Below are positions 1-58,444 of a stretch of DNA of 58,444 nt, in pieces. Where the stretch lies: contig JAOAEI010000004.1 in assembly GCA_026416875.1 (NCBI GenBank), positions 1-58,444 on the forward strand, read 5' to 3'. The DNA comes from Caloramator sp. GTDB taxonomy: Bacteria; Bacillota; Clostridia; Clostridiales; Caloramatoraceae. The first letter of the stretch is position 1. Each line of letters starts with the position of its first letter. The notes under the pieces are model-generated. The model was not told where the DNA came from. It worked only from the letters and a program-made list of their open reading frames with translations, and made no database searches. A program made the position numbers and the translations under genes.

Positions 1-873
1 GATTTATTTAAGTATCTTTTAGTGTTAGTTTTAGTTTTATTTTTTGGTATTAATCTTTATGCATACCTTAAATATGGGCATTCTTTATACTATCTTTTTA
101 ATTTAGAAAAGGTATATGATATTAGATTTAAGTCGAGGGATGTGCTTCCAACTTATTTAAAGTATATTCTACAATGGTCAGCCCTTGTTGTTATTCCAAC
201 AAGTATTGCATATTTTACAAAGATAAGAAGGTATTATCTTATAATCATTCCTTTAATAATTCAAGCACTGATTTTTACAATAAACGGTTCAAAGTTTTAT
301 CTATTTTCGCTGCTTATAAATCTTTTTGTATTTTTAATTTATTCAGAAAAACTAATGTATTATATGCTTCCTGCCCTTAATCTTTTTATTACATCAGTTC
401 TTCTTTTAAAGAATAATTTTATAATGTCTGTTGGTATAAGGCGTGCATTTTTTGTTCCTCAATCTTTAAGCTTTGTTTACTACGACTTTTTTACAAAGCA
501 TCCAAAGCTTTATTTGTCAAGCAGCATATTAAAAAGGTTTATTAAAAATATTTATAAGATCGACAGCCCCTTTATTATAGGAAGATATGTTTATCACGAG
601 CCTCAGATGTCGGCTAATGTAAACTACATTGCAAATGCCTATTCCCATATTGGATTTGTTGGGATAATAATATTTACAATCGTCCTTGGACTAGTTCTTT
701 TAGGATTTGAGTATTTTAGTGAAAACAATAGGAATAGAAAATATATCGTTTTAATTTCCTTTAGCTCCTTTTTAGCCCTTGTTAATTCATCCCTTTTGAC
801 TACTTTAAAAACCCATGGGCTTTTGATTGCATTAGTAATGAGCATATTATTCTTAAAAAGCTTTAGGGAATAG
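1..873 (+). CDS. O-antigen/oligosaccharide repeat-unit polymerase-like membrane protein (5' truncated by window edge)
   Basis: Multi-TM hydrophobic ORF open to the left edge, next to O-antigen ligase and glycosyltransferases. Confidence 0.6.
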   Translation, partial: DLFKYLLVLVLVLFFGINLYAYLKYGHSLYYLFNLEKVYDIRFKSRDVLPTYLKYILQWSALVVIPTSIAYFTKIRRYYLIIIPLIIQALIFTINGSKFYLFSLLINLFVFLIYSEKLMYYMLPALNLFITSVLLLKNNFIMSVGIRRAFFVPQSLSFVYYDFFTKHPKLYLSSSILKRFIKNIYKIDSPFIIGRYVYHEPQMSANVNYIANAYSHIGFVGIIIFTIVLGLVLLGFEYFSENNRNRKYIVLISFSSFLALVNSSLLTTLKTHGLLIALVMSILFLKSFRE

Positions 874-884
874 AAGGTGTTGCT

Positions 885-2096
885 ATGTTTAAAAGGCTGT
901 TTAATATATCTATATACGTCTTTGTTCTGTTAGTTCCTATATTGCCTTTAAAAATAAAATTAGGATTTTTACCTTTATCTGCAGATTTTATTATTGCTTC
1001 GATTTTGATATTTTTTGGAATTTTAAGTCTTTTATTTGAAGGCGGATTAAAGGAAATTAAAAATTTGAAGGATAGGGGATTAAAGCAAATAAATATCCTT
1101 ATAGCTTTATTTGTTATATTTAACATAATTTCATTTTTTATAGCACTCAATAAAGGGGCAGCAATCAGCGAAAGCTTAAGGTTTTTTGAGTATGTTTTTC
1201 TATTTTATTTTGTAGTTCTTTTAGCCGATAAAAGGACTATAAAAAGGGCCTTTGTTCTGTTTTTTGCATCGATGGTTGCAGCTGCCCTTTATGGAGTTAT
1301 TCAGTTTATATTTGGCCTTTCACCGTATACAGTAAATAGGAATATAAGGCTTAATTCTACCTTTGTAAATCCCAACTATTGGGGAGCAGCTGTAAATATA
1401 GTTATTTTTTACCCTATAGTTGAAATGATAAAAAAGAGAAAGGTAAATATTTACAATTTGTTATTTTTAGTTTTATTCTTGTTTAATCTTTTATTCAGCC
1501 TTAACAGAAGTTCTTGGCTAGCCTTTTTACTTGGCTTATTTGTAGTGCTTCTGATTTTAAATCGAAAATTTATATTCCTTATTCCAGCATTTGTAATCCC
1601 TTTAATTGCCCACCCCTTTACAAGAAAAAGATTTATAACCCTGTTATCTATAGAAAAAATAACAAAGGATGCAAGGTTTAAGCTGTGGAAAACTGCTTAT
1701 CTTATGTTTAAGGAACACTTTTTATTGGGTGTTGGACATGGAAATTACAGATATTTTTATGACGACTACATTAAAAGGTTCCCTGAGCTTTTTGTAAGGA
1801 AGGAGCTTTGGAGTCCCCATAACTCCTTTTTAAAGATGTTTGCTGAGATGGGGATATTTGGTGGGCTAAATTTTATGCTGATTTATATAATGCTTTTTTA
1901 TTTGGTGGTTATAGTTTATAATAAAACAAGGGAATACAAGGCTATTGCCTTGAGCCTTATAGGATTTTGGGTATCATACCTTTTTCAAAATAATTTCAAC
2001 AATCTTATGTTTATACCGCAGTTAAACGTTTTTGCATGGCTTTTAACGGCTTTTATTTATAAGGCCTATGTTTTAGAAGCTGAGGAGGAATTTTAA
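885..2096 (+). CDS. O-antigen ligase family protein
   Basis: Multi-TM protein with Wzy/WaaL-like region 'GVGHGNYRYFYDDY...SPHNSFLKMFAEMGIFGG'. Confidence 0.8.
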   Translation: MFKRLFNISIYVFVLLVPILPLKIKLGFLPLSADFIIASILIFFGILSLLFEGGLKEIKNLKDRGLKQINILIALFVIFNIISFFIALNKGAAISESLRFFEYVFLFYFVVLLADKRTIKRAFVLFFASMVAAALYGVIQFIFGLSPYTVNRNIRLNSTFVNPNYWGAAVNIVIFYPIVEMIKKRKVNIYNLLFLVLFLFNLLFSLNRSSWLAFLLGLFVVLLILNRKFIFLIPAFVIPLIAHPFTRKRFITLLSIEKITKDARFKLWKTAYLMFKEHFLLGVGHGNYRYFYDDYIKRFPELFVRKELWSPHNSFLKMFAEMGIFGGLNFMLIYIMLFYLVVIVYNKTREYKAIALSLIGFWVSYLFQNNFNNLMFIPQLNVFAWLLTAFIYKAYVLEAEEEF

Positions 2097-3421
2097 TGGA
2101 TAATATAAAGGAAAGCTTAAAAAATGTTGCAGTTTTTGGACAAGGGTTTGTGGGGCTTCCCCTTTCATTAAGTTTTGCCATGAGGGGATGCAATGTCTAT
2201 GGAGTTGATGTTGTAGAAAGCCTTGTTAAGGATATAAATAGAGGGGTTACCCACCATAAGGAGGCTTTTGAGGGAAGGACTATTCAGGAGATTTTAAAGG
2301 AGCAGCTAAAAGAGGGAAGATACAGGGCAACAACCGATGGGGTTTTAGCTTTAAAGGAATGCAATAACATAGTTGTTACCGTTGGGATACCAATAATAAA
2401 TGGACAGCATGATTTAACTGATCTTGTTGAGTGCGTAAGGCTTATAGGGAAAAATTTAAAAAGGAAAGATTTAGTTATTATTAGAAGCACGGTGATCCCT
2501 GGAACAACAGAGGAGGTTTTACTGCCAGTTCTTGAAGAAGAATCCGGAATGAAAGCAGGTGTAGACTTTTATCTTGCATACTCATCTGAAAGGATTGCAG
2601 AAGGTAAAGCCTTTGAGGAGTTTGCATATATGCCGACGGTTGTCGCAGGTGTTAATGAAGAAAGCGCCAAAAGGGCAAAGGAGCTTCTTGAGATAGTCTG
2701 CAAGACGGATGTTTATATAGCAAGCTCTATTAAGGTTGTTGAAACTGCAAAGGTTTTTGAAAATGTTCAAAGGGATGTTAATATCGCGATGGTTCAGGAG
2801 TTTGCAAGGTTTACTGAAGCCCTTGGAATAAATATTTTTGAGGTTATAAAGGTTGCAAATACACATAAGAGGGTTAATCTTTTAGTTCCAGGTCCTGGCG
2901 TTGGAGGATACTGCATACCTAATGCATATCATTATTTAGAGCCAAAGGCAAAGGAGCTTGGGGTAAAATTAGATATTTTAAGGCTTTCAAGGGAAAAGAA
3001 TGCAAAGCTTCCTGAGGTTATGGTAAATATTATGGAAAAGCTTTTAAAGGATGCAGGAAAGACTTTAGAGGGGGCTAAAATAGGCGTTTTAGGAATTGCA
3101 ATGAAGGATTATTCTAACGATGATAGAATTAGCCCTCCTATTGAGATAGTAAAGATTTTAAGAAAAAGGGGTGCAAAGGTGTTAGCCTATGATCCTGCTG
3201 TTGTTACAGAATATCCCTTTAAGGTAAATAGCCTTGAGGAAGCTATAAAGGACGCAGACGGTATAATGGTCCTTGCAAAGCAGAAGGAGTTTGAGGATAT
3301 AAATATTGAAGATATCATAGGAAATCTTCAAAAGGGTGCAGTGGTTTTCGATACGAAGAATTTGTTTGAGGGATTTAAAAATGCCTTAGAAGATGAGGGG
3401 ATTATTTATAAAACTATTTAA
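2096..3421 (+). CDS. Nucleotide-sugar dehydrogenase (UDP-ManNAc/UDP-Glc dehydrogenase family)
   Basis: 'VFGQGFVGLPLSLSFA' Rossmann motif; 'GPGVGGYCIPNAYH' catalytic Cys region; C-terminal UDPGDH domain. Confidence 0.88.
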   Translation: MDNIKESLKNVAVFGQGFVGLPLSLSFAMRGCNVYGVDVVESLVKDINRGVTHHKEAFEGRTIQEILKEQLKEGRYRATTDGVLALKECNNIVVTVGIPIINGQHDLTDLVECVRLIGKNLKRKDLVIIRSTVIPGTTEEVLLPVLEEESGMKAGVDFYLAYSSERIAEGKAFEEFAYMPTVVAGVNEESAKRAKELLEIVCKTDVYIASSIKVVETAKVFENVQRDVNIAMVQEFARFTEALGINIFEVIKVANTHKRVNLLVPGPGVGGYCIPNAYHYLEPKAKELGVKLDILRLSREKNAKLPEVMVNIMEKLLKDAGKTLEGAKIGVLGIAMKDYSNDDRISPPIEIVKILRKRGAKVLAYDPAVVTEYPFKVNSLEEAIKDADGIMVLAKQKEFEDINIEDIIGNLQKGAVVFDTKNLFEGFKNALEDEGIIYKTI

Positions 3422-3446
3422 GGACGGCGAATTTGCCGTCCTTAAA
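3421..3446 (+). terminator. Rho-independent terminator
   Basis: AGGACGGC-GAATTT-GCCGTCCT hairpin followed by T-rich tract. Confidence 0.75.
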
Positions 3447-3518
3447 TTTTATTTGATTAGTTATTTTAGATATGGTATAAATAATTTGTAGAATACTCAT
3501 CTAATGAGGAGAGGTTTT

Positions 3519-4622
3519 ATGAAGGTTTTACATATTATAAGCGGTGGTGAAGTTGGGGGCTCTAAACGGCATCTCTTAAGCCTTGCCGCAAATGCAAAAT
3601 CCTTTAAAAACATAATAATCTGTCTTATGGATGGTGCCCTTTACAGGGAAGGACTAGAAATGGGTCTTGACATTCGCCTTATTGAACAAAGGGGAAGATT
3701 TGACCTTAGCATTCTGGATGAGATTAAAAAGGTTGCAGTAAAGGAAGATGTTGATATAATAAATTGCCACGGCGGAAGGGCAAACTTTTTAGGGATGTTT
3801 CTAAAAAAACTTATAAATAAGCCCTTTGTTACTACTATTCATAGCGACTACCTTAGAGATTACGAGGGAAATCCCTTTAAAACCCTTATCTTTTCTAGGA
3901 TAAATGCCTATGCATTAAAGAGCTTTGACTACTACATTGCCGTTTCAAAGGATTTTAAGAAAATGCTAATAGATAGGGGATATGATGAAGAAAAAATATT
4001 TGTTGTATATAATGGAATCGACTTTGACGAGGTTTATAATTTCGACCGCGATGAGATAATAGAAAAATATGGCCTTCCAAGGAATAAAAAGTTTGTAACT
4101 ATGGTTGCAAGGCTTCATCCAATTAAGGGACATCAATTTTTCTTCCAAGCTGCAAAAAAGGTTTTAAAGGAATGTCCCGATGCGATGTTTTTAATCGTAG
4201 GAGATGGACCAATAAAAAGTCAGCTTGAGGAGTATGTGAAAGAGATTGATTTAGATGATAGTGTGGTGTTTTTAGGCTTCCAAAGGCCGGATGAGTTTAT
4301 ATATTTATCTAAGTTTACCTCCCTAACATCAAGGAGCGAAAGCTTCCCCTTAAGCATATTAGAGTCTGCAAAATATAAAAGAACGGTTGTATCAACTTTG
4401 GTAGGAGGAATTTCTGACCTTATAGAGGATGGAAAAAACGGCTATTTAGTTGAGTATGGGGATGTTGAGGCTTTAACAGAAAAAATGCTAAATCTTTTGA
4501 AGGACAATTTAAAATGCATAGAATTTGGAATTAAACTCCATGACAAGGCAAGGGCATTGTATTCGATTGAAAGTTTTGTTGAAGGCTACGAAAAAATATA
4601 CGTGAAGATAATGGAGGAGTAA
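3519..4622 (+). CDS. Glycosyltransferase family 4
   Basis: GT-B fold motifs 'ISGGEVGGSKRH', 'RSESFPLSILESAKY'; likely ATG at 3519 within the 3504 ORF. Confidence 0.85.
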   Translation: MKVLHIISGGEVGGSKRHLLSLAANAKSFKNIIICLMDGALYREGLEMGLDIRLIEQRGRFDLSILDEIKKVAVKEDVDIINCHGGRANFLGMFLKKLINKPFVTTIHSDYLRDYEGNPFKTLIFSRINAYALKSFDYYIAVSKDFKKMLIDRGYDEEKIFVVYNGIDFDEVYNFDRDEIIEKYGLPRNKKFVTMVARLHPIKGHQFFFQAAKKVLKECPDAMFLIVGDGPIKSQLEEYVKEIDLDDSVVFLGFQRPDEFIYLSKFTSLTSRSESFPLSILESAKYKRTVVSTLVGGISDLIEDGKNGYLVEYGDVEALTEKMLNLLKDNLKCIEFGIKLHDKARALYSIESFVEGYEKIYVKIMEE

Positions 4623-4623
4623 T

Positions 4624-5346
4624 ATGAAAAAGGAAAGGTATCTTGGCATCGATGTTTGTCCCCTTAATATGGGACAAGTTCTTGTGGAAGTAGATAGAAT
4701 TATAATGGAAAGAAAACCATCATTTATTGTTGCCATAAATCCTGAGAAAATAATGAAGGCTCAGGAGGATGAAAACTTAAAACATTTATTAAACAGTGCA
4801 GCGATCCAGATTGCTGATGGTGTTGGTGTTGTTATTGCTTCAATTTTAAATGGAGGAAGGATAAGGTCAAGGGTTACAGGAATTGACCTTATGATAAACA
4901 TATGTAAAAGGGCAGCTGAAAAAGGATATAGGGTTTACATATTAGGGGCAAAGCCTGGTGTTGCTGATGAGGCTGTTAGGGTTTTAAAGGAAAGATTTAA
5001 AGGGCTGAATGTAGTTGGAGTTAGAGACGGTTATTTTAACGACGAAGAGGAAGTGATTAATGACATTAAGGACAAGGCTCCTGATATTTTATTTGTTGCA
5101 ATGGGAAGCCCAAAGCAGGAGTATTGGATAACTAAGAATATGGAAAGGCTTCAAGTCCCCCTCCTTATGGGGATTGGAGGCAGCCTTGATGTTATTTCAG
5201 GAAATATTAAAAGAGCACCAAAGATAATGAGAAGGCTAGGGCTTGAGTGGCTTTTTAGACTTATAAAGGAGCCCTGGAGGTATAAAAGGATGTCGGTCCT
5301 TCCAGTGTTCTTGTGTAGAGTTTTAAGGGAGAGGTTTAAAAGATGA
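4624..5346 (+). CDS. WecG/TagA/CpsF family glycosyltransferase
   Basis: 'INPEKIMKAQED', 'ADGVGVV', 'VAMGSPKQEYWI', 'GIGGSLDVISG' motifs. Confidence 0.9.
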   Translation: MKKERYLGIDVCPLNMGQVLVEVDRIIMERKPSFIVAINPEKIMKAQEDENLKHLLNSAAIQIADGVGVVIASILNGGRIRSRVTGIDLMINICKRAAEKGYRVYILGAKPGVADEAVRVLKERFKGLNVVGVRDGYFNDEEEVINDIKDKAPDILFVAMGSPKQEYWITKNMERLQVPLLMGIGGSLDVISGNIKRAPKIMRRLGLEWLFRLIKEPWRYKRMSVLPVFLCRVLRERFKR

Positions 5347-6194
5347 AAAGATTTTGGCTTTTAGTTTTATTTTTTTTCATTTTTAATTTTAGAGTTTATG
5401 CAAAGGTTGAGAAGAAAATTTACTACAAGGATAAAATCGCTGTTTTAACCTATCATAATGTAAGCCCTAAACCTTTGACTAATCTTACTATAACTCCGGA
5501 AAGGTTTGAGGATGATTTATTGACTTTAAAGAGGATGGGATTTAATTTTATTTCTTTAAAGGATACAATTGATTGCCTTGAAGGGAGAAGAAGGCCACCT
5601 GTAAATGCCCTTTTGATAACCTTTGACGATGGGCTTAAGGGTTTTTACAGATATGCCCTTCCTGTTTTAAGAAAATATAATATTCCATCGGTAAATTTTA
5701 TCGTAACCTCAAGGATAAATACGAAAGGACAGAAGGACAGTTTTTCAATGAATGAGGAGGAAGTAAAGGAAGCCTTTTCAAGCGGACTTATTGAAATAGA
5801 TTCCCATACCCATGAGAGCCACGATTATATTTATATAAATGAATCCCTAAAGCAGGGCGGAAAGCTTGCACATAGAGGATATGATCCTATCTCTAAAAGG
5901 TTTGAAAGGGAAGGAGATTATGAGAAAAGGATATATGAAGATCTTGTAAAGTCGAGGGAGGTTATTAAAAACCTTTTAGGTAAGGATTCTAATGTCTTAT
6001 GTTTTCCTTTTGGACAGTATAATAAAAAGGTTTTAGAGATTGCAAAAAAGGCAGGGTTTGAATATTTTGTTACTACTGAAAGAGGGTTTAACAAATTCAA
6101 TTCAAAGAGCAAGAAAATATATCGCTTTCCAGCAGGTTATGCAAATATAAGGATTGAGGATGTAGTTAAAGAAATTATTGAAAAGGGAAAATAA
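5343..6194 (+). CDS. Polysaccharide deacetylase (NodB/CE4) family, signal peptide-like N-terminus
   Basis: 'LLITFDDGLKG' and 'EIDSHTHESHDY' CE4 motifs. Confidence 0.87.
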   Translation: MKRFWLLVLFFFIFNFRVYAKVEKKIYYKDKIAVLTYHNVSPKPLTNLTITPERFEDDLLTLKRMGFNFISLKDTIDCLEGRRRPPVNALLITFDDGLKGFYRYALPVLRKYNIPSVNFIVTSRINTKGQKDSFSMNEEEVKEAFSSGLIEIDSHTHESHDYIYINESLKQGGKLAHRGYDPISKRFEREGDYEKRIYEDLVKSREVIKNLLGKDSNVLCFPFGQYNKKVLEIAKKAGFEYFVTTERGFNKFNSKSKKIYRFPAGYANIRIEDVVKEIIEKGK

Positions 6195-6202
6195 TTAAAT
6201 TT

Positions 6203-6262
6203 AAAATCACCCTTTAAGATGAGAATAAATTTTATTCAGCATCTTAATAGGGTGATTTTTTT
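6203..6262 (+). terminator. Rho-independent terminator (long hairpin)
   Basis: AAATCACCCT...AGGGTGATTTTTTT inverted repeat with nested AAGATG/CATCTT. Confidence 0.6.
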
Positions 6263-6272
6263 AAAAATACTA

Positions 6273-6301
6273 TTGCATAAATATAAAAATAATTGTATAA
6301 T
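6273..6301 (+). promoter_or_regulatory. Sigma-A-type promoter for argGH, overlapping a tandem ARG-box-like repeat
   Basis: TTGCAT-N17-TATAAT; near-direct repeat ATTGCATAAATATAAAAATA / ATTGTATAATTATAAAAACA (6272-6311). Confidence 0.65.
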
Positions 6302-6332
6302 TATAAAAACAAAATAAAGAGGAGGAGTTCAC

Positions 6333-7534
6333 ATGGGAAGATAATACTTGCTTATTCAGGAGGCCTTGACACATCGATAATCATTCCTTGGCTAAAGGAA
6401 AACTATGATGCTGAGATTATAGCTGTGTGCATCGACGTTGGACAGGGAGATGACATGAAAAAGATAGAGGAAAAGGCGTTAAAATCAGAAGCATCGAAGG
6501 TTTATATTGTAGATGTTAAAGAGGAGTTCGTAAAGGATTACCTTTTTAAGGCAATCAAAGCAAGGGCCCTTTATGAGGGAAAATATTTGCTTGGGACAGC
6601 CTTTGCAAGACCTTTAATGGCAAAAAAACTTGTTGAAATTGCCCACAAGGAAAAAGCAATATATATCTGCCACGGCTGCACTGGAAAGGGCAATGATCAG
6701 GTAAGGTTTGAGCTTGGTATTGCTGCCCTTGATCCTAGGATAAAAATAATTGCACCCTGGAGGATATGGGATATAAAATCAAGGGAGGATGCTATAGACT
6801 ACGCCAATTTAAAGGGAATAGAAGTTCCTGTAACTAAGCAAAAGATTTATTCCGTTGATAAAAATTTATGGCATGTAAGTCATGAAGGTGGGGATTTAGA
6901 GGACCCTAAAAATGAACATAAAATTGAAATGTATGATATCGTAACTCCACCTGAAATGGCAAAGGATGAAGCTACCTATGTTGAGATTGAGTTCGAAAAG
7001 GGCATTCCTAAAAAGGTTGATGGGAAGGAACTTGCTCCAGTTGAACTTATTGAGGTTTTAAATAAAATAGGCGGAGAAAATGGAATTGGAGTTATAGATA
7101 TCATTGAAAATAGATTGGTGGGTATGAAATCAAGGGGAGTTTATGAAACTCCTGCTGGAAGCATACTTTATGAGGCCCACAGGTATCTTGAATATTTAAC
7201 ATTAGACAAGGAAACCCTTCATTTTAAGGAAATTATTTCTCATAAATATACAGAAATTGTCTATAATGGTTTATGGTTTACAACTTTAAGGGAGGCCATC
7301 GACGACTTTATAGAAAAAACTCAGGAAAATGTAACTGGAAAAGTAAAACTAAAGCTTTATAAGGGCAACATCATTCCTGCCGGAGTTGAGAGCAAATTTG
7401 CCCTTTATGATAAAGATATTTCCTCCTTTGGATATAGCGAAATTTACAGCCACAAGGATGCAGAGGGCTTTATCAATTTATATGGGCTTCCTATAAAGAT
7501 TAAGGCTATGATGAAGATGGGGATGATAAAATGA
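6333..7534 (+). CDS. argG: Argininosuccinate synthase (start region disrupted by an apparent 1-nt deletion)
   Basis: '[23 protein letters not shown]', '[15 protein letters not shown]'; ATG 6333 after the RBS is out of frame by one base. Confidence 0.92.
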
Positions 7535-8850
7535 AAAAGCTATGGGGAGGACGATTTGAAAAGGAAGAAAATCCTTTGATGAAAAAGTTTAATTCTTCCT
7601 TTGAGATCGATAAAAGGTTGATTTTCGATGATATAGAAGGAAGCATAGCCCATGCGAAGATGCTTACAAAGGTAGGAATATTAAAGGAAGATGAAGGAGA
7701 AAAGATAATAAAAGGTCTTGAGGAAATATTAGAGGATATTAAACTTGGAAATTTGGAACTAAAGGGAGACTTTGAGGATGTCCACAGCTTTATGGAGTTT
7801 AACTTAATCCAAAGGATAGGGAGTTTAGGGAAAAAGCTTCATACGGCAAGATCGAGAAATGATCAGGTGGTTACAGATTTAAAATTGTTTTTAAAAAGGG
7901 AATGCAGCATTATAATAGAAAAAATACAGTGCCTTCAGCAAACTATTGAGAAAAAAGCTCTTGAAAATCCATATATTATGGCAGGCTTTACCCATCTTCA
8001 GCCTGCCCAAGTTATAACATTTAAGCAATATTTAATGGCTTATTTTAATATGCTGGAAAGGGATAAAAAAAGGATTCTAAATACAGTCGACATTATGGAT
8101 GAATGCCCATTAGGCTGCTGTGCCCTTGCCGGAACAACCTATGATATAGATAGGGAATTTACAGCTAAAATTTTAGGATTTAAAAGGCCAGTTGAAAATT
8201 TTTTAGATGGAGTTTCAGATCGGGATTTTGCCCTTGAAATTTTGTCGGATCTTTCAATTTTAATGATGCATCTTAGCAGGATATCTGAAGATTTTATAAT
8301 ATATTCTTCATGCCAGTTTAAATTTATAACTTTGGATGATGAATTTTCAACAGGAAGCAGCATAATGCCACAAAAGAAAAATCCAGACTCTCTAGAGCTT
8401 ATAAGGGGAAAGGCTGGAAAGGTATATGGTAATTTACTTTCACTTTTGGCTACCTTAAAGGGGCTTCCCCTTGCATATAATAAGGACATGCAGGAGGACA
8501 AGGAGGCCTTATTTGAAGCCCTGGATACCGTAAAGATTTGTCTAGACATTCTAGATGGAGTAATAAGAACCTTAAAGGTAAATAAAGATAAACTTTTAAA
8601 GGCGGTGGAAGACGGATATTTAAACGCAACTGAGGTTGCGGATTATCTTGTAAACAAAGGTGTTCCCTTTAGGGATGCCCACGAAATCGTCGGAAGGATA
8701 GTCTTATATTGTGAGGCAAAAGAAAAAAGCATAAATGAACTTAGCTTAGAAGAATTTAAAGTCTTTTCAATTTTCTTTGAAGAAGATATTTACGACTTTA
8801 TAGATTATTACAAAATATTAAAAAGGGGAATAAAGAAGAATATGCTGTAG
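7531..8850 (+). CDS. argH: Argininosuccinate lyase
   Basis: '[21 protein letters not shown]', '[20 protein letters not shown]' signature. Confidence 0.96.
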
Positions 8851-8947
8851 GTATATAGTAAAAATATTTTAACAATTCAAAATATTGAAAATGTTTTGAA
8901 TAAATTATATACTAAAATTGGACAAATTGCACAAAGGAGGATGTCAA

Positions 8948-10096
8948 ATGAAAAAATTTTTATCCCTACTTGTAGTTTTTGTTTTAATTGCTTCGTTATT
9001 TAGCGGCTGTGCTAAAAAGGAAGCAGGAGACGTTGTTAAGGTAGGCTGGATTGGACCTCTAACTGGTGACCAAGCTGTATGGGGACAGTGTGAATCAAAT
9101 GCAGTTAAAATGTTCTTTGAGGAATTAAACAACAGCGGAGGTTTATTAGGAAAGAAAGTTGAAGTTGTGGCTTATGATACAAGGGGAGATGGAACAGAGG
9201 CAGTTAACGCAGTAAGAAGATTGACATCCCAAGATAAGGTTATTGCAATAATTGGACCAAACTCAAGTGGTCAGGCAATACCGATATCATCTGTTTTAGA
9301 AGAAATGAAGGTTCCTGATATTGCAACCGTTGCAACAAATCCAAAGGTTACTGTTGTGGACGGAAAGGTTAAGCCTTTTAATTTTAGAATTTGCTTTATC
9401 GACCCATATCAGGGTGCTGTTGCGGCAGGCTATGCAATCGATGTTTTAGGATTTAAAAAGGCTGCAATCCTTTACGATATTGGCGACGACTATTCACAGG
9501 GACTTACTCAATATTTTGAAGAAGTCTTTACTAAAAAGGGCGGTCAAATTGTTGCCAAGGAAGGATTTAAAACAGGGGACGTTGATTTTAGGCCTCAGCT
9601 TACAAAGATAAAGGCTGCAAATCCAGATGTTATATTCATGCCTTACTACTATAAAGAAGTTGCCCTTTCAGCAAAACAGGCAAGGGAACTTGGAATTACT
9701 GCAACTTTGATGGGTGGAGACGGTTGGCCGTCAGAACAGCTTATGACAATGGCTGGAGATGCTGTTGAAGGATCATATATTATCAATCACTTGGATTTTG
9801 ATGATCCTGAGGTTCAGCCATTTAGAAATAAATACAAACAAAAATTTGGTAAGGATTCAGAAATAAATGGGTATCTTGCAACTGACGCCTGCACACTTTT
9901 AGTTGAAGCAATTAAGAAGGCAAACAGCTTTGAAGGTGAAAAGATTAAGGAAGCTCTAGAAGGAATTGAAATTAAAGGAATAACAGGAAACATCAAAATA
10001 GGCAAGGATACCCATAATCCTGAAAACAAAGAAGCTGCAATTATAAAAATAGAAAATGGAAAATATAAATTTGTTGAAAAATATGCAGTTAAATAA
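8948..10096 (+). CDS. livJ: Branched-chain amino-acid ABC transporter substrate-binding lipoprotein
   Basis: Lipobox 'LFSGC'; periplasmic-binding type I fold; first gene of the liv set. Confidence 0.9.
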   Translation: MKKFLSLLVVFVLIASLFSGCAKKEAGDVVKVGWIGPLTGDQAVWGQCESNAVKMFFEELNNSGGLLGKKVEVVAYDTRGDGTEAVNAVRRLTSQDKVIAIIGPNSSGQAIPISSVLEEMKVPDIATVATNPKVTVVDGKVKPFNFRICFIDPYQGAVAAGYAIDVLGFKKAAILYDIGDDYSQGLTQYFEEVFTKKGGQIVAKEGFKTGDVDFRPQLTKIKAANPDVIFMPYYYKEVALSAKQARELGITATLMGGDGWPSEQLMTMAGDAVEGSYIINHLDFDDPEVQPFRNKYKQKFGKDSEINGYLATDACTLLVEAIKKANSFEGEKIKEALEGIEIKGITGNIKIGKDTHNPENKEAAIIKIENGKYKFVEKYAVK

Positions 10097-10118
10097 GGTG
10101 GGATTTTCCCACCTTAAT
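10095..10118 (+). terminator. Hairpin after livJ (attenuator/terminator-like)
   Basis: AAGGTGGG-ATTTT-CCCACCTT; weak T tract, so may be an mRNA-stabilising hairpin. Confidence 0.5.
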
Positions 10119-10142
10119 TGAATTTTTAAAGGGGGAAGTAAT

Positions 10143-11021
10143 ATGACAGGCTTTATTCAGCAGATTATAAATGGGCTTTCAATAGGAAGCGTTTATGCCC
10201 TAATGGCGGTAGGATATTCGCTGGTTTACAGCATCATGAATTTTTCTAACTTTGCCCATGGCGGAATTATAATGTTCGGTGCTTATTTTGGATTTTTCTT
10301 TATGACCCTTTATAAATTCCCATTTTCTATTGCCTTCATTGCTTCAGGAATATGTGCTGCCCTTATGGCGATATTAGTTGAAAGGGTGGCATATAAACCA
10401 CTTAGGGATAGAAGGGCTCCATTTTTGTATTTTATAATCTCTGCAATGGGAGTATCGATTTTCCTTGAGAATATAATTATTGCAACTATAGGACCAACCT
10501 TTAGAACTTATCCCGAGGTTTTTTCGACTCAGCCTATTAAAATCGGAAACATGGCTATCGGAAGAATAGATTTGACGATGTTTATTATTTCGGCTGTATT
10601 TTTAGTTTTATTAATATACTTGATAGATTATACCAAGATAGGAAAGGCAATTCAGGCTACATCCTTCAACATGAAGGCTAGTGCTTTAATGGGAATAAAT
10701 ACGGACTTTATAATCCTTCTTGTGTTTGGGCTTGGAGGATTTTTAGCAGGACTGGCAGGTGTTTTGTTTGGTATGAAATATACAGTATATCCTCAGATTG
10801 GAAATATTACTTTAAAATCCTTTATCGCTGCTGTATTTGGAGGGCTCGGCAGTCTTCAGGGGGCGGTTATCGGTTCTGTCCTTTTAGGAATAATAGAGAC
10901 AATAACATCGGGATATATATCCTCACAATATAGAGATTTAATAGCCTTTGTGCTTCTTATTTTTATATTAGTAGTAAGGCCAATGGGGCTTATGGGCAAA
11001 GTTACAGAAGACAAGGCATAA
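10143..11021 (+). CDS. livH: Branched-chain amino-acid ABC transporter permease
   Basis: 'QQIINGLSIGSVYALMAVGYSLVYSIMNF' typical LivH N-terminus. Confidence 0.93.
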   Translation: MTGFIQQIINGLSIGSVYALMAVGYSLVYSIMNFSNFAHGGIIMFGAYFGFFFMTLYKFPFSIAFIASGICAALMAILVERVAYKPLRDRRAPFLYFIISAMGVSIFLENIIIATIGPTFRTYPEVFSTQPIKIGNMAIGRIDLTMFIISAVFLVLLIYLIDYTKIGKAIQATSFNMKASALMGINTDFIILLVFGLGGFLAGLAGVLFGMKYTVYPQIGNITLKSFIAAVFGGLGSLQGAVIGSVLLGIIETITSGYISSQYRDLIAFVLLIFILVVRPMGLMGKVTEDKA

Positions 11022-11033
11022 GGAGGGCTTAAT

Positions 11034-11918
11034 ATGCTTAGTTGGTATTATTTAAAGGGCATTATAATGCTTGCAGGGATTTATCTTCTGCCTGTATTAG
11101 GGCTTTCACTTTTAACGGGATTTACAGGACTTTTTTCCTTCGGACATGCAGGGTTTATGGCAATTGGAGGATATACAACTGCCTTTATGATGATGAAGCT
11201 AAAGGTTCCTTTTATTCCTGCAATTTTAATTGGAGGTCTATTTGCTGCACTTTTTAGCTTTATTATAGGAAAACTTACATTAAAATTAAAGGGAGATTAT
11301 TTCTGCATTGCAACTTTAGGTTTTGGAGAGGCAATAAGGCTTCTATTAGACAACATCCAATATTTTGGAGGTGCAAGGGGATGGCCGGGACTTCCGCTTA
11401 AAACCACTTTAACAACTGTAATTATAATTGATATTATAGCGGTTATCCTTCTTAGAAATATAATAAGGTCGAGGCATGGAAGAAATATGATTGCAGTTAG
11501 GGAGGAGGAGCTTGCATCCAGCATTATTGGAATAGATACTTTTAAATACAAGATGATTTCCCTTGTTATAAGCGCCTTCTACGCAGGGGTTGGAGGAGGG
11601 CTTTTAGGGACTTATCTTGGATTTTTACAGCCTAAGATTTTCAGCCTTACAAGGTCAACGGAACTTACTATTATAGTTATTTTTGGAGGACTTGGAAGCT
11701 TAACCGGAAGTGTTGTTGGAACTATTCTTTTAATTGCCCTGCCTGAAATTTTAAGAAGCTTTGCAAATTGGAGGTTGGTGGTTTACGGAGTTATAGTTGT
11801 ATTTATTATGATTGCAAGGCCAGAGGGACTTATGGGAGGAAAGGAACTTAGTTTTGATATTATAAGGAATTTGTTTAGAAAAAGAGTTAAAGAAGTTAAA
11901 GCAGAGGGGGGCAAGTAG
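11034..11918 (+). CDS. livM: Branched-chain amino-acid ABC transporter permease
   Basis: '[25 protein letters not shown]' LivM motif. Confidence 0.93.
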
Positions 11919-12716
11919 ATGAATATATTGGAGGTTAATGGATTAACTAAGCAATTTGGAGGACTTACAGCAGTTAATGATGTTACCTTTGATGTTGAAA
12001 GGGGAAGTATAACAGGACTTATAGGACCTAATGGTGCAGGAAAGACAACGATTTTTAATTTGGTTACTGGGGTTTATAAAGTTAGTGGAGGAAAAATTGT
12101 TTTTAACGGAAAAGAAATCCAAAATGAAGAAGCATATAAAATAGCAAATATGGGCATTACAAGGACCTTTCAGAATATAAGGCTCTTTAAAAAGCTTACT
12201 GTATATGAAAATATTCTGACAGCTTGCCAATATAATGCCAATTACAGCCTCTTTGAGGCGATGATTTTTGGTTTAGTTCCTAAAAGGTTTAAAAGAAATT
12301 CGAGGTTTTATAGGGAGGAAAAGCAATTAAAGGAACAGGCAGAGGAGCTGATGGAGATTTTAGGACTTGAGGATAGAAAAAATTTCATAGCCAATAATTT
12401 GCCCTATGGTCTTCAAAGAAGGCTTGAAATTGCAAGGGCCCTTGCCCTAAGGCCGAAGCTTCTTCTACTTGATGAGCCTGCTGCAGGGATGAATCCTGAT
12501 GAGACGGAAAAGTTAACGGAACTTATAGCCTTTGTAAGGGATAAGTTTGATCTTAGTGTTCTTTTAATTGAACATCATATGGACCTTGTTATGGAGATAT
12601 GCGACAAAATTGTTGTTTTAAATTTTGGCTGTAAACTTGCCGAGGGAACCCCTAAGGAGATCCAGCAAAATCCTGAGGTTCAGAAGGCCTACTTAGGGGG
12701 TGGTAATAATGCTTAA
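11919..12716 (+). CDS. livG: ABC transporter ATP-binding protein LivG
   Basis: Walker A 'GPNGAGKTT', LivG insertion, '[12 protein letters not shown]'. Confidence 0.94.
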
Positions 12717-13422
12717 GGTAAGAAATTTGCATGTATTCTATGGAGGTATACATGCCCTTAAAGGGATTAATGTTGAGGTAAAGCAAGGGGAAATTGTAAC
12801 TATTATAGGTTCAAATGGTGCAGGAAAGTCGACCCTCCTTAATACTATAACCGGCATTGTAAAACCAAAGGAAGGAGAGATTTTCTATAAGGATAAGAAG
12901 TTGAGCCTAATTCCTCATAAGATTGTCGCAAATGGAATCTGTCAGGTGCCTGAAGGAAGGCTTGTTTTTGCTAATTTAACAGTAAAAGATAATCTTCTTT
13001 TGGGGGCTTATCTTAGAAAGGATAAGGCAGAGATAAACAAAGACCTTCAAAATGTTTATGAGATTTTCCCAAGGCTAAAGGAAAGGGAAAAGCAGATGGC
13101 AGGAACTTTATCAGGGGGAGAACAGCAGATGCTGGCAATAGGAAGGGCCCTTATGGGAAGGCCTGAGATCATGCTTCTTGATGAGCCTTCATTAGGCCTT
13201 GCACCGCTACTTGTGGATACTATTTTTAAGATTATTTTGGATATTAAGAAGATGGGAAAAACAATTCTTCTTGTTGAACAAAACGCCTTTAAGGCCCTTG
13301 AAATTGCCGACAGAGCCTATGTCCTTGAACAGGGGAGGATAACCCTTGAGGGAAGTGCAAAGGATATTGCAGCAAACCCAAAAGTTCAGGAGGCATATCT
13401 AGGGAAGAGGGTGACAGAATAA
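12709..13422 (+). CDS. livF: ABC transporter ATP-binding protein LivF
   Basis: Walker A 'GSNGAGKST', 'LSGGEQQMLAIGRALM', overlaps livG. Confidence 0.94.
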   Translation: MLKVRNLHVFYGGIHALKGINVEVKQGEIVTIIGSNGAGKSTLLNTITGIVKPKEGEIFYKDKKLSLIPHKIVANGICQVPEGRLVFANLTVKDNLLLGAYLRKDKAEINKDLQNVYEIFPRLKEREKQMAGTLSGGEQQMLAIGRALMGRPEIMLLDEPSLGLAPLLVDTIFKIILDIKKMGKTILLVEQNAFKALEIADRAYVLEQGRITLEGSAKDIAANPKVQEAYLGKRVTE

Positions 13423-13491
13423 AATTATATGTTACTTTATAGGTATTGTGGTATAATATTAATATAAGGACATGGTTTGGAAGGTGATGTT

Positions 13492-13689
13492 ATGAATACA
13501 GCTAAAAAACTTCTCTATGATTTAATAAAAGATATACCAGATGATGATGTTATGGAAGTTATAGATTTTATTACTTTTTTAAAGATGAAGCATGATAAAA
13601 AGCTGTTTAATGATTTAAGAAAATCAAGTGAATCAAGTTTAAGCTTTTGGGATAATGATATTGATGATGAGGTGTGGAATAATGTATAA
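13492..13689 (+). CDS. DUF2281-type antitoxin
   Basis: Small acidic protein 'LLYDLIKDIPDDDVMEVIDFITFLK'; overlaps a PemK-like toxin start. Confidence 0.7.
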   Translation: MNTAKKLLYDLIKDIPDDDVMEVIDFITFLKMKHDKKLFNDLRKSSESSLSFWDNDIDDEVWNNV

Positions 13690-14028
13690 GCAGGGAGATA
13701 TACTGCTAATTCCTGTGCCGTTTTCAGAACTCACCTCATCGAAAAAAGGCCTGTAGTTGTTTTATCTAATGAAAAATATAATTTAATTCAGGAAGATATA
13801 GTAGTTGCTGCAATTACTTCAAATATAACAGAAAAAGAGTATTCGATTACTATTAATAACGATGATATGGATGAGGGGATGTTAAAAGTTGTATCATGTG
13901 TAAGAGCTGACAAAATATATACTTTGTCAAAATTTATAGTAGTAAAAAAATTTGGTAGATTAAAGACCTCAACAATGGAAAAAGTTATATTCAAAATTAA
14001 TGAATTATTAAGAGAATCCCCAAGGTAG
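13682..14028 (+). pseudogene. MazF/PemK-type toxin, reading frame interrupted by apparent -1 in an A6 run
   Basis: MYKQGDILLIPVPFSELTSSKK|(R)PVVVLSNEKYNLIQEDIVVAAITSNI...; TAG at 13754 in frame 0, homology continues in the -1 frame. Confidence 0.75.
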
Positions 14029-14040
14029 GGATTCTCTTTT
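14011..14040. terminator. Bidirectional terminator between convergent toxin and alaX
   Basis: AGAGAATCCC-CAAGGTA-GGGATTCTCTTTT. Confidence 0.7.
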
Positions 14041-15196
14041 AATGTTTGATTAGAAAATCTATGAAATCATTAAGAGCTTGTGCTGTTTCAAAACTTCCCT
14101 GGGCAAATTTTGGACTTCCTCCACCTCGTCCATTAAATTTTTGAAGCTCTTCTTTGAATATTTTGCCGCAGTTTATGTCTAGACTGCCGTTATGTGCAAG
14201 GATAACCTTTTTGTCCTTTAACGATGCAAGGATTAATAAGTCGCTTGTAAGGGATGTTAGTTTGCTTGCTATTGTTTGAAGTTCTTCAAAGGATTTATCT
14301 TCAAATATTTTTATGATTTTATTTTCTTTAGATTCGACTAAAAGATCCTTTGCGATGAATTCGGCGTTTATTTCTTTTAAGGAATTTAGCTGCTTCGTAA
14401 GGTTTTTAATTTCGCTTTGAAGGGAGTCAAATTTTATTAAAATCTCCGATTGAGGAACGAAAAGATTTTTAATAAGGCTATTAATAATAGTATTCTTTTC
14501 TTGAAAATCCTTCAAAAGCCTTTTCCCACACTTAAAATATATTCTTGTCATGTTCTTGTATTTTTCTGTTTTAAGTATTTTTAACATCCCTATTTCACCA
14601 AGGCTTCTTACGTGGGTTCCACAGCAGGGGGAATAGTCGATTCCTTCTATTTCAACTATTCTTATATCAACGTCCGTCGGGGGAAGTTTCCTTAATGGAA
14701 GCTTTTTTGCTTCTTCTAGATTAACTATGTAGGATTTTACAGGGATATTTTTAAATATAAGTTCATTAACTTTGTTTTCCACATTTAAAACTATTTCTTC
14801 ATTAATGTTTTCAAGTCCTATGTCGATGGTTAAATAATCATCACCAAGATGAAAGCCGTTGGTTGGGGCATTATACATTTCTAAAAATACAGCAGATAAA
14901 AGGTGCTGTCCTGTGTGGTTTTGCATGTGGTCGAATCTTCTTTCAAAGTCTATGATGCATTTTACAGTCCTTTTATTTATTTTTTCTTTAACAACATGAT
15001 ATATTTTTCCATCCTCTTCAACTAAATCTATAACTTCAATTCCATCAATCCAGCCAAAATCCCTAGGCTGTCCGCCGCCCTCAGGATAAAAGGCGGTTTC
15101 GGAAAGCTCAGTAAGATATAGGCCGCCCTTTTCTATTTGATTTATAATTTTTGCATCCCATTCGTAAATGTAGGGATTTTCATAGTAGAGCCTCAT
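14039..15196 (-). CDS. Alanyl-tRNA editing protein (AlaX-L, DHHA1 C-terminus)
   Basis: 'FYPEGGGQPRDFGWIDG', 'NHTGQHLLSAVF', 'CCGTHVRSLGEIG', C-terminal 'NGRGGGSPKFAQGS'. Confidence 0.9.
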   Translation of the reverse strand: MRLYYENPYIYEWDAKIINQIEKGGLYLTELSETAFYPEGGGQPRDFGWIDGIEVIDLVEEDGKIYHVVKEKINKRTVKCIIDFERRFDHMQNHTGQHLLSAVFLEMYNAPTNGFHLGDDYLTIDIGLENINEEIVLNVENKVNELIFKNIPVKSYIVNLEEAKKLPLRKLPPTDVDIRIVEIEGIDYSPCCGTHVRSLGEIGMLKILKTEKYKNMTRIYFKCGKRLLKDFQEKNTIINSLIKNLFVPQSEILIKFDSLQSEIKNLTKQLNSLKEINAEFIAKDLLVESKENKIIKIFEDKSFEELQTIASKLTSLTSDLLILASLKDKKVILAHNGSLDINCGKIFKEELQKFNGRGGGSPKFAQGSFETAQALNDFIDFLIKH

Positions 15197-15368
15197 ATGA
15201 ACATCTCCTTTTGTTAGGTTTATAAAATTTATGCAATAATTATAATATATTTATGGAAAAAAATGAAGAAAGTTAAATTTTTTATAGCTTGAAGGAATAG
15301 ATTAACTAGTGGTAAAATAACTGAGAAACTAAATTATAGTGATAGGAACTTTAGAAAGGAGTAGAAGG

Positions 15369-16925
15369 ATGTCTAAAAAGAACATAGGAAGGGCAACGGC
15401 TGTAGTTATGCTTATGCTTTTTTTAAGTAGAATATTGGGATTCGTAAGGGAAATGATTGTTGCAAAGGTTTATGGAAGAAGCTATGTAACCGATGCTTTT
15501 TTTGCAGCCTTTACGATTCCAGATGTTATGTTTTATCTTTTGGTAGGTGGGGCGTTAAGTTCAGGCTTTATGCCGGTGTTTACCCAATATATTGCAAAGG
15601 AAGATGATGATAACGCCTGGAGGGCAGCAAATACATTTATTACAGTTGCACTTATTTTTATTATAGTATTTAATATTGTTGGAATTACTTTTGCGAAATA
15701 TCTTGTCCCTTTAGTTGCTGTTGGAAGTTTAAATAGTAGGGAAATGTTTGACTTAACAGTTAAGCTTACTAGGATAATGTTTACTGCTGTAACCTTTACA
15801 GTTTTAGCAGGTCTTACAAGAGGGATTTTAAACTCCTATAACATATTTACATCGCCATCTGTTGGTCCAGTTTTATATAACGTTGGAATGATTTTGGGGG
15901 CTGTTCTTTTAGGAAATAGGTTTGGAATTTACGGACTTGCTGCTGGAGTTATCTTTGGTGCCCTTTTAAACTTTTTAGTTCAGGTTCCTGACTTTCTAAG
16001 AGTTGGGAAAAGGTTTAGATTTGAGCTCCATTTAAAGCATGAGGGGTATAAAAGGATGCTCTATCTTATGGGACCTGCAATTATAGGCCTTTCAATATCC
16101 CAGCTTAATCTCGTAGTAAATCAGAATATCGCCTCGATATTAGGTGAAGGCAGCATAACAGCACTTAGATATGCAAATAGGCTTATGCTTCTACCTCTTG
16201 GAATTTTTGCGATGGGAATTGCAACAACTATATTTCCAAGCCTTAATATGCACATCGCAAAGGGAGAATATGATAAATTTAAAGAAACCTTTTCCCTCGG
16301 CATGAGGATGGTAATGTTCATAACGATACCTTCTGCAATTGGCATGATTGCTTTAAATGTTCCTATAATAAGGCTTTTGTTTAAGACGGGGAAATTCGGT
16401 GAGCAGGACGTTTTAGTAACTGCCTATGCCCTTGCCTTTTACAGCTTTGCTGTAGTTGGACAGTCGGCAGTTCAGATATCAACAAGAGGATTTTATTCTC
16501 TACAGGATACAAAAACTCCTGTTAAGGTAGGGGCCTTAACAGTTTTAGTTAATATACTCTTAAACTTAATGTTTGTTGTTTTTTTTAAAGAGCTTGCAAT
16601 AGGTGGAATTGCCCTTTCTTATTCAATATCAAGCATTTTAAATATGATCATGCTTCAAAGGGGACTTTCTAAAAAGCTTAATGGATTAAGGGAAAGGGAA
16701 ATAATAATTTCCACCGTAAAATCAGCGGGAGCATCTATAATTATGGGAATTGCAGCCATTGCAACATATAAATTCTTTGAGTTTAATTTTGGAGTAGAAT
16801 CAAAACTTACGCAGCTAATTGGAGTTGGCGGTGCTGTTTTCGTTGGAATCGCTGTATATGCTTTAATTGCAGTAATATTAAAGATGGATGAGGTAAAGTT
16901 TATAGTAAAAATGATAAGAAAATAA
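15369..16925 (+). CDS. murJ: Lipid II flippase MurJ/MviN
   Basis: 'LSRILGFVREMIVAKVYG', MATE-like multi-TM; ATG 15369 after GAAAGGAG. Confidence 0.93.
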   Translation: MSKKNIGRATAVVMLMLFLSRILGFVREMIVAKVYGRSYVTDAFFAAFTIPDVMFYLLVGGALSSGFMPVFTQYIAKEDDDNAWRAANTFITVALIFIIVFNIVGITFAKYLVPLVAVGSLNSREMFDLTVKLTRIMFTAVTFTVLAGLTRGILNSYNIFTSPSVGPVLYNVGMILGAVLLGNRFGIYGLAAGVIFGALLNFLVQVPDFLRVGKRFRFELHLKHEGYKRMLYLMGPAIIGLSISQLNLVVNQNIASILGEGSITALRYANRLMLLPLGIFAMGIATTIFPSLNMHIAKGEYDKFKETFSLGMRMVMFITIPSAIGMIALNVPIIRLLFKTGKFGEQDVLVTAYALAFYSFAVVGQSAVQISTRGFYSLQDTKTPVKVGALTVLVNILLNLMFVVFFKELAIGGIALSYSISSILNMIMLQRGLSKKLNGLREREIIISTVKSAGASIIMGIAAIATYKFFEFNFGVESKLTQLIGVGGAVFVGIAVYALIAVILKMDEVKFIVKMIRK

Positions 16926-16930
16926 TAAGT

Positions 16931-16972
16931 GGGGACATTAGAGTTTATATACGCTCTAATGCCCTTTTTTAT
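16931..16972 (+). terminator. Rho-independent terminator
   Basis: GGGACATTAGAG...CTCTAATGCCCTTTTTT. Confidence 0.65.
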
Positions 16973-17086
16973 TTTGTATTAAAAATAAAAATAAGGTAAA
17001 CATAATAATAGACAAAATTGTAAAATATGTGGCATAGAAAAGAAATAATCTTAGCATTTTGACAAAATTTTATAAGGAGGGATATT

Positions 17087-19003
17087 ATGGCTGAAAAAAA
17101 GGGACTTTCACATGGAGCCTATGGAGGAGTAAGTGGAGATGAATATATTCCTTTTATTCCTGCAAGCGAAGTTATGCCTGAGGCTACAATAGTTTCTATT
17201 TTACTAGGCGTTTTATTTGCGATTATTTTTGGAGCAGCAAATACATACCTTGGGCTTAAGGTTGGTATGACTATTGCAGCTGGTATTCCTGCAGCAATTT
17301 TAGGAACAGGGCTTTTAAGGGGAATATTTAGAAGAAACAACATACTTGAAGCCAACATGGTTCAAGGAATTGCTGCAATGGGAGAGTCTATTGCAGGTGG
17401 AGTAATATTTACATTGCCTGCTATAATAATCTGGGGATTTGAATTGAAGCTTTCAACCATTGTTTTTGTTACACTGCTTGGAGGTCTTGTAGGAATATTA
17501 TTTGTGGTTCCTTTAAGAAGATATCTTTTAGTTGAAGAACACGGAAAGCTTATCTATCCTGAATCCATGGCTGCAGCTGAAGTTTTAGTTACAGGAAGCC
17601 AGGGTGGAGCAGGTTTTAAAACTGTCATGACAGGGTTATTTGGAGGAGGACTTTATAAGCTCTTTTCAGGAGGTTTTAGATTTTGGCTGGAGGAGCCCGA
17701 ATGGACTTTAAGGCCCCTTCAAGGAACTATATTTGGCGTTGATGCTATGGCCTCCCTTGTGGGAGTTGGATATATCGTCGGCATGGAGGCAGCCCTTTAT
17801 ATGTTTGCTGGGGCTATTGTCGCATGGCTTGGTTTAATACCTCTTATAAAATATATTGGTGCTGGACTTACAGCGCCGCTTTTCCCTGCAACGGTTCCTA
17901 TTTCAGAGATGAACGCTTGGCAGATATGGAGTAAATATATAAGATACATCGGTGCAGGCGCTGTTGCAGCTGGAGGATTTATAAGCCTTGGAAGAAGCTT
18001 GCCAACTATTATAAATTCCTTTAGATCAGCAATATCAGGAATTGGTGCAAAGGGTGGACAGCAAAAAAGAACTGAAATGGATGTTCCTATGACCTATGTT
18101 ATAATTGGAGCCTTTTTGGTATTTTTCCTTGCATGGTTTATTCCAGTTGTAAAAACAGGACCAATAGGGGCAATTCTTGCTGTATTTTTCTCCTTCTTCT
18201 TTGCAGTAGTTTCAGCAAGGATAGTAGGTCTTGTCGGTGCATCCAATAACCCTGTTTCCGGTATGACAATTGCAACACTCCTTTTTATAACTTCTGTTTT
18301 AAGATTTACTGGTTATACAGGGGATGCAGGAATGATTACAGCCCTTGTTGCAGGTGCTATTGTTTGTGTTGCAATTGCTGTTGCAGGAGGTGCAGCACAG
18401 AGCCTTAAGACAACTTTTATCATAGGCGGAACTCCAAGGCATGTTGAGATAGGAATGTATATAGGGCTTGCTGTTGCATCAGTTTTTGTTGGAATGGTTG
18501 TTCTTATGCTCAATAGAATCTACGGCATAGGTTCAGAACAAATAGCAGCACCACAGGCAACTTTGATGTCGATGGTTGTTAAGGGAGTTATGACAGGACA
18601 GCTTCCTTGGGCCCTTGTAATTGTAGGTGCAGTGTTTGGAGTTATGACTGCCTTGATGGGTATTCCAATACTTCCTGTTGCCCTTGGGCTTTACCTTCCT
18701 ATACATCTTAGTGCAGGAATATTGGTTGGAGGGCTCATTAGGTTGTTTGTTGAAAATAGATTTAAAAATGACGAAAAAGTTCAAAAGGAACAGGTGGAAA
18801 AGGGAGTTTTACTTGCATCTGGGCTTGTTGCTGGGGATGCACTTATGGGAATTTTGGTTGCGGCCTTTGCAGGGCTTGGAATAGATATAGCCTTTGGAGG
18901 AAGAATTGCTCCACTTATCACGGGAAGTTCATGGACTGCAGCAATTGTTCTTCTTCTTTTCTCCTTCTGGGTATATAGTTTTTCAACAAAAAGAGAAGGT
19001 TAA
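17087..19003 (+). CDS. OPT family oligopeptide transporter (copy 1)
   Basis: ~640 aa multi-TM; 'EYIPFIPASEVMPEATIVSI', 'ANTYLGLKVGMTIAAGIPAAI'; paralogue of the ORF at 23912. Confidence 0.9.
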   Translation: MAEKKGLSHGAYGGVSGDEYIPFIPASEVMPEATIVSILLGVLFAIIFGAANTYLGLKVGMTIAAGIPAAILGTGLLRGIFRRNNILEANMVQGIAAMGESIAGGVIFTLPAIIIWGFELKLSTIVFVTLLGGLVGILFVVPLRRYLLVEEHGKLIYPESMAAAEVLVTGSQGGAGFKTVMTGLFGGGLYKLFSGGFRFWLEEPEWTLRPLQGTIFGVDAMASLVGVGYIVGMEAALYMFAGAIVAWLGLIPLIKYIGAGLTAPLFPATVPISEMNAWQIWSKYIRYIGAGAVAAGGFISLGRSLPTIINSFRSAISGIGAKGGQQKRTEMDVPMTYVIIGAFLVFFLAWFIPVVKTGPIGAILAVFFSFFFAVVSARIVGLVGASNNPVSGMTIATLLFITSVLRFTGYTGDAGMITALVAGAIVCVAIAVAGGAAQSLKTTFIIGGTPRHVEIGMYIGLAVASVFVGMVVLMLNRIYGIGSEQIAAPQATLMSMVVKGVMTGQLPWALVIVGAVFGVMTALMGIPILPVALGLYLPIHLSAGILVGGLIRLFVENRFKNDEKVQKEQVEKGVLLASGLVAGDALMGILVAAFAGLGIDIAFGGRIAPLITGSSWTAAIVLLLFSFWVYSFSTKREG

Positions 19004-19040
19004 AATTTTCTTTTAAATGAATTAATGGTGAGTTATAATT

Positions 19041-19070
19041 AAAGGAGAAGCTGATGCTTCTCCTTTAATT
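19041..19070 (+). terminator. Rho-independent terminator
   Basis: AAAGGAGAAG-CTGATG-CTTCTCCTTT. Confidence 0.7.
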
Positions 19071-19088
19071 TACTAGGCAGGTGATTTT

Positions 19089-19442
19089 ATGGCAAAGGAA
19101 AAGAAGGATGATAATTTTCTACTTTATATCCCGAAGAAAAAGCACCTTACCTTTGAAAAAAGGGATGGAAAAATTTATTTGATTTTTTATCACAACAAGC
19201 CAATAGAGAAATTTTTGAGATGGCTTGTTAAGAAACCTGCGGTGAGCGATATTGAGCTTGATGGCCTAGGTTCAAGGGTATGGGAGCTTATCGATGGGGT
19301 AAATACTGTTTACGACATTGGTCAAAAGCTTTTGGAGGAATATGGTAAAGAGGCTGAACCAGTTTATGAAAGGCTTATTATGTATTTAAGATATTTAAAC
19401 AGGCGGGGCTGGATAGCCTTTGAAAGAGGAAATCGAAAGTAA
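19089..19442 (+). CDS. PqqD-family protein
   Basis: 'LGSRVWELIDGVNTVYDIGQKLLEEYG...YERLIMYLRYLNRRGWI' PqqD-fold pattern. Confidence 0.75.
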   Translation: MAKEKKDDNFLLYIPKKKHLTFEKRDGKIYLIFYHNKPIEKFLRWLVKKPAVSDIELDGLGSRVWELIDGVNTVYDIGQKLLEEYGKEAEPVYERLIMYLRYLNRRGWIAFERGNRK

Positions 19443-19454
19443 GGGGGAATCGAT

Positions 19455-20844
19455 ATGGATATTAATTTAAAAATCGATAGTATGAGGGATGAGATTATAA
19501 AGTCAACACAGGAAATTTTAAAGATTAAAAGTGTTGAAGATACTCCAAAGGAAGGAATGCCTTTTGGGGAAGGCGTTGCAAAGTCATTAGAATATGCTTT
19601 GAATTTATCTAAGGAGCTTGGATTTAAGGCTGTAAATATGGATGGATATGTTGGATATGCTGAATATGGTGAAGGAGAAGATTACATAGCTGTTTTAGGG
19701 CATCTTGATGTTGTTCCAGAAGGAGATGGATGGCAATATCCACCATATGGTGCAGAAATTCACGATGGCAAAATATATGCAAGGGGTGCCCTCGATGATA
19801 AAGGGCCTATGATTGCTGCTTTATATGGATTAAAGGCTATTAAGGATTTGAATTTACCACTTTCAAAAAGGATAAGAATAATATTTGGAACTAATGAAGA
19901 AACAGGCTCTAATGATATTCCATATTATTTAAAATCTGAAAAACCTCCGGTTGCTGGATTTACTCCAGATGCTGAATTTCCACTAATCCACGCCGAAAAG
20001 GGACTAACTGTATTTAACATAGTGAAGGAACTTGAAAGAAAAGGAAATGGCGATATAAAGATAGAATATATAAAGGGCGGACAAAGAGCTAATATGGTTC
20101 CGGATTACTGCGAAGCAGGACTTGATGCTAAAGATAAAGGTGCTGTTATAAAAAAGGCTGATGAATTTGCAATAAGAACTGGATTTGATGTTAAAGTGGA
20201 AGATAAGGACGATAAAATTAATAGTTAAGGCCTTTGGTGTTTCAGCCCATGGAAGCGTTCCTGAACATGGAAAAAATGCCATAATGATTATGTTTGCCTT
20301 CCTTAGCGAACTAAATCTACCAGATAGCGATATTAAGGATTTTATAGATTTTATGAATAAATATGTTGGATTTGAAACAAAGGGTGAATCCTTCGGATGC
20401 TACTTAAAGGATGAAACAGGTGAGCTCTCCTTTAATGTTGGTGTTATTGATATGAAGGAAGATAAAGTAACTGTAGCACTTAACTTAAGATATCCCTGCA
20501 CATATAAGCTTGAGGATATGATGAATCCGTTTAATAAAAGGATTGAAGGAACAGGCATTAAGGTGGAAAACCTTGCTCATCAGGAGCCCATTTATTTTGC
20601 AAAGGACCATGAATTAGTTCAAAAGCTTATGGGGGTTTATAGGGAATTTGTTAATGATAATAGTGAACCTTTGGCAATAGGTGGAGGAACCTATGCAAAG
20701 GAAATGCCAAACACACTAGCCTTTGGACCGCTTTTCCCAGGAAAACCAGATGTAATACATCAAGCAAATGAATATATTGAGATAGAGGATCTTATAACGA
20801 TTACAAAGATTTATGCAAAGGCGATGTATGAATTAGCAAGATAG
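19455..20844 (+). pseudogene. pepV: PepV-like M20 dipeptidase split by a single-nt frame disruption (19455-20228 and ~20218-20844)
   Basis: 'VLGHLDVVPEGDGW', 'GALDDKGPMIAALYG', 'GTNEETGSNDI' then in the +1 frame 'KLIVKAFGVSAHGSVPEHGKNAI...GGGTYAKEMPN'. Confidence 0.85.
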
Positions 20845-20859
20845 GATTTGGGTGGTTAT

Positions 20860-21399
20860 ATGGAGCTTGGGAAAAAAATTAGGAGTTTAAGAAAGGAACT
20901 TGGTAAAAGCCTTGAGGATCTAGCTAAGGAATCAGGACTAAGTATAGGTCTATTAAGTCAAATTGAGAGGGATATCACTGGACCTTCGGTGGAGTCTTTA
21001 TGGAAAATAGCAAAGGCTTTAAATGTTTCAATGAATTATTTTTTCGATAATTATGAGGAAAACAACCCGGTTGTTAGGAAAAATGAAAGAAAACAATTAA
21101 AACTGCCAAATTCAAATGTAACATATGAGCTTTTATCTCCAAATTTAAATAGAAAGATAGAGTTTTTAATTGTAAAAATAGAGCCTGGTCAGTGTAACAA
21201 AAAGGAGCTCATTGCCCATGAGGGGGAAGAATGTGGATATGTAATTAAAGGTAAATTAAAAATAAAATGGGGAGATAAGGAATATATATTAGAAGAGGGC
21301 GACAGCATATACTTTGACAGCACTGTTCCCCATAGGTTTATCAATATAGGAGATGAGGAGTGCATATCCATTTGGGCTATGACGCCGCCAAGTTTCTAA
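20860..21399 (+). CDS. XRE-family HTH / cupin transcriptional regulator
   Basis: N-terminal HTH 'LEDLAKESGLSIGLLSQIERDITGPSVESLWKIAKAL'; C-terminal cupin. Confidence 0.92.
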   Translation: MELGKKIRSLRKELGKSLEDLAKESGLSIGLLSQIERDITGPSVESLWKIAKALNVSMNYFFDNYEENNPVVRKNERKQLKLPNSNVTYELLSPNLNRKIEFLIVKIEPGQCNKKELIAHEGEECGYVIKGKLKIKWGDKEYILEEGDSIYFDSTVPHRFINIGDEECISIWAMTPPSF

Positions 21400-21438
21400 T
21401 TTCAATAAATTGAAAAAATAATGCTAAAAACGAAGAAA

Positions 21439-21486
21439 AACGGCTTAAATTTTCAATAAATTAGAAAATTAAGCCGTTTTTTATAT
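21439..21486 (+). terminator. Long terminator hairpin
   Basis: AAAAACGGCTTAAATTTTC-AATAAATTA-GAAAATTAAGCCGTTTTTT. Confidence 0.75.
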
Positions 21487-21545
21487 TTAACTCTTTTGGA
21501 AAAATATGATAATATTAAATTAAGAATATTAAGGAGGGGGATTTT

Positions 21546-22748
21546 ATGCCGTTTATTAAACCGGATGATACGTGGGCTTTATGGGCAATTCTTGTTGGTT
21601 GGGCAGCTGTAAGTATTTATCTTGAACAGACTTATAAGTGGGCATCAAAGGTGAGCGGTGCTATTATTGCACTTTTAGGTGCTTTGATTTTGGCAAACTT
21701 AAAGATTATTCCAACAGAATCGCCAGTTTATGATACTGTTTGGGGTTATGTTGTTCCTCTTGCAGTTCCGCTCTTGCTTTACAAGGCAGACCTTAGAAGA
21801 ATATGGAGGGAAAGTGGTAGGACCTTTTTAGCATTTAATATTTCTGCTATTGGAACAATATTAGGTGCAATTCTTGCAGTATTAATTTTAAAAGGTTTTG
21901 TTTCAGAACCCCATAAAGTAGCGGCAATTATGACAGGAAGTTATATCGGCGGTGGTGTTAATTTTGTTGCTATGTCAGAGGCTTTTAAGGCAGACAAAAA
22001 CACAGTAAATGCTCTTATCGTTGCAGACAATCTAAACATGGCTTTATATTTTATGATTCTTATGCTAATTCCAGCTAACGCCTTCTTTAAAAAATATTTT
22101 AAACATCCATATGAGGATATGTTTGTAAGTGAAACTGCAGCAACCGATGAAAAAAACAAGGCTGCAGAATACTGGGGCAGAAAGGAAATTTCACTTCTTG
22201 ATATTGCAAAGGCAATGGGAAGTGCATTTGTAATAGTAGCTGTTTCAATTAAATTCTGTTCTTTTATAAATTCAACCGGTCTTGGAGAGTTAGGAAAATC
22301 AATTTTAGGTCAGAAGTATTTTATAATAACTACTTTGACAGTTATTCTTGCAACGCTATTCCCAAAATTCTTTGGAGAAATCAGAGGTGCACAGGAATTA
22401 GGAACATTTTTAATATATATATTCTTTGTAGTAATTGGAGCACCAGCAGATATTAAGATGATAATTCTAAATAGTCCAATTTTGTTTGTATTCTGTGCTT
22501 TGATGGTAATTGTAAACTTAATTGTTACCTTTGGAATTGGTAGATTGTTTAAATTAAATTTAGAGGAACTTTGCGTTGCTTCTAATGCTAATGTAGGAGG
22601 ACCTACAACAGCTGCAGCAATGGCAATAGCAAAGGGATGGAATGAACTAGTGCTACCTGCTATGCTTGTGGGTGTGTGGGGCTATGTAATTGGAAATTAT
22701 TTAGGCTTACTAAATGGAAATTTAATATTAAGACTATTTGGCCAATAG
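21546..22748 (+). CDS. DUF819 family membrane protein
   Basis: Multi-TM; 'MTGSYIGGGVNFVAMSEAF', 'SNANVGGPTTAAAMA' typical of DUF819. Confidence 0.85.
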   Translation: MPFIKPDDTWALWAILVGWAAVSIYLEQTYKWASKVSGAIIALLGALILANLKIIPTESPVYDTVWGYVVPLAVPLLLYKADLRRIWRESGRTFLAFNISAIGTILGAILAVLILKGFVSEPHKVAAIMTGSYIGGGVNFVAMSEAFKADKNTVNALIVADNLNMALYFMILMLIPANAFFKKYFKHPYEDMFVSETAATDEKNKAAEYWGRKEISLLDIAKAMGSAFVIVAVSIKFCSFINSTGLGELGKSILGQKYFIITTLTVILATLFPKFFGEIRGAQELGTFLIYIFFVVIGAPADIKMIILNSPILFVFCALMVIVNLIVTFGIGRLFKLNLEELCVASNANVGGPTTAAAMAIAKGWNELVLPAMLVGVWGYVIGNYLGLLNGNLILRLFGQ

Positions 22749-22789
22749 GGGATGGATTCCATCCCCTTAATATTTAAGGGGGGACCAAT

Positions 22790-23758
22790 ATGTTTATATT
22801 TGATGCACATTCAGATATATTAACAGATATTACTGTAAAAAGGCAAAATGGGGAAAGGGATATATTTAGAAAATATCATTATGAAAAATTGAAAAGAGGC
22901 GGTATAGGAGGATTAATTGCTGTTATATGGATAGACAAAATGAATGTGGATCCATTAGACAGAATGAATGAAATAATAAATGAAGGTTTTAATGAATTGA
23001 AGGAAATTAAAGATATTGTAGAGATTGTGCTAAAATATGAAGACTTTGAAAGGATAAGACGGGAAGGTAAGATGCAGATTGTTTTAGGATGTGAAGGGCT
23101 TTCGGGCATTAAGGGGGACATTCATTACTTAGATCTTTTATATGAGATCGGGATCAGGCATGCAAGTTTAACTTGGAATGAGGAGAATGAATTGGGAACA
23201 GGTGTTAAGGGTGATCCTAAAAGAGGTTTAACAAGACTTGGACAAGTTGCTATAAAAAAACTAGAAAACCTTGGAATCGTAGTAGATGTTTCTCATGCTA
23301 ATGAAAAAACATTTTGGGATATATGCGAAATTACAACAAAACCGATAATAGCATCCCATTCAAACGCTTATTCTCTCTGCCCTCATCCGAGAAATTTAAA
23401 GGATGAACAGATAAAGGCTATTGCAGAAAAAAAGGGAGTAATTGGGATAAATGCATGGCCGGATTTTATAGATGAGTTTAATCCAACCCTTGAAGGATTT
23501 GTTGATCATATAGACTATATGGTTGAAAAGGCAGGAATAGATCATGTTGCCCTTGGATTTGATTTCTGCGACTTTTTGAGCTTTGATGCTACATCGAGTT
23601 TTTCAGATGAAAATAAGGTTACTAGGGGACTTGAAGATGCATCAAAGTCAATGGCTGTAATTGATTTGCTTTTAAAAAGGGGCTATAAGTATGAAGACAT
23701 CGAAAAGATAGTGTATAAAAATATTGAAAAAGTTTTTAAAATGAGCATCTCATATTGA
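22790..23758 (+). CDS. Membrane dipeptidase (renal dipeptidase, M19)
   Basis: 'FDAHSDILTDI', 'GCEGLSGI', 'VDVSHANEKTFWDI', 'ASHSNAYSLCPHPRNL'. Confidence 0.92.
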   Translation: MFIFDAHSDILTDITVKRQNGERDIFRKYHYEKLKRGGIGGLIAVIWIDKMNVDPLDRMNEIINEGFNELKEIKDIVEIVLKYEDFERIRREGKMQIVLGCEGLSGIKGDIHYLDLLYEIGIRHASLTWNEENELGTGVKGDPKRGLTRLGQVAIKKLENLGIVVDVSHANEKTFWDICEITTKPIIASHSNAYSLCPHPRNLKDEQIKAIAEKKGVIGINAWPDFIDEFNPTLEGFVDHIDYMVEKAGIDHVALGFDFCDFLSFDATSSFSDENKVTRGLEDASKSMAVIDLLLKRGYKYEDIEKIVYKNIEKVFKMSISY

Positions 23759-23911
23759 GGTGCTTTTTTTATTCAAAAAAATGACAAATGGAATAGAAAA
23801 ATTATAAAAAATTAAAAATTTTTTTAAAAGCAAAGAAGGAATTTTTACAAATATGTAGAATTTATATATTTGTGCGACAAAATCTAACAAATTTCTAAAG
23901 GAGGGGGTCTT

Positions 23912-25822
23912 ATGGCAGAAAATAAAGGGCTTTCTGCGGGAGCTTATGGCGGAGTTTCAGGTGACGATTATGTTCCATATGTTCCTGTAAGCAAAGCTAT
24001 GCCAGAAATGACAGTTTTATCAATCTTTATCGGTATCATTTTTGCAATAGTATTTGGTGCAGCAAATACTTATCTTGGACTTAAGGTTGGTATGACAATA
24101 GCTGCAGGTATTCCTGGTGCTATTTTGGCCACTGGAATACTTAAGGGTATTCTAAGAAGAAATAATATCCTTGAAGCTAATATGATTCAAGCGATGGCGT
24201 CAATGGGAGAATCCTTAGCAGGTGGTCTTATATTTATAATTCCTGCGGTTATAATTTTTGGTGATAAACTAACCATTGGAACAATAACTGTTGTTGCAAT
24301 TTTAGGCAGCCTTTTAGGTATTTTGTTCGTTGTTCCATTAAGAAGATATTTAATCGTTGAAGAGCACGGAAGGCTTGTTTATCCAGAAGGTATGGCAGCT
24401 GCTGAAGTTTTAGTTTCTTCAAGTACTGGAGGAACAGGTTTTAAGACAATGATGACAGGTGTTGCAGGCGGCGGAATATTTAAGTTCTTATCAGAAGGGC
24501 TACTTCTTTGGAAGTATGAACCAGAATGGACTATTAAACCTTTGCAGGGAACAATTTTTGGTGCTGACGTTACAGCAGCTTTAATAGGTGTTGGCTATAT
24601 CGTTGGTATTGAAATCGGTATGTATATGTTTGCCGGTGCACTTGTTGCTTGGCTTGGGCTTATTCCTCTTATTAAGTATATAGGTGCAGGCCTTACAGAG
24701 CCATTATTCCCATCAGCAGCTTTAATTAAAGACATGGATGCTTGGGCTATATGGAGTAAGTATATAAGATATGTGGGTGCCGGAGCAGTTATTGCAGGTG
24801 GATTCATAAGCATTGCTAAAGCTATGCCAACTATAGCAAGATCCTTTAAGTCAGCTATGTCAGGAATTGGCGCAAAGGCAAGCCAAAAGAGAACAGATGT
24901 TGACGTTCCTATGACTTATGTTATCGCAGGTGCAATATTTGTATTCATCATGGCTTGGTTATTCCCAATGACTAATGTTCCAGTTGCTGGTGCAATATTT
25001 GTTATTATATTTGCCTTCTTCTTCTCAGTTGTATCAGCAAGATTAGTTGGTATGATCGGAACATCAAATAACCCAATTTCTGGCATGACGATTTCATCAC
25101 TATTGTTTATAACAGGTATATTAAAGATTACTGGACATGCTGATAATAGAGCAATGGTTGCTGCTATTATTGCAGGCGGAATTGTTTGTGTTGCTATTGC
25201 AATCGCTGGAGGAACAGCACAAAGCTTAAAGACAACATTCATAATAGGTGGAACTCCAAAGAATCTTGAAATTGGTATGTTCCTTGCATCTGCAGCATCT
25301 GCAGCTGCTATAGGTTATGTTATACTAATGCTCAACTCAGCCTACGGAATTGGATCAAAGGAAATTCCAGCACCTCAGGCAACTATGATGTCGATGGTTG
25401 TTAAAGGAATTATGACTTCACAACTTCCATGGACATTAGTTCTTGCAGGTATTTCCTTTGGAGTAATGTGTGAACTTATGGGTATTCCAATACTTCCATT
25501 TGCCCTTGGACTATATCTTCCAATTCATTTAAGTGCAGGGGTTGTAATTGGCGGTATTGTAAGAGCAGTTGTTGATAAGAAGTTCAAGGATAATGAAGAG
25601 GTTCTAAAGGAAAAGACAGAAAAGGGAGTTCTTTTGGCGTCAGGTATGGTTGCTGGGGAATCCTTAGTTGGAATACTTCTTGCAGTTTTTGCAATGGTTG
25701 GAGTAAACATTGGAATTGGAGAAAAGATACTTCCAGCAATAACTTCAAGCCCATGGACTTCAGCGGTAATGGGATTTGTATTGTGCTATTGGATTTACAG
25801 CTTCGTTGTGAAGAAGGATTAA
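23912..25822 (+). CDS. OPT family oligopeptide transporter (copy 2)
   Basis: Close paralogue of 17087-19003 along its length. Confidence 0.9.
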   Translation: MAENKGLSAGAYGGVSGDDYVPYVPVSKAMPEMTVLSIFIGIIFAIVFGAANTYLGLKVGMTIAAGIPGAILATGILKGILRRNNILEANMIQAMASMGESLAGGLIFIIPAVIIFGDKLTIGTITVVAILGSLLGILFVVPLRRYLIVEEHGRLVYPEGMAAAEVLVSSSTGGTGFKTMMTGVAGGGIFKFLSEGLLLWKYEPEWTIKPLQGTIFGADVTAALIGVGYIVGIEIGMYMFAGALVAWLGLIPLIKYIGAGLTEPLFPSAALIKDMDAWAIWSKYIRYVGAGAVIAGGFISIAKAMPTIARSFKSAMSGIGAKASQKRTDVDVPMTYVIAGAIFVFIMAWLFPMTNVPVAGAIFVIIFAFFFSVVSARLVGMIGTSNNPISGMTISSLLFITGILKITGHADNRAMVAAIIAGGIVCVAIAIAGGTAQSLKTTFIIGGTPKNLEIGMFLASAASAAAIGYVILMLNSAYGIGSKEIPAPQATMMSMVVKGIMTSQLPWTLVLAGISFGVMCELMGIPILPFALGLYLPIHLSAGVVIGGIVRAVVDKKFKDNEEVLKEKTEKGVLLASGMVAGESLVGILLAVFAMVGVNIGIGEKILPAITSSPWTSAVMGFVLCYWIYSFVVKKD

Positions 25823-25829
25823 TCTATGG

Positions 25830-25866
25830 CCCTTAAGAAGTTAAATACTTCTTAAGGGCTTTTTTA
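25830..25866 (+). terminator. Rho-independent terminator
   Basis: CCCTTAAGAAG-TTAAATA-CTTCTTAAGGGCTTTTTT. Confidence 0.8.
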
Positions 25867-25880
25867 TAATAATAAATAAT

Positions 25881-25914
25881 ATTTATAAAATATTTGACAA
25901 AATATTTTATAAAT
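25881..25914. promoter_or_regulatory. Perfect 15-bp-arm inverted repeat overlapping a TTGACA -35 box upstream of hutH (putative operator)
   Basis: ATTTATAAAATATTT-GACA-AAATATTTTATAAAT. Confidence 0.55.
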
Positions 25915-25997
25915 TTATATATTTCGAAAAAGTTAAATAAATGTTATAATAATTATGTAAAATTTATAGTTTGGTAACTTTTTAGGGGGGTAACGTA

Positions 25998-27524
25998 ATG
26001 AACAAGGTTGTGATCGATGGACACCATTTAACTATTCAGGATGTTGTAAACGTTGCAAGAAATGGTTATTATGTTGAGATTTCAGATGAAGCTAAATTTA
26101 GGGTAGAAAAGGCAAGGGCTTTAGTCGACAAGTTTGTTCAAGAGGAAAGGATAGAATATGGGATTACAACTGGATTTGGAAAGTTTGCCGATGTTGTAAT
26201 TTCAAAGGAGGATGCTAAAAGGCTTCAGAGGAATCTTATAGTTTCCCATGCCTGTGCAGTTGGAGATGAGCTGGATGCTGAAATTGTGAGGGCTATAATG
26301 CTTTTAAGGGCTAATGCTCTTTCAAAGGGACATTCTGGAGTTAGATTATCAACCCTTCAAACCCTTATAGATATGCTAAATAAAGGAGTTCATCCTGTTA
26401 TATATGAAAAGGGATCATTAGGAGCCAGTGGGGACCTTGCACCTTTATCACATATGGTTCTTGTGATGATAGGTGAAGGTGAAGCATATTATCAAGGCGA
26501 AAGATTAAGCGGAGAAGAGGCTTTAAAAAGAGCTGGGATAGAAAAGGTTGAGCTTGTTGAAAAGGAAGGATTAGCTTTAATAAATGGAACGCAGGTTATG
26601 ACAGCAATTGGGGCATTAGCTGTTTATGATGCTATAAACCTTGCTAAAGCTTCCGATATTATAGCTTCCATGACGGTTGAGGCACTAAGAGGAATTACTG
26701 ACGCTTATTATCACAGGGTTCATGAGGTAAGGCCTCAGATAGGACAGTTAAAATGTGCAAGAAATCTTTTAAGAATTTTAGAAGGAAGTAGTTTAATCAC
26801 AAGGCAGGGTGAACTTAGAGTTCAGGACGCCTATACATTAAGGTGTATTCCGCAGATACATGGTGCTAGCAAAGATGCTATAGAATATGTGAAAAGGGTT
26901 ATAGAAATAGAAATAAATTCAGCAACAGACAATCCTTTAATTTTTGAGGATGAGATGAGGGTAATTTCAGGAGGTAATTTCCACGGACAGCCAGTTGCTC
27001 TTGCTATGGATTTCCTAGGAATTGCAGTGGCAGAGCTTGCTAATGTATCCGAAAGAAGAATAGAAAGGCTTGTAAATTATCAGTTAAACGACCTTCCAGC
27101 CTTTTTAACTAAAAATGGTGGATTAAACTCAGGATTTATGATTGCACAGTATTCAGCAGCTTCTTTAGTTTCTGAAAATAAAGTTCTTGCCCATCCTGCA
27201 TCAGTGGATTCCATTCCATCATCTGCAAATCAAGAGGATCATGTAAGTATGGGGACTACTGCTGCAAGGAAGGCAAGAAGTATTATTTATAATGTATCTA
27301 GGGTATTAGGAATTGAATATCTTGCAGCAGCTCAGGCTATTGATTTTAGGGGCAATTTTAAACTTGGAAATGGAACGGAAGCTGCATATAAGCTAATTAG
27401 AAGGGAAATAGAACATCTTGATGAGGATAGAGTAATGTATGTAGATATAAACAAGGCTAGCAGACTTGTAGATAGTGGAGCACTTGTAAAGGAAGTAGAA
27501 GATAAAATTGGGGAAATTGAATAA
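25998..27524 (+). CDS. hutH: Histidine ammonia-lyase
   Basis: MIO motif 'GSLGASGDLAPLSHM', 'TTGFGKFADVVI', 'NLIVSHACAVG'. Confidence 0.94.
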   Translation: MNKVVIDGHHLTIQDVVNVARNGYYVEISDEAKFRVEKARALVDKFVQEERIEYGITTGFGKFADVVISKEDAKRLQRNLIVSHACAVGDELDAEIVRAIMLLRANALSKGHSGVRLSTLQTLIDMLNKGVHPVIYEKGSLGASGDLAPLSHMVLVMIGEGEAYYQGERLSGEEALKRAGIEKVELVEKEGLALINGTQVMTAIGALAVYDAINLAKASDIIASMTVEALRGITDAYYHRVHEVRPQIGQLKCARNLLRILEGSSLITRQGELRVQDAYTLRCIPQIHGASKDAIEYVKRVIEIEINSATDNPLIFEDEMRVISGGNFHGQPVALAMDFLGIAVAELANVSERRIERLVNYQLNDLPAFLTKNGGLNSGFMIAQYSAASLVSENKVLAHPASVDSIPSSANQEDHVSMGTTAARKARSIIYNVSRVLGIEYLAAAQAIDFRGNFKLGNGTEAAYKLIRREIEHLDEDRVMYVDINKASRLVDSGALVKEVEDKIGEIE

Positions 27525-27547
27525 AATAGGTGTTTATCACTTAAAAT

Positions 27548-27575
27548 TTGGGGGTGTAAAAAGCACCCCTTTTGT
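27548..27575 (+). terminator. Rho-independent terminator
   Basis: GGGGGTG-TAAAAAG-CACCCCTTTTGTTTT. Confidence 0.65.
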
Positions 27576-27641
27576 TTTAGATGTTGAATGTCAAAGTTTT
27601 AAATGATATATTAATATAAAAAGAAATTTGGGGGTGAATAT

Positions 27642-28148
27642 ATGTTAAATAATTCAAAAATAGTTGCAGAATCGAAGGAAATGTTATATAAGATGTTAAT
27701 TTATAGAATAGAAAGCTATATTTCTGCAGAAAGGGATGTTCTTGCAAATCTTTGTAATGTAGCAGCTCTTATGTATGATAATTTAGAGGATATAAATTGG
27801 GCAGGATTTTATCTTATGAAGGATGGGGAACTTGTTTTAGGTCCCTTTGGCGGCAAGGCTGCTTGCACAAGGATAAAAATAGGCAAGGGTGTTTGCGGAA
27901 GTGCAGCAAGGGACAGAAGAACATATATTGTGCCGAATGTCCATGAGTTTGAAGGCCATATAGCCTGCGACAGCGCTTCAAATTCTGAAATTGTTGTCCC
28001 GATTATAAAGGATGATGTGCTCTACGGGGTTTTAGATATTGACAGCCCTAAGTTTAATAGATTTGATGATATAGATAAAATTAATTTAGAAAAGCTGGTT
28101 GAAAAGCTAAATAAGTATTTAGATTGGAAGGAAGTAACAAGGATATAA
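27642..28148 (+). CDS. GAF domain protein, free methionine-(R)-sulfoxide reductase-like
   Basis: 'NWAGFYLMKDGELVLGPFGGKAACTRIKIGKGVCGSAA...GHIACDSASNSEIVVPI' with the fRMsr Cys set. Confidence 0.88.
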   Translation: MLNNSKIVAESKEMLYKMLIYRIESYISAERDVLANLCNVAALMYDNLEDINWAGFYLMKDGELVLGPFGGKAACTRIKIGKGVCGSAARDRRTYIVPNVHEFEGHIACDSASNSEIVVPIIKDDVLYGVLDIDSPKFNRFDDIDKINLEKLVEKLNKYLDWKEVTRI

Positions 28149-28158
28149 GGGAGGATAT

Positions 28159-29871
28159 ATGCTTAGGGAATTTTTGGAGGACTTAGATAAAGCTTATGAA
28201 AGCTTAATTAAAGGAATTATGGATTTAAGTATATTTGATAAATGGGGAGAAAGCTTAGGAGATACATATCAGAGATTAAAGAATAAAGAAGAAAAGAAAA
28301 AAATAGGAAGTGTTTATACTCCCTTTGAGGTAATAAAGTTTATGGTGGATTCTACATTAGGATTTGAAGAATATAAAAAAAATCCAAATTTAAAGATTTT
28401 AGATCCCTCCTGTGGGGGAGGATTTTTTTTGGTTTATATTTACGAAAAATTATTGGGATACGCAGAGAAACTAAATATTAAAAATCCAAAGGAGCATGTT
28501 GTGAATAATAACATCTATGGTATGGATCTTGATGATGCGGCCTTAAAGATAACAATATTAGAGCTTTATAAAAGAAGTGGAATTATATCTAAAAATATAG
28601 TTTATGGAGATTTTTTATTTGATGTTAAAGATGATTTCCATGTAATAATCGGTAACCCTCCATATATGGGACATAAGGTCCTACTTAAAGATTACAGAGA
28701 AAGGCTAAAAGAAAATTTCGGTGATGTTTTCTATGACAAGGGTGATCTTTCCTACTGCTTTATAAAAAAATCCATTGAAAGCTTAAAGGATGGTGGAAAA
28801 TTAATATTTTTTATTTCAAGATACCTTTTAGAAGCACAAAATGCCTCCGGCATCAGAAATTTTATTTTAAACAATTCTTCAATAGAAAAAATTATAGATT
28901 TTTATGGGGTTAGGGTTTTTAAAAATGCAGGTATAGATAATATAATTATATACCTTATAAAAGGGGAAAAAACCAATATAGAGTATTTTAAATTTTTACC
29001 ATATTATAACAAACATATTAATGAGATTTTTGAAGATATAGAGAAAAAAAGGAGCTTATACACTAAAAGAGTTGAGATTTTAAAGGATGAGTTATCTAAT
29101 GATGGCTGGATTTTTTTAAACAGCTTAGAAAAAAGCATTATAAAGAAAATAAAAGGAGTAAATTTGTGTGAAATTGCAGAGTGCTTTCAAGGGATAATAA
29201 CAGGCTGTGACGATGCTTTTGTTTTAACTTGGGATGAAGCAAAAGAGCTTGAAATTGAAGAGGAGTTATTAAAGCCTTGGATTAAGGGGAGCAATATAGA
29301 GAAATTTAATGTGATTAAGCCAGACAAATGCTTGATATATTCAAATTTAATAGATGATGAAAAAAAATTTAGGAATGCTTTAAAGCATGTAGAAAAATAT
29401 AAGGAAAGGCTTTTAAAAAGAAGAGAATGTCAAAGGGGAGTTAGAAGGTGGTATGAACTTCAGTGGGGAAGAAGCATAGATTTGTTTGAGGACAAAAAGA
29501 TAATCTTCCCTTATAAGGCAGACAGCAATAAGTTTACCATCGATACTGGAAGCTATTTTAGTGCCGATGTTTATGGACTAAAAATTTTAGGGCTTTATAA
29601 ATCATTGTATACTTATGAGTTTTTAGTTGGAATTTTAAACAGTTCACTTTATAAATTTTATATTAAAACCCATCTTAAAAAGCTTGGAGACAATCTATAT
29701 GAATATTACCCTTACAATATTTTAAGGATAAAAATACCAGAATATATAAAAGATGTTGAGAATGAAGTATCAAAGGGTGGGAATGCTAATATTATAGACC
29801 AAATACTAAGAGAGTATTTTAAAATAACAGATAAAGAATTTAATGAAGTAAAATTTTGGATAAGTAGTTGA
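28159..29871 (+). CDS. N-6 adenine DNA methyltransferase, Eco57I/TaqI-like
   Basis: SAM motif 'LDPSCGGGFFLVYIYEKL', motif IV 'IIGNPPYMGHK', C-terminal specificity-like domain. Confidence 0.87.
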   Translation: MLREFLEDLDKAYESLIKGIMDLSIFDKWGESLGDTYQRLKNKEEKKKIGSVYTPFEVIKFMVDSTLGFEEYKKNPNLKILDPSCGGGFFLVYIYEKLLGYAEKLNIKNPKEHVVNNNIYGMDLDDAALKITILELYKRSGIISKNIVYGDFLFDVKDDFHVIIGNPPYMGHKVLLKDYRERLKENFGDVFYDKGDLSYCFIKKSIESLKDGGKLIFFISRYLLEAQNASGIRNFILNNSSIEKIIDFYGVRVFKNAGIDNIIIYLIKGEKTNIEYFKFLPYYNKHINEIFEDIEKKRSLYTKRVEILKDELSNDGWIFLNSLEKSIIKKIKGVNLCEIAECFQGIITGCDDAFVLTWDEAKELEIEEELLKPWIKGSNIEKFNVIKPDKCLIYSNLIDDEKKFRNALKHVEKYKERLLKRRECQRGVRRWYELQWGRSIDLFEDKKIIFPYKADSNKFTIDTGSYFSADVYGLKILGLYKSLYTYEFLVGILNSSLYKFYIKTHLKKLGDNLYEYYPYNILRIKIPEYIKDVENEVSKGGNANIIDQILREYFKITDKEFNEVKFWISS

Positions 29872-29911
29872 TTTTTTTAGACTATTGAAATATAATGTAA
29901 ATAGAAAGAAA

Positions 29912-29930
29912 TATACCCTATACAGGTATA
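29912..29930. promoter_or_regulatory. TATACC-N7-GGTATA palindrome upstream of Sec-glutaredoxin
   Basis: TATACCCTATACAGGTATA; resembles CsoR/CstR-family operator layout. Confidence 0.35.
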
Positions 29931-29951
29931 ATTGATAAAGGAGGAATAAAT

Positions 29952-30176
29952 ATGGCAGTAACAGTTTATACTACTCCAACATGACCATGGTGCACTAGGG
30001 TAAAGGATTACCTAAGACAGAGAAACGTTCCATTTACTGAAAAGAATGTTGCTGCAGATAGAGCAGCAGCTATGGAAATGGTTAGAAAATCAGGCCAAAT
30101 GGGAGTTCCTGTAATTGATATTAACGGAAGAATTATTGTAGGATTTGATAAAGAAGCCATAGATAGAGCCCTATAA
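29952..30176 (+). CDS. Glutaredoxin-like selenoprotein (in-frame TGA at 29982-29984 read as Sec)
   Basis: MAVTVYTTPTUPWCTRVKDYLRQRNVPFTEKNVAADRAAAMEMVRKSGQMGVPVIDINGRIIVGFDKEAIDRAL; TGA replaces the first Cys of the CPWC active site; RBS AAAGGAGG. Confidence 0.88.
29995..30016 (+). promoter_or_regulatory. Bacterial SECIS-like hairpin downstream of UGA
   Basis: CUAGGGUAA-AGGA-UUACCUAAG; loop begins 19 nt after UGA, G at loop position 2. Confidence 0.65.
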
Positions 30177-30205
30177 CAAAAGGACTGCACTTTTGCAGTC
30201 CTTTT
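30177..30205. terminator. Bidirectional terminator
   Basis: AAAAGGACTGCA-CTTT-TGCAGTCCTTTT. Confidence 0.8.
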
Positions 30206-30344
30206 ATCTTGTATCATTTCTTCTATATCCAAATGTTTCTCTAAACTTTTCATCTATCAGATCAATTCCAGGACCTATCTTATATCTTTTAGATGCTGTT
30301 GGAAGCTCTTTGCCTAATATCCATTTCTTGCTTTTTCTTACCAT
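30204..30344 (-). CDS. Small 46-aa basic hypothetical protein
   Basis: MVRKSKKWILGKELPTASKRYKIGPGIDLIDEKFRETFGYRRNDTR, preceded by GGAGGTGAAAAA RBS on the minus strand. Confidence 0.6.
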   Translation of the reverse strand: MVRKSKKWILGKELPTASKRYKIGPGIDLIDEKFRETFGYRRNDTR

Positions 30345-30459
30345 TTTTTCACCTCCGATAGAGTTTCTAATAAAATTATGTGTAGTTTGTAAAAAATTAT
30401 CCTATATAAATTAATATTTGTTATAATATAATTAGCTTAATTTTTTGGGGGGGATTAAC

Positions 30460-31323
30460 ATGCTAAGAACAAATTTTGAAAGGACAGTTATCCAATCGGT
30501 TCAAGGGAAAATCCATCATCCTGTTAGTGCAACTCCATTTAGGGTAGATGTAAGCGGGAAAGCACATGTTTTGCCTGCAACTGGTGGAATAACATATAAC
30601 GTTAGGGTTGGAGATTCTGTTTTTGGATGGTCTGGAGATCATGTGGAACCTGGAGTTTCAATTAGGAATGAAGATAAGAATGAAAATGGAGCTCTGATGC
30701 TTTTTGCCTGCATTGGAAACGAGGCAAGGGTTGTAACAGGAGATGCAAAGGGTGCTAAGGGTTTTGTTATAGGAAAGCACGGAGGAATTGACCATGTTTT
30801 GATTGAATTTAAAGAAGAAGACTTAGAAAAGATGGCAGTGGATGACAAGATTTTAATTAAAGCATGGGGACAGGGATTAAAACTTTTAGATTACCCTGAT
30901 GTTGAAGTTATGAATGTTGATCCAAGGCTATTTTTAAATTTTCCTATAAAGGAGGAAGATGGAAAGATCAAAGTTCCTGTCGTTGCAGAAGTTCCTGCTT
31001 ATCTTATGGGTTCAGGAATAGGTGCAGCTACTGCCTTTTCAGGGGATTATGATATTATGACGGAGGATATGGAGGAGATAAAAAGACTTGGACTTGATAA
31101 ATTAAAATTTGGTGATTTAGTCCTTTTGAAGGATTGCGATAATACCTATGGAAGAGGGTATTTAAAGGGTGCTGTAAGCGTTGGCGTAGTTATCCACAGC
31201 GACTGTATTAAGATGGGACACGGACCTGGCATTACAACTATATTAACCTGTAAGTCTGATAAAATAGAAGGATATATAGATGAAAGGGCTAACATAATAA
31301 ACTACATAGATTATATAAAGTAG
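30460..31323 (+). CDS. DUF4438-like conserved protein
   Basis: 'VIQSVQGKIHHPVSATPFRVDVSGKAHVLPATGGITYNV'; ATG 30460 after GGGGGGG RBS. Confidence 0.75.
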   Translation: MLRTNFERTVIQSVQGKIHHPVSATPFRVDVSGKAHVLPATGGITYNVRVGDSVFGWSGDHVEPGVSIRNEDKNENGALMLFACIGNEARVVTGDAKGAKGFVIGKHGGIDHVLIEFKEEDLEKMAVDDKILIKAWGQGLKLLDYPDVEVMNVDPRLFLNFPIKEEDGKIKVPVVAEVPAYLMGSGIGAATAFSGDYDIMTEDMEEIKRLGLDKLKFGDLVLLKDCDNTYGRGYLKGAVSVGVVIHSDCIKMGHGPGITTILTCKSDKIEGYIDERANIINYIDYIK

Positions 31324-31334
31324 GAGGATTAAAG

Positions 31335-31883
31335 TTGGTGGATAAAAAAGGATTAAGAAGTTTGATCTTGCTTTTATTTATTATAGTTTTATTGATTGGA
31401 TTTTCAGGATACTTGGATTTTTTACCTTCAACTATTAAGAGCGTAGTTTTAGTTTTGTTTGTATTGCTATTTATTTTTTATGAATCAAAAAGACCTGTAA
31501 AAAGCCTTAAAGACATAAACAGGGTATATCAGAGAAGAAGTCTTTTCAGCAGGAAAAAAGCTATAGAGACATTAGAGGAAGGTTTAAACTTAGAAGGTTT
31601 AAAGGATAATGAAAAATTGTTTTTATCTATGCAACTTGCTATTGAATATTACAAATTAAAGGACTACAAAAAGGCATGTGAAGCCTTTAAAAGGGCTACT
31701 GATGAGGCTATAAGGACGGATTATATTAAAATTGAAGAAAAGTTTTTAATAAAATTAGTCGGATCTTATATTTTAAATGATAAAAGAGAAGAAGCACAGA
31801 AAATATATAACAGGCTTTTAGCATTAGGAAAATGCGACAAAAGCAAGATAGTTGAAGATATGTTAAAAAATAAGCCCTCATGA
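31335..31883 (+). CDS. Membrane-anchored TPR-like protein
   Basis: Two N-terminal TM helices then TPR-like helices 'KLKDYKKACEAFKRATDEAI'. Confidence 0.6.
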   Translation: MVDKKGLRSLILLLFIIVLLIGFSGYLDFLPSTIKSVVLVLFVLLFIFYESKRPVKSLKDINRVYQRRSLFSRKKAIETLEEGLNLEGLKDNEKLFLSMQLAIEYYKLKDYKKACEAFKRATDEAIRTDYIKIEEKFLIKLVGSYILNDKREEAQKIYNRLLALGKCDKSKIVEDMLKNKPS

Positions 31884-31900
31884 TAAGAGGGCTTATTTTA
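31866..31900. terminator. Bidirectional terminator
   Basis: AATAAGCCCTC-ATGATAA-GAGGGCTTATTTT. Confidence 0.75.
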
Positions 31901-32720
31901 CTAATTCTTGAATATATTTTGGTAATACGAAACATGCTTTATGAATTTCAGGAGTATAGTATTTTGTATCTAATTCTGGAATTTTTGTTGTATCAACTTG
32001 TGTTGGGTCATATTTTTTGGATCCTATTGTAAAGCTCCAATATCCTCCTGGATATGTAGGAATAGCAGCCATAAATAATTTAGTTACAGGGAATATGTTT
32101 CTTGCATCGTTAAATACTTTCTTTACTGTTTCTGGTAAATAGAATGGAGTTTCAGTTTGAGCTACGAATATACCGTCTTCTGTTAATGCGTTGTATATAT
32201 CTTTGTAGAAGTTTCCACCGAATAATCCTTCAGCAATGCTGAATGGGTCTGTTGAGTCAACGATTATAACGTCAAACTCGTTTTTATGCTCCTTAACGTA
32301 TTGTATACCATCGCCAACGAATATTTCGCATCTTGGATCATCAAGGGCACAGCTTATTTCAGGAAGATATTTTTTACATTCTTCTATTACGTCTCCGTCT
32401 ATTTCGCAAAGAACAGCCTTTTCTACGCTCTTATGTTTTAAAATTTCTCTAATTGCACCGCCATCTCCACCGCCGACAACCAAAACCTTCTTTGGATTTG
32501 GATGTGTAAAGAGAGGAATGTGGGTAATCATTTCGTGGTAAACGAACTCATCTTTAATTGTTGTTTGAACTATTCCGTCAAGAACTAGCATTCTTCCAAA
32601 TACATCTGTATCAACTATTGCAAGGTCTTGATACTGAGTCTTTTTCCTAACGAGCGTTTCCTTTACCTTATAGGTCATAGCAGCGCCTTCAATTTGCATT
32701 TCCTTAAGCCACATTTCCAT
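31893..32720 (-). CDS. speE: Polyamine aminopropyltransferase (spermidine synthase)
   Basis: '[18 protein letters not shown]', '[17 protein letters not shown]', 'YPGGYWSF'. Confidence 0.96.
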
Positions 32721-32860
32721 ATCTTCATTTTCCTCCCTCTGTTAATCTATACAATATAGGATTTTAACATTTATTTTCCTCCTTATCAAGAGAAACCTTA
32801 TAAAATTATTATATTTACTTTTTAGGAAAAATATATTATAATATTTTCAGAATTTAGATC

Positions 32861-32960
32861 TATGTTAAAGGGGAGTAGCTGCCCGAAAGGGTTGATAAAG
32901 TCAACATACTGGCCATTTGGCCTGGCTTTATCGGCGGTTATGCAAGCGAGACCTTTAACA
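32861..32960 (+). promoter_or_regulatory. yybP-ykoY manganese riboswitch
   Basis: TGTTAAAGGGGAGTAGC...GTCAACATACTGGCC...GGCCTGGCTTTATCGGC...GCGAGACCTTTAACA; P1 arms TGTTAAAGG/CCTTTAACA. Confidence 0.88.
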
Positions 32961-32991
32961 CAATGCTCAAGCATTGTGTTAAAGGTCTTTT
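32950..32991 (+). terminator. Riboswitch expression-platform terminator
   Basis: GACCTTTAACACAATGC-TCAA-GCATTGTGTTAAAGGTC-TTTT, 17-bp perfect stem that overlaps the 3' P1 arm. Confidence 0.9.
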
Positions 32992-33023
32992 AATTTGTAA
33001 AAAATAATGACAGGAGGGATAGT

Positions 33024-33674
33024 ATGGCACTTATCAAAACGCTATTTTTTGTCCTAATAGCTGAAATGGGAGATAAAACTCAGCTTCTTGCTGCAGCTCT
33101 TGCAAGTAAATATAAAGTAAGGGATGCGGCAGTTGGAATTTTTATTGCCACTGTTTTATTAAATATAATTGCAGTATTATTGGGCAGCAGCATAGGAAAT
33201 CTTATTCCTATGAATTTAGTTCAGATTATAACAGGAGTTTTATTTTTGGCCTTTGGATTTATGACTTTGAGGGATGAAGAGGAGGAAGAAGAGGAGGAAA
33301 TTAAAGAAACTAAATTTAAACTGCCTAATTTTGTTGTTGTTGCTTTAGCTTTTTTCCTTGCTGAACTAGGAGATAAAACTCAGATTATGGCCTTTACCCT
33401 TGCAGCACAGTTAAAAAGTCCTATATCAGTTTTGATAGGTTCTATAATTGGTATGTTTATAGCCGACAGTATAGGGTTTTTATTTGGAAGGTTTGCAGTT
33501 CAAAAAATGCCGGAGCATTATATTAAAATTGGTGCAGGAATTGTATTTATTGCCTTTGGACTTTTAACATTATATCAATCAGTAGCATTTTTACAAAATC
33601 CTGCAATTTTTGGTTTGGTAATAGTAGTGATTTTTTTGGCAGTTTATATTATGAAGTTTAAAAAGAAGCAATAA
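33024..33674 (+). CDS. TMEM165/GDT1 (UPF0016) family Mn2+/Ca2+ transporter
   Basis: Two 'E-x-G-D-K-T-Q' repeats: 'AEMGDKTQLLA' and 'AELGDKTQIMA'. Confidence 0.94.
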   Translation: MALIKTLFFVLIAEMGDKTQLLAAALASKYKVRDAAVGIFIATVLLNIIAVLLGSSIGNLIPMNLVQIITGVLFLAFGFMTLRDEEEEEEEEIKETKFKLPNFVVVALAFFLAELGDKTQIMAFTLAAQLKSPISVLIGSIIGMFIADSIGFLFGRFAVQKMPEHYIKIGAGIVFIAFGLLTLYQSVAFLQNPAIFGLVIVVIFLAVYIMKFKKKQ

Positions 33675-33714
33675 ATAATTTACCCCTTTGGGTAAATTAT
33701 TTTTTTAAAACAAG

Positions 33715-33743
33715 AAGGAAATTAATGGTTTTTATAGAATATA
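33715..33743 (+). promoter_or_regulatory. Sigma-H promoter of spoIIA operon
   Basis: GAAGGAAAT-N11-ATAGAATAT matches RWAGGAWWT / RNNGAATWW. Confidence 0.75.
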
Positions 33744-33775
33744 TATACTGTAAGTTTTTATTTGGGGGGATTTGG

Positions 33776-34111
33776 ATGCAGCTTTTTTTTGATAGAAAAG
33801 ATGATGTTCTTTTAATAAAGCTAATGGGGGAGCTTGATCATCATTCTGCTGAGGAAGTCAGGATAAAAATTGATAATAAAATAGATGAAACTGGACTTAA
33901 CAAAATTATTTTTGATTTTTCTGGAGTAAATTTTATGGACAGTTCAGGCATTGGAGTAATAATAGGAAGATATAAAAAAGTTAAGGAATTTAATGGGAAA
34001 GTTGCTATAATTAATTTAAAGCCCCATATTAAAAAGATATTCGAACTTGGTGGGCTTTTTAAAATTATTAAAGAATATGATAACTTACAAAAAGCTTTAT
34101 TGGAATTTTAA
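33776..34111 (+). CDS. spoIIAA: Anti-sigma F factor antagonist SpoIIAA
   Basis: STAS domain '[21 protein letters not shown]'; first of the spoIIAA-AB-AC set. Confidence 0.95.
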
Positions 34112-34125
34112 AAGGGGGATGTAAA

Positions 34126-34551
34126 ATGTTTCAAAATGAAATGAAATTAGAATTCCCAAGTAAATCTCAAAATGAAGCCTTTGCAAGAGTTGTTGTGGCT
34201 GCCTTTGCATCACAACTTGATCCTACTATAGAGGAGCTTTCTGATGTTAAAACGGCTGTTTCTGAGGCTGTAACTAATGCTATTATTCACGGATATGAAA
34301 ATACTCAAGGAACAGTTGTTTTAAAGTGCAAAATAGATGGAAGAAAATTAACTGTTGAGGTTATAGACTATGGAAAGGGAATAGAGGATGTTGAACTTGC
34401 AAGACAGCCCCTTTATACATCAAGACCTGAACTTGAAAGATCAGGAATGGGATTTACTGTTATGGAAACCTTTATGGATTCCCTTGAGGTAGAATCAGAA
34501 CCTGGAAAGGGAACAAGAGTTATAATGACAAAAGAGTTTAAACAATTATGA
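34126..34551 (+). CDS. spoIIAB: Anti-sigma F factor SpoIIAB
   Basis: HATPase '[19 protein letters not shown]', '[14 protein letters not shown]'. Confidence 0.96.
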
Positions 34552-34567
34552 TTTTGGGGGAATTCAT

Positions 34568-35320
34568 ATGCAGAATGATTCGCCCACAAAATTGATGGAT
34601 AATCAAGAGGAAGTATATCAGCTCATACTTAGAAGTCAAAATGGGGATAAAGAAGCCCAGGACATTTTGGTTAAAAACAATTTGGGGTTGGTTAATCTTG
34701 TTATAAAAAGATTTGTAAATATGGGCTTTGAATATGAGGACCTTTTTCAGATTGGATGTATCGGTCTTGTCAAGGCTATTAAAAATTTTAAAGTAGAACA
34801 AAACGTAAGGTTTTCTACCTATGCAGTTCCTATGATCTTGGGCGAAGTTAGAAGGCATTTAAGGGATGACGGTTTTATCAAATTCAGTAGGAGTATGAAG
34901 GATACTGCAAAAAAAGTTAAGCAAACGAAGGAAAAGCTTTTTAAGGAGTTAGGAAGGGAAGCAACTATTGAAGAAATTGCTCAGGAACTTTGTATAACTG
35001 CTGAAGATGTTCTTTTGAGCCTTGAGAGCATAAGCGGGCCTGAATATTTGTATGATACAATTCATCAGGACGATGGTTCGCCGATACTTTTGATAGATAG
35101 AATAAGTGAAGAGGAAAATTCAGAAGGGGATCAGATCGACAAAATTGCCTTAAAGGAAGTTATAAATAGGCTTGATCCTAAACAAAGACAGATAATAATT
35201 TTGAGATATTTTAAAGATTTAACTCAAAGCCAAGTAGCAAAAATGCTTGGAATATCCCAAGTTCAGGTTTCAAGGATAGAAAAAAAGGTTTTAAATTACA
35301 TAAAAGAATCGTTAAAGTAA
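34568..35320 (+). CDS. sigF: RNA polymerase sigma-F factor
   Basis: Sigma-70 regions 2-4 'YEDLFQIGCIGLVKAIKNF', 'QSQVAKMLGISQVQVSRIEKK'. Confidence 0.96.
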   Translation: MQNDSPTKLMDNQEEVYQLILRSQNGDKEAQDILVKNNLGLVNLVIKRFVNMGFEYEDLFQIGCIGLVKAIKNFKVEQNVRFSTYAVPMILGEVRRHLRDDGFIKFSRSMKDTAKKVKQTKEKLFKELGREATIEEIAQELCITAEDVLLSLESISGPEYLYDTIHQDDGSPILLIDRISEEENSEGDQIDKIALKEVINRLDPKQRQIIILRYFKDLTQSQVAKMLGISQVQVSRIEKKVLNYIKESLK

Positions 35321-35321
35321 A

Positions 35322-35346
35322 CCGGCAGTAGCCGGATTTTTTTTGT
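35322..35346 (+). terminator. Rho-independent terminator after sigF
   Basis: CCGGC-AGTA-GCCGG-ATTTTTTTT. Confidence 0.7.
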
Positions 35347-35395
35347 ATTTTTTTTATATGGATGGGAAAAATATTTAGTAGCCGGAGGTGGTTTT

Positions 35396-35539
35396 ATGTT
35401 TAATAATCATAAAAAAAGCGATGTTTCAACGGTAAAGCAAAAGGAGGATAAACTATTAAGGTTTGATTATGATAAAAATAAAATAGACCTTAACTCCTTT
35501 ATTGTAGGGGAAAATGAAAAGATAAAGGAAGTAAGGTGA
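35396..35539 (+). CDS. 47-aa hypothetical protein between sigF and spoVAC
   Basis: GGAGGTGG RBS then MFNNHKKSDVSTVKQKEDKLLRFDYDKNKIDLNSFIVGENEKIKEVR. Confidence 0.6.
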   Translation: MFNNHKKSDVSTVKQKEDKLLRFDYDKNKIDLNSFIVGENEKIKEVR

Positions 35540-35543
35540 TGGT

Positions 35544-36008
35544 ATGGAAAAGCGCAAGGAAAATGAAATAAAGAATATATATCAGCAGATGGTCCAAAAA
35601 AAAGTCCCTCAGTCATCCCTTATTAAGGATGCTATTTTTGCCTTTGTAGTTGGAGGTCTTATTTGTGATGTTGGGCAATTTTTCATGAATCTATTCTTAT
35701 CCTTTGGAATTTCAAAGGATGATGTTGGATATTATGTAGCAACTGTTATGGTGTTTTTAGGTGCCTTTTTAACTGGTTTAGGAGTATACGACAATATAGG
35801 CAAGTATGCAGGAGCAGGATCAATCGTCCCTATTACAGGATTTGCAAATTCAATAGTTTCTCCTGCTATGGAATATAAAAGAGAGGGATATATTTTTGGG
35901 GTAGGTTCTAAAATGTTCGTAATTGCAGGACCTATTTTAGTTTACGGTATTTCTTCATCGATTATTGTTGGTATAATATACTATCTTGTCAAAGTGCTTG
36001 CGAGGTGA
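35544..36008 (+). CDS. spoVAC: Stage V sporulation protein AC
   Basis: 'YQQMVQKKVPQSSLIKDAIFAFVVGGLICDVGQ'. Confidence 0.95.
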   Translation: MEKRKENEIKNIYQQMVQKKVPQSSLIKDAIFAFVVGGLICDVGQFFMNLFLSFGISKDDVGYYVATVMVFLGAFLTGLGVYDNIGKYAGAGSIVPITGFANSIVSPAMEYKREGYIFGVGSKMFVIAGPILVYGISSSIIVGIIYYLVKVLAR

Positions 36009-37036
36009 AGTATATGGCAGAAAAAAAGATGGGCCTTCATACTATAAAGCTTAAAAATCCTCCTTCTATTTTATCTACTGCAACGATTGTAGGGCCTAAG
36101 GAAGGGGAAGGACCTTTAAAGGATTATTTTGATATTGTTTTAGAGGACGACCTCTTTGGTGAAAAATCGTGGGAAAAGGCAGAATCAAAGATGCTTAGAG
36201 AAGCAGTAAGGCTTGCTATGAATAAAATAAACTTATCACCAGACCAGGTTGATTACTTTTTTGCAGGGGATCTTTTAAATCAAATAATTTCATCAAGCTT
36301 TGCAGCAAGGGAACTTGGCATTCCTTTTTTTGGTCTATACGGTGCATGTTCAACATTGACTGAGGCCATGAGTCTTGCGGCAATGATGGTGGATGGAGGA
36401 TTTGCTGATATTACAATTGCAGCAACTTCAAGCCATTTTTCATCAGCAGAAAGACAGTTTAGATTTCCCCTTGAACATGGCAATCAAAGACCTCCAACAT
36501 CCCAGTGGACAGTTACTGGAGCAGGTGCAGTAGTTTTAGGAAGGGAAGGAAAAGGACCTTATGTTACTTATATTACAACAGGAAGAGTTGTAGATTTTGG
36601 AATTAAGGATGCTAATAATATGGGAGCGGCGATGGCACCGGCTGCTGCTGATACAATATTAAGGCATCTTAAAGATACAGGCTTTACTGCAGCTGATTAT
36701 GACCTTATAATGACCGGCGACTTGGCAAAAATTGGTAGAGAAATTGCAGCGGATATTATAAAGCAAAATGGATATGATATTACGACTAAATTCACAGATG
36801 CGGGAATAGAGATATTCGACCTTACAACCCAGGATGTTCATTCCGGAGGAAGCGGATGCGGCTGTTCTGCCTCTGTGTTTGGAGGATATATTTATAAGCA
36901 ATTAATAAATGGAAATTTAAATAGAATAATGATAATATCTACAGGCGCTCTTTTAAGTCCAACCAGCACCCAACAGGGTGAATCCATTCCGGGAATAGCT
37001 CATGCTATTACTATTGAAAGGAGCTTAGAAAAATGA
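36005..37036 (+). CDS. spoVAD: Stage V sporulation protein AD
   Basis: Thiolase-like fold; 'GACSTLTEAMSLAAMMVDGGFAD'. Confidence 0.96.
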   Translation: MKYMAEKKMGLHTIKLKNPPSILSTATIVGPKEGEGPLKDYFDIVLEDDLFGEKSWEKAESKMLREAVRLAMNKINLSPDQVDYFFAGDLLNQIISSSFAARELGIPFFGLYGACSTLTEAMSLAAMMVDGGFADITIAATSSHFSSAERQFRFPLEHGNQRPPTSQWTVTGAGAVVLGREGKGPYVTYITTGRVVDFGIKDANNMGAAMAPAAADTILRHLKDTGFTAADYDLIMTGDLAKIGREIAADIIKQNGYDITTKFTDAGIEIFDLTTQDVHSGGSGCGCSASVFGGYIYKQLINGNLNRIMIISTGALLSPTSTQQGESIPGIAHAITIERSLEK

Positions 37037-37392
37037 TGGATTATATATGGGCCTTTTTAGTTGGAGGAAGCATTTGCATGATTGCTCAAATCCTTATGGA
37101 CAAAACAAATTTAACTCCCGCAAGGATCTTAGTTTATTTTGTTACTGCAGGGGTTATATTAGGTGCTATTGGAGTATATGAACCTCTTGTTAAACTAGGT
37201 AAAGCTGGAGCTACTGTTCCTCTTCCGGGATTTGGATACAGCCTTGCTAAAGGTGCAATTAGAGAGGTTGAAAAATATGGTCTAATTGGAGCCTTTACAG
37301 GAGGAGTAAAGGCAACATCTGCAGGAATTGCTGCAGCAGTATTTTTTGGATATATCATGGCTCTTTTATTTAATCCTAAGACAAAAAATTAG
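37033..37392 (+). CDS. spoVAE: Stage V sporulation protein AE (SpoVAEB-type)
   Basis: Small membrane protein 'MDYIWAFLVGGSICMIAQILMDKTNLTPARILV'. Confidence 0.94.
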   Translation: MMDYIWAFLVGGSICMIAQILMDKTNLTPARILVYFVTAGVILGAIGVYEPLVKLGKAGATVPLPGFGYSLAKGAIREVEKYGLIGAFTGGVKATSAGIAAAVFFGYIMALLFNPKTKN

Positions 37393-37403
37393 GAGTTGAT
37401 TAA

Positions 37404-37976
37404 ATGAAAAAGAAGGTAATAATTGTTACAGATGGAGACTTAATGGCCCAAAGAGCTATTGAAGCAGCAGCGCAAAATATAGGTGCGAGGGTAATATCAC
37501 GATCTGCAGGAAATCCAACTATATTATCTGGAGAAGAAATAGTTGATCTTATTAAGGAAGCAAAGCATGATCCTGTAATTGTTATGGTAGATGACAGGGG
37601 GAACACCCACAAGGGTGATGGAGAGAAGGCAATGGAGTATATTTTAAATTCTAATGAAGTTGAAGTAATTGGAGCTGTAGCAGTAGCTTCAAATACAAGT
37701 AAAGTAACTGGGGTTGAAGTAGATGCTTCTATAGATAGGAATGGTAATGTTACTCATAAGGCTGTTGATAAGGATGGAAATCCTAAGGATGACAAAATAA
37801 TTAAGGGGGATACAGTAGATGTTTTAAGCAGATACGATATTCCAATAGTAGGAGTAGGAGACCCAGGTAAGATGGAAGGTTCCGATGACGTTGAGTTTGG
37901 CGCACCTATTATTACAAAGGCATTAGAAGAGGTAATTAAGCTTTATGAGTTGAAAAATAAATTGAAAAAGCAATAG
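37404..37976 (+). CDS. Stage V sporulation protein AE (SpoVAEA-type soluble domain)
   Basis: 'KVIIVTDGDLMAQRAIEAAAQNIGARVISRSAGNPT'. Confidence 0.85.
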   Translation: MKKKVIIVTDGDLMAQRAIEAAAQNIGARVISRSAGNPTILSGEEIVDLIKEAKHDPVIVMVDDRGNTHKGDGEKAMEYILNSNEVEVIGAVAVASNTSKVTGVEVDASIDRNGNVTHKAVDKDGNPKDDKIIKGDTVDVLSRYDIPIVGVGDPGKMEGSDDVEFGAPIITKALEEVIKLYELKNKLKKQ

Positions 37977-37990
37977 GTCCTAAAAAGGAC

Positions 37991-40282
37991 CTATTGCTTT
38001 GGTGGTGTGGGGTTAGTTTGCTGTGAGTTTTGACCCTCTTGAGGGTTTTGCTGATTTTGTCCAGTGGTATCATTTGATGGTTTTTGAGTTTCTTGATTTT
38101 GTCCTTCAATATTTTGCGTATTATTAGGATTTTCTGGTGTTGTTGTATCTGGTTCAGGGATTATATTTACATGGTAATCGCATAATTCAACAGGTTGAGT
38201 TCCTTCGATAAACATTTCAGTTACAACTCTGTTTCCCCTTGGATCATTAAAACATAGATCTGTTGGGTATTTTCCAGAATCTAAGCAAACTTTTTCATAT
38301 ACTATTCCGTTTGGTTTTTCAAAGTCAACCACTTTTAAGCCTTCATGGGCTCTTTTCATTATTTCTCCCCATATTCTTGCTGCAAGTGAGCTTTTAAGTC
38401 CAGGGATAGATGTGTTGGGCTTATCGTGGCCTATCCAAACAGCGCCTGAATAATATGGTGTTACACCGCAGAACCAAACATTTGTGTAATCAGAAGTTGT
38501 TCCAGTTTTTCCTGCCACAGGCATAGAACCAAATCTTGCCCTTCCACCTGTTCCATAAGGTTTTCTTACAACATCCTTCATCATATCAAGCATAATATAA
38601 GCAGCTTGACTTGATATTGATCTTGATTGTGTAGACGCCCTTTCAACAATTATGTTATTGTATCTATCAGTAACCTTTGTGTAAAGTATTGGTTCAGAGT
38701 AAATCCCTTTGTTTGCGAAAACTCCATAGGCTGCAGCCATTTCAATTGGATAAACTCCTTCTGTAAGACCACCTAGGGAAAGTGGTGCTACATATTTATC
38801 GGAGTTTGTTATTGTTGATATATGAAATTTATTTTGTAAATAATCGACGGATGTCCCTATACCTAATTGAAGTAAGATTTTAGATGCTACAACGTTTATA
38901 GAGCGTGTAATTGCTTCTCTTACAGTTACATTTCCTCTATAGGAATTATCATAGTTTTTAGGTTCCCATCCTCCTGTTGCAGCCAAAAGTTCCTGAGAAA
39001 AAGGACTATCTTCAACAACAGTTGCAGCAGTTGCAAATTGCGTATCGATAGCTGGTGCATAAACTGAAAGGGGCTTTATAGCTGAACCTGGTTGCCTTTT
39101 TACATCTGTTGCCCTATTTATGGATCTTAATGGATGAGGTCCACGTCCTCCAACTATCGCCCTTACTTCGCCTGTAGAATAGTCCATTATAACTGCAGCT
39201 GCCTGAGGTTGCACAACTTTTGGAGAATTTTCAGTTGAAGCATATGGTTTTAAGTTAAATTGTTTAAAGAAGCTATCATCATTTATTACAGCTTCTGCAG
39301 CTTCTTGAATTTTAGTGTCGATGGTAAGATATATGCTATACCCACCGGTTCTTAGCCTTTGCTTTGCTTCGCTTTCTGTTATATTTAACTTTTCTGCCAT
39401 ATCCTTTGCAATTTCATCAATGGCAGGTTCTATAAACCACTGATATTTCATTGTATTTGGAGATTCTTTGCTTTTAAAAACAAGCTTTTGGTTTATGGCC
39501 TCATCGTATTGTTGTTGAGTTATATAACCCTGCTTTAGCATTTTTTTAAGGACTGTCTGCTGCCTATCTAAATATGTCTTTGGGTTTTCTTGATTTTTTT
39601 TGCTATATGGGTAATATTTATAAGGACTTTGGGTAAGTCCTGCAATTAAAGCAGCTTCAGCAACAGTAAGTTCATTAACATCCTTACCAAAGTAGAACAT
39701 TGAAGCAGCTTGGACTCCATAAGCACTTCCACCAAGATAAATTGTATTTAGGTAGCCTTCAAGTATTTGATCTTTGCTGAGTTTTCTTTCAAGTTGAATT
39801 GCAAGATATATTTCTTGAAGTTTTCTTGAAAAATCCTTTTTTGGAGATAATGCGATATTTTTAATAAGCTGCTGTGTTATTGTTGAGGCACCTTGAGCCT
39901 TGGACATAGTTTTAATATCATACCATAAAGCACCAAGTATTCTCTTTGGATCGATTCCGTGATGCTTATAAAATCTTTCGTCTTCTATTGCGATAAAGGC
40001 GTGCTGAACATGTTTAGGTATTTTTTTTAGTGGAACTACTGTTCTGTTTTGAACATCTGAAAAGTCCTCTATAAAGTTCCCATCCTTGTCATATATTTTG
40101 CTGCTCTGTTTTAAGTTGTCGAGTATGTTGGCATCAATTTCAGGAGCAGATTTTATTACTGCAATTGCAACTCCAATTCCAGCTGCAAAAATAAAAAGAA
40201 ATATAAATAGGAATATTATCAATAATATATTTAATACGCCTCTTTTTTTGTTTTTTCGTTTACTTTTCCTTTTTTCAGCCAT
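37991..40282 (-). CDS. Class A penicillin-binding protein (PBP1A family)
   Basis: GT51 'AFIAIEDERFYKHHGIDPKRI', transpeptidase 'RQPGSAIKPL', 'AGKTGTTSDYTNVWF'; Q/N/P-rich tail. Confidence 0.95.
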   Translation of the reverse strand: MAEKRKSKRKNKKRGVLNILLIIFLFIFLFIFAAGIGVAIAVIKSAPEIDANILDNLKQSSKIYDKDGNFIEDFSDVQNRTVVPLKKIPKHVQHAFIAIEDERFYKHHGIDPKRILGALWYDIKTMSKAQGASTITQQLIKNIALSPKKDFSRKLQEIYLAIQLERKLSKDQILEGYLNTIYLGGSAYGVQAASMFYFGKDVNELTVAEAALIAGLTQSPYKYYPYSKKNQENPKTYLDRQQTVLKKMLKQGYITQQQYDEAINQKLVFKSKESPNTMKYQWFIEPAIDEIAKDMAEKLNITESEAKQRLRTGGYSIYLTIDTKIQEAAEAVINDDSFFKQFNLKPYASTENSPKVVQPQAAAVIMDYSTGEVRAIVGGRGPHPLRSINRATDVKRQPGSAIKPLSVYAPAIDTQFATAATVVEDSPFSQELLAATGGWEPKNYDNSYRGNVTVREAITRSINVVASKILLQLGIGTSVDYLQNKFHISTITNSDKYVAPLSLGGLTEGVYPIEMAAAYGVFANKGIYSEPILYTKVTDRYNNIIVERASTQSRSISSQAAYIMLDMMKDVVRKPYGTGGRARFGSMPVAGKTGTTSDYTNVWFCGVTPYYSGAVWIGHDKPNTSIPGLKSSLAARIWGEIMKRAHEGLKVVDFEKPNGIVYEKVCLDSGKYPTDLCFNDPRGNRVVTEMFIEGTQPVELCDYHVNIIPEPDTTTPENPNNTQNIEGQNQETQKPSNDTTGQNQQNPQEGQNSQQTNPTPPKQ

Positions 40283-40541
40283 AGTAAACCTCCTTGAATG
40301 AAAAAGCTTAGAAAAATGATTTGATTAAAATAATTATAACAAATGTGGACATTTTTATCCACATCCATTATTTTGGACAATTTGTTGCCATTTTGTAAAT
40401 AAATTATAAACATTGCGAAGGCAGACTTTTGAAGGAAAGAAGAAGGGCTTATAATAGGATATGGAGTGTTTAATTAGTATAATTAAGTTACTGTTATACA
40501 AAAAATATTAACAGACAGAATAATTTTATGGAGGAATAGAC

Positions 40542-41963
40542 ATGAAGGGATTAATTTACAATTTAACCTTTTTCTTTCAAATAGGTGTTTTTGTAGTAAC
40601 TTTGTATTACCTAATAATTTCACTATTTGGCCTTTATAGGAAAAAGGAAAATAGTGTGGCTTCTGAACCTGAAAAGTCCTTTGCTCTAATAGTTGCTGCC
40701 CATAATGAAGAAATGGTTATAGGCAATATAGTGGATAGTTTAAAAATGCTTGATTATCCAAAGGATCTCTACGATATATATGTTATCGCAGATAACTGTT
40801 CAGATAATACAGCAAATATTGCAAGAAAGCATGGTGCTATAGTTTATGAAAGATTTGATAGTTTAAAAAAAGGGAAAGGATATGCCCTTGAATGGATGTT
40901 TAATATTTTATTTAATTTAGATAAAAAATATGATGCTGTCGTAGTCTTCGATGCTGATAATTTGGCTTCTAAAAACTTCCTTAAGGAACTCAATAGAAAA
41001 TTAAAAGAGGGGTATAAGGTCGTGCAGGGATACATAGACAGCAAAAACCCTCATGATTCCTGGATTTCAGAATCCTATTCAATATCCTTTTGGACTGCTA
41101 ACAGACTTTTTCAGCTTGCAAGGGCAAACTTAGGACTTTCTAATCAAATCGGCGGAACAGGTTTTTGTATAGATATGGAAGTTTTAAAGGAGATTGGATG
41201 GGGGGCTACATGTCTTACTGAAGACTTGGAATTTACTTGTAAATTGGTTTTAAACGGTCAGAAGGTAGGCTGGGCTCATGGTGCAGTGGTTTATGATGAA
41301 AAACCCTTAACTTTAAAGCAGTCTTGGAGGCAAAGAAAAAGATGGATGCAGGGCTTTGCTGATGTGGCATCGAGATTTTTCTTTAAGCTAATGAAAAAGG
41401 CTATTAAGGATAGGGATTTTGTAGCCTTTGACTGTGCTTTATACACTATTCAGCCATTCATGATAGTAGCACTTGGGTTATCAACAATTTTAACCTTCCT
41501 TCAAAGCTACAGTGCAGACGGGATGAATATTTTTATAATAAGCTATTTATTTTCACCGATCGTATGGAAACTGCTTTCTGTATTTCAATTTTTATTTACA
41601 CCTTTTGTAATGTTTTTAGAAAATAAATTGTCAAAGAAGCTTTTAATTTATTTTTCACTTTATTCACTAAATATATTCCTATTTGATTATATGTTTGATC
41701 CTGAATCAAAGCTTATTTATATAATGCTTGCTCATACGATATTTTTAGGTTCATTTATGCTAGTTTTAGCTAAGTTTGAAGGCAAATCAGCTTTAAAGGT
41801 ATTTATATGGTATTTATTATATGGAGTTTATACATTAACATGGCTTCCAATAACAATTCAAGGAATTATAGATAAAAATAAAAAGGAATGGGCACATACG
41901 CAGCATACAAGACAAATCAGTATACATGAAATTGAAAATCTTGATAGTCAGTCAGTTGCATAA
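40542..41963 (+). CDS. Membrane glycosyltransferase family 2
   Basis: 'VAAHNEEMVIGNIVDSL', 'VVVFDADNLA', 'TEDLEF', 'QRKRWMQG'. Confidence 0.92.
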   Translation: MKGLIYNLTFFFQIGVFVVTLYYLIISLFGLYRKKENSVASEPEKSFALIVAAHNEEMVIGNIVDSLKMLDYPKDLYDIYVIADNCSDNTANIARKHGAIVYERFDSLKKGKGYALEWMFNILFNLDKKYDAVVVFDADNLASKNFLKELNRKLKEGYKVVQGYIDSKNPHDSWISESYSISFWTANRLFQLARANLGLSNQIGGTGFCIDMEVLKEIGWGATCLTEDLEFTCKLVLNGQKVGWAHGAVVYDEKPLTLKQSWRQRKRWMQGFADVASRFFFKLMKKAIKDRDFVAFDCALYTIQPFMIVALGLSTILTFLQSYSADGMNIFIISYLFSPIVWKLLSVFQFLFTPFVMFLENKLSKKLLIYFSLYSLNIFLFDYMFDPESKLIYIMLAHTIFLGSFMLVLAKFEGKSALKVFIWYLLYGVYTLTWLPITIQGIIDKNKKEWAHTQHTRQISIHEIENLDSQSVA

Positions 41964-41982
41964 AGGACGCATTGCGTCCTTT

Positions 41983-42011
41983 TAATATTTTTTTCATAAA
42001 AAACATATAAT
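41983..42011 (+). promoter_or_regulatory. Sigma-E promoter of yunB
   Basis: TAATATT-N14-CATATAAT matches KMATATW / CATAYAHT. Confidence 0.7.
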
Positions 42012-42038
42012 TAAATAGCAATATATAGGTTGATTTGT

Positions 42039-42713
42039 ATGAAGAAAAAATATCGTGCAATAAAAATAAAGCTTATGATATATTTATTTCTTTTTCTAAC
42101 TATAATGACTTTATTTTTGATTTATCTGAATTACTTTTTAAGGCCTACATTGATTGCCTATTGCGATCAGGAGGCTAGAAGGACAGCGGTGGAAACTATA
42201 AATAATACGGTTAAATTTGAGTTTGGGAATAAGATATCCTATGATGACATTATGTCAATTAAAACCGATAAGGATGGAAATGTTGTTATGATTCAGGCAA
42301 ATACAGTAGAATTAAATATTTTGGGTTCCCAAATAGCCCTGGAGGTTCAGAAAAGAATTGGCGATATAAAGGAAAGGAAAGTTGAAATTCCCCTTGCTGT
42401 TTTAACGGGGATAGAGATTTTATCAAACTATGGACCGAAGATACCCTTTAAAATGAGACCGGTAGGTTCAGTATTAACTTCCTACAGGACTGAATTTTCT
42501 TCGGCAGGGATAAACCAGACAAGGCATATTGTCTACTTAGATGTATCTGCAACAGTTCAAGTTATTATCCCCCTTGCAAGAAACAGCGTTACTGTAACTT
42601 CCAGCATTCCTATTGCTGAGAGCATAATAGTAGGAAAAGTTCCAGATACTTATGCGGAGATAAAAACAGAAAATCCTCCTAAAGATATTCAGGAATATAA
42701 TATAAAAAAATGA
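42039..42713 (+). CDS. yunB: Sporulation protein YunB
   Basis: 'RPTLIAYCDQEARRTAVETINNTV', 'VRIPLAVLTGIEILSNYGPKIPFKMRPVGSV'-type YunB architecture. Confidence 0.92.
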   Translation: MKKKYRAIKIKLMIYLFLFLTIMTLFLIYLNYFLRPTLIAYCDQEARRTAVETINNTVKFEFGNKISYDDIMSIKTDKDGNVVMIQANTVELNILGSQIALEVQKRIGDIKERKVEIPLAVLTGIEILSNYGPKIPFKMRPVGSVLTSYRTEFSSAGINQTRHIVYLDVSATVQVIIPLARNSVTVTSSIPIAESIIVGKVPDTYAEIKTENPPKDIQEYNIKK

Positions 42714-42714
42714 T

Positions 42715-42740
42715 GAGGAACTTCCTCATCATTTTTTTTG
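42715..42740. terminator. Bidirectional terminator
   Basis: GATGAGGAA-CTTCCTCATC-ATTTTTTTT. Confidence 0.7.
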
Positions 42741-43574
42741 ATCAAGGTATTCAGCAGCATTTAATGCAGCTATTTGTCCTTCTCCTATAGCCTTTGCAAC
42801 TTGATAGGGCTTTCCTGTTATATCTCCAGCTGCAAATAGTCCTTTTATGTTTGTTTCCATCCTTTTATCTACAAGAACGTGGGGGCCGTCAACCTCAAGT
42901 CCAGGAACAAGGCTTGTAAGGGGAAGGCTATCCTTTAATACGAAGAAACCATCTGCTTCTATTAAGCTATTTTTTAGGACTAGCTTTTCAGCCTTTAATG
43001 AGCCGTCAAATTTTAAAGGATTATCCTTTATTATTTCAACATTTTCTTTGAATTTGAATTCACCTTTAAACATAGGGACGAAATATACTTTTTGACAGAC
43101 TTCAGCAAGAAAATTAGCTTCTTCTACAGACTCATGATTATATCCAACTACTGCTACAACCTTTCCTTTATACAATGGGGCATCACATGTTGCACAATAG
43201 CTAACTCCGTTTCCAAGGAATGTGTCTTCGTTTTCTATGGATTTTTTAAAATCAACTCCTGTAGCAAGGATAACTGATTTTGCTTCATAAAAATCGTTTT
43301 CTGCTTGAATTGAAAAATAGTTGCCCATAGCATAAACTGCGATTACAGTTTTATTTATTATTGTAGCATTAGTTAACTTTAGATGTTCGTTAAGCCTTTC
43401 CATTAAATCCTTGCCTGATATTTTTGGTAAGCCAGGGTAATTAGGAATAGAGGGGCTAAGCAAAACTTTTTTGCTATCGCCCCCGAATATTACAACGCTT
43501 TTGTTTCTGGCAAAGGCATTAACAGCAGCTGAAATTCCAGCTGGACCTTTACCTATTATAGCAACATCAAACAT
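42729..43574 (-). CDS. Thioredoxin-reductase-like flavoprotein (CATC redox motif, NADPH motifs degenerate)
   Basis: 'IIGKGPAGISAAV', 'GVSYCATCDAPLYKGK', 'GLFAAGDITGKPYQVAKAIGEGQIAA'. Confidence 0.88.
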   Translation of the reverse strand: MFDVAIIGKGPAGISAAVNAFARNKSVVIFGGDSKKVLLSPSIPNYPGLPKISGKDLMERLNEHLKLTNATIINKTVIAVYAMGNYFSIQAENDFYEAKSVILATGVDFKKSIENEDTFLGNGVSYCATCDAPLYKGKVVAVVGYNHESVEEANFLAEVCQKVYFVPMFKGEFKFKENVEIIKDNPLKFDGSLKAEKLVLKNSLIEADGFFVLKDSLPLTSLVPGLEVDGPHVLVDKRMETNIKGLFAAGDITGKPYQVAKAIGEGQIAALNAAEYLDQKK

Positions 43575-43897
43575 TATAGTCCTAATGCTCCTTTAATAGC
43601 GCTTTTGATTTGAGCTGCTGGTCTAAATCCTACTATTTTACCCAATGGCTTACCATCTTTAAAAAGAACAAGAGTAGGGATGCTTGAAATACCATAAAGT
43701 GAAGCAGTCATAGGATTTTCATCTAAGTTTAGCTTTGCAACTACAAGGTTATCCTTAAGATTTTCAGCCACTTCCTCAACAACTGGTGCAATCATTCTAC
43801 ATGGTCCACACCATTCAGCCCAAAAATCAACTAATACAGCTTTATCTGAGTTTAGAACCTTTTCATTGAAATCAGCATCTGTTACATGAATTACCAT
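43574..43897 (-). CDS. trxA: Thioredoxin
   Basis: 'VDFWAEWCGPCRMIAPVVEEVA'. Confidence 0.96.
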   Translation of the reverse strand: MVIHVTDADFNEKVLNSDKAVLVDFWAEWCGPCRMIAPVVEEVAENLKDNLVVAKLNLDENPMTASLYGISSIPTLVLFKDGKPLGKIVGFRPAAQIKSAIKGALGL

Positions 43898-43936
43898 AAT
43901 TTATTCCTCCTCTATATTAAGCTTTGTTCACTCACT

Positions 43937-43953
43937 ATACCCCAGGGGGGTGT
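43937..43953. promoter_or_regulatory. CsoR/CstR-family-like operator at the trxA promoter
   Basis: ATACCCC-A-GGGGGGTGT G-tract palindrome just downstream of a TTGACA/TATTAT-type promoter on the minus strand. Confidence 0.55.
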
Positions 43954-44019
43954 CTACACTATTATAATATTACTATAATTTAATTTTGTCAACATTATTT
44001 TTAAAATTTCAAATAAAAA

Positions 44020-44042
44020 GGCACCAAAAGGTGCCTTTTTAT
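44020..44042 (-). terminator. Terminator after hpt
   Basis: AAAAAGGCACC-AAAA-GGTGCCTTTTT. Confidence 0.75.
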
Positions 44043-44569
44043 TCCCAATTGAATATATAAGGTTTGTTTCTATAATAATCGCCATAGTTTAAACCGTAGC
44101 CAACAACGAATACATCAGGAATTGTAAAACAGCAGTAGTCAGGAACAAGTTCAACCTTTCTTCTTTCTGGCTTGTCAAGTAAAACGCAGGATTTTACGCT
44201 TGCAGGATTTTTAGATTTGATGTATTCCATAACGAATTTCATTGTTATACCTGTATCTACGATATCATCAACTATTAGAACGTCGTAGCCTTCAACATTG
44301 TCTGCTATATCTTGAACTATCTTTACTTGACCACTGCTAATTTCTCCATGACCATAGCTTGATGTTGCCATAAACCCTATTTTAACAGGAACATCTATAT
44401 GCCTTACAAGGTCTGCAGTGAATATAAAACTACCTCTTAGTAGTGACAAAACATAAAGCTTTTTACCTTTATAGTCTTCGGAAATTTTCTTGCCAAGTTC
44501 AGCAACTTTTTGTGCAATTTCCTCCGAGCTTATTAGAATGTTTTCCTTTTTATTTATTAATTCCATCCT
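44039..44569 (-). CDS. hpt: Hypoxanthine phosphoribosyltransferase
   Basis: 'VLIVDDIVDTGITMKFVMEYI' PRPP motif. Confidence 0.94.
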   Translation of the reverse strand, partial: RMELINKKENILISSEEIAQKVAELGKKISEDYKGKKLYVLSLLRGSFIFTADLVRHIDVPVKIGFMATSSYGHGEISSGQVKIVQDIADNVEGYDVLIVDDIVDTGITMKFVMEYIKSKNPASVKSCVLLDKPERRKVELVPDYCCFTIPDVFVVGYGLNYGDYYRNKPYIFNWE

Positions 44570-44688
44570 ATTCCCTCCATTAACGATGATTGTTATCATT
44601 TAATATAAGTTAAAGTTATTGTTTTGTCAAGGAGTCTAGGTTGTTTCTAATAATATATTAATGTATAATTATTTAGCGGGGTGATGAT

Positions 44689-46494
44689 ATGATAAGAGGG
44701 AATTTAGAAGGAGTAAAAAAGTCTTATATAAATGAATTAGAGGCTTTATATGAAATCGATGTAGATAAAAATTTAGTAATTTCTAAGGATATCCTAAATA
44801 TTTTATCAAGGATTTCTTGGGAACTTAAAAGGGAAATATCTATATATGTAAATAGACGAGGTAAAATAGTAGATATAGCAATTGGAGATAGCGAAACTGT
44901 AAATCTTGAGGAAATATTTGAAAAACGAAAAGAAGGAGGTCTATCTGGGATAAGGTGCATCCACACCCATCCATCAGGGCAGGGTGAACTTTCAGTGGTT
45001 GATATTACAGCCCTTGTTAGTTTACGATTTGATATGATGGTGGCCGTTGGAGTTAATGAAGGAAAACCTATAGATTTTTCGATAGGCCTTATAAGTGTTA
45101 TTGATGGAATGCTCTCTAAAAGGGCTGATGTATTAGGCCCCTATGAGGCAGGGATTGTGGAGTCGATTGATGCATTAAAACTCATTAGAGAGGTTGAGGA
45201 AAAATTAGAGGAAAGAGTATTTATTTTGGATGAAAACCAGAGGGAAAAGGTGATATTAGTTGCAGCTGGAAATGACGAGTTATATACGGTTGAGGAGTCT
45301 TTAGAGGAACTTAAAGAGCTTGTTGAAACCGCAGGGGCAGAGGTGGTTTATAAAATATATCAAAAAAAGAGCAAAATAGATCCTGCAACATATATAGGAA
45401 GTGGTAAGGCAAGGGAGATTAGCCTTTTAAGACAAAGCCTTATGGCCGATGCGGTTATTTTTGATGATCAGTTAAGCCCTGCACAGATAAGAAATCTTGA
45501 GGAAATTTTAGGCTGTAAAGTTATAGACAGAACTGCTTTAATCCTTGATATATTTGCCCAAAGAGCAAAGTCTAAAGAAGGAAAGCTTCAAGTTGAACTT
45601 GCACAGCTGAAATACAGACTGCCAAGATTAACAGGTTTTGGAGCTATGCTCTCAAGAACAGGCGGAGGAATCGGAACAAGGGGACCTGGCGAGAAAAAGC
45701 TTGAAATCGATAAAAGGCATATAATGAGAAGAATTAATGATTTGGAAAAGGAATTAGAGGCTGTAAGAAATACAAGGCAGGTTCAGAGGGAAAAGAGGCT
45801 TTCAAATGAAATGCCTGTAGTTTCAATAGTTGGTTATACTAATGCAGGAAAATCTACTTTGAGAAATAAGCTTTGTGAAATTGCGGGGGTTGATAAGGAA
45901 AAGGTTTTTGAAGCAAACATGCTTTTTGCAACACTTGATACCACCACAAGGCTTGTAAGCCTTCCAAATGGAAAAGATGTTTTGATTTCAGATACGGTTG
46001 GGTTTATAAGGAAGCTTCCACATGAACTTGTTGAGGCCTTTAAATCCACCCTTGAGGAGATAATTTACAGCGATCTTATCTTGCATGTAGTTGATGCTTC
46101 CAATAAAAATGCTGAAGCACAAATAAAGGTTGTGAATTCAGTTTTAGATGAAATAGGTGCAGGAGATAAAAAAAGCATCCTTGTTTTAAATAAGATCGAT
46201 ATTGCTGATACTGAAAGCATAGAGATTTTAAGAAGCAAATTTAAGGATGCTGTTGAAATATCAGCTTGTCTAGGAACTAATTTAGATGTTCTTCTAAGGG
46301 TTATTCAAGATAATGTTTATAAGGATATGATAAGGGCAAAACTTTTAATTCCATATGCCGATACTAAAGTTGTTTCTTATTTGCATCAAAATAACTGCAT
46401 TGAAAAGGAAGAGTATACAGAAGAGGGGATACTTGTATATATAAATACTACTAAAGATATATTTGGCAGGGTAAAGGAATATGAGGTAGAATAG
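44689..46494 (+). CDS. hflX: GTPase HflX with long N-terminal extension
   Basis: 'GRSGGGIGTRGPGEKKLE'-like 'TGGGIGTRGPGEKKLEIDKR', G1 'GYTNAGKST', G3 'DTVGFIRKLPHELVEAFKSTLEE', 'NKID'. Confidence 0.95.
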   Translation: MIRGNLEGVKKSYINELEALYEIDVDKNLVISKDILNILSRISWELKREISIYVNRRGKIVDIAIGDSETVNLEEIFEKRKEGGLSGIRCIHTHPSGQGELSVVDITALVSLRFDMMVAVGVNEGKPIDFSIGLISVIDGMLSKRADVLGPYEAGIVESIDALKLIREVEEKLEERVFILDENQREKVILVAAGNDELYTVEESLEELKELVETAGAEVVYKIYQKKSKIDPATYIGSGKAREISLLRQSLMADAVIFDDQLSPAQIRNLEEILGCKVIDRTALILDIFAQRAKSKEGKLQVELAQLKYRLPRLTGFGAMLSRTGGGIGTRGPGEKKLEIDKRHIMRRINDLEKELEAVRNTRQVQREKRLSNEMPVVSIVGYTNAGKSTLRNKLCEIAGVDKEKVFEANMLFATLDTTTRLVSLPNGKDVLISDTVGFIRKLPHELVEAFKSTLEEIIYSDLILHVVDASNKNAEAQIKVVNSVLDEIGAGDKKSILVLNKIDIADTESIEILRSKFKDAVEISACLGTNLDVLLRVIQDNVYKDMIRAKLLIPYADTKVVSYLHQNNCIEKEEYTEEGILVYINTTKDIFGRVKEYEVE

Positions 46495-46518
46495 GCACAG
46501 AAAATTCTGTGCCTATTC
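46491..46518. terminator. Bidirectional terminator
   Basis: AATAGGCACAGAA-AATTCTGTGCCTATT. Confidence 0.65.
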
Positions 46519-46522
46519 CTAT

Positions 46523-48193
46523 TTATAGTTCTTTTATAAGTTTTGCTATATTGTTGGCAACTAGTGCCCCTGACTGAAGGGCACCCTGCATCCATCCGTG
46601 CTTAGTTGATACATGCTCACCTGCAAAATGAACCCTTCCGTTCATTTCTGGAGTTGTAGAATCATAAAGGAATAATTCTTTTTGATTTGGAAGCATAAAA
46701 CAAACTCCTCCCCATATAAAGGGAACTTCTGACCAAAGGATGGAAGTATAATCTATCAGATTATCGTCGATATATCCTTCTGGAAGTTTGTGTATCTTTT
46801 CTATACATTTTATTATTTCTTTAATTCTTAGATTTTCATATTCTCTCCCAAGCCTTACGGCATTTTGATTCCAATTGTAGGAGGCAAGTAGAGTTCCAGG
46901 TTCTTTATAGGATGTATTTTCCTTTAGGTTATATTTAAACAATTCACCTTTAACAGGAACTAAATGATCTGAAGGATAAACTGTTAATATTGTTATAAGA
47001 TCTGTTAATGTTGTTCCGCTTAAGGGATTATTTTTATCCTTTTCCCAAAACCTTTCCTTTAGATATAGGAAGGTTTTTTGACCTATTTCATAATTAAGTT
47101 CATTAATGGCCTGCATTTTTCTAACTGTAAACGGAGGATTAATTTTTATTCTTCTTAGGCTAGAAAAGGGAACAGCACAAATTACGAAATCGAAATCCAT
47201 ATAAAAATAGCTGTTGTCGTTTAGGTCTATAACTTCAAGGACTATTTTATGGCTGTCATATGGGGACTGGATTATTGAATTAACTAGATTTCCAAGTCTA
47301 AAATTAACCTTACCAGGACCTTTAGAATTTATAAGTTGGTTATAAAAGGCAAGGGGAAGATTTATTATTCCACCTTCAATGGTGTAGGTATATAAAAAGT
47401 CTAGCGTATAGTATTCTGCTAATATTTCAATAAGGCTTATATGGATGAGATCGCCCTCTAGGGGAGATATATTGCTAATTAAAGAAATAGCATTTTGGGA
47501 AAGGCCAGCATTTTCATATCCCTGCCTTAAGGAGATCCCTTGTATTTCCTTTATTTTTTTAGAATAATCTTTTTTAATTTCTAAAAGTTCTTTTCTTTCT
47601 TCCTTTGAAAGTTTATTGAAATATTTTTTATATAATCTTCCTATTAATTCATTTGAGGTTTGTTTTTTCTCCCTTTCGGGGAGATCAAATTGCGGGTATA
47701 TATTTTCCATTATGCTATGCTGATTATTAGCTGCATATGCATTTCTAATGTAATATAAAGAGGAAATGCTCCTGCTTATGAAGGGGATAGTTTTAAGCTT
47801 AAATTCATTTATATAGTGCCAGGTTGTTTCGTGGGAGGGTGGAATGCGCATAGGACCAAGTTCACCATATTGATTTTTGGACTTGTCAAAAAAATGGGTT
47901 TTAACTCTTCCTCCTATTTTATTTGAGGCTTCAAAAATAGTAATGTCGCATCCTATTTTGTTTAGTTCATAGGCAGCACAAAGCCCTGAAAGTCCTGCAC
48001 CTATAATTGCTATTTTAAATTTTTTACCCTGTTCTTTAGATGCTATTTTTTCAATGTCTTGTGGAGGTGAAAGAAGCTTTATTATTTCATCAAAATCCTC
48101 CTCGCGATTATCTGTTTTTAGGAAAAATCTTAAAATTTCATGCCTTTCAACATCAGTAGGACTTGAGATTTGGTATGGGATTTGAATTTTCAT
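46523..48193 (-). CDS. Flavin monoamine/amino-acid oxidase family protein
   Basis: 'IAIIGAGLSGLCAAYELNKIGCDITIFEASNKIGGRVKTH', 'GRVHFAGEHVSTKHGWMQGALQSG'. Confidence 0.9.
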   Translation of the reverse strand: MKIQIPYQISSPTDVERHEILRFFLKTDNREEDFDEIIKLLSPPQDIEKIASKEQGKKFKIAIIGAGLSGLCAAYELNKIGCDITIFEASNKIGGRVKTHFFDKSKNQYGELGPMRIPPSHETTWHYINEFKLKTIPFISRSISSLYYIRNAYAANNQHSIMENIYPQFDLPEREKKQTSNELIGRLYKKYFNKLSKEERKELLEIKKDYSKKIKEIQGISLRQGYENAGLSQNAISLISNISPLEGDLIHISLIEILAEYYTLDFLYTYTIEGGIINLPLAFYNQLINSKGPGKVNFRLGNLVNSIIQSPYDSHKIVLEVIDLNDNSYFYMDFDFVICAVPFSSLRRIKINPPFTVRKMQAINELNYEIGQKTFLYLKERFWEKDKNNPLSGTTLTDLITILTVYPSDHLVPVKGELFKYNLKENTSYKEPGTLLASYNWNQNAVRLGREYENLRIKEIIKCIEKIHKLPEGYIDDNLIDYTSILWSEVPFIWGGVCFMLPNQKELFLYDSTTPEMNGRVHFAGEHVSTKHGWMQGALQSGALVANNIAKLIKEL

Positions 48194-48300
48194 TATATCA
48201 CCAAAGGGATTTTTATTAATTTATATGAAGAAAAATATTATATTAATGATATAATTGATATTGAAATTTTAAAAAAAGTTGCTATAATAGTAAGTGATGA

Positions 48301-48376
48301 TGCCGAGTAGCCAAGTTGGTAAGGCACCTGACTCTGGATCAGGCAATCGTGGGTTCGAGTCCTACCTCGGCAGCCA
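48301..48376 (+). tRNA. tRNA-Gln (anticodon CTG), CCA encoded
   Basis: Acceptor TGCCGAG/CTCGGCA, anticodon arm CCTGA-CTCTGGA-TCAGG, T arm GTGGG-TTCGAGT-CCTAC, CCA end. Confidence 0.93.
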
Positions 48377-48477
48377 ATGGGGTGGTAAATAGCCACCCCT
48401 AATTTTTTTATTTGTTTTAATTGAAAATTCTGAATATAGCGAATATAATTATATAAAAGCCTAAAAGGAGGGTTATA

Positions 48478-49773
48478 ATGAAAAAATTATTGATAGAAAA
48501 CGTAAAGATAATTACGATGGAAGGAGAAGACATCATTATTCCTAAAGGATATATTTATATTGAAGATAACAAGATAGTAAAGATTAAGGAAGGAGTTTAT
48601 GAAGGAGAAAGGGATGGCCTTGAGGTTATAGATGGAAATGGCTGTGTTGCACTTCCAGGATTTATAAACTGCCATACTCATGTGCCTATGACCCTCTTAA
48701 GGGGTTATGGCGAGGGGCTGCCACTAATGAGATGGCTCAATGAAAAAATATGGCCCTTTGAAGCAAGGTTAACTGAAGAAGATATATATAATGGAGCTCT
48801 TTTAGGAATTATAGAAATGATAAAAAGCGGAACTACATCATTTATAGATATGTATTTTAGGGAGGATGCAATAGCAAAGGCCTGCAAAATGGCAAACATT
48901 AGGGGATTTTTAGGAAGTCCAATAATTGGAGATATGTGGGAAAGGCAGATGGATGAGACGCTAAGATTGTTTGATGAATATAAAGAGGATGAATTAGTAA
49001 AAATATTTATTGCTCCTCACTCTCCATATACGTGTTCCTTTGAAACTTTAGAAAAAGTAGGAGAAATAGCAAGAAACTATAAATTACCTGTCCATATCCA
49101 TATTGCTGAAACTAAGGATGAGGTAAATATAATAAGGGAAAAGTATAGCAAAACTCCAGCAGAAGTTTGCAAAGATGCAGGACTTTATGATGAAAATAAA
49201 GTTATTGCAGCCCACTGCGTTCAATTAAATGATGATGATATCATGATGATTAAGGATTATGATTTTACAGTTGTATATAACCCACAAAGCAATATGAAGC
49301 TTGCCAGCGGTGCAGCACCTATTGTTAAGATGATGGAAAATGGAATTAATGTAGCTTTAGGAACCGACGGAGCATCCAGCAATAATAATCTTAATATGAT
49401 AGATGAAATGAAATCTGCATCACTTCTTCAAAAGCTTACATATAGCGATGCGACAGCATTAAGCGCCTATGATACTTTAAAGCTTGCAACGGTAAATGCA
49501 GCAAAGGCTGTGGGGATGGAGGATAAACTTGGAAAAATCAAGGAGGGTTATTTAGCAGATATAATTTTAATTGATTTTAACAAACCTCATCTAACCCCTC
49601 CAACGGATATTTATTCGAATATTGTTTATTCAGCTAATGGATCTGAAATAAAGACAGTAATAATTAACGGCAAAACTGTTTTAAAGGATTATAAGATTCT
49701 TTTTACAAATGAGGAGGAAGCGATTTTGAAGGCCAACCAATCCTTTATCAAGGTTATTGAAAGATTAAAGTAA
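48478..49773 (+). CDS. Amidohydrolase (SAH/MTA deaminase-like)
   Basis: 'GFINCHTHVPMTLLRGYGEGLPLMRWLNEKIWPFE', 'HIAETKDEV', 'LGTDGASSNNNLNM'. Confidence 0.9.
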   Translation: MKKLLIENVKIITMEGEDIIIPKGYIYIEDNKIVKIKEGVYEGERDGLEVIDGNGCVALPGFINCHTHVPMTLLRGYGEGLPLMRWLNEKIWPFEARLTEEDIYNGALLGIIEMIKSGTTSFIDMYFREDAIAKACKMANIRGFLGSPIIGDMWERQMDETLRLFDEYKEDELVKIFIAPHSPYTCSFETLEKVGEIARNYKLPVHIHIAETKDEVNIIREKYSKTPAEVCKDAGLYDENKVIAAHCVQLNDDDIMMIKDYDFTVVYNPQSNMKLASGAAPIVKMMENGINVALGTDGASSNNNLNMIDEMKSASLLQKLTYSDATALSAYDTLKLATVNAAKAVGMEDKLGKIKEGYLADIILIDFNKPHLTPPTDIYSNIVYSANGSEIKTVIINGKTVLKDYKILFTNEEEAILKANQSFIKVIERLK

Positions 49774-50775
49774 GTTCTTTAAATAATAAAATGTTTTTGT
49801 AATGATTATACTAACGAAGACGGCAAAACCTGTAAAAATTAAGGGGAATCTACTGCTTAATTTTATAATACTATTATCAATTACTAAATCAGGTGCTAAA
49901 TTATCGTTGATTTGTATAAGGGAAGTTCCTTTCATAAAGGAATTTTTAGGAATGTTTAATAAATCGCAGATTGTTGGTGCTACATCAAGCTGAGATGCCC
50001 ATTCCTTTTGGATTAAATTTAGTTTTTCGATGTCATTATCAATAATTATAAGGGGAATTTCAATACACCCTTTATTATCATCACCATGGCCTCCTTCATC
50101 CCTATGGCCATGGTCTGATATTACAATTAAAGTATAATTTTTGTTTTTTATATGATTCCATAAATATTCAATGTTTTTATCAATGTTTTTGCAAGAATTT
50201 TTATATTCTTTCGATAAGGCACCGTGCCTATGACCAGCTTTATCCACCTCCATAGGATGAACTAATAATATGTCAGGATTAAAGTCACCTATAATATTTA
50301 TTGCCCTATTAAAAACTTTTGAATCACTGTTAAAGTAGGTATATCTGTAATTGAATGAATAAGGAAATAGCTCAAGAAGCCAGTAGTATCCTGATAGAGC
50401 TGTTTTGTAACCTGACCTTTTAGCAAGAAGAAAAACATCAGGAATTAAAGAAGGGATAGGATGAAAGTTCCTTGTTATCCCGTTTATGTTGGTTGGAGAA
50501 CCAGTAAAAATCCTTTCGTAGCCTGGTCTTGATAAAGTTGGAGGAAAACATTTTGAATTATAAAGGACACCCTTTTTACAATCTATCATATTTAATAAAA
50601 AGGGCATATAATCGATGGAATCTAGGCGAAGCCCATCTACAAGAATGATGCATATTTTTCTATTACTTTTATTAGAAACCATATTATTTAAAGATTTTAA
50701 CTGTGCTTTAATTAATAAATTATGCAACATAAAAAAAATTGTAATAAAAATAAAGATTTGGGTTAAAATTCTCAT
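49765..50775 (-). CDS. Alkaline phosphatase superfamily (sulfatase/phosphodiesterase-like) membrane-anchored protein
   Basis: 'CIILVDGLRLDSIDYMPFL', 'VISDHGHRDEGGHGDD'; likely ATG at 50775. Confidence 0.8.
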   Translation of the reverse strand: MRILTQIFIFITIFFMLHNLLIKAQLKSLNNMVSNKSNRKICIILVDGLRLDSIDYMPFLLNMIDCKKGVLYNSKCFPPTLSRPGYERIFTGSPTNINGITRNFHPIPSLIPDVFLLAKRSGYKTALSGYYWLLELFPYSFNYRYTYFNSDSKVFNRAINIIGDFNPDILLVHPMEVDKAGHRHGALSKEYKNSCKNIDKNIEYLWNHIKNKNYTLIVISDHGHRDEGGHGDDNKGCIEIPLIIIDNDIEKLNLIQKEWASQLDVAPTICDLLNIPKNSFMKGTSLIQINDNLAPDLVIDNSIIKLSSRFPLIFTGFAVFVSIIITKTFYYLKNLL

Positions 50776-50818
50776 AGCATCACCTATAAATAGTTTGGGA
50801 AAAAAATAAATATTAATG

Positions 50819-50847
50819 TTGGAAAATATAAATAATTGGGTTATAAT
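50819..50847 (+). promoter_or_regulatory. Sigma-A-type promoter for rubredoxin gene
   Basis: TTGGAA-N17-TATAAT. Confidence 0.6.
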
Positions 50848-50880
50848 ATGGAAAAGGACTATTAACAAGGAGGTATTTTT

Positions 50881-51039
50881 ATGGACAAATATTTATGCCC
50901 AGCATGTGGTTATGTTTATGATCCAGCAAATGGCGATCCAGATAACGGAGTAGCTCCTGGAACAAGGTTTGAGGATATTCCAGAAGATTGGGTATGCCCT
51001 CTTTGTGGACTCCCAAAATCGGAATTTGAAAAGATGTAA
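50881..51039 (+). CDS. Rubredoxin (52 aa; below the ORF-track cutoff)
   Basis: [52 protein letters not shown]. Confidence 0.97.
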
Positions 51040-51040
51040 A

Positions 51041-51076
51041 ATACACCCCCAAAAATCAAGGGGGTGTATTTTTTTG
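51041..51076 (+). terminator. Rho-independent terminator
   Basis: ATACACCCCC-AAAAATCAA-GGGGGTGTATTTTTTT. Confidence 0.85.
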
Positions 51077-51124
51077 TGGTGTAGGGGCAAATTATTGATA
51101 GAAAAATGAAAAGGGGTGTTTAAT

Positions 51125-51364
51125 ATGCTTATATGTCCTATTTGTAATGGACTTAATGATTATAATAAGAAATGTCCATTGTGTGGGAACAGGATGGAGA
51201 TTTTAGATAGGATTGAGAATTATTATGACAGTTATTCTGCTGACCTGCCGTATGAAATTACCGATCTTAATGATGGTGATCCAAGTTATATTTGTAAGCA
51301 TATAATTATGTGCCCAAGTTGTGGTTATAGGGATGTAGAGGGAATTTATAATATTCAAAAATAA
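51125..51364 (+). CDS. Small zinc-ribbon hypothetical protein
   Basis: CPIC...CPLC...C...CPSCGY motifs. Confidence 0.6.
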   Translation: MLICPICNGLNDYNKKCPLCGNRMEILDRIENYYDSYSADLPYEITDLNDGDPSYICKHIIMCPSCGYRDVEGIYNIQK

Positions 51365-51453
51365 TAATACTTTACAATGCTTTGATAATAATTATATAAT
51401 AAATTAAACATTATTTTTGTTTTTTATTTTAATATTTTATGGGGGAGGGTAAT

Positions 51454-52347
51454 GTGACTAATTTAATAAAATCTTATCAGGAAGCATATGATAAAGCCTT
51501 TGTAAAATTAAAAAATAATTCTAATGTTATCGCTGTAATCGTTTATGGAAGTATTGTTTCAGGTGATATTTGGGAAGAATCGGATATAGATTTTTTTGTT
51601 ATAACAAGGGAGCAAAATAAATTATTAAATATATACAGTAAAATCAATAATGTTCCCATTCAGGTTAATTATATGTCAAAGGAAATTTTTATTAAGTCTT
51701 ATACCAACCTGTTAAAGGGAGGAACCTTCCATAAGGCCTTCTTTACAGGGAAATTAGTTTATTGCCTTGATGATGAAATTAAGGAACTTTTTAATTCAAT
51801 TAGGTTTTACTATGATAGGGATAGAAACATTAGAAATCTTGAGATATTATGTAATATTTTTAACTGCTTACATTATTCAAGAAAATATTACTATACAGGA
51901 AAATATGAAACTTCCTTTCAATGGATAGTGGATCTTATTACAAATTTTGCTAGGCTTCAGTTAAATGTAAAAGGATATATAACCGATAAGGATATTTTAT
52001 CCTTTGCCGTGAGCATGGATGAGGAAGTAGATAAGCTCTTTAATATATTAAACACACAACAATCTTTAAAGGAAAAGATATATACTGTTCTTGATACTAT
52101 TGAAAAATATCTCGATCAGAATATTTCTACTCTTGCTCTGCCTGTTATCGAATTTTTAAAGGAAAAAAAGCAACTTTTATCAATTCATGATATTAAAAAT
52201 TCTCCAGAATTTAAACAGTTAAATGGAGATTTGAATTATCTTTTAGATTATTTAGCACAAAAGGGATTAATCAATCAATCTTTGAGAAGTTTTACAACAT
52301 ATGGTGATGAGGAGCTTATTGAGGAGCTTGTTTATTATGTTTATTGA
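51454..52347 (+). CDS. Nucleotidyltransferase-domain protein
   Basis: 'VIVYGSIVSGDIWEESDIDFFVI' NTase motif; GTG start 51454 after GGGGGAGGG. Confidence 0.82.
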   Translation: MTNLIKSYQEAYDKAFVKLKNNSNVIAVIVYGSIVSGDIWEESDIDFFVITREQNKLLNIYSKINNVPIQVNYMSKEIFIKSYTNLLKGGTFHKAFFTGKLVYCLDDEIKELFNSIRFYYDRDRNIRNLEILCNIFNCLHYSRKYYYTGKYETSFQWIVDLITNFARLQLNVKGYITDKDILSFAVSMDEEVDKLFNILNTQQSLKEKIYTVLDTIEKYLDQNISTLALPVIEFLKEKKQLLSIHDIKNSPEFKQLNGDLNYLLDYLAQKGLINQSLRSFTTYGDEELIEELVYYVY

Positions 52348-52361
52348 TTTGGAGGTGGACC

Positions 52362-53207
52362 ATGAAAAAAATTAAAATAATTGCCGATAGCGGCTGTGAT
52401 CTTGAAAGGGATTATGCAGAAGAGCTTGGAGTTTATATCATTCCTATGCTTGTATATTTTGGTGAAGAGGCTTTTTATGATAGAGTTACTATGACTACTG
52501 AAGAATTCTATGAAAAGCTAAAGACCTTTAAAGATCTTCCAAAAACGACTCAGATAACTCCAGCAAGGTTTATGGAAGTCTTTAAAAAGTTTTTGGATGA
52601 AGGATATCATATAATTTATATAAGTTTTTCCTCCGGTCTTTCAGGAACATATCAGTCTGCCCTTGTTGCAAGGGAAGAACTTGGCGAGGAAAATATAGAT
52701 GTTATCGATTCAAAGGGAGCTTCAGTTGGATATGGCCTTATTGTTAGAGAGGCTGCTTTGATGGTTAAGGAAGGAAAAACTAAGGAGGAAATTATTGATA
52801 GAGTAGTCTACATGAGGGACAGGATGGAGTATATATTTGCCGTTGGAAATCTTGAAATGTTAAAAAGGGGAGGAAGAATTTCAAGCTCTAAGGCTCTTAT
52901 AGGTAATTTATTGAATATTAAGCCTATTTTGCAGTTTGATAACGGATATATCGTTCCCTATGATAAAGTGAGGGGGGAAAAGGCGATTATAAAGAAAATG
53001 ATTGAAACGATGCAGGAGAGGGGATACGAATTAGATAAACAGGTTATAGGTCTAAATTATTCAAGGAATTTAGATTTTTGCATGCAGCTTAAGGAAGAAA
53101 TAGAAAAAACCTTTAATGTTAAGGAATTCGTTATATCAGAAATTGGTCCAACGATAGGAAGCCATGTTGGTGAAGGAACTACATCAGTTTTCTTTATGAG
53201 AAAATAG
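52362..53207 (+). CDS. DegV family fatty-acid-binding protein
   Basis: 'IIADSGCDL', 'TTQITPARFMEVF', 'ISFSSGLSGTYQSA'. Confidence 0.95.
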   Translation: MKKIKIIADSGCDLERDYAEELGVYIIPMLVYFGEEAFYDRVTMTTEEFYEKLKTFKDLPKTTQITPARFMEVFKKFLDEGYHIIYISFSSGLSGTYQSALVAREELGEENIDVIDSKGASVGYGLIVREAALMVKEGKTKEEIIDRVVYMRDRMEYIFAVGNLEMLKRGGRISSSKALIGNLLNIKPILQFDNGYIVPYDKVRGEKAIIKKMIETMQERGYELDKQVIGLNYSRNLDFCMQLKEEIEKTFNVKEFVISEIGPTIGSHVGEGTTSVFFMRK

Positions 53208-53215
53208 GTGGTCTT

Positions 53216-54628
53216 ATGAAGTTTTATGAAAATATAAAGCTAGATGAGCTTTCTAATGAGCCTAAATATATTCAGCTCTATGAGATTTTAAAAAATCTAA
53301 TTGAGGAAGGTGCCATAAAACCTGATGAAAAGCTTCCTACAATAAGGGAACTTTCTAAAAAACTTAGCGTAAATACTGTTACAGTTGTAAATGCATATAA
53401 GCTTTTAGAACAGAAGGGATATGTCTATACAAAGGTAGGAAGTGGAACTTTTGTAGCAAAGCAGAAATATGAAAGGATTCAGGTTTTTTCTGAAAATCCT
53501 TTAGCATTTAATATAAAAAGGGAAGAAAATGATGAAGGCATAAATTTTTCCACGTTAACACCACAAAGTAGTCTTTTTCCCGTTGAAGACTTTAAGTCTG
53601 TCATAAATCGGGTTTTAGATAGGGATGGAGCTAGTGCCTTTAATTATGTTGAGCCTCAGGGATATGAACCTTTAAGGGAATCTATATGGAATTATCTAAA
53701 GGAATGCGGAGTTGAATGTGAAATAGATAATATTAGCATTATTTCAGGTGCACAGCAGGGAATAGACCTTGTGGCAAAGGTTCTTGTTAATTTTAATGAT
53801 ACTATTATTATTGAAAGTCCTACCTATACAGGTGCGGCAGCTATATTTAAAAATAGAGGGGCAAACATTATAGAAATTCCAATTAAGGATGATGGATTAG
53901 ATCTTAATGAGCTTGAGGAGGTCCTAAGAAGGCATAGAGTTAAACTTATTTATGTAATGCCTAATTTTCAGAATCCTACGTCTATTACCTATAGCGTTGA
54001 AAAGAAATTAGAACTTATAAACTTGGCGTTAAAATATAATACATATATTTTAGAGGATGATTTTTTAACTGAGATTAACTTTTTAAATAAGCCTAATGAA
54101 CCTTTAAAGGCCCTTGATTTTTGCGATAGAGTAATTTTTATTAAAAGTTTTTCAAAGATTTTCATGCCAGGTCTTAGACTTGCAGTGATAGTATCTCCCT
54201 TTAATATATCTAGAAATTTAGTTTTTGCAAAACAAAATACTGATATTTCAACATCAAGTTTAATTCAAAGGGCCTTTGATTTATATCTTAGGCAAGGCTT
54301 ATGGACAAGGCATTTAAATAATATTAAGGATATTTATTTCAAAAGATACTGCTTAATGAAGGAAAAGCTAAGTGAAATTAAGGGTATAAGATTTAAAGAT
54401 CCTAAAGGTGGAATTCATTTTTGGATTGAATCAGACTTGGATTCAACTATAATAGCATATAATGCAAAGAAAAGGGGCATTTCAATAGCTCCTGGTAGAG
54501 CTTTTTATCTTGATTCAAGAAGCAGTAATAATTTTAGATTAAGTTTTGCCCAAACGGATTATGATGGGATAACAAAGGGGATAAATATTTTAAAAGAGAT
54601 TTTTGATGAAATAAAAATGCCAGGGTAA
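53216..54628 (+). CDS. MocR-type GntR/aminotransferase regulator
   Basis: N-terminal wHTH 'LPTIRELSKKLSVNTVTVVNAYKLLEQKGYVYTKVGSGTFV' fused to a PLP aminotransferase. Confidence 0.94.
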   Translation: MKFYENIKLDELSNEPKYIQLYEILKNLIEEGAIKPDEKLPTIRELSKKLSVNTVTVVNAYKLLEQKGYVYTKVGSGTFVAKQKYERIQVFSENPLAFNIKREENDEGINFSTLTPQSSLFPVEDFKSVINRVLDRDGASAFNYVEPQGYEPLRESIWNYLKECGVECEIDNISIISGAQQGIDLVAKVLVNFNDTIIIESPTYTGAAAIFKNRGANIIEIPIKDDGLDLNELEEVLRRHRVKLIYVMPNFQNPTSITYSVEKKLELINLALKYNTYILEDDFLTEINFLNKPNEPLKALDFCDRVIFIKSFSKIFMPGLRLAVIVSPFNISRNLVFAKQNTDISTSSLIQRAFDLYLRQGLWTRHLNNIKDIYFKRYCLMKEKLSEIKGIRFKDPKGGIHFWIESDLDSTIIAYNAKKRGISIAPGRAFYLDSRSSNNFRLSFAQTDYDGITKGINILKEIFDEIKMPG

Positions 54629-54642
54629 TCCCTGGCAATTTA

Positions 54643-54837
54643 TTAGCCTTTTATAGCTTCGTTTAAATCTTTTAACATAGCATCTAGATTAATTCCATGG
54701 GCCATAGCGCCTTGTTCTAAAGTTTCATATCTAGCTGCTATGCAACCTAAACAACCCATGCCGTATTTAGCAAAAACTTGAGCTGTTTGAGGATATTTTT
54801 GAACTATTTCAATTATACCCATATCTTTTGTAATCAT
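54643..54837 (-). CDS. DUF1858 domain protein
   Basis: 'MGIIEIVQKYPQTAQVFAKYGMGCLGCIAARYETLEQGAMAHGI'. Confidence 0.9.
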   Translation of the reverse strand: MITKDMGIIEIVQKYPQTAQVFAKYGMGCLGCIAARYETLEQGAMAHGINLDAMLKDLNEAIKG

Positions 54838-54962
54838 AGGGTCTAACCTCCTTAAATAATATTTAAGCTTAATTTATCTTAACATATATTTCTTAAAAAA
54901 ACAACTATATTAGTTAACATTAAATTTTATTGTTTACAAAAATTTCTTTCTGAGGTGAGAGG

Positions 54963-55619
54963 ATGTTTAAGGAAGATTGGACAGTCTTAAGGCAAGCTGA
55001 GGTTTCATTCGAAGAAAAGAAATCAATATTTATCTGCAACATAAAAAGGGTCAAAAATGAAGAGGAGGCTATGGAGTTTATAAATTCTATAAGAGAAAAA
55101 TATAAGGATGCTACCCATAATGTTTATGCCTATATAACTAATAATGGAATATCGATGAGATATTCGGACGATGGTGAGCCACAGGGAACTGCTGGACCGC
55201 CGGTTTTGGAGGTTTTAAAGAGGGAAAATCTTAATGATGTTGCAGTTGTTGTCACAAGGTATTTTGGTGGAACTCTTTTAGGTGCGGGAGGACTCGTAAG
55301 GGCGTATAGTGCCTCCTGCAAACAAGGGGTGGATGCTGCAGGCAAAGTAAAAAGAAAAAGGGGAATAAAGTTTTCTCTAATTTTAGATTATGAAAAATAT
55401 GGAAAAGTAAATTATTATCTTCAAAGTAAAAACATAAAAATTCTAGATGTTGAATACTTAGAAAATATACGGATACAGGGTGTATGTTTGGAAGAAGAAT
55501 TTGAAAAAATTCACTCAGATATAATTGAAATAATGGGGGGAAATGATATAATTAAAGTTACAGATAATAATTTAGTCTTTGTAGATGAAGCAGAAAGGAT
55601 TATGGAGGTGCAAGAATAA
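54963..55619 (+). CDS. YigZ/IMPACT family protein
   Basis: 'DATHNVYAYI', 'YSDDGEPQGTAGPPVL', 'TRYFGGTLLGAGGLVRAYS'. Confidence 0.94.
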   Translation: MFKEDWTVLRQAEVSFEEKKSIFICNIKRVKNEEEAMEFINSIREKYKDATHNVYAYITNNGISMRYSDDGEPQGTAGPPVLEVLKRENLNDVAVVVTRYFGGTLLGAGGLVRAYSASCKQGVDAAGKVKRKRGIKFSLILDYEKYGKVNYYLQSKNIKILDVEYLENIRIQGVCLEEEFEKIHSDIIEIMGGNDIIKVTDNNLVFVDEAERIMEVQE

Positions 55620-55993
55620 TGAATATTAATGTTTTTAAAGAAAAGAAGGTTTGGGCTGTTGTCGGCAGTGTATCTAACAAGGAAAAGTTTGCTTACAAAA
55701 TCTATAATTTTTTAAAAAATAAGGGGTATAGGGTATATGCTGTAGATCCAAAGGGACTTGATGTGGATGGTGAAAAGTCGTATAAATCACTATTGGACTT
55801 ACCAGAGGTTCCGGAAGCTGTGGATATGGTTATAAATCCAGCCTTAGGTGGAAGTTATGTAGATGAAGCAAATCAATTAAACATTAAATATATATGGTTC
55901 CAGCCTGGGGCAGAAAGCATGGAACTTATAGAAAAGGCTAAAAACTTTGGTATGGAAGTTGTATATAGCCATTGCGTAATGAAGGAATTTTAA
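55619..55993 (+). CDS. CoA-binding protein (YccU-like)
   Basis: 'VWAVVGSVSNKEKFAYKIYNFLKNKGYRVYAVDPKG'. Confidence 0.9.
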   Translation: MNINVFKEKKVWAVVGSVSNKEKFAYKIYNFLKNKGYRVYAVDPKGLDVDGEKSYKSLLDLPEVPEAVDMVINPALGGSYVDEANQLNIKYIWFQPGAESMELIEKAKNFGMEVVYSHCVMKEF

Positions 55994-56030
55994 AAATCCC
56001 ACCGTCAGTTATGACGGTGGGATTTTTCTT
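55994..56030. terminator. Bidirectional terminator
   Basis: AAAAATCCCACCGTCA-GTTA-TGACGGTGGGATTTTT. Confidence 0.85.
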
Positions 56031-56376
56031 TTTTGCTCAAATAAATCTCATACGCACCCATAAAAAGAAGAAATACGCCAAACATTTTCTTTAATAGGGT
56101 TGAACCTAAACTAACAGCTAGAAGGGAACCTATAATTGAACCGATAATCCCCAAAATGATAAGAGTTTTTAACACATTTTTTTCTATGTTACCCTGCTTA
56201 ATGTGGGTATACAAAGCTACAATTGCCGTAGGAATGAATATGAGAAGATTGGTGCTTTGGGCAATTTGCTGCTTTACATTTAAAAATATGATTAAAGCAG
56301 GTATTAAAATTGTTCCTCCTCCAATTCCCATTCCACTAATAATTCCAGAAATTAAGCTTATAATAAAAATAATCAC
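56005..56376 (-). CDS. TauE/SafE half-transporter (second half-gene)
   Basis: 'SGIISGMGIGGGTILIPALIIFLNVKQQIAQSTNLLIFIPTAIVAL'. Confidence 0.82.
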   Translation of the reverse strand: MIIFIISLISGIISGMGIGGGTILIPALIIFLNVKQQIAQSTNLLIFIPTAIVALYTHIKQGNIEKNVLKTLIILGIIGSIIGSLLAVSLGSTLLKKMFGVFLLFMGAYEIYLSKKEKSHRHN

Positions 56377-56732
56377 TTAAAAAACACCATCCTTATTCCT
56401 GCGATTATCATAAATATTCCAAAGATTAACTTTAAAGTTCCGTCAGTAAATTTGTTAAGTATCTTTGCACCGATGTATCCGCCAATTATGTTGGCTATTA
56501 CAACTTTAAAGGTTAAGTTCCAGTCTACAAGGGATTTTGAAATATAAAAAACTGAGCTTATTATTGAAAGGGGAAAGATTATTGCAATAGCAGTTGCATG
56601 GGCTTTATGCTGTTCTATTTTTAGAACGTGGTTCATGGCAGGAACTAGTAATGTTCCGCCACCAGCACCAAAAAGTCCATTACATATTCCTGTTAAAAGG
56701 CCTATTATATAAATTTTTATCTTATCCTTCAT
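56373..56732 (-). CDS. TauE/SafE half-transporter (first half-gene)
   Basis: 'TGICNGLFGAGGGTLLVPAMNHVLKIEQHKAHATAIAIIFPLS'; overlaps the next gene by 4 nt. Confidence 0.82.
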   Translation of the reverse strand: MKDKIKIYIIGLLTGICNGLFGAGGGTLLVPAMNHVLKIEQHKAHATAIAIIFPLSIISSVFYISKSLVDWNLTFKVVIANIIGGYIGAKILNKFTDGTLKLIFGIFMIIAGIRMVFFK

Positions 56733-56846
56733 TTATATCACCTATAGTTTAGTTTTTAATTTATTGATGTTTTTATACCTTACAATATTGAAAGTTATTC
56801 ATTAATATGCTAATATCTTAAAAGAAAGTTTCAGGGAGGGACACTA

Positions 56847-57578
56847 ATGTTTAACGTTGAAAGGGTTGCAATGGAACTTGTTGAATGGCTAAGGGAAAGG
56901 GTAAAGGAAGCAAATGCAAAGGGAATAGTTCTTGGACTTAGCGGCGGGGTTGATTCTGCTGTTGTAGCTGCTGCAGCAAAAAAAGCTTTCCCTATCGATA
57001 CTTTAGGAATTATAATGCCCTGCTACAGCAATCCTCAGGATGAAAAGGATGCTATTTTGCTTGCTGAAAGGTTAAATATAAAATATAAAAAAGTAGTTTT
57101 AGATGAAGTTTATGATTCGCTTTTAAAGGCTGTAGGATCAACAGGAAATGAGAATAGACTTGCCCTTGCAAATATAAAACCAAGGCTTAGAATGACCACC
57201 CTATATTATCATGCTGCACTTTTAAATTACCTTGTTGCAGGAACGGGGAATAAAAGCGAACTTACAGTTGGATATTTTACAAAATACGGCGATAGCGGAG
57301 TTGATATCCTTCCACTTGCATCCTTTGTTAAGCATGAGGTTTGGGAACTTGCAAGATATTTTAATGTTCCTGAAGAGATAATAAATAAGGCACCAAGTGC
57401 AGGTCTTTGGGAAAATCAGACGGATGAAAAGGAAATGGGCATAACATATAAAGAGCTTGATGAATATATATTAACAGGCAAAGCTTCAGAAAGAGTTAAA
57501 AATATTGTTGATGATTTAAATAGAAAAAGCCAGCATAAAAGGGAAATACCGAAAATGTTTATTCCGAGCAATAAATGA
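56847..57578 (+). CDS. nadE: NAD(+) synthase
   Basis: 'VLGLSGGVDSAVVAAAAKKAF', 'GTGNKSELTVGYFTKYGD'. Confidence 0.95.
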   Translation: MFNVERVAMELVEWLRERVKEANAKGIVLGLSGGVDSAVVAAAAKKAFPIDTLGIIMPCYSNPQDEKDAILLAERLNIKYKKVVLDEVYDSLLKAVGSTGNENRLALANIKPRLRMTTLYYHAALLNYLVAGTGNKSELTVGYFTKYGDSGVDILPLASFVKHEVWELARYFNVPEEIINKAPSAGLWENQTDEKEMGITYKELDEYILTGKASERVKNIVDDLNRKSQHKREIPKMFIPSNK

Positions 57579-57619
57579 AGTAAAAATTTTTAGCAATTAT
57601 TTTAGAAGGGGGAAAATTT

Positions 57620-58360
57620 ATGGCAGGACATTCAAAATGGGCAAATATTAAACATAGAAAGGGAAAACAGGATGCTCTTAGAGGAAAACTTTTTACAAAG
57701 ATTGGTAAAGAAATTCAGGTTGCAGTAAAGGAAGGTGGACCAAATCCTGAAGCCAATCCAAGACTTAGGGATGTTATTGCAAAGGCGAAGGCAAATAATA
57801 TGCCGATGGACAATATACAAAGGGCTATTAAAAGGGCAACAGGTGAATTAAAGGATGTAAATTATGAAGAAATAATTTATGAAGGATATGGTCCAAATGG
57901 CGTTGCTGTTATTGTTCAAGCATTAACAGATAACAGAAATAGAACAGCAGGAGATGTAAGACATATATTTGAAAAATTTGGTGGCAACTTAGGGGCAACA
58001 GGCTGCGTTTCCTTCTTGTTTGAGAAAAAGGGACTAATAATCGTTGAAAAGGAAGAAGGAATTGATGAAGATTCTCTAATGATGATGGCCCTTGATGCTG
58101 GTGCTGAAGACTTTTCATCCGAAGAGGATGCATTTGAAATAACAACAGCTCCTGAGGATTTTTCAAAGGTAAGGGAGGCTTTAGAAAACAACGGTATTAA
58201 ACTTGCTTCAGCTGAAGTTTCAATGATTCCAAGCACTTATGTGGCTTTAGATGGTGAGGCTGCAGAAAAGTTTGAAAAACTTTTAGACAGACTAGAGGAG
58301 AATGATGATGTCCAAAATGTATGGCACAATGCAGAGTTCCCAGAAGGATGGGGAGAATAA
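57620..58360 (+). CDS. yebC: YebC/PmpR family transcriptional/translational regulator
   Basis: '[32 protein letters not shown]'. Confidence 0.97.
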
Positions 58361-58361
58361 A

Positions 58362-58390
58362 GGAGCTGTTTATCAGCTCCTTTTTTAAAA
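58362..58390 (+). terminator. Rho-independent terminator
   Basis: AGGAGCTG-TTTA-TCAGCTCCTTTTTT. Confidence 0.75.
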
Positions 58391-58401
58391 AGGAGAGAGT
58401 T

Positions 58402-58444
58402 ATGAAAAGAATTTTAAGCATTTTACTAGCAGGAGCAACATTGC
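58402..58444 (+). CDS. Start of secreted/membrane protein truncated by window edge
   Basis: AGGAGAGAG RBS then ATGAAAAGAATTTTAAGCATTTTACTAGCAGGAGCAACATTG (signal-peptide-like). Confidence 0.5.
   Translation, partial: MKRILSILLAGATL

Follow-up and report, generated by a model that had tools for sequence, protein, structure and literature searches.

A UGA-containing glutaredoxin gene of Caloramator as a probable selenoprotein gene of the YruB/Cp9 type

The window considered here is a stretch of 58,444 nucleotides from a Caloramator genome (2.03 Mb assembly, 78% complete). On its forward strand lies a glutaredoxin gene with one internal TGA, the single glutaredoxin that the Pfam glutaredoxin model detects across the whole assembly. 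Its frame runs from an ATG at 29952–29954 to a TAA at 30174–30176 and, with the TGA taken as a residue, translates as MAVTVYTTPTUPWC...AIDRAL. The start, ribosome-binding site, TGA and frame of the original prediction are all borne out by the sequence and its translation. The features of the locus are as follows.

29868..29896, forward strand: sigma-70-like promoter TTGATT-17-TATAAT (10/12), a consensus match only, such matches being no more numerous in the region than in shuffles
29913..29929, forward strand: operator-like inverted repeat ATACCCTATACAGGTAT, conserved upstream of the glutaredoxin gene in all four Caloramator genomes
29937..29944, forward strand: strong ribosome-binding site AAAGGAGG, read from the sequence
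29952..30176, forward strand: predicted selenocysteine (Sec)-glutaredoxin coding sequence, 74 residues, U at position 11, TAA stop
29982..29984, forward strand: in-frame TGA, predicted Sec codon for the first residue of the UPWC redox motif
29999..30012, forward strand: SECIS-like hairpin with the sequence GGTAA-AGGA-TTACC, whose apical loop begins 19 nt after the TGA
30178..30205, forward strand: intrinsic terminator directly 3' of the TAA, 12 pairs, loop of 4

Each of the four Caloramator genomes has a terminator-like stem after the gene. Rfam models gave no match over cut-off in the sequence surrounding it, and a scan of the window for further UGA-interrupted long frames gave no convincing second selenoprotein. 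Ordinary gene callers drop or truncate such a gene, and its annotation should therefore be corrected. In the window the gene is flanked by genes for a DNA methyltransferase and for a protein with DUF4438. Synteny around it extends to three congeners: each has the methyltransferase gene upstream and a TPR-like gene downstream, and two have a match to the DUF4438 gene. The methyltransferase gene directly upstream (28159–29871) is of the Eco57I/TaqI adenine type and diverges between congeners faster than most neighbours (58–86% identity). Convergent with the glutaredoxin gene is a 46-codon ORF on the reverse strand (30204–30344), preceded by an RBS-like GGAGGTG; it has no Pfam or NCBIfam match, and the region is conserved in congeners.

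The protein matches Pfam Glutaredoxin (PF00462) at 70.9 bits (cut-off 22.9), and in its AlphaFold2 model (pLDDT 93.6), which shows the standard glutaredoxin fold, residue 11 immediately precedes helix 1. The best-scoring curated family is NCBIfam TIGR02196, GlrX_YruB (105.8 bits, cut-off 88.55). The name glutaredoxin in the original prediction thus stands on Pfam and on fold and needs a qualifier, since by best family score the protein is of the YruB/Cp9 type. Against the UXX-star subfamily model (NF041212) it scores 62.7 bits, below the cut-off of 66, and against the UXX-star equivalogs it falls far under the cut-offs. The UXX-star glutaredoxin-like selenoproteins (NF041212, NF041114) are related, selenoprotein-rich families; the Caloramator protein keeps the resolving Cys14. 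Across 30 aligned homologues the active-site positions 11 and 14 and the cis-proline P53 are invariant, with position 11 encoded only by TGA or Cys codons; this is the U/C column for which the original prediction had proposed an alignment, and it agrees with the claim that the TGA occupies the position of the first redox Cys.

Sec-containing glutaredoxins are an established selenoprotein family (PMC13188914, PMC1794560), with members predicted in Sec-decoding anaerobes, namely Alkaliphilus metalliredigenes, Moorella and Geobacter (Genome Biol 2006, PMC1794560). The closest PDB entry both by sequence and by fold is 7c10, Grx1 of C. oremlandii (TM about 0.91, 49% identity), whose native form carries Sec (PMC7642778). 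This Clostridium (Alkaliphilus) oremlandii protein (Kim et al. 2011, as cited in later work; PDB 7c10) shares with ours a UGA-encoded Sec at the first position of UPxC, the fold and a clostridial origin; the active site is UPWC in Caloramator, whereas 7c10 aligns as CPHC. The YruB/Cp9 redoxin of C. pasteurianum, which passes electrons from an NADH-dependent thioredoxin reductase to a peroxiredoxin, is alike in its size of 75–80 residues, its C-P-[YW]-C motif (PMC3720550) and its TIGR02196 match. Cp9 differs in having Cys and in sitting between thioredoxin reductase (cp34) and peroxiredoxin genes; the Caloramator gene has Sec in prediction and neither neighbour. Among the papers searched, none mentions Caloramator together with selenoproteins, and the Caloramator gene is a very well supported addition to the known Sec-glutaredoxin family. 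What is new is the Caloramator members themselves, the frozen codons of their SECIS-like hairpin, and an upstream inverted repeat that they have in common with a HesB-like selenoprotein and other redox genes.

The original prediction depended on the genome supplying SelA, SelB, SelD and the selC product, tRNA-Sec. Family searches of the genome located selA (566 bits) on another contig (C77), immediately preceded by selD and immediately followed by selB. At a distance of about 2 kb from selA, beyond selB and on the opposite strand, lies a tRNA-Sec (68.8 bits, cut-off 47) that ARAGORN calls tRNA-SeC with anticodon TCA. A lack of sel genes is therefore excluded as an objection. The selD gene (L002, about 215–1249 on that contig) has an in-frame TGA of its own at a redox-type position, in the context ASGUAAK, and its N-terminus read through the TGA is MEKIKLTQMVEASGUAAKIGPEAL; by its sequence, selD is itself a predicted selenoprotein gene. 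A HesB/IscA-like gene with an in-frame TGA, likewise at a redox-type position (YIAGFG-U-GGP), is present in all four Caloramator genomes (L146, on contig C10 of the same genome; L143, L144 and L145 in the three congeners).

Two other Caloramator genomes, C. australicus RC3 among them, carry TGA at the same codon of the glutaredoxin gene, with protein identities of 93–96%; the TGA is therefore neither a chance event nor a sequencing error. The fourth Caloramator genome (G002) has TGT, a Cys codon, in the same syntenic place where the other three (G000, G001, G003) have TGA. This Cys-bearing congener retains SelA and the TGA-containing HesB-like gene, so the Sec/Cys exchange concerns one gene within one genus. 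A relative was detected (E <= 1e-8) in 165 of 227 genomes of the order, and among the best matches the TGA is found at the same codon in the three Caloramator genomes and eight others (G010, G087, G099, G116, G130, G131, G207, G208). Two further TGA genes come from a Clostridia MAG (L059) and from another family of the class (L188). SelA is present in all 11 genomes with a TGA glutaredoxin versus 10 of 33 with a Cys glutaredoxin (p = 4.6e-5, Fisher test ignoring relatedness; the 33 include G009, counted as Cys with its match not among the matches listed, and the fraction is 9/32 without it). The Caloramator set, with three Sec genes and one Cys gene at the same locus, offers a clean natural pair for asking what a small redoxin gains from Sec.

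Bacterial SECIS elements are hairpins that lie shortly after the UGA and carry a G early in the apical loop. The hairpin downstream of the Caloramator TGA has a perfect 5-bp stem and the loop AGGA, with G at the second loop position. Because the isolated stretch folds no better than its shuffles (z 0.5 to 1.0), we judged the hairpin by synonymous sites instead. The stem is perfect in all 13 Sec genes that share its layout (L041, the Acetoanaerobium Sec gene, forms another stem and was excluded) versus one of 26 Cys genes. When synonymous codons are shuffled within genes, the probability of a perfect stem is 0.01–0.09 per gene, giving an expectation of 0.4 perfect stems against 11 observed among 11 lineages, with Caloramator represented once. 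Among Sec genes the codons GTA-AAG-GAT-TAC are invariant wherever the encoded residue is unchanged: synonymous identity in these genes is 0.90 over the five hairpin codons and 0.47 elsewhere, versus 0.57 and 0.52 in Cys genes. In two genes (L188 and L037) a loop-encoded amino acid differs and the stem is kept; among the compared genes the stem pairs show no compensatory changes. It is the freezing of synonymous sites in Sec genes that argues for a selected hairpin, and for this predicted element we regard the comparison as decisive. The frozen GTAAAGGATTACC codons would also provide a strong, transferable criterion for separating true Sec-glutaredoxins from pseudogenes.

A TGA one base away from the Cys codons, in a gene whose close congener has TGT at that position, is also what one might expect of a Cys-glutaredoxin decaying after a nonsense mutation, or of a misread TGC or TGT. 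We consider either very improbable and reject the pseudogene reading, as the TGA is common to independent congener genomes, C. australicus included, and to distant genera, and the sequence downstream of it is under strong purifying selection: after the TGA, pN is 0.007–0.020 versus a pS of 0.27–0.53 among the three Sec congeners, a test confined to that side since the nine codons 5' of the TGA are too few for one of their own. The hairpin kept only in TGA genes and the terminator 3' of the TAA also speak against decay. That the frame stays open past the TGA would equally fit a general reassignment of the codon in this genome, for instance to Trp or Cys, with no link to selenium. This is less probable still, and is rejected, as TGA terminates 11 of the 48 long ORFs in the window, tRNA-Sec, SelA, SelB and SelD are all present, and the homologue column holds nothing other than TGA or Cys codons. 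We place the probability that this is a functional selenoprotein gene, with UGA codon 11 read as Sec, at about 0.93. The functional Sec-glutaredoxin of the original prediction draws support from the sel genes, from the hairpin with its frozen codons and from a dN far below dS after the TGA; Sec insertion in the cell and catalysis are what these features would predict. SelA and SelD would serve to charge the tRNA-Sec with which the ribosome reads UGA codon 11 as Sec, and SelB, bound to the hairpin just downstream of the UGA, would deliver it. The product would be a thioredoxin-fold dithiol/selenothiol oxidoreductase of the YruB/Cp9 type, in which Sec may attack disulfides or oxidised partners and Cys14 would resolve the mixed selenyl-sulfide.

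Granting that the UGA encodes Sec, the protein could still be a classical glutathione-dependent glutaredoxin, as has been proposed for C. oremlandii Grx1. The CPWC-type motif and the glutaredoxin fold would suit such a role, and for Grx1 glutathione was proposed to reduce a monothiol mixed disulfide (PMC4479559). We think this unlikely for Caloramator, though it deserves some weight: a search for GshF-type glutathione synthetase gave no match in the four genomes, the best-scoring family is YruB, whose Cp9 member takes its electrons from an NADH-dependent thioredoxin reductase (PMC3720550), and thioredoxin reductase genes adjoin the glutaredoxin gene in related loci, namely in G116 (Sec), in Clostridium mobile (G138, Cys) and in G007 (Cys). 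An NAD(P)H-dependent flavoprotein resembling thioredoxin reductase is thus probably the reductant of the Sec-glutaredoxin, and we infer it to be more likely than glutathione. In Caloramator no reductase gene adjoins the glutaredoxin gene. The window contains, 12.5 kb away on the reverse strand (42729–43574), a thioredoxin reductase-like protein with a CATC motif, a candidate redoxin reductant.

The C. oremlandii Grx1 reduces a Sec-containing MsrA (PMC4479559). Here the two systems differ, as a search of the four Caloramator genomes gave no MsrA; this partner is therefore not conserved, and we dropped MsrA as a candidate partner of the Caloramator protein. In another genome with a Sec-glutaredoxin (G116) an MsrA gene does carry an in-frame TGA (contig C12, 44982–45389), a pairing as in C. 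oremlandii.

The inverted repeat upstream of the glutaredoxin gene has the form ATACCC-N5-AGGTAT. The pattern ATACCNNNTANNGGTAT occurs 19 times in the four Caloramator genomes (4 of the 19 being the sites from which it was derived) versus 3 times for its reversed control. In all four genomes the repeat precedes the HesB-like gene (GFG-TGA-GGP), and other sites precede NapH-like Fe-S genes, a methyltransferase, and a thioredoxin-like gene that itself lies beside an NADH-oxidase-like gene; a site with one mismatch lies upstream of a CoA-disulfide-reductase-like gene. There are two PF02583 (CsoR-family) genes per Caloramator genome; one adjoins a copper-ATPase-like gene, and the product of the other, judged by eye, does not have the His of the Cys-His-Cys copper site. 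The TTHA1953 consensus is spaced differently from the Caloramator repeat (PMC10318464). In G130, one of the other genomes with a Sec-glutaredoxin, genes for thioredoxin-like and rhodanese-like proteins come after the glutaredoxin gene. From these sequence patterns a thiol or persulfide regulon of the CsoR/CstR type at the repeat seems plausible. A repressor bound there probably controls expression of the glutaredoxin as part of a small thiol/sulfur-stress set that would include the HesB-like selenoprotein. More tentatively, and with the odds somewhat against it, a single repressor of the CsoR/CstR family, acting at ATACC-N7-GGTAT, may control both selenoprotein genes along with the Fe-S, thioredoxin-like and CoA-disulfide-reductase-like genes, as a selenoprotein regulon that responds to persulfide or metal. 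If such a regulon exists, it would suggest that the Sec-glutaredoxin handles reactive sulfur or thiol stress and not methionine sulfoxide repair. Related repeats are seen upstream of glutaredoxin genes in other genera, of both the Sec (L021) and the Cys (L015, L029) form.
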